Shown here piece by piece: positions 1-44,562 of a DNA stretch of 44,562 nucleotides. The notes under the pieces are model-generated. The model ran no database searches, had not been told where the DNA came from, and saw nothing but the letters and a program-made list of their open reading frames with translations. The stretch comes from an uncultured Ilumatobacter sp. (GTDB lineage Bacteria > Actinomycetota > Acidimicrobiia > Acidimicrobiales > Ilumatobacteraceae). Each line of letters begins with the position of its first letter. Position 1 is the stretch's first letter. The stretch lies in NCBI GenBank assembly GCA_937919625.1, contig CALFRK010000115.1, positions 1-44,562 of the forward strand. Reading direction: 5' to 3'. The translations under genes and the position numbers were made by a program.

Positions 1-176
1 GTGATCGTCTCGAGTCGCGGCAGTCGGCGATTGGAGGGTGACAGAAGCTGAGTCAGGGTCGAACGGTCGAGTTGAGTGTCGGCCGCAAACCGACTTCGGT
101 TCTTGCCGCTGTTGGCGACGACCTCGTCAAGCCGCTCGCGAAACGTCGTGAGCAGGGTCTTGCGGTCTGCGGGCAT
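1..176 (-). CDS. HTH-domain transcriptional regulator, N-terminal part (runs off window)
   Basis: Only the first 58 codons lie in the window; the rest is beyond base 1. The peptide begins MPADRKTLLTTFRERLDEVV and continues with a Cro/C1-like helix-turn-helix pattern (FAADTQLDRSTLTQLLSP, about residues 31-48), so it should bind DNA. What follows this HTH, such as a sensor domain, cannot be seen. The ATG at 176-174 is preceded by no Shine-Dalgarno sequence but by GATAAT five bases upstream, which suggests a leaderless transcript starting at or next to the ATG. It is divergent from the desaturase gene. The family call rests on the HTH pattern only. Confidence 0.6.
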   Translation of the reverse strand, partial: MPADRKTLLTTFRERLDEVVANSGKNRSRFAADTQLDRSTLTQLLSPSNRRLPRLETI

Positions 177-181
177 GACGC

Positions 182-187
182 ATTATC
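182..187 (-). promoter_or_regulatory. -10 box GATAAT of leaderless HTH regulator gene
   Basis: On the minus strand GATAAT lies 5 nt before the ATG at 176. That spacing puts the transcription start at the start codon. No -35 consensus is evident. Confidence 0.4.
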
Positions 188-337
188 ACACGCTATGGGG
201 TGCATACACACCAGACGCCTCAAAATAGCGCCGTTGAACATCAATTGTCCGCAAATGTCTCGTGACAGCGTGTGCGCAACGGCGCACAGTGCGAGAGACC
301 GCTACAACGAGGACTCGATGCACGACCGCACAACAAC

Positions 338-1279
338 ATGACCGACGTCATCACTTCGACCGATCCGACCGCCGCGCGACGCCGCCCCGGTGTGCCCATT
401 GGGCTACCGAAGTCGATCGAGTGGCCGACGATCACGGTCGCGGCAGCGGCCTGGACCGGCCTGATCGGCGGAGTGCTCACCCACCAGGTGCTGGCATGGT
501 GGATCACGATCCCTGTTGTAGCGATGGCATCGGGGTTGTACGCCTCGCTCCAGCACGAGGTCTCGCATGGGCACCCGACCCCCTGGCCGCTGGTCAACTC
601 GGCGATCGTCGGCGTGCCGTTCGGGCTGGTGTATCCGTTCGCTCGATTTTGCGACCTCCACCTTGCGCATCACAGCGACCCGTCACAGCTCACCGAACCC
701 GGTCTCGACAACGAGTCGAGATACTGCTCGCCAGAGGTCTGGGAGCGTTCTGGCCGCGTCAAGCGGTTGGTGCTGCGGGCCGAGCGCACGCTGACCGGCC
801 ACCTCACGATCGGTGTCGTGCGCGGCTCGCTCGGCTACGTCGCCGGCGACCTGCGGGCTGCTCTGGGCAATCGACGAATCGGCCTTATCTGGATTCGCCA
901 CGCGATTGCCGTCGCCATCCTCGTGACGCTTCTGGTGTTGTTGGGGATGCCGCCGTTCCAGTACGCGATCGGCGCCGTCTATGGGCGTGTGTTCTTCACC
1001 GGACTTCGTACCTTCGCCGAGCACCGTGCGGTGCCAGAAGGTACGCGGTCGGCCGTCGTGCAGGCCCGACTGCCGATGCGTGTGATGTTTCTCAACAACA
1101 ATCTCCACCACACTCACCACGCTGCGCCCGGCGCCGCCTGGTATCGGCTGCCCCAGCTAGCCGAGGAGCTCGGGTCATCCGAGCTGGCACGCCAGGGTGC
1201 CGGCCTATACGCCGGCGGCTATCTCGAGATCGCAAGACGGTACGCCTTCCGCCCCTTCTGCCAGCCCGTCCATCCGTGA
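338..1279 (+). CDS. Fatty acid desaturase family protein (membrane di-iron)
   Basis: A 313-aa membrane protein with the three histidine boxes of the membrane fatty acid desaturase/hydroxylase superfamily: HEVSH (about residues 72-76), HLAHH (about 108-112) and NNLHHTHH (about 255-262). These would hold a di-iron centre at the cytoplasmic face and support O2-dependent desaturation or hydroxylation of a lipid chain. Hydrophobic segments lie before the first box and between boxes two and three. The ATG at 338 is chosen because the upstream extension to 272 is low-complexity and unlike the family; no strong ribosome-binding site is visible, so the start is uncertain. The substrate (acyl chain, carotenoid or other lipid) cannot be read from the sequence. 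It stands alone on its strand, with PaiB-like and dcd genes following. Confidence 0.85.
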   Translation: MTDVITSTDPTAARRRPGVPIGLPKSIEWPTITVAAAAWTGLIGGVLTHQVLAWWITIPVVAMASGLYASLQHEVSHGHPTPWPLVNSAIVGVPFGLVYPFARFCDLHLAHHSDPSQLTEPGLDNESRYCSPEVWERSGRVKRLVLRAERTLTGHLTIGVVRGSLGYVAGDLRAALGNRRIGLIWIRHAIAVAILVTLLVLLGMPPFQYAIGAVYGRVFFTGLRTFAEHRAVPEGTRSAVVQARLPMRVMFLNNNLHHTHHAAPGAAWYRLPQLAEELGSSELARQGAGLYAGGYLEIARRYAFRPFCQPVHP

Positions 1280-1379
1280 CAGAAGGTGTACCGGAAACGT
1301 GTCAAAAGCGTGAGCCGATAGGCGAACTGCGACCAATCGTCACGGGGGATCGGTGCGGAATGAAAAGGAGCGAAGCGAC

Positions 1380-2018
1380 CTATCCGTTGAGATCCCAGGC
1401 ACCTTTCCGTTCGTCCATTGCCCGTCGAACCGCCTCGGAGCGTGGCAGCGGGCAACCCGCCAGACCGGAGGTCGCCCCCGCGAGGTCAGCTTCCGACTTG
1501 TTCTGACTGAGCTTGCGTTTGGCGTCGATCCGAACGACCTCGAGCTCGACTCCGACGATGCCGCGCATCAGTTGGCCGATGAAGTCGGCGGGGGCGTCGT
1601 GGAGCGTCCAGGGTTCGGGCAGACCGGCTTCGTTCAGGTCGGTCAGGTCGCCCACCATGGTGGCGGTCCAGTCGGCATCGTCATGGGCGACCAGGCGGCC
1701 GTGCATGTGGACGACCTCGTAATTCCACGTCGGCACGACCTTTCCGTGCTCGGCCTTCGACGGATACCACCCAGGCGAGATGTAGGCGTCGCTGATCGGC
1801 ACCACGAGTAGGGCATCGCATGGGGCGAGTTTCCAGATCGCATTTGGGCGAGCGAGGTGGGCCCGCACCCGTGTGCCGTCATCGGAGATCAGAAACGGGA
1901 CCGGCGTCGACGTCGGCCCATCTGGGCCAACCACGACGAGATGACCGAACCCGACCGAGCGGGCCATCGCGACCGCCGCATCGGTGCTGTCTTCGGTGAA
2001 ATGGCGCGGCATGTACAT
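1380..2018 (-). CDS. PaiB-family FMN-binding split-barrel protein
   Basis: A 212-aa protein starting MYMPRHFTE, typical of the PaiB/'FMN-binding negative transcriptional regulator' family. Family landmarks include LVVVGPDGPTSTPVPFLI near the N-terminus, HLARPNAIWK and the PSKAEHGKVVPTWNYEVVHMHG stretch around residues 90-110. Family members fold as a flavin-binding split barrel. In Bacillus PaiB acts as a repressor, but most homologues have no proven role, so function here is open. The ATG at 2018 is supported by a TANNNT box 8 nt upstream, which an internal Met at residue 3 would not match. It is divergent from dcd with a 57-bp gap. Confidence 0.8.
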   Translation of the reverse strand: MYMPRHFTEDSTDAAVAMARSVGFGHLVVVGPDGPTSTPVPFLISDDGTRVRAHLARPNAIWKLAPCDALLVVPISDAYISPGWYPSKAEHGKVVPTWNYEVVHMHGRLVAHDDADWTATMVGDLTDLNEAGLPEPWTLHDAPADFIGQLMRGIVGVELEVVRIDAKRKLSQNKSEADLAGATSGLAGCPLPRSEAVRRAMDERKGAWDLNG

Positions 2019-2026
2019 GGTTGCCC

Positions 2027-2032
2027 AACGTA
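2027..2032 (-). promoter_or_regulatory. -10 box TACGTT of PaiB-like gene (leaderless)
   Basis: TACGTT on the minus strand, 8 nt before the ATG at 2018. There is no Shine-Dalgarno sequence in the gap. Confidence 0.45.
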
Positions 2033-2075
2033 GCTGCCGCCCGGATTCGGTAACGTGCGTCTTTGTGATCCACCG

Positions 2076-2645
2076 ATGATCCTCTCCGACCGGACCATTC
2101 GCGAACAGCTAGCCGCTGGCCGCATCGTGATCGAACCATTCGACGAGTCGCTGATCCAGCCCTCGTCGATCGACGTTCGAATTTCAAACCTGTTCCGCGT
2201 GTTCCGCAACCACATCGCCGGCATGATCGACGTCAAGCGCGACCAGGCCGCCCTCACCGAGTTGATCGAGATTCCCGAGGACGGCAGTCAGGCCTTCATG
2301 TTGCACCCCGGCGAGTTCGTGCTGGGCTCGACCTTGGAGCGGGTCGCCGTGCCCGACGATCTTGTTGGCCGAGTCGAGGGCAAGAGCTCACTCGGGCGGC
2401 TGGGGTTACTGATCCACTCGACGGCCGGCTTCATCGACGCCGGGTTCGACGGCCACATCACGCTCGAGCTGGCCAATGTCGCCAGCCTGCCGATCACGCT
2501 CTACCCGGGCATGAAGATCGGCCAGGTCAGCTTCATGACGATGACCACGCCAGCCGACAAGCCCTACGGGCAAGGCGCAACCGGCTCGAAGTACCAAGGC
2601 CAGCGCGGTCCGACCCCCAGTCGCTACTTCGAAAACTTCGGCTGA
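2076..2645 (+). CDS. dcd: dCTP deaminase (probably dUMP-forming)
   Basis: A 189-aa homotrimeric nucleotide enzyme of the Dcd/Dut fold that deaminates dCTP to supply dUMP for thymidylate synthesis. Signature stretches are [12 protein letters not shown] at the N-terminus, [10 protein letters not shown] (about 102-111), [13 protein letters not shown] (114-126) and ITLELANV (128-135) with the likely catalytic Glu 131, then YPGMKIGQ. The sequence resembles the mycobacterial enzyme, which also hydrolyses the dUTP intermediate; that bifunctionality is inferred from similarity. The length is close to the usual 190. The ATG at 2076 is preferred over the in-frame GTG at 2055 because MILSDRTI is the conserved N-terminus. 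It converges with the xyl operon across a short hairpin. Confidence 0.93.
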
Positions 2646-2652
2646 CACCAAA

Positions 2653-2683
2653 CGTTCGGAGTGTGCCTAACGAACTCCGAACG
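2653..2683. terminator. Hairpin between convergent dcd and xylose permease gene
   Basis: Perfect 10-bp inverted repeat CGTTCGGAGT (2653-2662) and ACTCCGAACG (2674-2683) with an 11-nt loop. It lies between two convergent genes, so it may end transcription from both sides. No T-run follows. A competing stem is also possible: GCCTAAC inside the loop can pair with GTTAGGC at 2684-2690. Confidence 0.6.
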
Positions 2684-2684
2684 G

Positions 2685-3968
2685 TTAGGCGGTGCGTTTG
2701 CGGCTGAGGGCGTCGACCGATGAGGCGGCCAGCAGCGCCAAACCGGCGCAGATGAATTTGGTTCCCGAGCTGCCGAAGTCGATCTCGCCGAATCCCAGCG
2801 GACTCCGCTTGCCGACCAGTGTGAGGCCGTTCGGGATCAGTGCCAGCACGAAGCCGCCGAGCACGGCGTTGAGCATGCGACCTTTACCACCGAACAACGA
2901 CGTGCCACCGATCACCGCCGCCCCAACCGCCAGCAGCAGTGTGTCGTTGGCGCCCGTGTTCGGGTCGACCGAGTTGACCCGGCTGGCGAGGAACGCTCCG
3001 CCGATACCAGCCAACAGACCGCACACGGCGAACGCCGTGAGACGAATCCGGGCGACGTTGATGCCGGCTCGTCTGGCCGCCTCTGGGTTGCCGCCGACGG
3101 CGTACAGGTGGCGGCCGTAGCGGGTGCGATTTAGCACGAAAGTCATGACCAACAGCAGGATCAATACCAGAGGGATCACGTACGGGATGCCCCGGATCGG
3201 TGCCGGAGCGCTGGCGAACGCCCGATTCTGATTCAGCATCGTCGTGAAGATCACAGCACCAGCGGTGGCCAGCCCCAGCTTGAGGAGGATTAGCGAGGTC
3301 GGGATCGCCCCGTGCGACACACGTTGTTTACGAAACATGGAGAGACCAAGCAGGACGAGCGCCACGATCACGAAGATCCACGAGACGGTCGGTGTCATAT
3401 TGCCGCCGACGAGGTCCTTGATGATTTGATTCTCGATCCGGACGCTTCCGCCGTTCTTCACGAGTTGAAGCAAGATGCCCTGGAACAGCAACACGTTGGC
3501 GAGCGTTACGACAAATGATGGAATCCCGACCTTCGCCACCATGAAGCCGGTGAACGTGCCGAGCGCGATGGCGACCACCGCTGCGGCGAGGATCGACGGC
3601 ACCAACGGCCAATTTTGAAGTCGTGTTGCCAATACCGCCCCCGCGACCCCGGCCGTGAAACCGGCCGCCAGATCGATCTCGCCGAGCAACAGCACGAACG
3701 AGACAGCCATCGCGATCACGATCACCGACGAGGCCTGTTCGAGGAAGTTGGCGAGGTTGATCTTCGAAAGGAAGCTGTCGGGGCTGACCGAGCCGAACAA
3801 GGTAACCAACACGACGATCGCCAGGATCGCCGGAAGTGACCCGAGTTGGCCGTCTTTGAGGCGAGCCACGGTGTCGCCGAGCGAGCCCCTGAGGTCTTTC
3901 TTTACGCTGTCGAGGGCGAAGTCGCCGACGACTTGGCTCTCGCTGGTGGAACTGGTGGTATCCGACAT
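2685..3968 (-). CDS. xylH: Pentose ABC transporter permease (XylH-like)
   Basis: A 427-aa polytopic membrane protein of the CUT2 sugar permease family (XylH/RbsC type). A short cytoplasmic N-terminus is followed by about ten or more hydrophobic segments, with the family stretches GEIDLAAGFTAG (around residue 95), VGIPSFVVTLANVLLFQG, GRHLYAVGGNPEAARRAGI and VGAAVIGGTSLFGGKG. It would form the homodimeric channel for sugar uptake. Its ATG overlaps the stop of the ATPase gene (ATGA at 3970-3965), so the two are translationally coupled. The operon order is binding protein, ATPase, permease. Substrate assignment to xylose rests on the adjacent xylA and xylB genes. Confidence 0.92.
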   Translation of the reverse strand: MSDTTSSTSESQVVGDFALDSVKKDLRGSLGDTVARLKDGQLGSLPAILAIVVLVTLFGSVSPDSFLSKINLANFLEQASSVIVIAMAVSFVLLLGEIDLAAGFTAGVAGAVLATRLQNWPLVPSILAAAVVAIALGTFTGFMVAKVGIPSFVVTLANVLLFQGILLQLVKNGGSVRIENQIIKDLVGGNMTPTVSWIFVIVALVLLGLSMFRKQRVSHGAIPTSLILLKLGLATAGAVIFTTMLNQNRAFASAPAPIRGIPYVIPLVLILLLVMTFVLNRTRYGRHLYAVGGNPEAARRAGINVARIRLTAFAVCGLLAGIGGAFLASRVNSVDPNTGANDTLLLAVGAAVIGGTSLFGGKGRMLNAVLGGFVLALIPNGLTLVGKRSPLGFGEIDFGSSGTKFICAGLALLAASSVDALSRKRTA

Positions 3969-4744
3969 CAGAGCGTCGCCTCCTCAGTGATTCCGACGTC
4001 GCCGGAGCGGCCGGAGGTGATGAGTTCGACGAGGAACTCCCTGGTGGTGTCTTTGGTGACTGCGACATCGGCGGCGATCCGCCCGAGGTACATGGCCGCC
4101 ACACGGTCGGAGACCTCGAGCACTTCATTCATGTTGTGACTGATGATCACGACCCCTAGCCCCTGATCGGCGAGGCGTCGCACCAGATCAAGAACCTGGC
4201 GGGTCTGCGCAACACCTAGCGCCGCCGTCGGCTCATCGAGCAACACCACCTTCGAATTCCAGAGCACTGCCTTGGCGATCGCCACGGTCTGGCGCTGGCC
4301 GCCCGACAGCGAGCTGACCGATTGGCGGACGCTCTTGACCGTGCGCACCGACAGACTGGCCAGTGTGTCGCGAGCAGCCTGTTCCATCGAGCCTTCGTCG
4401 AGCAGCCTGTTCTTGGTGCGTTCACGTCCGAGGAACATGTTCTGCACGATGTCGAGGTTCTCGCACAAGGCGAGGTCCTGATACACCACCTCGATACCCA
4501 GGCCCGCGGCGTCTTTTGGGCTGTCGAGGTCGACCCGCTCGCCCTCGAACCGAAACTCGCCGGAGTCGGTGCCGTAGATGCCGGTGATGGTCTTGACCAG
4601 CGTCGACTTGCCGGCGCCATTGTCGCCGATCAATGCTGTGACCTTGCCGGGGTAGACGGCGAAGTCGACATCGTGCAGCACGTGCACTGGTCCGAATGAT
4701 TTGTTGATTCCGATCGCCTCGAGGATCGGTGCGTCTTCAGTCAC
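3968..4744 (-). CDS. xylG: Sugar ABC transporter ATPase, single cassette (XylG-like)
   Basis: A 258-aa ATPase with Walker A GDNGAGKS (40-47), Q-loop near VVYQD (87-91), signature LSGGQ (146-150), Walker B VVLLDEP (166-172) and switch His 203. It would power the importer as a dimer. Classic XylG/RbsA proteins have two cassettes in about 500 residues; this one has a single cassette, as in the FrcA type. The start is the GTG at 4744, which has an AGGGGG ribosome-binding site about ten bases upstream. The open frame extends to 4855, but that extension is unlike the family and crosses an intergenic hairpin. It overlaps the permease start by four bases. Confidence 0.9.
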   Translation of the reverse strand: MTEDAPILEAIGINKSFGPVHVLHDVDFAVYPGKVTALIGDNGAGKSTLVKTITGIYGTDSGEFRFEGERVDLDSPKDAAGLGIEVVYQDLALCENLDIVQNMFLGRERTKNRLLDEGSMEQAARDTLASLSVRTVKSVRQSVSSLSGGQRQTVAIAKAVLWNSKVVLLDEPTAALGVAQTRQVLDLVRRLADQGLGVVIISHNMNEVLEVSDRVAAMYLGRIAADVAVTKDTTREFLVELITSGRSGDVGITEEATL

Positions 4745-4826
4745 TGAGCTTTGCCCCCTGGTAGTTGGCGAAACATTACATGAGGCGTGCCGGCCCAATG
4801 GTGTTGCCTCGGCGCCGTGATGCGAC

Positions 4827-4856
4827 GGTGGCCGCCCTCCGTGGAGAGCGGCCACC
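4827..4856 (-). promoter_or_regulatory. Strong intergenic stem-loop between xylF and xylG
   Basis: Inverted repeat GGTGGCCGC (4827-4835) and GCGGCCACC (4848-4856) with further inner pairing CTC/GAG, giving a near-perfect 30-nt hairpin. It lies in the 146-bp gap after the binding-protein gene. There is no T-run on the transcribed strand. Such hairpins often protect the upstream mRNA from 3' decay or partly terminate, giving more binding protein than membrane components; that role is inferred. Confidence 0.65.
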
Positions 4857-4890
4857 AGCCGAACATCAGATTGGGGTGCTGATCAACCGA

Positions 4891-6984
4891 TCAGACACCG
4901 TTTGCCGTGCAGAGGTCTTCGATGCCTGCACACACGTCGTCACGAGAGACGAAGCCGTCTTCGACGGGGATGTGAACGTCGCCGATGAAGATCGGCTGAA
5001 CCTGCGCCTGGACGTAGGGGATGTCGGTCACTTCGTTGTTGATCGTGGCGTTGGCCCCGAGGTCGGTGCCGTTAAGCAATGCGACTGCTGCGGCGACGGC
5101 GCCTTCGGCTTCCTTGACGACGGGCTTGTAGACGGTCATGCACTGGGTGCCTTGGAGGATCGCCCGGAGGCCATCGACCGTGGCGTCCTGACCCGTTGTC
5201 GGGAGGGCGAGACCATTGTCAGCAAGGACTGCCTGAGCAGCCAGCGAGAGACCATCATTGGCAACCAACACACCGTCGACGTTGCCGCCGGCTGCGGTGA
5301 GCAGCTGCTCGAAGATCACGCCGCCCTGAGCGTTGTCCCAGTCCGGAACGGCTTCTTCGCCAACAGTGACGAAACCGGCGCCTTCGATGGCTGCCTGGTA
5401 GCCCTGCTTGAACAGCGTGGCGTTGTTGTCGGTCGGCGAGCCGTGGAGCTGGATGATGTTCTTGCCCTGGGTGTCGCCACCGAAGCACTCGATCAGGCCT
5501 TCGCCTTGGGCGGTGCCCACAGCGACGTTGTCGAACGAGACGTACACGTCAGCGGAGCCGCCGAGGGTGAGGCGGTCGTAGTCGATGTTTTTGACACCGG
5601 CTGCGGCAGCCTTTTCCTGGATCGCGGCGCCCGACTCGGAGTCGAGGTTGACAATCGCCAGTACGCCGATCCCGTCGGCGATCATCTGATCGGCGATCGT
5701 TGCCATGTTGTCCTTGTCGCCTTCGGCGTTTTGGATCAAACACTCGATGCCGGCAGCGTCACACGCAGCCTGGATCAAAGGACGGTCAAACGACTCCCAA
5801 CGAGCCGACGAAGCAGAGTCAGGCAAAATGAACCCAGCCTTACCACCGGCAGCCGAATCGTCGACAACGACATCACCAACGCCGTTTGCGGCGCAGAGGT
5901 CTTCGATGCCTGCGCAGACGTCGTCAGCGGAGACGAAGCCGTCTTCGACGGGGATGTGAACGTCGCCGATGAAGATCGGCTGAACCTGCGCCTGGACGTA
6001 GGGGATGTCGGTCACTTCGTTGTTGATCGTGGCGTTGGCCCCGAGGTCGGTGCCGTTAAGCAATGCGACTGCTGCGGCGACGGCGCCTTCGGCTTCCTTG
6101 ACGACGGGCTTGTAGACGGTCATGCACTGGGTGCCTTGGAGGATCGCCCGGAGGCCATCGACCGTGGCGTCCTGACCCGTTGTCGGGAGGGCGAGACCAT
6201 TGTCAGCAAGGACTGCCTGAGCAGCCAGCGAGAGACCATCATTGGCAACCAACACACCGTCGACGTTGCCGCCGGCTGCGGTGAGCAGCTGCTCGAAGAT
6301 CACGCCGCCCTGAGCGTTGTCCCAGTCCGGAACGGCTTCTTCGCCAACAGTGACGAAACCGGCGCCTTCGATGGCTGCCTGGTAGCCCTGCTTGAACAGC
6401 GTGGCGTTGTTGTCGGTCGGCGAGCCGTGGAGCTGGATGATGTTCTTGCCCTGGGTGTCGCCACCGAAGCACTCGATCAGGCCTTCGCCTTGGGCGGTGC
6501 CCACAGCGACGTTGTCGAACGAGACGTACACGTCAGCGGAGCCGCCGAGGGTGAGGCGGTCGTAGTCGATGTTTTTGACACCGGCTGCGGCAGCCTTTTC
6601 CTGGATCGCGGCGCCCGACTCGGAGTCGAGGTTGACAATCGCCAGTACGCCGATCCCGTCGGCGATCATCTGATCGGCGATCGTTGCCATGTTGTCCTTG
6701 TCGCCTTCGGCGTTTTGGATCAAACACTCGATGCCGGCAGCGTCACACGCAGCCTGGATCAAAGGACGGTCAAACGACTCCCAACGAGCCGACGAAGCAG
6801 AGTCAGGCAAAATGAACCCCGCCTTGCCGCCGCCGCCCGACGGGGCTGCCGTCGTAGCGGTGGTACCCGAGTCACTGGTGTCTTCGACAGGACCGCTGGT
6901 GTCGTCGTCGTCGCCGCCACATGCTGCGGCGACAAGCGAGAGCGCTGCGATCAACACAACACCCTTCTTGAACTGGTTCCTCAT
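4891..6984 (-). CDS. xylF: Xylose-binding lipoprotein with two fused, nearly identical binding domains
   Basis: A 697-aa exported sugar-binding protein. A lipoprotein signal (RNQFKKGVVLIAALSLVAAAC, lipobox LVAAAC with Cys 22) and an acidic Ser/Thr linker precede two type-1 periplasmic binding domains of about 315 residues each, joined by a short linker (GVGDVVVDDSAAGG). Each carries the XylF/ribose-binding pattern: KAGFILPDSASSARWESF, IADQMIADGIGVLAIVN, NIDYDRL, GSPTDNNA, VANDGLSLAAQAVL and LPTTGQDAT. Usual XylF proteins have one domain of about 330 residues. The two domains differ only at the last residues (SADD/SRDD, LCAANG/LCTANG). A GGGGG ribosome-binding site lies nine bases before the ATG. 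The gene is first in the transport operon, behind two ROK-type operators. Confidence 0.92.
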   Translation of the reverse strand: MRNQFKKGVVLIAALSLVAAACGGDDDDTSGPVEDTSDSGTTATTAAPSGGGGKAGFILPDSASSARWESFDRPLIQAACDAAGIECLIQNAEGDKDNMATIADQMIADGIGVLAIVNLDSESGAAIQEKAAAAGVKNIDYDRLTLGGSADVYVSFDNVAVGTAQGEGLIECFGGDTQGKNIIQLHGSPTDNNATLFKQGYQAAIEGAGFVTVGEEAVPDWDNAQGGVIFEQLLTAAGGNVDGVLVANDGLSLAAQAVLADNGLALPTTGQDATVDGLRAILQGTQCMTVYKPVVKEAEGAVAAAVALLNGTDLGANATINNEVTDIPYVQAQVQPIFIGDVHIPVEDGFVSADDVCAGIEDLCAANGVGDVVVDDSAAGGKAGFILPDSASSARWESFDRPLIQAACDAAGIECLIQNAEGDKDNMATIADQMIADGIGVLAIVNLDSESGAAIQEKAAAAGVKNIDYDRLTLGGSADVYVSFDNVAVGTAQGEGLIECFGGDTQGKNIIQLHGSPTDNNATLFKQGYQAAIEGAGFVTVGEEAVPDWDNAQGGVIFEQLLTAAGGNVDGVLVANDGLSLAAQAVLADNGLALPTTGQDATVDGLRAILQGTQCMTVYKPVVKEAEGAVAAAVALLNGTDLGANATINNEVTDIPYVQAQVQPIFIGDVHIPVEDGFVSRDDVCAGIEDLCTANGV
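4946..5835. repeat. Direct repeat copy B (C-terminal domain of xylF), 890 bp
   Basis: By direct reading this block matches 5930-6819 base for base at an offset of 984 bp (328 codons). The match stops sharply at both edges. Between 4900 and 4945 there are several mismatches to the other copy, and from 5836 on the sequences diverge again. Confidence 0.9.
5930..6819. repeat. Direct repeat copy A (N-terminal domain of xylF), 890 bp
   Basis: Partner of 4946-5835 in the same orientation and in the same reading frame. The identity includes third codon positions, so protein-level selection cannot explain it. Confidence 0.9.
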
Positions 6985-7085
6985 GGACTGTGTCCCCCTT
7001 CGGACATTTGCCGACCAGGTGATCGGCTTATTCTTTGGTAGATCGGATTCTGTTCGCGAGACGGAATCGCCTCACGCTGTTCACG

Positions 7086-7133
7086 AACATTTGTCGAGAG
7101 ACCCGACAAATGTTTGTTGTAGCCTGCGACAAA
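7086..7133. promoter_or_regulatory. Double ROK operator upstream of xylF
   Basis: Two 21-bp sites of the form TTTGTyG-N7-CGACAAA lie 23 bp centre to centre. Site 1 (7090-7110) is a perfect inverted repeat that extends to AACATTTGTCG/CGACAAATGTT (7086-7096 and 7104-7114). Site 2 (7113-7133) is TTTGTTG-N7-CGACAAA. The module ends 101 bp upstream of the xylF start. Its architecture recurs upstream of xylA, which makes the neighbouring ROK protein the likely binder; this link is inferred. Confidence 0.8.
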
Positions 7134-7134
7134 T

Positions 7135-7152
7135 AGCTTGATTTGTCAAGCT
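7135..7152 (-). terminator. Small inverted repeat at the end of the ROK gene
   Basis: AGCTTGA-TTTG-TCAAGCT, 7-bp perfect arms, overlaps the ROK stop codon. On the minus strand it contains TTGACA, so it could equally hold a -35 element for xylF. The role is undecided. Confidence 0.35.
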
Positions 7153-8389
7153 AAACCTCGCCCACGATCAACGTTCGGGCGCACCATGGCAGCGGTGGTT
7201 CGGCGCCTGCCGGATCGGCCAATACTTGTTCCCAAGCCCACTCGGCTGCGCCAAGCAACGGGCCATCGAGCCCGAGCCCAGATGGGAGCACGCCGACCTG
7301 TTGGCGAACAACGTCGAACACGCGCCGATCGAGCTCGGATGACATGGCGGCGGCGACGTACGGGAACAGCCGAGCAAACAGGCCGCCCAACACCACGACG
7401 TCGGGGTCGAAGGTGTTGATGATGCCCGCCAGCCCGAACCCGAGCCAGCGACCGTGTGCGTCCATGGCGGCCAACACGTCAGCGTCGCCGGCGGCGGCGC
7501 TGGCCAACACGTCATCGACGACGGCCCGCCCGCCGCCCGCAGCGCGTCCGACCCGGCGCAGCAACGCCTCCTCGCCGACCTCTGTTTCCCAGCAGCCCGA
7601 CGAGCCGCATCTGCATGCCAGCCCGCCCGGGTTGACAGGGATGTGGCCGACTTCGCCGGCGAATCCCGCGGCGCCTCCGAGTGGTCGGCCATCGGCGATT
7701 ACGCCGGCACCGACGCCAACCTCGCCCGAGATGTAGACGACGTCGTGCATCCCGGTTGCGACGCCGCGTCGCACCTCTGCGAGAACACCGAAATCGCCGT
7801 CGTTGGCGATCACAACGGGTAGGTCGATCGGAAGCGCCAGCCGAATCAGATCCCCGAGCGGCACGTCGTTCCAACCGATATTGGGCGCCACGACCACCGT
7901 CTTGTCGGATCGCCGCACCACACCGGCGACGGCCACCCCGACTCCGTGAACGACGACCGTGGTCGGGAGCTCGTCGAGCATCTTCGAGGTCAGATCGACG
8001 AGGTTGCGCACGGTGTCGTCGACGGGTCTGGCCTGACGTGTGCGATCGACTCTGCGATGATCGAGCACGTGCCCGCCCAGCGAGATGGCGGCGACAGCCA
8101 GCGAGTCGACGAGCACCTCCATGGCGATCGTTACATGATCGGATGTCGGCATCACGATCGGCGACGGCCGCCCTGGACTGCCGTCGGACGCAGACCGCTC
8201 TTCGTGCACAAAACCCATCTCGGTCAGCTCGCCGACCAGGGCACCGACCGCGCTGCGGGTCAGACCACTGCTGGCGACGAGGTCCGACCGCGTCGCCGCG
8301 CCACCGAGATGGAGGCTGCGCAAGATCGCCGACAGGTTGGCCTGGCGCACCGATTCACTTCTCGAACCGGCCGTCTCGTTTCGTCGCAC
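7151..8389 (-). CDS. ROK-family transcriptional repressor of the xylose genes (XylR-like)
   Basis: A 412-aa protein with an N-terminal winged helix-turn-helix (about residues 15-75, NLSAILRSLHLGGAATRSDLVASSGLTRSAVGALVGEL) and a C-terminal ROK (repressor/ORF/kinase) domain. The ROK domain shows VVIANDGDFGVLAE, GVGAGVIADGRPLGGAAGFAGEVGH and the Cys cluster CRCGSSGCWE that binds zinc in this family. The family pairs sugar sensing with DNA binding. Position between the transport and isomerase operons and the shared operators on both sides indicate control of both units and possibly of itself. The start is a GTG at 8389 with AGGAG just upstream. The downstream neighbour xylF has its own promoter region. 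Confidence 0.88.
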   Translation of the reverse strand: MRRNETAGSRSESVRQANLSAILRSLHLGGAATRSDLVASSGLTRSAVGALVGELTEMGFVHEERSASDGSPGRPSPIVMPTSDHVTIAMEVLVDSLAVAAISLGGHVLDHRRVDRTRQARPVDDTVRNLVDLTSKMLDELPTTVVVHGVGVAVAGVVRRSDKTVVVAPNIGWNDVPLGDLIRLALPIDLPVVIANDGDFGVLAEVRRGVATGMHDVVYISGEVGVGAGVIADGRPLGGAAGFAGEVGHIPVNPGGLACRCGSSGCWETEVGEEALLRRVGRAAGGGRAVVDDVLASAAAGDADVLAAMDAHGRWLGFGLAGIINTFDPDVVVLGGLFARLFPYVAAAMSSELDRRVFDVVRQQVGVLPSGLGLDGPLLGAAEWAWEQVLADPAGAEPPLPWCARTLIVGEV

Positions 8390-8463
8390 TTGTCTCCTCT
8401 CGGCCGTGTTCGTCGTTTTGGTGTGACCGGATCGGGCTGCGTGACCTGATCCAGATCTTGTCC

Positions 8464-8511
8464 AACATTTGCTCTATCCAGCGAGAAACATTTGTTGTAG
8501 CCTGCGACAAA
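8464..8511. promoter_or_regulatory. Double ROK operator upstream of xylA
   Basis: This 48-bp module aligns without gaps to 7086-7133. The right-hand site (8491-8511, TTTGTTG-N7-CGACAAA) is identical over all 21 bp, including the spacer, to site 2 near xylF. The left-hand site (8468-8488, TTTGCTC-N7-CGAGAAA) is degenerate. Centres are again 23 bp apart, and the module ends 100 bp before xylA. It also lies upstream of the divergent ROK gene, consistent with autoregulation. Confidence 0.78.
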
Positions 8512-8611
8512 CCAGGCCGCTTGTCAACTTGTGACAGTTCCCGATCCGTCGTCGGTCCCAAAATGCCGAGCAAACGTTCCGGTTCATGAACCAGAAATCG
8601 AGGAGTAAGCC

Positions 8612-9937
8612 ATGACCGACACATTCTTTGCCAGCGTCGACACGATCCGATACGAGGGTCCCGACAGCGACAATCCGTTGGCATTCCGCTGGTATGACGC
8701 CGACCGCTTGGTTGCGGGTCGCAACATGCGCGATCACCTCCGATTCGCCTCGTGCTATTGGCATAGTTTCGACTCGGGTGGTTCAGATATTTTCGGCGCT
8801 GACACGTTTGATCGGCCCTGGTTGGGTGCTGGTGATCCGATCGAAAACGCAGAGGCCAAGATGGCGGCTGCCTTTGAGTTCTTCGAGAAGCTGACGGTCC
8901 CGTTTTGGTGTTTCCATGATCTCGACATCGCCCCGGAGGGCCATTCCTTCAAGGACACGGCAGCCAACATCGATCACATGATCGACCTTGCGGCCGAATA
9001 CCAGGAGCGCACGGGCGTCCGGTTGTTGTGGGGCACAGCGCGATTGTTCGGACATCCACGGTACATGGCGGGCGGTGCCACCAATCCTGACCCCGAGGTG
9101 TTCGCCTACGGCGCGGCACAGGTGGCGCACTGCATGAATGCCACCCATCGCTTGGGTGGTCAGAACTATGTCTTGTGGGGTGGACGCGAGGGATACGACA
9201 CGCTGCTCAACACCGACATGAAGCGTGAACTCGACCAGCTCGGCAGGTTCCTCAATATGGTCGTCGAACACAAGCATGCGATCGGGTTCAAGGGTGCGAT
9301 CCTGCTCGAGCCGAAGCCCTTCGAGCCGACCAAACATCAGTACGACTACGACGTCGCTGCGGTGCACGCCTTCTTGCAGAAGTATGGGCTCGAGCACGAG
9401 ATCAAGGTCAACATCGAGGTCAACCACGCCACGCTCGCCGGGCACGACTTTGCCCATGAGATCGCGGCCGCCTCAGCCGCGGGGATCTTCGGGTCGATCG
9501 ACGCCAACGCTGGCGACGATCGGCTCGGCTGGGATCTCGACCGTTTTCCGGTGTCGGTCGAGCAGATGACGCTCGGCATGCTCGAGATCCTCCGCGCCGG
9601 TGGCTTGACGACTGGCGGCCTCAACTTCGACGCCAAGCTGCGTCGCCAGTCGACAACTCGCGATGATCTGTTTCACGCCCATATTGGCGGGATGGACACG
9701 ATGGCGCGCTCGCTACTGGCAGCCGCCAGCATCATCGAGACCGGCGAGCTCGATCGGTTCCGCGACGAACGCTATGCCGATTGGAACGAACCGCTCGGCA
9801 CAAGCATTCTCGCCGGTGACCACACGCTGGCGGGGCTGCACGAGCGGGCGTTCGGGGCGCCTGAGCCGGTAGAGACCTCTGGCCGCCAAGAGATGCTAGA
9901 GAACCTCGTCGCCCGCCACATCGAGCGGGTGAAGTAA
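8612..9937 (+). CDS. xylA: D-xylose isomerase, class II
   Basis: A 441-aa cytoplasmic TIM-barrel enzyme converting D-xylose to D-xylulose with two divalent metals. The length and motifs match class II (E. coli-like, 440 aa) rather than the shorter Streptomyces class I. Visible residues, each one position after the E. coli number, are catalytic His 102 and Asp 105 ([11 protein letters not shown]), metal ligands Glu 233, Glu 269, His 272, Asp 297, Asp 308, Asp 310 and Asp 340, and the class motif [14 protein letters not shown]. Both metal sites look complete. An AGGAG ribosome-binding site lies before the ATG. Its stop overlaps the xylB start (TAATG). It is controlled by the double operator 100 bp upstream. 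Confidence 0.97.
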
Positions 9938-11367
9938 TGCCGCTCGTGCTCGGCGTCGATTCGTCGACGCAGTCGACGAAGGTCGAAGCACGTGACATCG
10001 CGACCGGCAAGGTCGTCATCCGTGGCAACGCCGCCCACCCCCCGACCACGCCGCCACGGTCCGAACAGGACCCGGTGGCGTGGTGGGCGGCGTTGACCGA
10101 GGCGATCGCCCAACTCGGAGAGCACCGCTCGGACGTGGTGGCGATCTCAGTGGCCGGACAGCAACACGGACTCGTATTGCTTGACGCCGCCGGTGACGCG
10201 CTGCGACCCGCCAAGTTGTGGAACGACACGACCTCGGCACCCCAAGCCGATCGGCTGGTCGAGGCATTCGGTGCCGAACGTTGGGCTACAGCGATCGGCA
10301 GTGTGCCGGTGGCGGCGTTCACGATCACGAAGCTGGCATGGGTTGCCGAGCATGAACCCGAGCTGCTCGACCGGGTGGCCCACGTCATGCTGCCCCACGA
10401 CTACATCACGTGGCGCCTCACGGGTCAGCACGTGACCGACCGCGGCGACGCCAGCGGGAGTGGCTGGTTCGATCCGACCGGCGACAAGGTGATCGCCGAT
10501 CTGCTCGGCGCCGCCGTCGGTGGCGATGGCACGACTTGGCTCGATCGAGTCCCTCGTGTGCTCGGCCCGAACGAGGCGGCAGGCACGATCACCGCCGAAG
10601 CGGCTGCGTCGCTCGGCCTGCCTGCCGACCTGCTGGTCGGGCCTGGCAGCGGCGACAACATGGGTGCCGCCCTCGGCTTGGGCCTCCGGGCTGGTGACGT
10701 CGCGGTCTCACTCGGAACTTCCGGCACGGTGTTTGCCGTGTCCGACACCGCCACCCACGATCCGTCGGGGGCCGTGGCCGGATTCGCCAGCGCCAGCGGC
10801 GAGTTCCTCCCGTTGGTGTGCACGCTCAACGCCACCAAGGTCACCGACACCGTCGCCCGATGGCTCGGTACCGACCCGCCCGGCCTGGCCGAGTTGGCAC
10901 TGACCGCCGTCGAAGACCCGGGCTCGGCCCTGCTGGTGCCCTACTTCGACGGCGAACGAACCCCCAACCTGCCAGATGCAACGGGCACGTTTGCCGGCCT
11001 CACCAACACCACGACCAGAGCCCAACTGGCTCTTGCCGCCCACGACGGTGTGTTGTGTGGCCTGCTCAACGGCGTCGACGCGCTGCGTCAGGTCGGTGCA
11101 ACGATCGGTGGGCGGGTGTTTTTGATCGGCGGCGGCTCGCGCTCGGTTGCCTACCGGCAGCGCTGCGCCGACCTGCTCGGCCAAACGATCACGGTCCCCG
11201 ACTCCGACGAAACCGTGGCAGCCGGCGCCGCCGTCCAAGCCGCCGCCATCACGAACGGGGAACCGCTCGGCGTGATCTCCCAACGCTGGCAACTCGGCGT
11301 CGGCACCGATGTCACACCGCAGTCCGATGGTTCAGCGATCCGCCAGCGCTACGCCACGCTGAGTTGA
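9937..11367 (+). CDS. xylB: Xylulokinase
   Basis: A 476-aa FGGY-family kinase that phosphorylates D-xylulose to xylulose 5-phosphate for the pentose phosphate pathway. It shows the N-terminal phosphate loop LGVDSSTQSTK (residues 4-14), the substrate motif VAGQQHGLVLLD (about 71-82), GPGSGDNMGAALGLG with the likely catalytic Asp (around 234), and the C-terminal ATP-site stretch VFLIGGGSRSVAYRQRCADLLGQ. The length is usual for XylB. The ATG overlaps the xylA stop by one base, so the two genes are translationally coupled and give a complete two-step pathway from xylose. Confidence 0.96.
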   Translation: MPLVLGVDSSTQSTKVEARDIATGKVVIRGNAAHPPTTPPRSEQDPVAWWAALTEAIAQLGEHRSDVVAISVAGQQHGLVLLDAAGDALRPAKLWNDTTSAPQADRLVEAFGAERWATAIGSVPVAAFTITKLAWVAEHEPELLDRVAHVMLPHDYITWRLTGQHVTDRGDASGSGWFDPTGDKVIADLLGAAVGGDGTTWLDRVPRVLGPNEAAGTITAEAAASLGLPADLLVGPGSGDNMGAALGLGLRAGDVAVSLGTSGTVFAVSDTATHDPSGAVAGFASASGEFLPLVCTLNATKVTDTVARWLGTDPPGLAELALTAVEDPGSALLVPYFDGERTPNLPDATGTFAGLTNTTTRAQLALAAHDGVLCGLLNGVDALRQVGATIGGRVFLIGGGSRSVAYRQRCADLLGQTITVPDSDETVAAGAAVQAAAITNGEPLGVISQRWQLGVGTDVTPQSDGSAIRQRYATLS

Positions 11368-11486
11368 CGTTATGCGGCCAGCTCGGTCGCGCCGCCGAGT
11401 ATCAACCAGGCAGGACATCTCGCGGGCGTAGTCTGATTTGCAGTCGGTGATCGGTGATCACCGTTCCACTGAGGAGGATGTTGCCC

Positions 11487-12068
11487 ATGGACTACCCAGC
11501 ACAACTCGAGGTACAGACACCTGACAAGGTCGCCAACTGGCGACCGTTGGTGCATTGGCTTATGGCCATTCCGCACTTCATCGTGATGTACGTCTTGATG
11601 ATCGTGGCCGAGGTCGTTGCCCTGATCTCGTGGTTCGCGATTCTGTTCACCGGCAAGCTGCCAGAAGGGCTGGCGAACTTCAGTTGCATGGCACTCCGCT
11701 ATCAGATGCGCGTCTCGGCGTTCGTCGGATTCCTGCACGAGGAGTACCCACCGTTCGAATTCGCGACCACACCAGCCGACCCGGGCGGCACACCCGTCAC
11801 GGTCGACTTCGTGCCGGCGCTCGGCGGCCGCAACCGGCTCACGTGTGCGCTCCGCATCATCTGGCTCATCCCGGCCGCGATCGTGACCATGATCATTTTC
11901 CTCATCGCGGAGGTCTGCTGGTTGATCGCCTTCTTCGCCGTGCTGTTCACCGGCAAGTGGCCCTCAGGGCTGCACGCCTGGGCGATGAAGGGCCTGCGCG
12001 CCTCACTGCGGCTCAGCGCCTACGCCTTCTTGTTGACCGACGAGTACCCACCGATGAGCTTCGACTGA
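11487..12068 (+). CDS. DUF4389-family membrane protein
   Basis: A 193-aa protein with two similar halves, each containing a long hydrophobic stretch (PHFIVMYVLMIVAEVVALISW and a second around IIWLIPAAIVTMIIFLIAEVCW) followed by AILFTGKLPEGL or AVLFTGKWPSGL and ending in EEYPPF or DEYPPM. This internal duplication and the TGK-P-GL motif are typical of DUF4389, which is common in Actinobacteria and has no established function. The ATG at 11487 has an AGGAGG sequence nine bases upstream; an ATG at 11478 would touch it. A TANNNT box (TAGTCT) sits about 55 bp upstream. It is convergent with the next gene across a strong hairpin. Confidence 0.8.
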   Translation: MDYPAQLEVQTPDKVANWRPLVHWLMAIPHFIVMYVLMIVAEVVALISWFAILFTGKLPEGLANFSCMALRYQMRVSAFVGFLHEEYPPFEFATTPADPGGTPVTVDFVPALGGRNRLTCALRIIWLIPAAIVTMIIFLIAEVCWLIAFFAVLFTGKWPSGLHAWAMKGLRASLRLSAYAFLLTDEYPPMSFD

Positions 12069-12072
12069 TCCC

Positions 12073-12105
12073 AGTTGGGAGTTGTGCCAGGCACAACTCC
12101 CAACT
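12073..12105. terminator. 15-bp perfect hairpin between convergent genes
   Basis: AGTTGGGAGTTGTGC (12073-12087) pairs with GCACAACTCCCAACT (12091-12105) around a 3-nt loop. It starts four bases after the DUF4389 stop. No T-run follows on either strand. The core GTGCCAGGCAC resembles the palindrome at 14894-14904. Confidence 0.7.
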
Positions 12106-12130
12106 CCCACTCCCGAACTCGAGCGCCTGG

Positions 12131-12457
12131 TCAGGCACCGATCAGTTGATGCTGGGCGAGAACTACCCGACCGTCGTGGTGGATCCACGCCACCGGTTGA
12201 CCGGCATCTGCCAGCGAAAGCAGGCGGTGGCCGTCAGAGTTGGTGCCGGCGGTCAGCCCGCGGGGTGCGATCAGCAGGCAACCACGGATCTGATCGAGAT
12301 CGAGTGGGGGCAACACCCCGAGTTCGATCAGGGCGGCGTCGAGTTCACGGTCGGTTTGTGTTGCTGCTTGCACGAGGCGTTGCAGGGCACTTGGAGTGGC
12401 GGGGCGAAGCACACTTCTGTATCGGCATCGTCGCCAGCTGCTTGAGCCTCCGAGCAT
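12131..12457 (-). CDS. Small hypothetical protein, 108 aa
   Basis: The family is not recognised. A 108-aa frame begins MLGGSSSWRRCRY and has a coherent C-terminal half (PPLDLDQIRGCLLIAPRGLT, LLSLADAGQPVAWIHHDGRVV). Third-position GC is roughly two thirds by hand count, as expected for a gene here. GGAG lies five bases before the ATG. It follows the FeS oxidoreductase on the same strand with a 29-bp gap and may share its transcript. It fills what would otherwise be an empty stretch of about 400 bases. The reading frame is also open far upstream inside the oxidoreductase gene, so the start is a judgement. Confidence 0.5.
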   Translation of the reverse strand: MLGGSSSWRRCRYRSVLRPATPSALQRLVQAATQTDRELDAALIELGVLPPLDLDQIRGCLLIAPRGLTAGTNSDGHRLLSLADAGQPVAWIHHDGRVVLAQHQLIGA

Positions 12458-12486
12458 GGTTGCTCCGAACGTTGGCCAGTGCTCGG

Positions 12487-14823
12487 TCAGCTCTCGGTCT
12501 GTTCGTCGGCTGATGACGGGGCCGCTGCATTGGCCGTGCTGCCGTGTCCGGCGAAACCTGGCATGCGCAGCGGCGTCTCGAGGGCAACGTTGAGCGGCGT
12601 GGCGGCGTTCCCGCTGTTGGCCTCGCCGGCCTCGATCGCGTCGAGCAGATGGATCGCCAGGTCGGCCACCTTGACCTCGGTCTCTTCCTTGCCGGCCGCC
12701 TTCACGCCGTCGTCGAGCATGATGTAACAGAACGGACAGGCGGTGGCGACGCGAGTGGCGCCGGTTGAGATCGCCTCGAGCGCACGCTCGTCGTTGACCT
12801 TGGTGCCGATCGATTCTTCCATCCACATCCGGGCGCCACCAGCGCCGCAGCACATGCCCTTGGTGCCGTTGCGGGGCATTTCGACGATCTCGATGCCCTT
12901 GATCGACCCGACCACCTTGCGGGGCGCCACGTACACGTCGTTGTGGCGCCCGAGGTAGCACGAGTCGTGGTAGGTGATCCGCTCTTCGAGCGTGGCCTGG
13001 CTGACGTCGAGCTGACCCGAATCGATCAGCGACTCGAGCAACTGTGTGTGGTGCAGGACCTCGTAGTTGCCGCCGAGCTGCGGGTACTCGTTCATCAACG
13101 TGTTGAAGCAGTGCGGGCACTGGGTGATGATCTTTTTGACGCCCATCCCGTCGAGCATCTCGATGTTGGGCATGGCGAGCATCTGGAACAGGTACTCGTT
13201 GCCCGAGCGGCGAGCCGAGTCGCCGGTGCACATCTCGCTCGGGCCGAGGATGGCGACGTCGATGCCCGCCCGGGTGAGCAGCTTGGCCATCGCCTGCGTG
13301 ACCTTCTTGTTCTTGTCGTCGAACGAGCCGGCACAGCCGACCCAGTACAGGTACTCGGCTTCGAACGGCTGGCCCGGATCTACGACCTGCACGTTGGCGA
13401 GGTCGTTGGCCCAGTCGCCGCGCTCGCCCTGGTTCATGCCCCACGGGTTGCCCTGGTTCTCCATCGCCCGGTAGGCGTTGCCCAACTCGGCCGGGAAGTT
13501 CGACTCCATCAGCGACAGGTAACGCCGCATGTCGAGGATCTTGTCGAGGATCTCGATGTTGACCGGGCAGATCTCGTCGCACGCCTTGCAGCTGGTGCAC
13601 GCCCAGATCTCGTCGGGGGTGATCCGCTCGAACAGGCTGTTGGCGCCGATCGTGATCTCGGCGTCGGTACCGATCGGCGGGCTGACCTGCGGGTTGCCCG
13701 TAGCAGCCATAACTTCGCCGATCTTGAGCACGATCTCGCGAGGGTCGAGCGGCTTGCCGGTGGCGTGCGCGGGGCACACGCTGGTACAGCGGCCGCACAT
13801 CGTGCAGGCGTCGGTGTCGAGTAGCTGTTTCCAGGTGAAGTCTTCCACCACCGAGGCACCGAACGACTCGAGCTCGGTCTCCATCAGGTTTGGCATCGGC
13901 TTCATGGCGCCCTTTGGGCGGTTCTTGTCGCGCAGGTACATATTGAGCGGCGACGTGAATACGTGGCGCAGCATGGTCATCGGAAGGATCGCCAAAAACA
14001 CGATGAAGGCGATCACGTGGGCAATCCACGACCACTGGTGCCAGGTCTCGAGTGCACTGACCGACAGACCGTCGACGGCCTGCGCCAGCGGGTATCCGAT
14101 GAAGCTGTACTTCTCGTAGCTCGGGGTGCCGTCGAGGGCGATCCGAAACATCTCGCTGGTGAACCCGGTGACACCGATCACGAAGAACGTGCCAAGGATC
14201 ACAGCGTGTTCGGGCTTCGACTTGATGCGGATCCGGTACGGCCGCTGGATGTAACGCCGCACGATCGCCCACACGATGCCGATCACGAAAACGAGGCCTG
14301 CCGCGTCGCCGACGAATGCATACGCCTGATAGGTGCGACCGTGCAGGAACTTGAGTTCTTCGGGCAACTGGTGATCGACCTCGAGAATCGTCGTGACGCC
14401 CATCAGCACCAGGAAGCCGAAGTAAATCATCGAGTGCATCAGACCGGCGGCCGAGTCGCGCAGCAGCGTCTGCATATAGACGCCTGAGCGGAAGTCGCCC
14501 GCCCGCTTCTTGGCATTCTTGGCGGTGGTGCGGCGCTGGGCCGGGGCGCCGCGCTCCCAGTTTTTCATGCGGCTCGAGAATTGGAACGCGCCCCACACCA
14601 GCAGTACAGGGATGACGGTGTAGAACGCCACCTTCAGTGGGCCCGGGATGTTTCCGAACACCTCGCGGTGGATGTCGTTCTCATTGTGCCATCCGGTGAT
14701 CAACGGAACGATGCCCGAGAGCGCCGTGAAGACGGCGATTCCGACGCCCAATCCGAGCGCGAGATGGTGTGGTTTGATGCGCTTGGAAGCGGGCGCGTCA
14801 GTGGTTTCGGCGTGCGTGCTCAT
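12487..14823 (-). CDS. Membrane-bound FeS oxidoreductase with CCG domains (heterodisulfide reductase-like)
   Basis: A 778-aa electron-transfer protein. The N-terminal part holds about six membrane segments (roughly 20-43, 62-82, 127-148, 167-190, 206-226, 263-286) with histidines that could bind heme, as in NarI/HdrE-like subunits. Next come two 4Fe-4S motifs, CTMCGRCTSVCP (340-351) and CTSCKACDEICP (409-420). Two CCG domains follow: C497, C532, C569xxC572 and C622, C658-C659, C696xxC699. The layout matches the HdrD/GlpC-like 'FeS-binding reductase' found across Actinobacteria, for example mycobacterial Rv0338c. It probably passes electrons to or from the quinone pool; the partner is unknown. 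A TAGTTT box lies nine bases before the ATG. Confidence 0.88.
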   Translation of the reverse strand: MSTHAETTDAPASKRIKPHHLALGLGVGIAVFTALSGIVPLITGWHNENDIHREVFGNIPGPLKVAFYTVIPVLLVWGAFQFSSRMKNWERGAPAQRRTTAKNAKKRAGDFRSGVYMQTLLRDSAAGLMHSMIYFGFLVLMGVTTILEVDHQLPEELKFLHGRTYQAYAFVGDAAGLVFVIGIVWAIVRRYIQRPYRIRIKSKPEHAVILGTFFVIGVTGFTSEMFRIALDGTPSYEKYSFIGYPLAQAVDGLSVSALETWHQWSWIAHVIAFIVFLAILPMTMLRHVFTSPLNMYLRDKNRPKGAMKPMPNLMETELESFGASVVEDFTWKQLLDTDACTMCGRCTSVCPAHATGKPLDPREIVLKIGEVMAATGNPQVSPPIGTDAEITIGANSLFERITPDEIWACTSCKACDEICPVNIEILDKILDMRRYLSLMESNFPAELGNAYRAMENQGNPWGMNQGERGDWANDLANVQVVDPGQPFEAEYLYWVGCAGSFDDKNKKVTQAMAKLLTRAGIDVAILGPSEMCTGDSARRSGNEYLFQMLAMPNIEMLDGMGVKKIITQCPHCFNTLMNEYPQLGGNYEVLHHTQLLESLIDSGQLDVSQATLEERITYHDSCYLGRHNDVYVAPRKVVGSIKGIEIVEMPRNGTKGMCCGAGGARMWMEESIGTKVNDERALEAISTGATRVATACPFCYIMLDDGVKAAGKEETEVKVADLAIHLLDAIEAGEANSGNAATPLNVALETPLRMPGFAGHGSTANAAAPSSADEQTES

Positions 14824-14883
14824 GCGGGCAACAAACTAGTCCGCAACCGCCCCGCGACTCACGTTCGCTGGCCGTCTTCGTGA

Positions 14884-14914
14884 GTTACTCGAGGTGCCTG
14901 GCACCTGGAGTAAC
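14884..14914. terminator. Long hairpin after the cyclic-nucleotide-fold gene
   Basis: GTTACTCGAGGTGCC (14884-14898) and GGCACCTGGAGTAAC (14900-14914) form a 31-bp near-palindrome with one mismatch. It lies downstream of the minus-strand gene ending at 14947 and upstream of the oxidoreductase start, so it may separate the two units. Half of it is repeated next door: TGGCACCTGGAGTAACGC (14899-14916) recurs with one change at 14918-14935. Confidence 0.6.
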
Positions 14915-14946
14915 GCTTGGCACCTGGGGTAACGCCGCGAGATGGG

Positions 14947-15372
14947 TCAGCCAAAGTATTGGCGGTCGAGATTACGGATGTAGCCGGCCAGCGTGTTGAG
15001 CAGCTTGAGGGCGATCCCCGGCTGGTCTTCGAGCACCTTGCGGAAGTGACGCTGGTCGAGCACGAACAGGGTGCAGTCTCCCTCGCAGATGGCGGTGGCG
15101 GTGCGTGGGCCGTGGTCGAGCAGCGAGAGCTCACCGACGACACTGCCTTCTCCGAGGGTGGCGATCTTGCGGCCATTGCGGCGAACACCGATGCTGCCCG
15201 AGAGGATCACGAAGGCCTCGCGTCCCATCTGGCCCTGATCGACGATCGTCGTGCCGTCGGTCATCTTGATCACGTCGCCGGCTTTTGCGATGTGCTGCAA
15301 ATCGCGCTTGGTCAATCCGGCAAGCAGGTTGACCTTCTGGAGATTCTCGATCTGAACCGACTTCGATGCCAT
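14947..15372 (-). CDS. Cyclic nucleotide-binding-fold protein (Crp-like sensor domain only)
   Basis: A 141-aa protein made almost entirely of a CAP_ED beta-barrel: NLLAGLTKRDLQHIAKAGDV, GREAFVILSGSIGVRRNGRKIATLGEGSVVGELSLLDHGPRTATAICEGDCTLFVLD. The phosphate-binding cassette region (GELSLLDHGPRTATA, about 80-95) is close to the cAMP-binding pattern GExxLL...RxA. There is no DNA-binding helix-turn-helix, so it is not a complete Crp regulator; it could sense a nucleotide and act on a partner protein. A TACTCT box six bases before the ATG suggests a leaderless transcript. Confidence 0.82.
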   Translation of the reverse strand: MASKSVQIENLQKVNLLAGLTKRDLQHIAKAGDVIKMTDGTTIVDQGQMGREAFVILSGSIGVRRNGRKIATLGEGSVVGELSLLDHGPRTATAICEGDCTLFVLDQRHFRKVLEDQPGIALKLLNTLAGYIRNLDRQYFG

Positions 15373-15378
15373 GCCGGA

Positions 15379-15384
15379 AGAGTA
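15379..15384 (-). promoter_or_regulatory. -10 box TACTCT of the cyclic-nucleotide-fold gene (leaderless)
   Basis: TACTCT lies 6 nt before the ATG at 15372. There is no Shine-Dalgarno sequence. Confidence 0.5.
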
Positions 15385-15424
15385 GCCGCGACCGGTAAAC
15401 CCGCGATAGCGGATCGGCCCTGTA

Positions 15425-17074
15425 TCAGAACTCGATCAGGCTGGGTAGATAGTCTGTGGGCGGTTCGTAGCCCAGCAGGTTGAGCAAGGTGGCCGCCACA
15501 TTGACGAGTCCAGGTGCCTTCGAATGCGCCATGTGGTATTCGCCGTCATAGTTGGGATCGAAGATTGCGAACGGCACCGGGCTGAGTGTGTGCGCGGTCT
15601 TTGGTGATCGCACACCCTTGGCTTCGGTGTACATGACGTCGGCGTTGCCATGATCGGCCGTGTACACGAGCACCCCGTCAAGTTCTTCGATGACGGCCAT
15701 CAGCTCGGCCATACATTCGTCGATCACTGTCATCGCCTCGACCGTGGCGCCCAGGTTGCCGGTGTGGCCGACCATGTCGCCGCTCGGGAAGTTGAGACGG
15801 CCGAACCTGTACTCGCCGGTGCGCAGCAGGTCGGTCACCTCAGCGGTGATCTCGCGAACTTTCATGGCGGGCGTGGTGTCGAACTCGACGTTGTCGCTGG
15901 GAACTTCGACATACGTCTCGAGTGATTTGTCGATGTAGCCAGAGCGATTGCCGTTCCAGAAATAGGTGACGTGACCAAACTTTTGGGTTTCGCTGACGGC
16001 GAAGCTGTGTACGCCAGCGGCGCACAAGAACTCGCTGATGGTGCGGTCGATCGCCGGCGGCTCGACCAAATACCGCTGGGGCACCAGAGCGTCGCCGTCG
16101 TACTGCAGCATCCCGGCGAAGAACACGTTTGGGCAATCACCCCGATCGAAGACGTCGAAGTCGGCCTCTTCGTAGGCCCGCGAGATCTCGATCGAACGGT
16201 CACCTCGAAAGTTGTAGAGCAGCACTGCATCGCCGTCGGTGATCGTGCCAACCGGATGGCTGCCATCGTCGACGACAACGAACTCGGAGAGGTACTGGTC
16301 GCCGGTCGCCAGCCCTGCGGCGTCGGCCTCGGCATACATCGTCTCGACCGCCTCGGTGGCGGAACGGAACGGGCGGCCCTCGCCGTACGTGTGGACGTGG
16401 TAGCCGCGCTCGACCATCGCCCAGTTGGCGCCGTACCGATCCATCGTGATCTTCATCCGTCCACCGCCAGAGGCAATCCGGAAGTTGCGTCGGCGGTCAC
16501 CTTCATCGATCTCGCTGTTGATCTCGGCCAGTACCGATTCGGTGGCGGCTATGTATCCGAGCGCCGACCTGGCCGGCACGTCGCGTCCGTCGTGAAGGAT
16601 GTGGACGGCAGCGCTGGTCACCCCATCTGCGGCTGCCCGTCGCAGGATCGCGTAGAGATGTTCGTTGTGCGAGTGCACGTTGCCATCGGAGTGCAGCCCC
16701 AGCAGGTGCAAGGTGCCGGACCGGCCATGCTCGATCAGCTCGCGCCAGACGTGTGTCTCGAAAATCGCGCCGGACGCGATCGCCCGGTTGACCAGTTTGG
16801 CGCCCTGGGCGAAGATCCTGCCGGCGCCGAGCGCGTTGTGGCCGACCTCGCTATTACCCATGTCGTCGTCACTCGGCAAACCGACCGCCGGGCCATGCGC
16901 TGCCAACTCGGTGTACAGCTCGCCACTCGTCAAATGGTCGAGTGCCGGTGTGTCGGCAACCGTGACGGCGTTGCTGGGGTCGGGTGGGGCGACACCCACT
17001 CCATCGGCGATCACCAGCAGTAAGGGTCCGCGACGGCCGGCGAACGATGGGTGCTTGCTGAGTTCCAGCGACAT
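15425..17074 (-). CDS. gpmI: 2,3-bisphosphoglycerate-independent phosphoglycerate mutase
   Basis: A 549-aa alkaline-phosphatase-superfamily enzyme interconverting 3- and 2-phosphoglycerate in glycolysis and gluconeogenesis, using two metal ions. Signatures are LLVIADGVGVAP near the N-terminus, the catalytic-serine stretch DDDMGNSEVGHNALGAGR (about 68-85), HILHDGRDVP, RYGANWAMVERGY, YNFRGDRSIE, HVTYFWNGN, NFPSGDMVGHTGN and the metal motif TADHGNAD. The length is normal. The ATG at 17074 is chosen because TAGACT lies exactly seven bases upstream, consistent with leaderless transcription; the frame extends further to 17134 but overlaps the divergent promoter. Confidence 0.95.
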   Translation of the reverse strand: MSLELSKHPSFAGRRGPLLLVIADGVGVAPPDPSNAVTVADTPALDHLTSGELYTELAAHGPAVGLPSDDDMGNSEVGHNALGAGRIFAQGAKLVNRAIASGAIFETHVWRELIEHGRSGTLHLLGLHSDGNVHSHNEHLYAILRRAAADGVTSAAVHILHDGRDVPARSALGYIAATESVLAEINSEIDEGDRRRNFRIASGGGRMKITMDRYGANWAMVERGYHVHTYGEGRPFRSATEAVETMYAEADAAGLATGDQYLSEFVVVDDGSHPVGTITDGDAVLLYNFRGDRSIEISRAYEEADFDVFDRGDCPNVFFAGMLQYDGDALVPQRYLVEPPAIDRTISEFLCAAGVHSFAVSETQKFGHVTYFWNGNRSGYIDKSLETYVEVPSDNVEFDTTPAMKVREITAEVTDLLRTGEYRFGRLNFPSGDMVGHTGNLGATVEAMTVIDECMAELMAVIEELDGVLVYTADHGNADVMYTEAKGVRSPKTAHTLSPVPFAIFDPNYDGEYHMAHSKAPGLVNVAATLLNLLGYEPPTDYLPSLIEF

Positions 17075-17081
17075 GCCGGAA

Positions 17082-17087
17082 AGTCTA
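17082..17087 (-). promoter_or_regulatory. -10 box TAGACT of gpmI (leaderless)
   Basis: TAGACT on the minus strand, 7 nt before the gpmI ATG at 17074. Confidence 0.5.
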
Positions 17088-17119
17088 CGGACAGCTTCTC
17101 CGGCCCTCGTTCCGCCACA

Positions 17120-17125
17120 TAGGGT
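17120..17125 (+). promoter_or_regulatory. -10 box TAGGGT of the M14 peptidase gene (leaderless)
   Basis: TAGGGT lies 7 nt before the ATG at 17133. Only 32 bp separate it from the divergent gpmI -10 box, so the two promoters must share -35 DNA. Confidence 0.5.
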
Positions 17126-17132
17126 GCCGCTC

Positions 17133-18812
17133 ATGGACTATGGGTTCGACCGTTACCTGCGTTACGACGAGCTGATCGAGTGGCTTCGCCAGATCGCCGC
17201 CGAGCACCCGCAACTCGTCACGCTCGAGACCTATGGAAAGTCGTACGAGGGGCGCGACCTCTGGATCGTCACCGTGACCGACTCGTCGACCGGGGCTCAC
17301 GACACCAAGCCGGCGCACTGGGTAGATGCCAGCATCCATGCAGTCGAGCTGACCGCCACTGTCGCCGCCTGCCATCTGATCCACCGGCTCGTCAGTGGAT
17401 TCGGTAGCGATGCCACGATCACTCGGGCGTTGCAGACGCGAACGTTCTATGTCGTCCCGCGGGTCAACCCCGACGGAGCCGAGTCGGTGATGGCCGACCG
17501 ACCGAGATTTCGCCGCTCGAGTATGCGCGCCTGGCCGTGGAGCGATGGGCACCGCTGGCCAGGCCTTCAGAACGAGGACATCGACGGTGACGGCCGCATC
17601 CTTCAAATCCGGATCGCCGATCCGAACGGTGGCTGGATGCCGCACCCTGAAGATGCCCGCCTGTTGATCCCGGTGCCGCCAGAGGGAGCACCTGCCGGCA
17701 GCATGACCTATCGCACACTGACCGAGGGATTCGTCACCGACTACGACGGTTTCACGATCGACACGCCGCGGCCGGTTGAGGGTCTCGACATGAATCGCAA
17801 CTTTCCTGCCGGTTGGGGTGCCAGCGTGCCCGGTGCGGGCGATCATCCACTCAGCGAGCCAGAGATCGATGCGCTTGTGCGTGCGATCGTGGCGCGCCCG
17901 AACATCTGTGGAACGAACGCTTATCACACCAGTGGCGGCGTGCTGCTGCGACCGTCATCGACACAAGCCGACAGCAAGCTAGCGCCACTCGACGTGTGGG
18001 TCTGGAAGCAGCTCGCCGAGCGCGGCACCGAGCTCACTGGTTATCCGGCCCACTCGGTGTACGAGGACTTCACCTGGGATCCTTCAGAAACGATGAGCGG
18101 GGCAGCCGACGACTGGGCCTACGAGCACCAGGGCATCTACGGCTGGACCACAGAGTTCTGGGACATCGTCTACGCCGCCACCGGAACCAAACAGTCGACC
18201 CACTTCTGGTACACCGGCCCCAGCGACGCCGAGGCGCTGGCTGTGCTGCGGTGGTGCGACGAGCACAACGCCGGCGGCTATGTCGACTGGTATGGGTTCG
18301 ATCACCCACAGCTCGGGGCGATCGAGCTGGGTGGATGGAACGATCTCAACACCTGGACCAACCCGCCGCTCTCGCTGCTTCGAAACGAGGTCGAATCGCA
18401 CGCCGACTTCGCGATCCACCAGGCACTCTGCTCGCCGCTGCTCGAGATCGTTCGCTGCTCGGCTGTGCGCGTCGGAGACGACACGTGGCGGATCGAGGCC
18501 GGTGTCGCCAACACCGGATGGCTGCCGACCGATGTGTCAGCGCTGGCCCGCAAACAGCATCTTGTCAAGCCGATCACGGTCGAGGTCGAGGCGCTCGGCG
18601 TCGCCGGTCTCGAAGTCATCGATGGACCTGCTCGCCGAAAGGTCGGTCAGCTGGCGGGCCGGGCGACGCTTCGGTTTGCAGATCGCAACGACGGCACGCC
18701 AGATCGGATACTCGCCTCATGGATCGTGCGCGCTGGCGTCGGTTCGACGGTGAAGGTCACCGCCTCCCACGATCGCGCCGGACGTGTGTCGACCGACTGC
18801 ACGCTCAAATGA
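17133..18812 (+). CDS. M14-family zinc carboxypeptidase
   Basis: A 559-aa metallopeptidase. The zinc-binding pair HAVE is in DASIHAVELT (about residues 69-78), the third ligand His is in NAYHTSGG (about 267-274) and the catalytic Glu is in WTTEFWD. NPDGAE and DMNRNFPAGW match the substrate-binding Arg/Asn region of the family. A beta-rich C-terminal part of about 150 residues follows the catalytic domain. No signal peptide is visible at the ATG used, so it is probably cytoplasmic, unlike digestive carboxypeptidases. Its substrate is unknown. The leaderless start at 17133 fits a TAGGGT box. It is divergent from gpmI. Confidence 0.87.
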   Translation: MDYGFDRYLRYDELIEWLRQIAAEHPQLVTLETYGKSYEGRDLWIVTVTDSSTGAHDTKPAHWVDASIHAVELTATVAACHLIHRLVSGFGSDATITRALQTRTFYVVPRVNPDGAESVMADRPRFRRSSMRAWPWSDGHRWPGLQNEDIDGDGRILQIRIADPNGGWMPHPEDARLLIPVPPEGAPAGSMTYRTLTEGFVTDYDGFTIDTPRPVEGLDMNRNFPAGWGASVPGAGDHPLSEPEIDALVRAIVARPNICGTNAYHTSGGVLLRPSSTQADSKLAPLDVWVWKQLAERGTELTGYPAHSVYEDFTWDPSETMSGAADDWAYEHQGIYGWTTEFWDIVYAATGTKQSTHFWYTGPSDAEALAVLRWCDEHNAGGYVDWYGFDHPQLGAIELGGWNDLNTWTNPPLSLLRNEVESHADFAIHQALCSPLLEIVRCSAVRVGDDTWRIEAGVANTGWLPTDVSALARKQHLVKPITVEVEALGVAGLEVIDGPARRKVGQLAGRATLRFADRNDGTPDRILASWIVRAGVGSTVKVTASHDRAGRVSTDCTLK

Positions 18813-18866
18813 CCCAAGGGCGAGGCTTACCCGCAGCGACGCATCGCCGCCGCACGTCGTTGTTTC

Positions 18867-18872
18867 TACACT
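18867..18872 (+). promoter_or_regulatory. -10 box TACACT of the heme A synthase gene (leaderless)
   Basis: TACACT lies 7 nt before a GTG at 18880 but only 1 nt before the ATG at 18874. That spacing argues for the GTG as the real start. Confidence 0.45.
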
Positions 18873-18879
18873 GATGGTC

Positions 18880-20040
18880 GTGCCCCTCGTCGCAGACCCA
18901 CAAGCCGGGAGCGGGCGCCCGGTCGTGTCTAGCGACCCGATCACCCGCTGGTTGCTCATGGTCGCGATCCTGGTGATTGGGCTGGTGACGGTTGGGGGTT
19001 TCGTCCGCCTTTCACGGGCCGGTCTCTCGATCGTCGAATGGGACGCGGTCACAGGCATTGTCCCGCCTATCGGCGACGCGGCGTGGCAACGGTCGTTCGC
19101 CGACTATCAGCAAACCCCCGAATACCAGATCGTGAATTCGGGCATGGACCTTGCTGACTATCAACACATCTTCTACATCGAGTGGGCCCATCGGCTGATC
19201 GCCCGAGTGGCGGGCTTGCTGGTGGTTCTGCCGCTGCTCTGGTTTTTGAGGAAGGGTTTGTTGAGCCCGCGTGACTCGCTGCGCTATTGGATGGTCGCCG
19301 CGCTCTTCGGGGTTCAGGGAGTGATCGGATGGGCGATGGTGTCGAGCGGCTTGCGCGACCGCCCATCGGTGAGCCACTTTCGGCTGACGATCCACCTCTT
19401 GACCGCCCTGGCCTTGCTCAGCATCGTGCTGTGGATGGCCCTAAACCGAATCGCAGCCAGTCGGCCCGCAGCGCCCCACGAACCGTCTCGCCGCTCGAGT
19501 GCCTCGCGCATCCTCTCGCCGGTGCTGCTGGCTGTTGTCGTGGTCCAGATCGGGTACGGAGGCCTGGTCGCCGGGTTGAGAGCCGGGTATGTGTCGAACA
19601 CCTGGCCCTTGATGTTCGGTCAACTCGTCCCGCTCGACGTTCTCACGGCTCGCCATCCCTGGTGGGCCAACTTGTCCGAGGCGGTGGGTTCCCACTGGAT
19701 ACATCGTTGGATGGCGTTCGTGGTGGCCGGGATCGCGGTCGCCCTCTTTGTCGCGATTCGGCGGGAGCTTTCTGACAGCCGGGTCCTCAAGGCGGCGGCC
19801 GGATCGCTTTTGGCAGCGGTCTCGTTGCAGATCAGCCTGGGTATCTGTGTGGTGCTTCTCGGAGTTCCAAAGTGGCTCGCGCTAGCCCACCAGGGTGTCG
19901 GAGTGACCCTATTCTGCATCTCGCTCGTGATCACCCACCAGGTTCGCTGGAACTCTCGCAGCTCGAGCGCTGCGGGGGTCCCAGTCAACGGGCCAAGCTC
20001 GTTGGCCGAAGCCGTAACGTATCCAGGCCCGGCCTCTTAG
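18880..20040 (+). CDS. Heme A synthase, COX15 type
   Basis: A 386-aa membrane protein with about eight hydrophobic segments in two homologous halves, converting heme O to heme A for cytochrome oxidase. Landmarks are GGFVRLSRAGLSIVEWD (QRLTGSG-like region), EYQIVNSGMDLADYQHIFYIEWAHRLIAR with the heme-ligand His, SHFRLTIHLLTAL, GLRAGYVSNTWPLM, SHWIHRWMAF and HQGVG. The EYQ...F.EW.HR pattern and the lack of the extracytoplasmic Cys pair point to the COX15 type known from Alphaproteobacteria and mitochondria rather than the Bacillus CtaA type. The GTG start fits a leaderless promoter; ATG 18874 is the alternative. Its stop overlaps the convergent GNAT gene. Confidence 0.88.
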   Translation: MPLVADPQAGSGRPVVSSDPITRWLLMVAILVIGLVTVGGFVRLSRAGLSIVEWDAVTGIVPPIGDAAWQRSFADYQQTPEYQIVNSGMDLADYQHIFYIEWAHRLIARVAGLLVVLPLLWFLRKGLLSPRDSLRYWMVAALFGVQGVIGWAMVSSGLRDRPSVSHFRLTIHLLTALALLSIVLWMALNRIAASRPAAPHEPSRRSSASRILSPVLLAVVVVQIGYGGLVAGLRAGYVSNTWPLMFGQLVPLDVLTARHPWWANLSEAVGSHWIHRWMAFVVAGIAVALFVAIRRELSDSRVLKAAAGSLLAAVSLQISLGICVVLLGVPKWLALAHQGVGVTLFCISLVITHQVRWNSRSSSAAGVPVNGPSSLAEAVTYPGPAS

Positions 20041-20492
20041 TCGTCTAGCCGGCGAACGTAGCCGCGGTCGAGTTGCACGAATCCGTGCCGTTCCCAGAAC
20101 GGGTGCTCGTCTGTGCGGGCGGTGCTGCTGAGCACCTGCAGTCGACGACAGCCGAGGTCGCGTGCCCGCTCGCCAGCGTGCTCGAGCAACATCCCGCCGA
20201 TCCCTGTTGTGCGGAATTGTTCGGCGACGTGGATCGCCACGATCTGGGCGGTGCGCCCACCCCCGTGGTGGATGTGTCGGAACGCCAGGAGTTGGATGAG
20301 GGCTGTGATCTGTCTGTCGTACTCAGCGACCAACAGATAGTTGCCGTCGGTGCGATCGATTTCAACGAGCGCATCGCGGTAGGACCCGAGCTGCTCTTGG
20401 TCCTCGAGATCGCCCTGATGACTGGCGCCGCGCAGTATCGCGGCGATCGCCGGGAGGTCGCTCGGCACGGCGTCTCGGAAGTAGGGCTGCAT
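20037..20492 (-). CDS. GNAT-family N-acetyltransferase
   Basis: A 151-aa acyl-CoA-dependent acetyltransferase. It begins MQPYFRDAVPSDLPAIAAIL and carries the acetyl-CoA loop VAEQFRTTGIGGMLLEHAGERARDLG (R/Q-x-x-G-x-G motif), followed by the C-terminal F-W-x-x-x-G-F strand (PFWERHGF). The substrate is unknown. An alternative ATG at 20504 lies inside a 17-bp palindrome, so the downstream ATG is preferred. The gene is convergent with and overlaps the heme A synthase by four bases. Confidence 0.85.
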   Translation of the reverse strand: MQPYFRDAVPSDLPAIAAILRGASHQGDLEDQEQLGSYRDALVEIDRTDGNYLLVAEYDRQITALIQLLAFRHIHHGGGRTAQIVAIHVAEQFRTTGIGGMLLEHAGERARDLGCRRLQVLSSTARTDEHPFWERHGFVQLDRGYVRRLDD

Positions 20493-20495
20493 CCT

Positions 20496-20512
20496 GTGGA
20501 ACATTGTTCCAC
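20496..20512. promoter_or_regulatory. 17-bp perfect palindrome in the GNAT/cdd divergent region
   Basis: GTGGAACA-T-TGTTCCAC, 8-bp arms around one base, four bases upstream of the GNAT ATG at 20492 and about 40 bp upstream of the cdd -10 box. It has the size and symmetry of an operator for a dimeric regulator. The regulator is unknown. Confidence 0.55.
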
Positions 20513-20552
20513 TCTCGAAGCGACGATCACGGCACCATTCGTCATCGAGACC

Positions 20553-20558
20553 TACGAT
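20553..20558 (+). promoter_or_regulatory. -10 box TACGAT of cdd (leaderless)
   Basis: TACGAT lies 6 nt before the ATG at 20565. There is no Shine-Dalgarno sequence. Confidence 0.5.
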
Positions 20559-20564
20559 CCCTTC

Positions 20565-20981
20565 ATGGCCGATCCGATCGAATCCGTGGAGCCCGAGCTT
20601 TTGGCGGCGGCGATTGCCGTGCAAGCCAGGGCCCATGTGCCCTACTCGCACTTTCATGTCGGGGCCGCGATCCGTACCCGCAGCGGACGGATCTTTACCA
20701 GCTGCAATGTTGAGAACGCCGCTTACCCCCAGAGCGTGTGTGCCGAGGCAGGGGCGATCTCGGCGATGGTGTCCGGTGGCGAGTACCTGATCGACGCCGT
20801 CGTCACCGTGTGCGACGGTGACGACCTGTCGACGTGTTGCGGTGGTTGCCGTCAGAAGATCCGCGAGTTCGCCGACGGGCACACGCTGATCCACGCCGCA
20901 GGTCCCGAGGGTGTGCGCAAGACGTACACGATGAACGACTTGCTGCCCGACTCGTTCGGGCCCGAAAACCTGCGCGATTGA
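20565..20981 (+). CDS. cdd: Cytidine deaminase
   Basis: A 138-aa zinc enzyme that deaminates cytidine and deoxycytidine in pyrimidine salvage. It shows AAIRTRSGRIFTSCNVENAAYPQSVCAEAGAI, with the zinc Cys and catalytic Glu in CAEAGAI (about residues 62-68), and a second Cys pair CCGGCRQK corresponding to the usual PCGxCRQ. The first Cys there replaces the usual Pro, a minor oddity. The length fits the small homotetrameric class. The start fits a leaderless promoter. It is divergent from the GNAT gene with a palindrome between them. Confidence 0.93.
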   Translation: MADPIESVEPELLAAAIAVQARAHVPYSHFHVGAAIRTRSGRIFTSCNVENAAYPQSVCAEAGAISAMVSGGEYLIDAVVTVCDGDDLSTCCGGCRQKIREFADGHTLIHAAGPEGVRKTYTMNDLLPDSFGPENLRD

Positions 20982-21044
20982 TCGGTTTCTTCACCGCCCG
21001 CGGGCCGATTTACGGGTCGTTTTCATCGAGGATTTTGTCTGGGA

Positions 21045-21073
21045 AAAACCTGAGTCATGTAGACTCAGGTTTT
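21045..21073. promoter_or_regulatory. HAIR operator (HspR binding site) of the dnaK operon
   Basis: AAAACCTGAGT (21045-21055) and ACTCAGGTTTT (21063-21073) are perfect 11-bp arms around a 7-base spacer. The known HspR consensus is CTTGAGT-N7-ACTCAAG; the core here is CCTGAGT-N7-ACTCAGG, one change per arm. hspR is the last gene of the same operon, so this is negative autoregulation. Confidence 0.85.
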
Positions 21074-21085
21074 CTGACTGACAAG

Positions 21086-21119
21086 TTGCCGCTCTGAATC
21101 TCCGCTCCTACACTTGAGT
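21086..21119 (+). promoter_or_regulatory. Probable dnaK promoter with second HspR half-site
   Basis: TTGCCG (21086-21091) and TACACT (21109-21114) are separated by 17 bp, as for a housekeeping sigma factor. The -10 box overlaps CTTGAGT (21113-21119), an exact HAIR half-site, with ACTCAG following at 21122. Bound HspR here would block polymerase. Confidence 0.65.
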
Positions 21120-21169
21120 CCACTCAGTGCAGGATCTCCCCCAACTCCCCAAAATAGGAGCGTTCAATC

Positions 21170-23026
21170 ATGTCTAAGGCTGTCGGTATCGATCTCGGTA
21201 CCACCAACTCAGTCGTCGCCGTGCTCGAAGCCGGCGAGCCCGTCGTCATCCCCAACTCCGAGGGTGGCAGAACCACGCCCTCCGTCGTGGCCTTCTCGAA
21301 GGCCGGCGAGGTGCTGGTCGGCGAGGTCGCCAAACGTCAGGCGATCACCAACCCCGACCGCACGTTCCAGTCGATCAAGCGCAAGATGGGCAAGGCCTGG
21401 AAGAGCGACGACATCGACGGTAAGTCCTACACGCCCCAGGAGATCAGTGCCCGCACGCTGATGAAGCTCAAGCGCGACGCCGAGTCCTACCTCGGCGACA
21501 CCGTCACCCAGGCCGTCATCACGGTGCCCGCCTACTTCGACGACGCCCAGCGCACCGCCACCAAGGAAGCCGGCACGATTGCCGGTCTCGAGGTGCTGCG
21601 GATTATCAACGAGCCCACAGCTGCGGCGCTCGCTTACGGCCTCGACAAGGGCAGCGAAGACGAAACGATTCTCGTGTTCGACCTAGGCGGGGGCACGTTC
21701 GACGTGTCGGTGCTCGAGATCGGCGATGGCGTGTTCGAGGTCAAGTCCACCCACGGCGACACCGTGCTCGGCGGCGACGATTGGGACCAGCGCATCATCG
21801 ATTGGCTCGTCAGCCAGTTCAAAAACGCCCAGGGTGTCGATCTGTCGGCCGACCGGATGGCCACGCAGCGCCTCAAGGAGGCCGCCGAGAAGGCCAAGAT
21901 CGAGCTCAGCCAGGTCCAGTCGACGCATATCAACCTTCCGTTCATCACCGCCAACGCCGATGGACCGTTGCACCTCGACGAATCGTTGACCAGGGCCAAG
22001 TTTCAGGAGATGACATCCGATCTGATCGAGCGCTGTCGTACCCCGTTCGAGCAGGCCCTCAAGGACGCCGGCGTCTCCAAGGGTGATCTGCACCACGTAA
22101 TCCTGGTCGGCGGCTCAACCCGTATGCCGGCCGTTACCGAGCTCGTTCAAGCAATGACAGGCAAAGAGCCCAACAAGTCGGTCAACCCCGATGAGGTGGT
22201 CGCCGTCGGCGCCGCCGTGCAGGCGGGCGTGTTGCGTGGTGACGTGAAGGACGTATTGCTGCTCGACGTCACACCCCTGTCGCTCGGTATCGAGACCAAG
22301 GGCGGCGTGATGACCAAGCTGATCGAGCGCAACACAACGATCCCGACCAAGCGCAGCGAGGTGTTCACAACCGCCGAAGATATGCAGCCCTCGGTCGAGA
22401 TCCACGTGCTCCAGGGCGAGCGCGAAATGGCGGGCTACAACAAGACGCTCGGCAAGTTCCAGCTGGTCGATCTGCCGCCGGCGCCTCGTGGTGTGCCACA
22501 GATCGAGGTTGTCTTCGATATCGACGCCAACGGCATTGTGCATGTGTCGGCCAAGGATCGCGCCACCAGCAAAGAGCAGTCGATGACCATTACCGGCCAG
22601 TCCACGCTCGATAAGGACATCATCGATCAGATGGTGCGCGATGCCGAGTCACACGCCGAAGAAGACAAGCAGCGGCGTGAAGAGGCCGAGGTTCGCAACA
22701 ACGCCGACTCGCTCGTGTATCAAACCGAAAAGGTGCTGCGCGATCAAGGCGACAGTGTCTCCGAAGATGAGCGGGCGGCGGTCGAGGGTCCGTTGGCAGA
22801 TGTCCGCAAGGCGCTCGAGGGCAACGACAATGTCGCCATCAAAACCGCCACTGAGGCGCTGATGGCCGCCAGCCAGGCGTTCGGCCAGAAGCTGTACGAG
22901 GCAGCGGCCCGCGATGCAAACGCCGCCGGCACCTCAGCCAGCGGTCAATCTGACACTGCCGATTCGGTCAACGATGACGACATCGTCGATGCCGAGATCA
23001 TCGACGACGACAGCGAGACATCGTGA
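21170..23026 (+). CDS. dnaK: Hsp70 chaperone DnaK
   Basis: A 618-aa ATP-dependent chaperone. The nucleotide-binding domain (about 1-370) has GIDLGTTNS (6-14), [13 protein letters not shown] (117-129), [10 protein letters not shown] (171-180) and [11 protein letters not shown]. The linker [15 protein letters not shown] is followed by the substrate-binding domain and a lid that ends in an acidic tail ([13 protein letters not shown]). The length is typical. AGGAG lies nine bases before the ATG. It is first in the operon dnaK-grpE-dnaJ-hspR, controlled by HspR through the HAIR site upstream. Confidence 0.98.
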
Positions 23027-23628
23027 ACCCTGGCGGCGATGTCGAGCCCGATGATGAGCGCGGCTCAGAGGTAGATGACTACACGGGTCAGACGCCACGC
23101 CTCGAACAAAACGCCGCCGCCACCGAACCGGAAGGCCCACAACCCTCCGGTTTTGGTGACGGTGACGTGGCCGATGTCGATGACTCCGAATTCGGGCTCC
23201 CCACCGACATGTTCGATGTCGACGCCCTGATCGCCGAACGCGACCAGTACAAAGACATCGCGATGCGGGTCAAGGCCGACTTCGAGAACTATCGCAAGCG
23301 CAGCGCCAACCAGATTGAGGCCGACGTCGATCGGGCGACCGGTCGGCTGGCCGAGGCATTCTTGCCGGTGCTCGATGCGACAGAAGCCGCCTACCTTCGC
23401 CACCCCGACGAGGTCGGTCCACTGCTGAATGTGATGCTCTCCGAACTCAAGAAGCACGGTCTCGAAACACTCGATCTCGAGGCCACGCCGTTCGATCCCG
23501 AAGTGGCCGAGGCCGTCACTCACGAGCCAGGCGAATCCGGTGAGGTGACCGTCGCCGAGGTGATGCGCAGCGGCTACCGCTGGCGAGGCAAGACCCTGCG
23601 CCCCGCAATGGTGCGCACCAAAGACTGA
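23023..23628 (+). CDS. grpE: Nucleotide exchange factor GrpE
   Basis: A 201-aa protein that releases ADP from DnaK. A long acidic, disordered N-terminus (about 1-60) leads to the coiled-coil region ([26 protein letters not shown]) and the beta domain ending in [23 protein letters not shown], a GrpE hallmark. The GTG start at 23023 overlaps the dnaK stop (GTGA), so translation is coupled. Confidence 0.95.
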
Positions 23629-23655
23629 ACCGCGTTGTGTCTGACACAAGGCGGT
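23629..23655 (+). promoter_or_regulatory. Stem-loop between grpE and dnaJ
   Basis: ACCGCGTTGTGT (23629-23640) pairs with ACACAAGGCGGT (23644-23655), 12-bp arms with one mismatch and a CTG loop. It begins right after the grpE stop and ends just before the dnaJ ribosome-binding site. It may be an attenuator or mRNA-processing element that sets DnaJ level. Confidence 0.55.
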
Positions 23656-23674
23656 AACGAGGAGGTGAATCGGC

Positions 23675-24814
23675 ATGGATGCACAACGTGAGTGGTTCGA
23701 GAAGGACTACTACGCGCTGCTAGGCGTGAAGGCCGACGCCACCACCAAGGAGATCACCAAGGCGTACCGCAAAATGGCCCGCCAGTACCACCCTGACCAG
23801 AACCCGGGCAACGATGTTGCCGAAGAGCACTTCAAGGAGGTCTCGGCCGCCTACGACGTGGTCGGCGACGAGTCCAAACGCAAGGAGTATGACGAGGTTC
23901 GACGGTTGGGGCCGGTGGCGGGAGGGTTCGGTGGCCATGGTGGCCCTGGCGGTTTCTCGTTCAATGTTGGTGACATGCAGGGCGGCGATATTGGCGACCT
24001 GCTCGGCCAAATGTTCAATGGCCAGCGCGGCCGCGGCGGACGGTCGAGTTCGGGCGTTGGCCCACAGCGCGGTGCAGACGTCACGGCACAGCTCAACCTC
24101 GATTTTCAGGACGCGGCCGTCGGCCTCACCACCACGCTGCATCTCACCAGCGACGCCCGATGCTCAACCTGCTCGGGCTCGGGCTCCAAACCGGGCTCTC
24201 ATCCGACCGTGTGCGGCGTGTGCGGTGGACGAGGCGTCGTCGACGACAACCAGGGCATGTTCTCGTTCTCGTCGCCGTGTCGCAACTGCCAGGGCAGCGG
24301 CTCGGTCATCAAGGATCCGTGCAGCACGTGTCGCGGCAGCGGCGTCGAGCGACGCCCGCGCGAGGTCAAGGCACGAATTCCAGCCGGAGTCTCCGATGGG
24401 CAGACCATCCGGTTGGCTGGGCGTGGCACACCGGGCCGCAATGGTGGTCCGGCCGGCGACCTGTTGGTCGAGATCAGCGTCGCCCCGCACCAGCGCTTCG
24501 GGCGATCGGGCCGAAACCTCACCGTCACGGTTCCGGTCACGTATCCCGAGGTTGTGCTGGGCGGTGACATCGATGTGCCAACGCTCGACGGCGCGACCGT
24601 CAAACTGCGCCTCAAGCCGGGCACGCCCAGCGGTTCGCGGCACCGTGTCAAGGGCATGGGCATCACCACCACCACCAAACGCGAGGGCGTCAAGAGCGGT
24701 GACCTGATCGTCACGGTCGAGGTCGAAGTACCCACCACTCTCACCGACGCGCAAAGGTCGGCGATCGAGCAGTTGGCCGCAGCGACTACGGTGGATCCGA
24801 GGACATCATCATGA
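23675..24814 (+). CDS. dnaJ: Hsp40 co-chaperone DnaJ
   Basis: A 379-aa type I J-protein. The J-domain has HPD at 39-41 (YHPDQNPG). A Gly-rich segment follows (GGFGGHGGPGGFSF), then four zinc-finger repeats CSTCSGSG, CGVCGGRG, CRNCQGSG and CSTCRGSG, then the C-terminal peptide-binding domain. The first 11 residues (MDAQREWFEKD) match the actinobacterial DnaJ1 form. GAGGAGG lies nine bases before the ATG. Its stop overlaps the hspR ATG. Confidence 0.96.
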   Translation: MDAQREWFEKDYYALLGVKADATTKEITKAYRKMARQYHPDQNPGNDVAEEHFKEVSAAYDVVGDESKRKEYDEVRRLGPVAGGFGGHGGPGGFSFNVGDMQGGDIGDLLGQMFNGQRGRGGRSSSGVGPQRGADVTAQLNLDFQDAAVGLTTTLHLTSDARCSTCSGSGSKPGSHPTVCGVCGGRGVVDDNQGMFSFSSPCRNCQGSGSVIKDPCSTCRGSGVERRPREVKARIPAGVSDGQTIRLAGRGTPGRNGGPAGDLLVEISVAPHQRFGRSGRNLTVTVPVTYPEVVLGGDIDVPTLDGATVKLRLKPGTPSGSRHRVKGMGITTTTKREGVKSGDLIVTVEVEVPTTLTDAQRSAIEQLAAATTVDPRTSS

Positions 24815-25206
24815 CGGCCCGCCATCGCACTCAAGCTGTGTACGTGATCTCGGTTGCGGCCGAGCTGGCAGGCATGCACCCACAGACACTTCGGATCTAC
24901 GAGCGCCGCGGTCTAGTGCAGCCAGCCCGTACGCAGGGTGGCAATCGTCGCTACAGCGATGCCGACATCGAACAACTGGAGCGGATCTCCGATCTCGCCG
25001 AGCAGGGCATGAATCTCGAAGGCATCCGGCGCGTGATGGAACTCGAGCTCGAGAACGCCCGCTTGCGTGACGAACTCGCGAAGGCTCGCACTGCTGCCGC
25101 TCAGGCTCAAAGCGAAGCCGAGCGCAAGCAACGGCGCGACCTCGTCCCGCTGCACCAAACCGTGGCCGTGTTCGGCGAGCGTCCGCACTTTCTCGATCGC
25201 GACTGA
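24811..25206 (+). CDS. hspR: Heat shock repressor HspR (MerR family)
   Basis: A 131-aa MerR-type regulator. The winged-helix motif YVISVAAELAGMHPQTLRIYERRGL followed by RTQGGNRRYSDADIEQL (residues 11-55) is characteristic of HspR. A C-terminal coiled coil (ELENARLRDELAKARTAAAQAQSEAERKQRR) follows. It represses the dnaK operon by binding HAIR sites, with DnaK as co-repressor in characterised relatives. The ATG overlaps the dnaJ stop (ATGA), so chaperones and repressor are made together. Confidence 0.95.
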   Translation: MTARHRTQAVYVISVAAELAGMHPQTLRIYERRGLVQPARTQGGNRRYSDADIEQLERISDLAEQGMNLEGIRRVMELELENARLRDELAKARTAAAQAQSEAERKQRRDLVPLHQTVAVFGERPHFLDRD

Positions 25207-25351
25207 GGCCGCTCGATCTTCCCGCTGCGGAAACGTTGCGAGCCGCTCCGGTCCTAGCCAGCACACCCGACCGCCTCGACGGTGCGCATGGAGGTCTGGC
25301 CCGCCGGTATGACACAAGCTACGGTGCACACAAGAAAGTGGACACCGACCG

Positions 25352-26503
25352 TTGACCGATCACTTCAACTTCCAGATGCCGACACGTATCGTCTGGCATT
25401 CCCCTGCTCGTCAAGCAGTGGTTGCCGAGGCGCTGGCGCTTGGCGCCGGGCGTGTTCTGATCGTGACCGATCCAGGGCTTTCCGACACGGGCCTCCCTGC
25501 AGACATCGGCACCGCGCTCGAGGCCGCGGGGATCGCTGTGGCAGTGCACGCCGATGTTGCCGGGAACCCCACCACCAACGACGTTGCCGCGGCGCGAGCA
25601 CGGGCCGACGACGATCGCAGCCAGGCGATCATCGCGATCGGAGGAGGCTCGGCAATAGACACCGCCAAAGCCACCGCGATGTTGCTCGCAAACGGAGGTG
25701 ACTACGCCGACTATCAGTGGGAGGGCCGACCCATCACATCCCGTAGCTGTCCGTTCATTGCCGTACCCACCACCGCTGGGACGGGCAGCGAGGTCAGCAA
25801 GGTTGCGGTCATCTCGGATCCCGCCCAGCCATTCAAGAAGGGAGTAGTGAGTCCGCTCATGTTCGCCCACGCAGCCGTCATCGACCCGAGCGTGACGATC
25901 GGATTACCCCCTCACCTCACCGCAGCGACCGGCATGGACGCCTTCGTTCATGCCCTGGAGGCCTACACCGGGCTCGGCGCCAACCCGATCAGCGACATGC
26001 TCGCGCTGGAAGCGATGCGGCTGGTCGTTGGCAACCTCCACAACGCTACCCACGACGGTTCATCGATGGTTGCGCGGCGGGCGATGATGCTCGGCGCGAT
26101 CTGTGGTGGCATGGCTATGGATCAGGCAGGCCTCGGACTCGTTCACGCTCTCTCGGGTGGGCTCTGCAGCCAAATCCACCTTCATCACGGGCTCGCAAAC
26201 GCCCTGCTGCTTCCATTCGTTTTGAGGTTCAATGTGCCTGCCATCGCCGATGACCGACGGCGAACCCTCAACACGTTGTTGGGTTTACCGGCCGATGCTG
26301 GCGGACAAGATCTCGTCCACGCCATCACCTCGTTTGTCAGGTCGCTCGGGCTTCCCGTCGGTCTCGCCGACCTACGCGACGACACCGCCGAACTCGACTG
26401 GGACCGTGCGGCAGAGGAATCGATGCGCATGGTGATGGTGCGCAACAATCCGCGTGCGGTAACCGTCGACGATTGCCGCGATCTGCTCGCCGCCATGAAG
26501 TAG
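25352..26503 (+). CDS. Iron-containing alcohol dehydrogenase family protein
   Basis: A 383-aa group III dehydrogenase. The Rossmann-like N-terminal domain has the NAD motif IGGGSAIDTAKA (about 93-104) and VPTTAGTGSEVS. Metal-binding residues are expected at Asp in DPSVT, His in DAFVHALEAY and the His residues in LVHALSGGLCSQIHLHHGLANA. It would interconvert an alcohol and an aldehyde or ketone with NAD(P)H; the substrate is unknown. The start is a TTG at 25352 because no in-frame ATG or GTG fits the conserved N-terminus (FNFQMPTRIVWH). It lies ten bases upstream of an LLM oxidoreductase gene and probably forms an operon with it. Confidence 0.87.
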   Translation: MTDHFNFQMPTRIVWHSPARQAVVAEALALGAGRVLIVTDPGLSDTGLPADIGTALEAAGIAVAVHADVAGNPTTNDVAAARARADDDRSQAIIAIGGGSAIDTAKATAMLLANGGDYADYQWEGRPITSRSCPFIAVPTTAGTGSEVSKVAVISDPAQPFKKGVVSPLMFAHAAVIDPSVTIGLPPHLTAATGMDAFVHALEAYTGLGANPISDMLALEAMRLVVGNLHNATHDGSSMVARRAMMLGAICGGMAMDQAGLGLVHALSGGLCSQIHLHHGLANALLLPFVLRFNVPAIADDRRRTLNTLLGLPADAGGQDLVHAITSFVRSLGLPVGLADLRDDTAELDWDRAAEESMRMVMVRNNPRAVTVDDCRDLLAAMK

Positions 26504-26513
26504 CGGGTCTGCG

Positions 26514-27545
26514 ATGAGCGATCAAACAGTTGAGGCCGCTATTTCGCAGCTGCGCTGGGGGCTTGGTCTGATGCCCGACCTGCCCGTCGCTCAGGTCGCC
26601 GAGCTCGGAGCCCTCGCCGAGCAGATGGGGTTTGCCCGCTTCTCAGTTTACGACGAGGGACTGGCCACCCGCGAGCTCTATGTGACGCTAACAGCGCTTG
26701 CCCTCCGCACGAGCCGGATCGAACTGGGGCCCGGCATCACCAACCCCTATTCGCGCCATCCAAGCGTGGCTGCCTCGGCGATCGCCTCGCTTCACGAGCT
26801 CAGCAACGCAAGAGCATTCCTTGGGTTCGGCGCCGGCGGCAGTCTCACGCTCGACCCGATTGGATTGACCCGTGAGCATCCCCATCAAACACTGAAAGAA
26901 GCAATCCTGGTCGCCCGCGCCCTTCTTGGGGCCGGGCCAGCGAACTACGAAGGCCGGGTGTTCCGGCTTCGGCATGCGCACCTCGCCTATGGAGATCCGA
27001 GTATCCCGATCTGGGTGGCTGGGCGCGGTCCCAGGGTCCTGGCCACCGCGGCCCAGCTGGCCGATGGGGTATCCCTTGACCACATCCATCGAGACTTTCT
27101 CGGCGAACAGGTGGCGATGATCCGCTCGGCGGCAGCAGCAGCTGGCAATCGTGTCGAGCTGGCGTACGCGGCGACCATCGTGGTCACCGATGCTGACCTT
27201 CAACGCGTGCGACGGCATATGACGTACCGACTTGCCGACTCGCCGTCTGCGGTGCAGGAAACGATCGGTATCTCGGCGGCCGACATTCTTGCAATTCGAA
27301 GCGCCATGGCAGACGGATTGGACGCCGCCGCCCGGCTCGTCAAAGACGAGTGGGTGTTTCCCTTTGTCATCCACGGAACGCCGGCCGAGTGCGCCCGCCG
27401 AATCCGAGAGCTGACCCGGCTGCACGGGATCGACGAGTTCACGGTTCCGATGCCGGATCCAGAAGTGGCTAGTGAGGTGATGTCGGTCGCCGCCGAGATC
27501 GCCCTCCTTGTCGCCGGCAACGACGAGCCTCAGCATCAATCCTGA
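26514..27545 (+). CDS. LLM-class (F420- or FMN-dependent) oxidoreductase
   Basis: A 343-aa luciferase-like TIM-barrel protein. Family stretches are WGLGLMPDLPVAQVAELGALAEQMGF at the N-terminus, GITNPYSRHPSVAASAIASL, FLGFGAGGS, IPIWVAGRGPRVLATAAQLADGV and a C-terminal FVIHGTPAECARRIREL. The pattern resembles F420-dependent methylene-tetrahydromethanopterin reductase-like enzymes common in Actinobacteria. Cofactor and substrate are not decided by the sequence. It follows the alcohol dehydrogenase closely, suggesting two successive redox steps of one pathway. Confidence 0.85.
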   Translation: MSDQTVEAAISQLRWGLGLMPDLPVAQVAELGALAEQMGFARFSVYDEGLATRELYVTLTALALRTSRIELGPGITNPYSRHPSVAASAIASLHELSNARAFLGFGAGGSLTLDPIGLTREHPHQTLKEAILVARALLGAGPANYEGRVFRLRHAHLAYGDPSIPIWVAGRGPRVLATAAQLADGVSLDHIHRDFLGEQVAMIRSAAAAAGNRVELAYAATIVVTDADLQRVRRHMTYRLADSPSAVQETIGISAADILAIRSAMADGLDAAARLVKDEWVFPFVIHGTPAECARRIRELTRLHGIDEFTVPMPDPEVASEVMSVAAEIALLVAGNDEPQHQS

Positions 27546-27567
27546 TGACCAAAGTCGATTTTGACCA

Positions 27568-30500
27568 TTGAGCGTGCCGGCTGCGAAGTGTGAGCGGGCA
27601 GGCCCTGCTTGCCAAGCTGACGTCGTGACGTCGGCGGTTCCTTGGAGACGGGCAGTGGCTGCCCTTGCCGCTGTCTCGATCACCATGTTCGCCGTCGTGT
27701 TGGCCGTGAGGGCTGACGGCTTTTCACCGGTCGATGCCACCGTTCCGCGGGCGACCCGATGGTTCGTCCACCAGGCGAGTGGACAGGTCATGCTGGCCGA
27801 CGGGTTCTCAGGGCGAGCCCTGGTGCGGCTCGACACGGCCAGCGCGGGTGGTGTGCTCGAGATTGCCCAGAGTGCCAGTGGTGTCGCTTTGATCGATCGG
27901 TCGTCAGCGACCGTTCGGATGATCGACGCGGCGACGCTTCGGCTTGGTCCTCGCCGGTCGCTGGGTGTGCTCGCCCAGCCGGCGACGGTTGTCGGAGTCG
28001 GTCAGCCGGGCGTCGTCGCAGCCGACCCGATCACGGCTGACGCGACGCTGTTGCCTCCAGACGGCGACACGGTGCCGTTCGATCTCGGCGGTAGCACCAC
28101 ACAATCAGTCCGAATTGCCCCTGATGGTGCTGTTTGGACGATCGCCGCCGGCTCGCTGAACCGGGTCACCACAACGGGCCCTCAAGTTGTCGTCGATGGC
28201 TTGTCGAGCGCCCGTTTCACGCTGGTCGGTAGCCGAGCCATGGTGTTCGACGCCGACCGGTCGCGTGTTCGTTTCGGTGACGGCGGCTGGGTCGACCTGC
28301 CGGTGGGTGTGACGGCCAGCGAGGTGGTGTTGCAAGAGCCCGGCCCTAGCGCAACGTGTGGTTGGCTTGGAAGCGACGACGTGCTGTGGTGCGTCGGCCG
28401 AGACGGCATCGATGACCGGGCCCAGATCGATGGCCTCGGAATCGACGGGGCCGACGTGCTGGCGGTTGCCGGCGACGCGGCGGCCCTGTTGCGTAGAGCC
28501 CCCTCCGAGCTGGTGCGCCTGAACGTGCGGTCGGGCCAGATCATCGATGACGTCGTTGCCAGTATCCCATCGGGCAGCGATTTGGTGGTCGCCGCGTCGG
28601 TCGATCTGGTGTGGGTCGACCAGACGAATGGCGATTTGCTGTGGGCAGTTCACCCGTGGGGCATCAACGTGATCAGTAAGAACGACAGCGCCACCCCTCT
28701 GCTCGGAGAATCGGGCGAACTATTAGCGGCCGGCACGGGCGGAGACACTCCGACTGCCGCCGGTAACGGCGAAGCGATCAACGCTGTCGATCGCGAGCCA
28801 GACGAAAATGGCATCGATGACCCGCCGGTCGCTGTCGACGACCCTGTGACAGCGCGCACCGGGGCCCCCGTGCCCGTTGCCGTTACGGCCAACGACTATG
28901 ACCCCGACGGCGAAGCGATCGTCCTGACCGCGGTTGGCGGCGCCGGCCACGGCACGATCGAGATCGCCAACGCCACCACCGCGGTGTACCAACCCGAGGC
29001 AGGTTTCGTGGGTTTCGACAACTTCGAGTACACGATCGTCGACGGTGACGGCAGCGAGGCGACGGCCCGCGTGACACTCGAACTGTTGCCAGGCGACGCC
29101 ACGGATCAAGCTCCGGTGGGGGCTCCGGACGGCGCCGAAACCGGCCCCGACACGGCCGTCATCATCGATGTGCTACTGAACGACATCGACCCCGAGCGCG
29201 ACTCGCTGAGGATCGATTCGTTTACCCCGCCCGACGTGGGCGGCGAGGTAAATGAGACGATCGCTCCATCTGGTCTTCCAGGGTTGCGATTCGTACCGCC
29301 ATTGGGAGCTTCGGGTATCGCGACATTCACCTATCGTCCCGTCGACTCGTTCGGGGCGGTCGGCGAGTCGGTGGCGGTGACGATCGAGATCGCCCAACCC
29401 ACCGACGAGAATCGCGCCCCGGTGGTCGGTCCCGATGCGATTCGAGTTCGCCGAGATGTACCGGCCCTTCTTCCAGTGCTGGCAAACGATCGTGACCCCG
29501 ATGGTGACCCGCTGATCTTGCGATTGGTCGAGCCGATGACGCCCGGGATCGTGGCGAAGGTGCAAGGCAACGACCTGAAGATCACGGCGCGGGCCGGGGC
29601 TCGCGCCCTGTCGCCGCTGGCCTACACCGTTGACGACGGTCATGGGCACGTGGTGGTCGCGTCCGTGTTGGTATTGAGGATCGCCGACCTCGAACCCAAT
29701 CGGCCCCCGATCGCCAGTACTGACACGGCGACCGTCGTTGCGGGCGCGTCGCAACTGATCGACGTGCTGCTCAACGACAGCGACCCCGACGGTGATCTGC
29801 TGATCCTGCTGAGCATCGACGCCGAAGGTGGTCTTGTTTCTGGCGGCTCGGCGGTTGTGCAGGGTGATCGAGTGCAATACCAAGCTGCTGCCGGAATCGA
29901 TGATGCGAACGGGGTATTCGATCGGTTCGCCTATGTGATCACCGACGGCAACGGGCATGACGCGCGCGGCGAGGTATCGGTGAGGATCCTGCCCGAGCCG
30001 ATCGCCGCGCCGCCGTTCGCTCGGGACGACGCGGCGACAACCGTGATCGATGTGCCCGTCACGCTCGATGTGTTGCGCAACGACGGCGACCCCTCCGGCG
30101 AACGACCAACGTTGGTTGGCACGCCAGGGTGCGCAGGAGGCGGAACGGCGGTCGTGGCCCCCGATTCGGGTGTCGCATATCACCCGCCGGCGGGTCTGTC
30201 CGGCGTGTTCAGCTGCAACTATGAGGTGACCAACAGCCAAGGGTTGCGGGCGTCGGCGAGGATCGTCGTGACCGTGCTCGAGCCGGAGATCATCAACCTG
30301 CCGCCGGTCGTTGCCAATGAGGAGCTGACCGTGGTGATCGATCAGACAGTGACGGTTGACGTGCTCGCTAACGACATCGATCCCGATGGTGACCGGGCCG
30401 ACCTGCGCGTGTTGTCGTCGACCAACCCGACGCTCGGGCGGGCCGTTCGTAACGACGGCGTGATCACGTTCGACGCCGGGCCTGTGACCGGAGCCGTCGT

Positions 30501-32388
30501 TATCACGTATCAGGTCGGCGACGACCTCGGTGGCCTGACGGCAGGACGTTTGGCGATCCGTATCGTCGAGCCCAACCCCGAACCACCGGTTGCCAACGAT
30601 GATCACAGAACGATCATCGGCCCAGGGATCCCGACCACGATCGACGTGCTCGCCAATGACATCGACCCGGACGGCGAAGGTGAGCGATTGCGGCTGGCGT
30701 CGGTGACATTGATGAACGGCGATGGAACCGTTGAGACGACAGACCGAGGGATTGTTTTCGTGCCCGAACCGGAGTTCGTCGGCGACATGACTGTCGAGTA
30801 CACGGTTGCCGACCCCGATGGCTTGACCGACACCGGCAGCGCCGTGCTCACGGTGTTCGAAGCGCCGAACCGTCCACCGATTGTGGGAGACGATGCGGGA
30901 GAGGTCGTGAACGGTGGCAGCGTGATCGTTTCGATTGCCCTCAACGATTCGGATCCCGACGGTGATTCGCTCGAGTACGTCATCGTTCTCGCCCCCGACC
31001 CCGCCCTGGGTGTCGCTACGTTGCAGGCAGGAGCGGTCCGGTTCGATGCGGTTCCCGGCGGCAGCGGCACTGCCACGGTGGTTTATCGCGTTGACGACGG
31101 CCAATACGTGGCCGAGGCGACCGTCACCGTTTCGGTATTGCCGTGCGCCGTAGCGCCGCCGGAGGCACCAGATCTGTTCTTGCAGACGGGCTACCAGCAA
31201 CCGATCTCGATCGACCTCACATCGATCGCCCGTCATGGTGATGTCGTCGACGTCGGGGCGCCGCTGTCGGCGCCGGCCGGCGTCTACTCCCCGCCTCCGG
31301 GCGAGAGCGGCAACATCGTGTTCAACTATGTGGTGCGCAACTCGTGTCGCATCCAAGATGTCGGTCAGGTCTTGATCGACGTCAATCAAGACCCGCTCGG
31401 CTCGGCCTACCAAGCCAGCTTCGGCCGGATCGACCCGGTCACGATTCCGGTCTCGGCACTGGCGTCGGATGCCGAGCCACTGACGATCGTCGGCCTCGAG
31501 GCGGCGCCGCCCTGGATTCGTCTCGTCGACGAACAACGCGCAATTCTGGTCGAGCCAGGCGGCAACGTGGGGCGAGTCGACTTCGTCGCCGTGATCGGTG
31601 ACCCCGGCGGGCTTCTGGTTCGGGTACCGATCGCGATCGAACTTGTGAACCGGGCGCCGGTCGCTTTCGACGACGCCGTCCGAGCCGATCGCGGCAAGGT
31701 TACGTTCGAGCCGTTGGCCAACGACTCAGACCCTGACGGCGACCCGATCATGCTGGCCTCGGTACCCAAATCGCTCACGTTCTCTGACGGTTCGGTCGGG
31801 GCGATCACGCTCACCGATCAGAACACGCTGGAGATCAACCCGAAGCGTGGGGTGGGTGTCGCCACGTTCACGTACACGATCGTTGACGCGCCAGGTGCTG
31901 TCTCGGCCTCGGCGACCGTGACCGTCACCGTGAACCGCGCACCGACGGCACCGACCATCGAGATCGCGGTTCCCGATGCCGGGTCGGCGGTTGTCAACGT
32001 CCCGGCGGACGATCCCGACGGAGATTTGTTGGCGCTGGTGATCATCGACGACCCGGCGCCGATTGCGATCGGTGTCGTGGGATTGACGCTGATGGTCTCG
32101 GCGCCTGCCGGGTCGTCCGGAATTACGGTGACCGTCGCCTACTCGGTGACCGACCCGTTGGGTGCGTCGTCGCGAGGTGACCTGGTGATCATCGTTGGTC
32201 CACCGACCGGCACGACCACCTCGTCGACCAGCACGACGACGATCGTGACCGCCACGACGACCACCACCACGACGACCACCACCACGACGACCACCACCAC
32301 CACCACCACCACCACCACCACGACGGCGCCCCCTCTGGCAACGACACCGACGAGCAGTACGACGACAAGCTCGACCACCGTGCCATGA
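27568..32388 (+). CDS. Giant Ig/cadherin-like repeat surface protein with poly-Thr tail
   Basis: A 1606-aa protein. A membrane segment (VAALAAVSITMFAVVLAV, about 32-49) after a short Arg-containing N-terminus serves as a signal anchor. Residues about 55-390 form repeated beta strands resembling a propeller. About ten tandem Ig/cadherin-like repeats follow, each with an NDxDPDGD-type calcium motif (for example NDRDPDGDPL, NDSDPDGDLL, NDIDPDGDRA). The C-terminus is mucin-like, with 24 consecutive Thr (32254-32325), and ends TTVP without a sortase motif or second membrane helix. Such proteins are usually extracytoplasmic adhesion or envelope scaffolds; the role here is unknown. The start is uncertain: TTG 27568 is the longest, GTG 27625 is also plausible. 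Confidence 0.82.
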   Translation: MSVPAAKCERAGPACQADVVTSAVPWRRAVAALAAVSITMFAVVLAVRADGFSPVDATVPRATRWFVHQASGQVMLADGFSGRALVRLDTASAGGVLEIAQSASGVALIDRSSATVRMIDAATLRLGPRRSLGVLAQPATVVGVGQPGVVAADPITADATLLPPDGDTVPFDLGGSTTQSVRIAPDGAVWTIAAGSLNRVTTTGPQVVVDGLSSARFTLVGSRAMVFDADRSRVRFGDGGWVDLPVGVTASEVVLQEPGPSATCGWLGSDDVLWCVGRDGIDDRAQIDGLGIDGADVLAVAGDAAALLRRAPSELVRLNVRSGQIIDDVVASIPSGSDLVVAASVDLVWVDQTNGDLLWAVHPWGINVISKNDSATPLLGESGELLAAGTGGDTPTAAGNGEAINAVDREPDENGIDDPPVAVDDPVTARTGAPVPVAVTANDYDPDGEAIVLTAVGGAGHGTIEIANATTAVYQPEAGFVGFDNFEYTIVDGDGSEATARVTLELLPGDATDQAPVGAPDGAETGPDTAVIIDVLLNDIDPERDSLRIDSFTPPDVGGEVNETIAPSGLPGLRFVPPLGASGIATFTYRPVDSFGAVGESVAVTIEIAQPTDENRAPVVGPDAIRVRRDVPALLPVLANDRDPDGDPLILRLVEPMTPGIVAKVQGNDLKITARAGARALSPLAYTVDDGHGHVVVASVLVLRIADLEPNRPPIASTDTATVVAGASQLIDVLLNDSDPDGDLLILLSIDAEGGLVSGGSAVVQGDRVQYQAAAGIDDANGVFDRFAYVITDGNGHDARGEVSVRILPEPIAAPPFARDDAATTVIDVPVTLDVLRNDGDPSGERPTLVGTPGCAGGGTAVVAPDSGVAYHPPAGLSGVFSCNYEVTNSQGLRASARIVVTVLEPEIINLPPVVANEELTVVIDQTVTVDVLANDIDPDGDRADLRVLSSTNPTLGRAVRNDGVITFDAGPVTGAVVITYQVGDDLGGLTAGRLAIRIVEPNPEPPVANDDHRTIIGPGIPTTIDVLANDIDPDGEGERLRLASVTLMNGDGTVETTDRGIVFVPEPEFVGDMTVEYTVADPDGLTDTGSAVLTVFEAPNRPPIVGDDAGEVVNGGSVIVSIALNDSDPDGDSLEYVIVLAPDPALGVATLQAGAVRFDAVPGGSGTATVVYRVDDGQYVAEATVTVSVLPCAVAPPEAPDLFLQTGYQQPISIDLTSIARHGDVVDVGAPLSAPAGVYSPPPGESGNIVFNYVVRNSCRIQDVGQVLIDVNQDPLGSAYQASFGRIDPVTIPVSALASDAEPLTIVGLEAAPPWIRLVDEQRAILVEPGGNVGRVDFVAVIGDPGGLLVRVPIAIELVNRAPVAFDDAVRADRGKVTFEPLANDSDPDGDPIMLASVPKSLTFSDGSVGAITLTDQNTLEINPKRGVGVATFTYTIVDAPGAVSASATVTVTVNRAPTAPTIEIAVPDAGSAVVNVPADDPDGDLLALVIIDDPAPIAIGVVGLTLMVSAPAGSSGITVTVAYSVTDPLGASSRGDLVIIVGPPTGTTTSSTSTTTIVTATTTTTTTTTTTTTTTTTTTTTTTTAPPLATTPTSSTTTSSTTVP
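32254..32325 (+). repeat. ACC/ACG trinucleotide repeat encoding 24 Thr
   Basis: Twenty-four consecutive ACC or ACG codons. Runs of up to ten pure ACC codons (32290-32319) make length variation by slippage likely. The antisense strand gives a false poly-Gly or poly-Trp frame. Confidence 0.9.
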
Positions 32389-32401
32389 GCGGGCCAACCC
32401 C

Positions 32402-33964
32402 TCAGGCGTCGGCGCGGTTGATCTTCAACGGATGGTCGTTCGAGGTCAGGCAGCGGCCGGTCTGGCAGTCGAAGCGCCATCCGTGCAGGGTGCACACGAG
32501 CATGTCGCCGTCGGCGCCCGGTTCGATCTCGCCAAACACAGATAGGTCGGCCTGGCGGTGTGGGCAGCGACGTTGCACGACATACCCGGCGAGCTGGATT
32601 TCTGGCTCGGTCTCGGTCGGCGGGTTCAGCTTGCGAATCGCCTCTGCCTCGGTGCGCCGCATTCGTTCGACCGATAGCGACTTGAAGAAGTTGTAGAGGT
32701 ACTCGTTGAAGTCGCCGTCGCGCCAACCTGTCCAACGACACGACAAGAACAGTGCGTTCGACCAATCGACAGCGCGCTCGGCGGCGACGGTCTCGACGAG
32801 TGTGCGCGGGACAGTAAATGAGAACGAATATGACTCGCCGTCGAGTGCCCTCACTTCGGCGTTGGGAAAGTCGATGATCAGATCAAGGTCGCCGGCTCGG
32901 AACAGGCAGTTGGCGCCGACGGCATTGCGCAGGGTGGGCGCCATCCGCAGCAGCGGCTCCCACCACGCCTTGAGCGTCGTCAGCAGATCTGTGGTCGGCG
33001 GGTTCCAGCTTGCCTTCAACTCATCGAGCCAGGGTTTCCAGTCGGCCTGATACCGGCGCAGGTAGCTCTCCTTGTCGGAGAAAATTTGCTCCACCTCTTC
33101 GTCTGGGATCGGGTGCCTGACGACGATCTCGTCAGGCCTGATCTCGATCTCGGTACCGGGTATCGCGAGCACGCCCCGATGGCCGCCTGAGGCCAGCCGT
33201 TGCATGAAAGTGGGCTGATCATGAAAGATCGACAGCTCGTCGCCGTGGATCACGTTGAGGTGGAACAGTTCGTCGTCGAGGAATGCCGGCGGACCGGCAC
33301 TCGGCACTACGGCACGGGCGTCGATGATGTCGACATAGCGCATTGCCCGTGTGAACTGGCTCTCGACCTTGGCATCGACAAGGCGCCGCATGTCGTCGGC
33401 CGGCATGTCATACACCATCGGATACCAGATCGCTCCCGAGTACTGCAGCCAGTGCAAATCGACCGGTCCGTGGCGCTGGAGCACATCAAGATCGGTGGTG
33501 CGACAATCGTTCTGATTGACGAGCCGGGTGTAGCCGTCGCTGACCATCATCGCCGAGTCACCGCCGGGGCCATCGGTGATCGAGACCTCGGTGTGGATGG
33601 CGATCGTCAGGCCACGAGCGAGTTCGAGTTCCTCACCGTCGACGGTACGGACGAACTCGGTGAACCCGAGCTGCTCGAGCGTGCGTTGCTGCTCGCGGGT
33701 GGGGTAGCCAGGTAGCAGGATCGGAATGTCGCGGCGCAGGTGTTTACGCAGCCACGGCTCGTCGTGGTGATCGGCGTGCAGGTGCGTGATGTACAAGTAG
33801 TCGGCCGTCTCGATCCGCTCCAGCAGATCCTCGCTGAGCTGATCGTTGCGCGGAAATACGAACCACGAACCAAGGAAGGCGGGCGTGAACCACGGATCGC
33901 ACAGGATGGATCCGGCATCGGTATCGATGAGGATCCCGGCGTGTCCGATCGACGTGGCGCGCAT
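32402..33964 (-). CDS. MBL-fold hydrolase fused to a C-terminal Rieske [2Fe-2S] domain
   Basis: A 520-aa protein. The N-terminal metallo-beta-lactamase fold begins MRATSIGHAGILIDTDAGSILCDPWF and has the metal motif HLHADH (61-66), as in UlaG-like hydrolases. A middle helical region follows. The C-terminus holds a Rieske domain with CPH (467-469) and CTLH (491-494) ligands. The only well-known enzyme joining these two folds is CMP-N-acetylneuraminate hydroxylase, where the order is Rieske first; here it is reversed. An O2-dependent hydroxylation is therefore possible but unproven. The ATG at 33964 lies seven bases after TACCCT, supporting a leaderless start. The gene is convergent with the Ig-repeat gene. 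Confidence 0.85.
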   Translation of the reverse strand: MRATSIGHAGILIDTDAGSILCDPWFTPAFLGSWFVFPRNDQLSEDLLERIETADYLYITHLHADHHDEPWLRKHLRRDIPILLPGYPTREQQRTLEQLGFTEFVRTVDGEELELARGLTIAIHTEVSITDGPGGDSAMMVSDGYTRLVNQNDCRTTDLDVLQRHGPVDLHWLQYSGAIWYPMVYDMPADDMRRLVDAKVESQFTRAMRYVDIIDARAVVPSAGPPAFLDDELFHLNVIHGDELSIFHDQPTFMQRLASGGHRGVLAIPGTEIEIRPDEIVVRHPIPDEEVEQIFSDKESYLRRYQADWKPWLDELKASWNPPTTDLLTTLKAWWEPLLRMAPTLRNAVGANCLFRAGDLDLIIDFPNAEVRALDGESYSFSFTVPRTLVETVAAERAVDWSNALFLSCRWTGWRDGDFNEYLYNFFKSLSVERMRRTEAEAIRKLNPPTETEPEIQLAGYVVQRRCPHRQADLSVFGEIEPGADGDMLVCTLHGWRFDCQTGRCLTSNDHPLKINRADA

Positions 33965-33971
33965 GCCGGTG

Positions 33972-33977
33972 AGGGTA
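33972..33977 (-). promoter_or_regulatory. -10 box TACCCT of the MBL-Rieske gene (leaderless)
   Basis: TACCCT lies 7 nt before the ATG at 33964. There is no Shine-Dalgarno sequence. Confidence 0.5.
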
Positions 33978-34090
33978 CCGGCGCGGCGCCCACACACCCA
34001 GGACCATCGCTCAGCTCAGCTGGCTGATTCTGGTGTGCAACTAAGGTAGTGACCAGGCTCGTTGGGGGGCATCGGGCCCTGTCGTGGGAA

Positions 34091-34735
34091 TCAGGCGACG
34101 GGCGGGTCGGTGTATTGCTGACCGGCGCGTGATACATGCTCGGTCCACTGAGCTCCGTCCCAGTAGCGCAACTCGAACCGCGCCGACGGATCGGCGTACC
34201 AACCGGCGGGTGCGGCGCCAGCGGCGGCCACGGCGTCGACCTCGGTGGTGGCTTCGGCCGCGGGAGCGGGCTGGGGCTCTGGTTCGGGGCTGGCGGGCTC
34301 GGGCTCGATCGCGATCTCGGCGACGACGGGAGCGGCCTCGGGGAGCGAGGGAACGATCTCATCATCGGCGGCTTCGGCAACCTCGGAGGCAAGCGCCGCC
34401 CATCCGATGTTGTCGGCTGTGGCGGACTCGGGAACGATCTCGTCTGTCTCGGTTTTGGTGATCGCCTCGGGATTGGCCGGCGCCTCAGCATCGGGCTCGG
34501 TGTCGGCTGGCTCGGGTTCGGGCTCGACGTCGGCTGGCTCGGTGACTGCTTCGACAACCTCTTCGACAACCTCTTCGACGGCCGCGCCAGCTGAGCGGCT
34601 GAGGTAGGCGGTCACCGTGCTGCCGGTCGGCACGATCGCCACGACCTCCCATCCCTCGCGGGATTGCTCGGTGAGGCGGTCGGCCAAGACGCCAGCCTCA
34701 TAGGACGAAACGCTGATGGAGGAGAAGTCCTGCAT
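34091..34735 (-). CDS. DUF2510-domain protein with acidic Pro/Glu linker
   Basis: A 214-aa protein in three parts. A folded N-terminal region (about 1-50, SYEAGVLADRLTEQSREGWEVVAIVPTGSTVTAYLSR) resembles small domains that often end in W-E-V-V. A long low-complexity linker rich in Glu, Pro, Ala and Val covers about 51-170. The C-terminal DUF2510 module is PAGWYADPSARFELRYWDGAQWTEHV. DUF2510 is almost confined to Actinobacteria and has no assigned function. No membrane segment is present. TAGAGT six bases before the ATG points to a leaderless transcript. The gene lies 62 bp after the ABC ATPase on the same strand. Confidence 0.78.
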   Translation of the reverse strand: MQDFSSISVSSYEAGVLADRLTEQSREGWEVVAIVPTGSTVTAYLSRSAGAAVEEVVEEVVEAVTEPADVEPEPEPADTEPDAEAPANPEAITKTETDEIVPESATADNIGWAALASEVAEAADDEIVPSLPEAAPVVAEIAIEPEPASPEPEPQPAPAAEATTEVDAVAAAGAAPAGWYADPSARFELRYWDGAQWTEHVSRAGQQYTDPPVA

Positions 34736-34741
34736 GCCAGC

Positions 34742-34747
34742 ACTCTA
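34742..34747 (-). promoter_or_regulatory. -10 box TAGAGT of the DUF2510 gene (leaderless)
   Basis: TAGAGT lies 6 nt before the ATG at 34735. Confidence 0.5.
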
Positions 34748-34797
34748 CAGCAGCGATCGACGTCCTGGATGGCCGCTGGCGGGTGCCGGGCCTGTAG

Positions 34798-35493
34798 TCA
34801 GGTGCCGTCGACGAGCGTTGACAGATCGGTGTCGGGCGGCCCGTCATAGACGATCTGACCGTCGCGCAGGGCCACTACGCGCTCGCTGGCGGCGACGGTG
34901 GTGAGCTCGTGGGTTGCGACCAGCACCGTCTTGCCCAAATGATGAGCATCGTCGAACAGGGCGAGCAACTCGTCGCGACCGTTGCTGTCGAGGCCCACAA
35001 ATGGTTCGTCCACAACCAGCACGTCGAACGGTCGTACGAACGCCAGGCAGATCGCTGCTTTCTGCTTGAGGCCGCGGCTGAACGTCGATGGCAGGTGATC
35101 GGCGCGGTCGGTGAGAGCGAATCGTTCGAGCAGGTCGGCGGCGGCATCGGTCCATTCGTCGCGCCCGTGCAGGCGGGCGACGTATTCGAGATGTTCTTGC
35201 ACCGAAAGATCGTCGTAGAAGATTGGCTGATCGGCCAGATACGACAACGCCGAGCGCGCCTCGACCGAGCCGACCGCGTGGCCAGAGATGGTGGCGGTGC
35301 CGACGGATGGGTCGAGTAGACCGGCCAGCATTCGGATCAGGGTGGTCTTGCCGCTGCCGTTGTGACCAACCAGGGCGAGTCGTTGACCGATCGGCACGGT
35401 GAGCGCGATCGGGTGCAGGGCGGTGACGTCGCCATAGTCGCGACCAAGGCCCTTGCTTTTGATGGCCGCAGTGACGCGTCGCTTGGTGGTCAT
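34798..35493 (-). CDS. ABC transporter ATPase (export type)
   Basis: A 231-aa ATPase: Walker A GHNGSGKT (about 43-50), Q-loop at YLADQPIFY, a degenerate signature FSRGLKQK in place of LSGGQ, Walker B VLVVDEPFVGLD and switch His in VATHELT. The RGLKQ signature is common in CcmA/ABC-2-type exporters. The ATG at 35493 overlaps the permease stop (ATGA), so the two form a transporter. The cargo is unknown. The frame extends upstream, but that part overlaps the permease gene. Confidence 0.88.
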   Translation of the reverse strand: MTTKRRVTAAIKSKGLGRDYGDVTALHPIALTVPIGQRLALVGHNGSGKTTLIRMLAGLLDPSVGTATISGHAVGSVEARSALSYLADQPIFYDDLSVQEHLEYVARLHGRDEWTDAAADLLERFALTDRADHLPSTFSRGLKQKAAICLAFVRPFDVLVVDEPFVGLDSNGRDELLALFDDAHHLGKTVLVATHELTTVAASERVVALRDGQIVYDGPPDTDLSTLVDGT

Positions 35494-37058
35494 GGCCGGG
35501 CACCCGCCGCGAAGGTCTTCCAGCGATGACGAAGATCGACTCGATGCACGATCCACCAGCGTACGGCAGCGATGTACAGAGCGAGTCCGAACAGGCAACG
35601 TAGGACCATGCCCGCATCGGGTTGCGCACGCACCGCCAGGATCGTCAAGGTGCCGAGCGTCGATGCCACAACCGGTACCAAGGTGCGGATGAGGTCACGG
35701 AAGCCGGCCATCTCCGGTGGAACGAGAAGGCTGTCGCCGCCCGACCCTGGGTCGTGATCGTCGCGAACCGTGTTGACCACGGCTCCCGTCATCCCAGCCC
35801 ACATCACGGGGATCGCCAAAACGAACGCGGCCCGCCCGGCGTCGGGGGCGACAGCGGCGCAGGCGGCGGCGCCGACCATGGCGATCGGGGCGGCCAACAC
35901 GAGTGGGCCAATCAGCAGACGTTCGTGTAACCAGCCGACCGTGATCGGCAACGCGAACGTGCGTTCCGGATGGTCGATCTCCTGTGACAACGGCTCGATC
36001 AGGTCGAGCCCCAGCACGAACACGAGGATGCCGCAGGCGATCACGGCGGCTGTCGAGCCCCGAGCGGTCACACCGGCGGCGACGCCTGCCGCCGCCGCCA
36101 CCAGCAGCATCCGGCCCAGACGCGCAGCCGGAATCCGGGCCAGCCCGCGCGCACTGCGGATGACGACTGCCATTCCGGCTCGACCGTTTCGCGGCGACAT
36201 GCGCAGCCACGGCCGGGTTCGGGGTTGTTCCTCGCGAAGTTGGCGCCTCAACAACACGACCGTTCGCAGGTCCTGCATGGTCACGGCGAACCGCAGCTGT
36301 GACACGAGATCGCCGCGTCGGGCCAGGTGCTCGACCCGCAGCCGGCCCGCGACGGCGACGGCGATTGCGGCCAACGCGACGACCGCCAGGGCACCGAGCA
36401 GATCGGTCGTGTGCTGTTGGTGGCCCCACATCGCCAGGCTGCCCAGCGTGTCGCCGGGGCCGGCGATGGTTCCGACGACCGCCAACACCTGCCAGCCGAC
36501 CAGCGGAGCACCGATCAGCACCGGAGCCCAGCCTGGCAGGCGGCCGGCGTGGGCGATAGCCGCTGCGGCCACAAAGATCGCACCGACACACGCACCGAAG
36601 GCCGCCCCGGAAATGGTCCAGTCGGCAGCGGCCCCCGGGAGGCGTTGTGCGGTCAACAGCCCAGCAATCCCGCCTGCTAACGCAGCCCCGGAGACCACCG
36701 CTCGCATGCGCTGCAGGAGTGGAAGGCGCAGCACCCTGGTTCGCGAGATCGGAGCAAGCAGGAGGTGTACGACGTCGGCTGCCTCGATCGACACCGGCCC
36801 ACCCTCGCTGCCGCTTCGCATCCCGCCGATCAGGGCCAGCACCGCCAGCAGGCCTAGTACGGCGGGACCGTGGGCAAACGCTTCGGCGGCAGCAGACTCG
36901 CCGAGCTGTTCGTCGCCGATGTAATCGCTGGCGATGATGATCGCACTGCCGCCGAAGATGCCTGCCAGATACACGTGATAAGCGAGGTCGAACCACTCGG
37001 TGTCGCCGAGTCGGCGGGTGCGGCGGGTGCGGCGGAGAGCGGTCAGAGCGGTAGCCAT
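35490..37058 (-). CDS. Large ABC transporter membrane subunit
   Basis: A 522-aa protein with about ten or more hydrophobic segments in two halves, separated by a basic cytoplasmic stretch (about 235-285, RRQLREEQPRTRPWLRMSPRNGRAG). The pairing with the overlapping ATPase gene downstream identifies it as the permease. No sequence family is recognised with confidence. The ATG at 37058 (MATALTALRRTRRTRR) is preferred; the frame is open to 37160 but that region overlaps the divergent dsbB-like promoter. The cargo is unknown. Confidence 0.72.
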   Translation of the reverse strand: MATALTALRRTRRTRRLGDTEWFDLAYHVYLAGIFGGSAIIIASDYIGDEQLGESAAAEAFAHGPAVLGLLAVLALIGGMRSGSEGGPVSIEAADVVHLLLAPISRTRVLRLPLLQRMRAVVSGAALAGGIAGLLTAQRLPGAAADWTISGAAFGACVGAIFVAAAAIAHAGRLPGWAPVLIGAPLVGWQVLAVVGTIAGPGDTLGSLAMWGHQQHTTDLLGALAVVALAAIAVAVAGRLRVEHLARRGDLVSQLRFAVTMQDLRTVVLLRRQLREEQPRTRPWLRMSPRNGRAGMAVVIRSARGLARIPAARLGRMLLVAAAAGVAAGVTARGSTAAVIACGILVFVLGLDLIEPLSQEIDHPERTFALPITVGWLHERLLIGPLVLAAPIAMVGAAACAAVAPDAGRAAFVLAIPVMWAGMTGAVVNTVRDDHDPGSGGDSLLVPPEMAGFRDLIRTLVPVVASTLGTLTILAVRAQPDAGMVLRCLFGLALYIAAVRWWIVHRVDLRHRWKTFAAGARP

Positions 37059-37181
37059 GGACAGGCCGCACGCTATCTCCACTCGAATGGTGGTCGAACG
37101 ACCCGGGACCAAAGTCAGATATCGCTCGATCGCCGTCGAGATACGGATGGTACGGACCATACTGTTGGGGTGGTTCAGACC

Positions 37182-37721
37182 ATGGAAACGCTCACGTCCG
37201 TGTTGGCGATCGTGGCGGGTGCCGGCGCCGTACTGATCATCGGCGCACGCCTGCTCGCATCACGCGCCGGCTCGGCCGCCGATGTCGGCGCCCACCTTGT
37301 TGCGGCGCGTTCCCAGCTCACACTGGCGGTGTCCGGGGTGGCGATGTTGGGCAGCTTGTACTTCTCCGAATCGGCGCACTTCGTGCCGTGCCGATTGTGC
37401 TGGCTTCAGCGGATCGCTATGTATCCGATTGCGCTGATCGCGCTGATCGCGCTGATTCGTCGCGATCGCGGGGCGCGTTGGTACATCGTTCCGCTGGCGT
37501 CGATCGGCGCACTGATTTCCACCTACCACTACCTGATCGAGTGGGGTGTGCTCAACGACTCGGAGAGCTGCGCCCTGTTCGGGCCGTCGTGTTCGGCGGT
37601 GTGGTTTCGCGAATTCGGATTTGTCACAATGGCATTCGGAGCGCTCGCTGGATTTGTAGCCATCATCGTGCTCAACACCGTGTCGTTCGACTCGGTTTCA
37701 GACCCCAAGGAGAACTCGTGA
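37182..37721 (+). CDS. DsbB-like disulfide bond formation protein
   Basis: A 179-aa membrane protein with four to five hydrophobic segments. The first redox pair CRLC (70-73) sits in FVPCRLCWLQRIAMYP, the DsbB/BdbC signature, and the second pair is C130 and C137. Family members pass electrons from an extracytoplasmic thiol oxidase to quinone. The next gene, overlapping by four bases, encodes a CxxC thioredoxin-fold lipoprotein, which fits as its partner. ATG 37182 follows a GGGG-containing site; an in-frame GTG at 37170 is possible. Confidence 0.88.
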   Translation: METLTSVLAIVAGAGAVLIIGARLLASRAGSAADVGAHLVAARSQLTLAVSGVAMLGSLYFSESAHFVPCRLCWLQRIAMYPIALIALIALIRRDRGARWYIVPLASIGALISTYHYLIEWGVLNDSESCALFGPSCSAVWFREFGFVTMAFGALAGFVAIIVLNTVSFDSVSDPKENS

Positions 37722-38440
37722 AGCCCACGCGTCGTACAGCTGCCATCGTGCTGGTGGGGGCGTTCGCTCTCAGCGCCTGTGGTGGCAGCAATGATTCCGG
37801 TGATGGCACCCCTGAGACCGACGCCTCGTCTGGTGCCGATCCGGTCTCCACGCCCAGTCCCGACGGACCGAACGCGACGATCGCGCCAGATCTGCCAGAC
37901 GCGCTCGAGGGTCTGATCGGCCCGGTCGAGGTGATCGGCAACGCGCTGCCGCCGCTCGAGACCGTCGATTTCACCGACGACCCAGCTGTCGGCACTCCAG
38001 CTCCGGTGCTGGTTGGCCGCGGCTACGACGGCCAGACAATTCGGATCGACGCCAAGGCGTCGGGTCCGACGATGGTCGTGTTCCTGGCCCATTGGTGTTC
38101 ACACTGCAACGCCGAGATTCCGGTTCTGAATCAGCTGCGCGACGATGATCGGATCCCTGCCGACGTCAATGTCGTGGCCGTAAGTACAGCCGTCGCTCCC
38201 GGGCAGCCAAACTTTCCGCCCGACCAGTGGCTCACCGACAAAGACTGGACCTTCCCGGCGATCGCCGACGGTGTCGATATGCAAAGCGAGTCGTTCATCG
38301 GTGCCGGTGCTTTCGGTGTCACCGGATTCCCGTTTATCACCCTGATCGATGCCAACGGCAATGTTGCCGCCCGCTGGTCAGGAGAACGCGAGCCGAGTGA
38401 GATCGCCAGCTTGCTCGCATCGCTTCCCAACATCGCCTGA
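37718..38440 (+). CDS. Thioredoxin-fold lipoprotein (TlpA-like)
   Basis: A 240-aa exported protein. The signal peptide ends in a lipobox (FALSAC, Cys 20), followed by an acidic low-complexity tether (about 21-60). The thioredoxin fold carries WCSHC (the CxxC active site) and the cis-Pro loop GFPFIT. The start is a GTG that overlaps the dsbB-like stop (GTGA), giving a translationally coupled redox pair. It could oxidise or reduce protein thiols outside the membrane; pairing with DsbB favours oxidation. Confidence 0.87.
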   Translation: MKPTRRTAAIVLVGAFALSACGGSNDSGDGTPETDASSGADPVSTPSPDGPNATIAPDLPDALEGLIGPVEVIGNALPPLETVDFTDDPAVGTPAPVLVGRGYDGQTIRIDAKASGPTMVVFLAHWCSHCNAEIPVLNQLRDDDRIPADVNVVAVSTAVAPGQPNFPPDQWLTDKDWTFPAIADGVDMQSESFIGAGAFGVTGFPFITLIDANGNVAARWSGEREPSEIASLLASLPNIA

Positions 38441-38457
38441 CCCGACACAGGCACGGA

Positions 38458-39692
<1,235 letters not shown>

Positions 39693-39693
<1 letters not shown>

Positions 39694-40499
39694 CAGCGCA
39701 GTATTCTGGCAACCGCGCTGGCGGCACCAAAACCGTTGTCGATGCCGACGACCGTGACACCGCTTGCACACGACGCGTGCATTGCCAACAATGCTGTGAC
39801 TCCGTCGAGCCCTGACCCATATCCGACCGATGTCGGAACCGCAACGACCGGGCATGCGGTGAGCCCTCCGATCACGCTGGCGAGGGCGCCTTCCATCCCA
39901 GCGATCACGATCACGGCGTCGGCGCTGGTGACGCGGTCGACATGCGCCAGCAACCGGTGCAGCCCGGCCACCCCGACATCGTGCAGCCGGTCGGCCTCTA
40001 GGCCATAGGCGGCGAGCGTGGTCGCCGCTTCGTCGGCGACCGGTGTGTCGGCAGTGCCAGCGGTGACCACCAACACCGTGCGGTCGGTCCGTGCCGGCGG
40101 CCGCCTCCACAACACGCATCCGGCCCGCACCTCGGCGTCTCGGTGCTCGGCGACAACGGCCTTGACCTGCTCGTCGGATGCCCGGGTCATCAGCACCGGT
40201 CCGGAACCATGGTTCAACAGCTCCTCGACGATCCGCACACACTGCTCGGCGGTCTTGCCGGGTCCGTACACAGCTTCGGGCATTCCCTGGCGCAGCGTGC
40301 GGTGGTGATCGACGAGCGCCTCGCCGACTTCGACAAACGGCAACCGCCGCAACCGGTCGACCGCTTCGTCAGCCGATGTCTCGCCCGACCTGATCGCCTC
40401 GACCAACGCCCGCAGCGCGCCCTCGTCCATTCCCGCCATGCTGGCAGAACTGAGCGCCGAACGTGGCACGCTGGCTGTGATGCTGTGCTCGGTCGTCAT
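39693..40499 (-). CDS. larB: LarB-like pyridinium-3,5-biscarboxylic acid mononucleotide synthase
   Basis: A 268-aa PurE-like protein. LarB carboxylates nicotinic acid adenine dinucleotide in the first step of the nickel-pincer cofactor. An N-terminal helical domain (DEGALRALVEAIRSGETSADEAVDRLRRLPF) is followed by the PurE-like core with VLVVTAGTADTPVADEAATTL, VIVIAGMEGALASVIGGL and VAVPTSVGYGSGLDGVTALLAMHASCASGVTVVGIDNGFGAA, all LarB hallmarks. An AAGGTGG ribosome-binding site lies before the ATG. It overlaps larC. No larE or larA is in the window. Confidence 0.93.
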
Positions 40500-40533
40500 C
40501 TGATTCCACCTTCGGATTCGCCTGGGTGCCGCG

Positions 40534-40539
40534 TAGCCT
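40534..40539 (+). promoter_or_regulatory. -10 box TAGCCT of pheA (leaderless)
   Basis: TAGCCT lies 8 nt before the ATG at 40548, in the 48-bp divergent gap with larB. Confidence 0.45.
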
Positions 40540-40547
40540 CAGGTTGT

Positions 40548-41513
40548 ATGAGCGCTCCAGACGATACGCCCACCTCTGATCGTGGCCCCCGCGTCGCGTT
40601 CTTCGGGCCGTTCGGAACATTCACCGAGCAGGCGTTGCGCACCCAGGCCGACCTTGCACAGGGCGATCTGCGGGCTTATCGCACGGTGCCCGACGTGCTC
40701 GATGCGGTCACCGGTGGTGAGGTCGATTTCGGTTTTGTGCCGATCGAAAACTCGATCGAAGGCATGGTCAACTTCACGCTCGATGCGCTCGCTTTCGATC
40801 ATGACCTGGTGATCATCCGCGAGGTCGTGCTCGATATTCATATGTCACTGGCAGCACGGCCCGGCGTCACGATCGGCGACATCAAGGAGATCTTGTCGAT
40901 CCCGGTTGCGACCGCTCAGTGCCACCGCTTCCTGCGCGAGCATCTGCCCCAAGTCGAGATCCGCCACGCCTCCTCGACGGCCGGCGCCGCACAGTTGGTC
41001 AGCCAAGACCCGTCGCTCCAGGTCGCGGCGATCGCCCCGCGAGTCGCTGCCGAGTTGTATGGACTCGAGGTGCTGGCCGAAAATATCGAGGATCACGACG
41101 ACAACCAGACCCGCTTCGTCGTCGTCGCACGCGGTGGTATCCCAGAGCGGACCGGGCACGACCGCACTGCGCTCGTCGTGTACCAGCGCGCCGACGAGCC
41201 GGGCAGCCTGATCTCGATCCTGCAGGAGTTCGCTGCCCGTCGCCTCAATCTGTCGAACCTGATCTCGCGCCCGACCAAATCCGGCGGGCTCGGTGACTAT
41301 TGCTTCATCCTGTTCGCCGAGGGGCATGTCGGAGACGACCTGCTGGCTGACGCCATGCGTGCGCTGCACGCCAAGCAGGGTGCGGTGAAGTTCTTCGGAT
41401 CGTGGCCGCGTGCCGACGAGCAAACCCACGATGCTCGGGTTCATGCCGATCAGCGCTGGCAGTTGGCCGTCGACTGGATCGAGTCGTTGCGTCACGACAT
41501 GCCTGGGGGCTGA
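40548..41513 (+). CDS. pheA: Prephenate dehydratase
   Basis: A 321-aa cytoplasmic enzyme making phenylpyruvate for phenylalanine. The catalytic domain (about 14-195) has FFGPFGTFTEQAL, FVPIENSIEG (63-72) and the essential NQTRF (186-190). A C-terminal ACT domain (about 205-285) with NLSNLISRPTK (ISRP at 239-242) gives feedback control by phenylalanine. It lacks a chorismate mutase domain, as usual for Actinobacteria. It is divergent from larB. Confidence 0.95.
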   Translation: MSAPDDTPTSDRGPRVAFFGPFGTFTEQALRTQADLAQGDLRAYRTVPDVLDAVTGGEVDFGFVPIENSIEGMVNFTLDALAFDHDLVIIREVVLDIHMSLAARPGVTIGDIKEILSIPVATAQCHRFLREHLPQVEIRHASSTAGAAQLVSQDPSLQVAAIAPRVAAELYGLEVLAENIEDHDDNQTRFVVVARGGIPERTGHDRTALVVYQRADEPGSLISILQEFAARRLNLSNLISRPTKSGGLGDYCFILFAEGHVGDDLLADAMRALHAKQGAVKFFGSWPRADEQTHDARVHADQRWQLAVDWIESLRHDMPGG

Positions 41514-41611
41514 GCCGACCGGCGGACGCCTGCGATCAGATAGGGACAATCGCGGAGAGGCTGCTCCGGCGTGACGACAGGCACGACGTCGAGAATTTGG
41601 TGTTGCTGTCG

Positions 41612-41617
41612 TACCCT
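41612..41617 (+). promoter_or_regulatory. -10 box TACCCT of the SDR gene (leaderless)
   Basis: TACCCT lies 7 nt before the ATG at 41625. There is no Shine-Dalgarno sequence. Confidence 0.5.
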
Positions 41618-41624
41618 TCCTGTC

Positions 41625-42503
41625 ATGTCTACTGCTCCCGTGACCGTGGTGACTGGCGCCAATTCCGGAATTGGTCGCGCCACCGCCCTGCACCTTGCCG
41701 AATCTGGGCACACCGTTTACGCAACGGTTCGATCGGTGTCGAGGGCTGGCAAGTTGCTCGAAGGAGCCGAGTCGCTCGGCGTGGGTGTCGAGCTGATCGA
41801 GCTTGACATCGCCGTGGACAATTCGGTTCGCGACGGTTTTGTCGAGATCTACGAGCGTGCCGGGCGCATCGACCATCTCGTCAACAATGCCGGTGTCGGT
41901 GGCAACGGTGTTGTCGAAGAGACCACGCCCGCTCGCTTTGCCGAGGTGTTCAACGTCGATCTGTGCGGGGCCGTGCGATGTTCGCAAGCGGTGTTGCCCG
42001 GAATGCGAGCGCGCGGCAGCGGCACGATCGTTAACGTGACTTCGGTTGTGGGCCGGTTTGGGGCGATCGCCCAGGCTCCGTACGTGGCAGCCAAGTGGGC
42101 ACTCGAGGGGGCCAGCGAGCAGATGGCGATCGAGCTCGCGCAATTTGGGATCCGTGTCGCGATCATCGAGCCAGGCATCACCAAGTCGTCGATCTTCGGC
42201 AAAAACCTAGATCTGCCCGATACCTCGGGTGCCTACGCCCTGACGTACGAAAAGATGTTGCAGATGTACATCGCCGGTCGTACTCATGCGACCGATGCGA
42301 TCGAGGTGGCACGGGTGGTGCGCCACGCAATCGAGTCCGATGACCCGACACTGCGGTACCCGGTCAGCTGGGGGAGCGAGGCGATCATCTCTGGACGCCA
42401 GAAGATGTCTGACGCTGATTGGGTGGCGCTCGGCCGTACCGAATCGATACACGATTACATCACAGCTTTCAGCGATGTCTTCGACCTCGACATCGGCACC
42501 TGA
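41625..42503 (+). CDS. Short-chain dehydrogenase/reductase
   Basis: A 292-aa classical SDR. The cofactor motif is TGANSGIG (10-17), with NNAG (87-90) and catalytic Ser 140, Tyr 153 and Lys 157 (YVAAK). VRSVSR after the second strand suggests NADP preference. The substrate is unknown. The start fits a leaderless promoter (TACCCT seven bases upstream). It is a single-gene unit after pheA. Confidence 0.92.
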   Translation: MSTAPVTVVTGANSGIGRATALHLAESGHTVYATVRSVSRAGKLLEGAESLGVGVELIELDIAVDNSVRDGFVEIYERAGRIDHLVNNAGVGGNGVVEETTPARFAEVFNVDLCGAVRCSQAVLPGMRARGSGTIVNVTSVVGRFGAIAQAPYVAAKWALEGASEQMAIELAQFGIRVAIIEPGITKSSIFGKNLDLPDTSGAYALTYEKMLQMYIAGRTHATDAIEVARVVRHAIESDDPTLRYPVSWGSEAIISGRQKMSDADWVALGRTESIHDYITAFSDVFDLDIGT

Positions 42504-42534
42504 CTCGGCCACGCCCAGCCGCAAGAATCTTGGA

Positions 42535-42637
42535 AGCACCGATCGAGATCACCGTCCGCGTCGTCACCCTCGGGTCGGTTCCGGTGGGCGTCCTGCCGCG
42601 GGAGGCGCCGGTCCCACGCCATCTGTACACGCCGTGA
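42535..42637 (+). pseudogene. Possible remnant of a coding segment
   Basis: After the SDR stop, one frame reads IEITVRVVTLGSVPVGVLPREAPVPRHLYTP and stops at 42637. Almost all its third bases are G or C, as in real genes here, but there is no start codon of its own outside the SDR gene. It could be the leftover end of a lost gene. No family is recognised. Confidence 0.25.
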
Positions 42638-42708
42638 GGGACGTCTGACCCTCTTGTGTTGCCTATATGGTGCCGATGAACACTGTGAGTACGATAAGGA
42701 CGTAGCAG

Positions 42709-44562
42709 ATGATCACGGCGAGGGCGAAACGCGGTGCGATCGGGAGGGTCGCTTCGCTCGTGACGTTGTTGGCGGCCGTCGGTTGGCATACCCCCAACGT
42801 TGGCGCACAGACGCCCCTAGTTCCTGAAGTAGGCGCTCGGGAGGCACCACCGTTCGAATTGGGATCGGGTGTTATCGATCCTGATGGCCGCTATTTGGTC
42901 AGCTTCGCGAACGCAGCGGGCATGGAGCGCGGCAGGGCTGAGTTCCACGACAATGGTCTCCGGCCAGAGAAGGTGGCCGAGCTGAGCATGTTCGTCCTCG
43001 CTGTAGACGCAGACGCATCCCAGCTAACCAAACTGGAACACCGTCCCGACGTCGTCGCCGTCGAGCCCGAGCGGCGTTATGAGCTCTTGACGGATCAGCC
43101 AAGCCCGCCGTGGGGCCTCGACCGCATCGATCAGCGCAATCTGCCGCTGAGCTCCAACTATTCATACGGGGGAACCGGCAGCGGGGTCGTGATCTACACG
43201 ATCGATTCGGGTATCTGGTTTTCGCACGACGAGTTCACGGGTCGGGTCCCACGTTCGGCGTTTTGGCAGTTCAACGATGGCTACGACGAATGGGACTGCA
43301 ACGGGCACGGAACCCATGTTGCGGGCATCGCGGCCGGGACCACGTATGGGGTTGCCAAGGGTGCCTCTATCGTGCCGGTAAAGGCACTTTCGTGCAGTGG
43401 CAGCACGGTGACCAGCATCCTCGTTGACGCGATTGACTGGATCGTCGCGGACCACAATTTCGGCACCCCAGCGGTGGTAAACATGAGTCTCGGCGGTCCT
43501 GCCTCGGCGACGTTGGACAGCGCCGTGCAGTCGATGATCACCGATGGCATCACTGTCGTCGCCGCGGCGGGCAATGACAGCGCTGACAGCTGCTTGTACA
43601 GCCCCGGCAGAGTGGCAGATGTCATCACGGTCGCTGCGTCCACCAGCGTCGATGACGACGCTGCGTATTCGAATTTTGGCGTCTGCAACGATCTCTTCGC
43701 TCCCGGCAGCGACATCCCTTCTGCATGGTGGGGATCCGACTCGGCGGCCCGGACGATGAGCGGCACATCCATGGCGGCACCGCATGTCGCTGGGGCTGCG
43801 GCGCTCGTGCTGCAGGGTGATCCGTCGTCTACGCCTTCGATGGTGTGGTCCACCATCGATAACAATGCCACCGTCGGTGCGCTCACAGAGTGCTGCGGCG
43901 ATCCCGACAAGCTCCTCTACGTCTCGCCGCCGGTACTGGGGGAGCAGCTGCTGTCGGTGTCGAGGCTGGGTGGTGGAGTGGGCACGGTGTGGTCGTCACC
44001 GTCGGGGATCGATTGCGGCCTGAGTTGTTCGGGGTTCTACGCGAATGGCACGTCGGTTGTGCTCGCTGCTGATGCCACCGTCGGTTCGGTGTTTACGGGA
44101 TGGTCCGGAGCGTGCACCGGTACGAGTACATGTGTTGTGTCGATGACGACTCCGCGATCGGTGACAGCGACGTTCACGAAGTCCGGATCGCTCACCCCCG
44201 TGGTGCCTGCTCGGTTGTTGGAGACCAGGTCTGGTCTGAACGAGACGACGGTCGATCATTTGTTTGAGGGGATTGGTCCTCAGGGTGCTGGAATGATATT
44301 GGAGTTGCAGGTGACGGGTCGTGGTGGGGTGCCTGTTGACGCCGACGCGGTGATGTTGAACGTGACTGCGGTGTTCCCGGACGCTGCGGGGTTCTTGACG
44401 GTGTTCCCGTGTGGGGGTGCGTTGCCGCATGCATCGAATGTCAACTATGTCGTGGGTGGTGTCGTCGCCAACGCCGTGTTGGCCAAGGTCGGCACGGGTG
44501 GCAAGGTGTGTATCTACACCAAGGCTGCGACCGACATCGTCGCCGATGTCAACGGCTACGTC
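42709..44562 (+). CDS. Secreted subtilisin-family (S8) protease, C-terminus beyond window
   Basis: At least 618 residues with no stop before the window end. A signal peptide (about 1-33, cleavage near VGA-QT) is followed by an I9-like propeptide (about 60-125) and the S8 domain with triad Asp 166 (TIDSG), His 200 (NGHGTHVAG) and Ser 354 (SGTSMAAPH). A Cys-containing beta-repeat domain follows (GTVWSSPSGIDCGLSCSGF..GWSGACTG, an InlB/Flg_new-like repeat). Then comes a domain starting PARLLETRSGL with VMLNVTAVFPDAAGFLTVFPCG and ending VADVNGY, of a type seen at the C-terminus of secreted actinobacterial proteins. AAGGA lies eight bases before the ATG and a TAG stop is two codons upstream, fixing the start. 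Confidence 0.92.
   Translation, partial: MITARAKRGAIGRVASLVTLLAAVGWHTPNVGAQTPLVPEVGAREAPPFELGSGVIDPDGRYLVSFANAAGMERGRAEFHDNGLRPEKVAELSMFVLAVDADASQLTKLEHRPDVVAVEPERRYELLTDQPSPPWGLDRIDQRNLPLSSNYSYGGTGSGVVIYTIDSGIWFSHDEFTGRVPRSAFWQFNDGYDEWDCNGHGTHVAGIAAGTTYGVAKGASIVPVKALSCSGSTVTSILVDAIDWIVADHNFGTPAVVNMSLGGPASATLDSAVQSMITDGITVVAAAGNDSADSCLYSPGRVADVITVAASTSVDDDAAYSNFGVCNDLFAPGSDIPSAWWGSDSAARTMSGTSMAAPHVAGAAALVLQGDPSSTPSMVWSTIDNNATVGALTECCGDPDKLLYVSPPVLGEQLLSVSRLGGGVGTVWSSPSGIDCGLSCSGFYANGTSVVLAADATVGSVFTGWSGACTGTSTCVVSMTTPRSVTATFTKSGSLTPVVPARLLETRSGLNETTVDHLFEGIGPQGAGMILELQVTGRGGVPVDADAVMLNVTAVFPDAAGFLTVFPCGGALPHASNVNYVVGGVVANAVLAKVGTGGKVCIYTKAATDIVADVNGYV

Follow-up and report, generated by a model that had tools for sequence, protein, structure and literature searches.

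Two near-identical XylF-like domains in one putative lipoprotein gene of Acidimicrobiia, apparently homogenised by recombination

The GlnPQ importer of Lactococcus contains two tandem substrate-binding domains that are fused to the membrane domain and differ in specificity (PMC8025302). The receptor gene described here encodes, like GlnPQ, two receptor domains per chain joined by a short linker. In GlnPQ, the two domains are reported to compete for one translocator and are part of the membrane protein, whereas those of the present receptor are near-identical and belong to a separate putative lipoprotein (PMC8025302). A second related case is OpuA, in which the binding domains are described as cooperating by staying near the membrane part. 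The likeness lies in OpuA's two identical binding domains per transporter, for which a millimolar local concentration and cooperative delivery are reported; the difference is that OpuA has two domains because its complex is a homodimer, each membrane part of which carries one of them (PMC11065425). Regarding sequence evolution, long-lasting concerted evolution of prokaryotic duplicates has been reported for 26 genes, called exceedingly infrequent, in which the copies are closer within than between species, mainly attributed to recurrent gene conversion (PMC6053082). Those duplicates are paralogous genes, and the word "transporter" is absent from the main text of that report (PMC6053082), whereas the present case concerns two domains of one gene. 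No description of two-domain xylose or PF13407 receptors, or of conversion within one, was found in the literature searched, in which subscription papers were represented mostly by the title and the opening of the abstract.

The window, i.e., the whole stretch of 44,562 nucleotides that was analysed, derives from an uncultured Ilumatobacter sp. The receptor gene (positions 4891–6984, minus strand) consists of 697 codons and a stop codon. By eye, the translation begins with a putative lipoprotein signal peptide (residues 1–22, positions 6919–6984) with the lipobox LVAAAC and Cys22, which is the sole signal of the 697-residue protein. Domain 1 (residues 54–369, positions 5878–6825) and domain 2 (residues 382–697, positions 4894–5841) are separated by the linker GDVVVDDSAAGG (positions 5842–5877), all on the minus strand. 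Both domains match the Pfam profile Peripla_BP_4 (PF13407), with a score of 305.9 bits against a curated cut-off of 35.1 for the protein; the matches fall into two stretches, of which the best covers profile positions 4–257 of 258. Since the whole two-domain protein scores 321.1 bits against the XylF equivalog TIGR02634, below its cut-off of 389.55, it is called XylF-like only. The nearest solved protein by sequence is the E. coli xylose-binding protein (PDB 3m9w, E 3.4e-37). A structure model of a single domain (39 aligned rows, pLDDT 94.1) has a XylF-type fold, with E. coli XylF (PDB 3ma0) as the best PDB match at a TM score of 0.89 (query). The domains thus share the fold of the XylF/ChvE group of D-xylose and multi-sugar binding proteins (PF13407; PDB 3ma0, 4ywh, and 3urm), with 30% identity to XylF. 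The group's motifs RW, YDR, DNNA, ND, GQDA, and TVYKP align with the window domain, and some of them presumably contact xylose in XylF. Unlike that group, the window protein has both of its full-length domains behind a single putative lipid anchor and scores under the TIGR02634 cut-off. The model of the whole protein (14 aligned rows) scored low (pLDDT 58.3, pTM 0.35), so no statement is made on the relative placement of the domains.

The receptor gene is followed on the same strand by genes for an ABC ATPase with one ATP-binding domain (positions 3968–4855 as the ORF is listed) and a sugar permease (BPD_transp_2, positions 2685–3968). Receptor, permease, and ATPase are separate genes, and no receptor domain is covalently part of a membrane subunit. 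Upstream lies the gene of a ROK-family regulator, XylR-like by context (positions 7151–8389, minus strand), and beyond it, on the opposite strand, those of the xylose isomerase XylA (positions 8612–9937; TIGR02630, 656.1 bits against a cut-off of 533.25) and the xylulokinase XylB (positions 9937–11367; TIGR01312, 442 bits against 380.25). With xylA and xylB adjoining the importer genes, this is a xylose utilisation locus, and gene neighbourhood and fold together suggest that the system imports xylose.

The preliminary description had reported one signal peptide followed by two in-frame XylF-like domains with a period of 328 codons, and an 890-bp core identical by eye between them. Translation and the two Pfam stretches agree with this architecture, and direct comparison of positions 4946–5835 with 5930–6819 (minus strand) showed the cores to be identical to the base over 890 bp, with a period of 984 bp, i.e., 328 codons. 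Accordingly, the two 316-residue domains share 99.4% protein identity. The same description held that the ends of the units had diverged, which is true of the C-terminal end of each unit. Beyond the core, 9 of 52 bp (positions 4894–4945) differ between the copies, giving two replacements (A353/R681 and A365/T693) and five codons with silent changes. At the N-terminal ends, the differences are confined to the linker and a single silent change at codon 55/383. The last 19 codons of each domain are hereafter called the tails: that of domain 1 (positions 5878–5934, minus strand) is of the VSADD type and that of domain 2 (positions 4894–4950, minus strand) of the VSRDD type. In the window gene, the copies differ at 1 of 888 core sites and 9 of 57 tail sites (Fisher p 5e-11).

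A search for two-domain XylF homologues in related genomes, proposed in that description, recovered both domains in two further members of the window's receptor family (family A). One is in G001, a single-contig genome with distinguishable copies; the other, L033 (Ilumatobacteraceae bacterium CRAIB_MAG93), belongs to a second genus, and its copies differ at 26% of third positions. L033 is the same as G192, whose contig L157 is its reverse complement, and this sets the window's family among the Ilumatobacteraceae of the class Acidimicrobiia. Pieces that fit a two-domain gene come from three further drafts: L034 (G004) contains domain 2 together with the final part of domain 1; in G003 (L010 and L026), the start of domain 1 lies at one end of a contig and the end of domain 2 at another such end; and in G135 (L117), an end of the domain-2 type borders the edge of a contig. 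Among 80 loci from named genomes, L033 has two domains, L034 is partial, and the other 78 have at most one domain match (E 1e-5). One- and two-domain genes are mixed within family A. In the window's own genome, there is no other match to the domain at E 0.001. A donor copy elsewhere in that genome was also sought and none was found, the two other matches covering only query residues 1–47, i.e., the signal-peptide stretch.

Synonymous divergence along the copies, a comparison also proposed at the outset, separates core from tail. For the core (codons 2–297), dS between domains 1 and 2 is 0.005 in the window gene, 0.009 in G001, and 0.474 in L033, whereas between genes it is 0.22 for G001 and L034, 0.65–0.67 for the window and G001, and 0.92–1.01 for the window and L033. 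For the tails, with 13–14 synonymous sites each, dS between domains 1 and 2 is 0.64, 0.88, and 0.67 in the window gene, G001, and L033, respectively. Core and tail differences number 4/888 and 18/57 in G001 (p 4e-20) and 98/888 and 14/57 in L033 (p 0.005). Moreover, the tails tend to match by position. The domain-2 tails of the window and L033 agree at 52/57 nucleotides without any amino-acid change, against 48/57 for the window's own two tails; those of G001 and L034 agree at 52/57, against 39/57 for G001's own; and the G135 tail agrees with the domain-2 tail of L033 at 53/57 and with its domain-1 tail at 43/57. The domain-1 tails of the window and L033 agree at 45/57, below the value within the window gene, and between more distant genes (window and G001, L033 and G001) the values of 36–42/57 show no clear sorting by position.

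For each of three genes, domains 1 and 2 come out as sisters in the core tree (support 100/100, 100/100, and 100/97), and a domain-1 clade (p-AU 0.003) as well as a domain-2 clade (7.6e-75) is rejected. Collectively, cores that are closer within than between genes and tails that keep their positional identity make concerted evolution inside one gene well supported. Gene conversion and unequal exchange passing from two to three and back to two copies leave the same trace here. The preliminary description had offered conversion of the core and the joining of two diverged paralogues as alternatives. The homogenised core is supported, with within-gene dS below between-gene dS in three genes and positional tails; recombination joining two diverged paralogues is a possible founding event. 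In the free core tree, G001 and L034 group with the single-domain genes L040 and L043 (85/92), and fusion may have occurred repeatedly; the test does not reject a tree that unites every two-domain gene in a single clade (p-AU 0.11). Homogenisation in the G001/L034 pair holds for any number of fusion origins.

The same concerted pattern recurs in a second family. Four more two-domain PF13407 receptor families (B–E) were found in Acidimicrobiia. In family E, 23 of 395 class genomes match at E 1e-60 or better, and both domains are present in G473, G430, G598, and G620. Within-gene dS is 0.004 in G473, 0 in G620, 0.004 in G598, and 0.398 (dN 0.010) in G430, and between two-domain genes of the family it is 0.30–1.05. 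In G534 and G653, the contig continues for 68 and 58 nt, respectively, after the domain and breaks off within a linker resembling the start of a second copy. The linker ESxPMAPVTQGPGGEEATPSG is common to G473 and G534, so the fusion probably predates their split. At the place of the second copy, G645 has an N-run, and the G650 gene ends near a contig edge.

The domains of families A–E are at most 36% identical (25–36% in local matches), and 2 of the 10 pairs lack a strong match (A–E, E 0.19; D–E, E 0.033). In the family sample of 200 genomes, 78 had a match, and two-domain genes occur in G000, G001, G192, G009, and G116. The RbsB-like receptor of the single-contig genome G009 (L155, G009:C1:2478000-2490000, ORF 4224–6179, minus strand) has an exact repeat of 867 bp with a period of 912 and lies downstream of its own ATPase and permease genes. 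The XylF-like receptor of G116 (L154, G116:C70:16000-26000, ORF 3924–6197, minus strand) has an exact repeat of 1022 bp with a period of 1077 and adjoins its own ATPase and permease genes. Single-domain relatives exist for the domains of G009 (56% identity, in G021) and G116 (55%, in G094). Together with the low identity among families A–E, these relatives point to separate fusions. The class sample comprised 148 genomes, of which 39 had a match, and the 64 rows represent 59 genes. Five of these 59 genes have two domains, as do three of the 57 outside the window's genus, those of G377 (L201), G473 (L202), and G430 (L203), all from outside the window's order. The repeat is exact over 956 bp in G377 and 997 bp in G473, and the copies of G430 have diverged. 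The G377 gene adjoins permease and ATPase genes, and that of G473 adjoins genes for a ROK protein, an M20 peptidase, and a permease. For families D and E, sugar binding is assumed from the Pfam family by itself. For comparison, two other receptor families were inspected within the window's bacterial family; by eye, no adjacent in-frame pair was seen among the matches listed for PF01547 receptors (101 genomes) or PF13458 receptors (101 genomes). Among the matches listed, to E 3.4e-46, for 149 genomes from across the phylum, none was seen by eye except G000 and G001. Most of these searches scored the first 5–20 candidates per genome.

We consider it likely that the window gene is a long-lived XylF-like self-fusion, homogenised by recombination, whose two equal heads on one anchor serve one translocator. 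The architecture, its presence in relatives, the homogenisation, and the low dN/dS between diverged copies are observed. A XylF-like receptor gene would have been fused to its own copy, the double form being old, and recombination between the halves, by gene conversion or by two-to-three-to-two unequal exchange, would restore the identity of the domains but stop at the diverged C-terminal tails and the linker. The resulting protein would present two equal sugar-binding heads in series on one lipid anchor, which may dock in turn on one permease/ATPase complex, so that each exported chain would provide a pair of binding sites and raise the receptor concentration locally. Because the heads are identical, competition between specificities would fall away, and the remaining effect would be a larger number of binding sites for each anchor and each exported chain. 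The advantage may be receptor dosage, with two working heads and xylose, judging from neighbourhood and fold, as the probable ligand. The benefit for local ligand capture predicted for a tethered two-domain receptor is plausible. The parallel proposal that the receptor serves both permease faces is disfavoured, as the OpuA authors judged simultaneous docking on the two halves unlikely (PMC11065425).

The main competitor is a neutral, recombination-prone duplication in which the domain alternates between one and two copies without benefit; we rate it as a substantial possibility, although clearly less probable than a maintained double receptor. It would account for the mixture of one- and two-domain genes in family A and for near neighbours that differ in copy number in family E, namely two-copy G598 and apparently one-copy G604 (dS 0.12), and G534, whose second copy is read from the linker at its contig end, and apparently one-copy G594 (dS 0.056). 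These single-copy genes may be real, but some may be collapsed assemblies of exact repeats. The recurrence in five PF13407 families and the low dN/dS between diverged copies (0.034/0.474 in L033 and 0.010/0.398 in G430) also argue against neutrality, the latter suggesting that both heads are kept intact. Either way, relatives that seem to carry one and two copies and are separated by a dS of 0.06–0.12 offer a compact natural setting in which to follow gene conversion within a bacterial gene, and identical copies in five PF13407 families of one bacterial class bear directly on whether importers profit from having several receptor heads on a single anchor. A bolder extension of the maintained double receptor, that Acidimicrobiia repeatedly and adaptively made PF13407-type receptors into self-tandem two-headed lipoproteins, kept identical by conversion for receptor dosage, appears doubtful to us; on that extension, the design would have been largely overlooked because exact copies of about 1 kb are broken or collapsed in short-read assemblies.

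Independent fresh tandem duplication in each lineage, with the differing ends as junction effects, is improbable as a general account. The exact cores of the window, G009, G116, G377, and G473 agree with it, as does a core tree that does not force a single origin, and it would fit families B, C, and D well, each of which turned up in a single genome (B and C among 200 family genomes each, D in the class sample). It is disfavoured for families A and E: tails with dS of 0.64–0.88 accompany cores with 0.005–0.009 in the window gene and G001, G001 and L034 have like tails and linkers and yet are each homogenised, and G473 and G534 share the ESxPM linker.

We give little credence to the possibility that the heads differ in role through their tails, such that docking, or full activity, is restricted to one of them. 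In both G001 and L034, identity between domains 1 and 2 ends at the same codon, followed by 18 and 20 mismatches, respectively, although, in each domain, 4 of the 63 sites before that point differ between the two species; in the window gene the boundary lies one silent base earlier. Besides, the RDD motif is kept in all six domain-2 tails seen (window, G001, G003, G004, L033, and G135). Both observations would suit distinct tail roles, but conversion halting at low homology explains the shared boundary without selection, and the window cores are identical.

Finally, an assembly artefact in which one unit was written twice is very improbable despite a draft assembly of 185 contigs and an exact 890-bp repeat, because the linker and tails differ between the window copies, a like architecture exists in two single-contig genomes, G001 and, in an unrelated receptor with an 867-bp exact repeat, G009, and the L033 copies differ at 26% of third positions. 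Contigs end inside the receptor gene or linker in L206 (G534), L209 (G653), L010 and L026 (G003), and L117 (G135), as expected if exact repeats of about 1 kb defeat short-read assembly. In family A, 11 genomes have a match with 75% identity or more, and such breaks affect 5 of them, against 1.9 expected for a 2.1-kb gene (P 0.02, from rounded genome figures), an excess that lends only indirect support. As a warning, short-read genomes may lack such two-domain genes or contain them in fragments.

The locus also contains candidate regulatory elements. A 23-bp operator-like element occurs upstream of the receptor operon (positions 7111–7133, plus strand) and upstream of xylA (CATTTGTTGTAGCCTGCGACAAA, positions 8489–8511, plus strand), with two mismatches between the sites and none expected from 100 shuffles; it is perhaps a site of the ROK regulator. 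Between the receptor and ATPase genes, folding revealed a 13-bp stem-loop (positions 4827–4856, minus strand, placed by eye) with a z of −3.33, to which 3 of 200 shuffles were equally stable; the true start of the ATPase gene is probably downstream of it. Stable hairpins also lie 3′ of the two-domain genes of G001, G009, and G116 (z −4.58, −3.97, and −5.81, respectively). In clostridial importers, hairpins are reported to keep receptor transcripts in excess (PMC9045158), and the stem-loop after the receptor stop codon perhaps sets an excess of receptor over translocator. Downstream of xylB, there is a 50-bp direct repeat (positions 11623–11672 and 11923–11972), whose copies are 76% alike at a spacing of 300.
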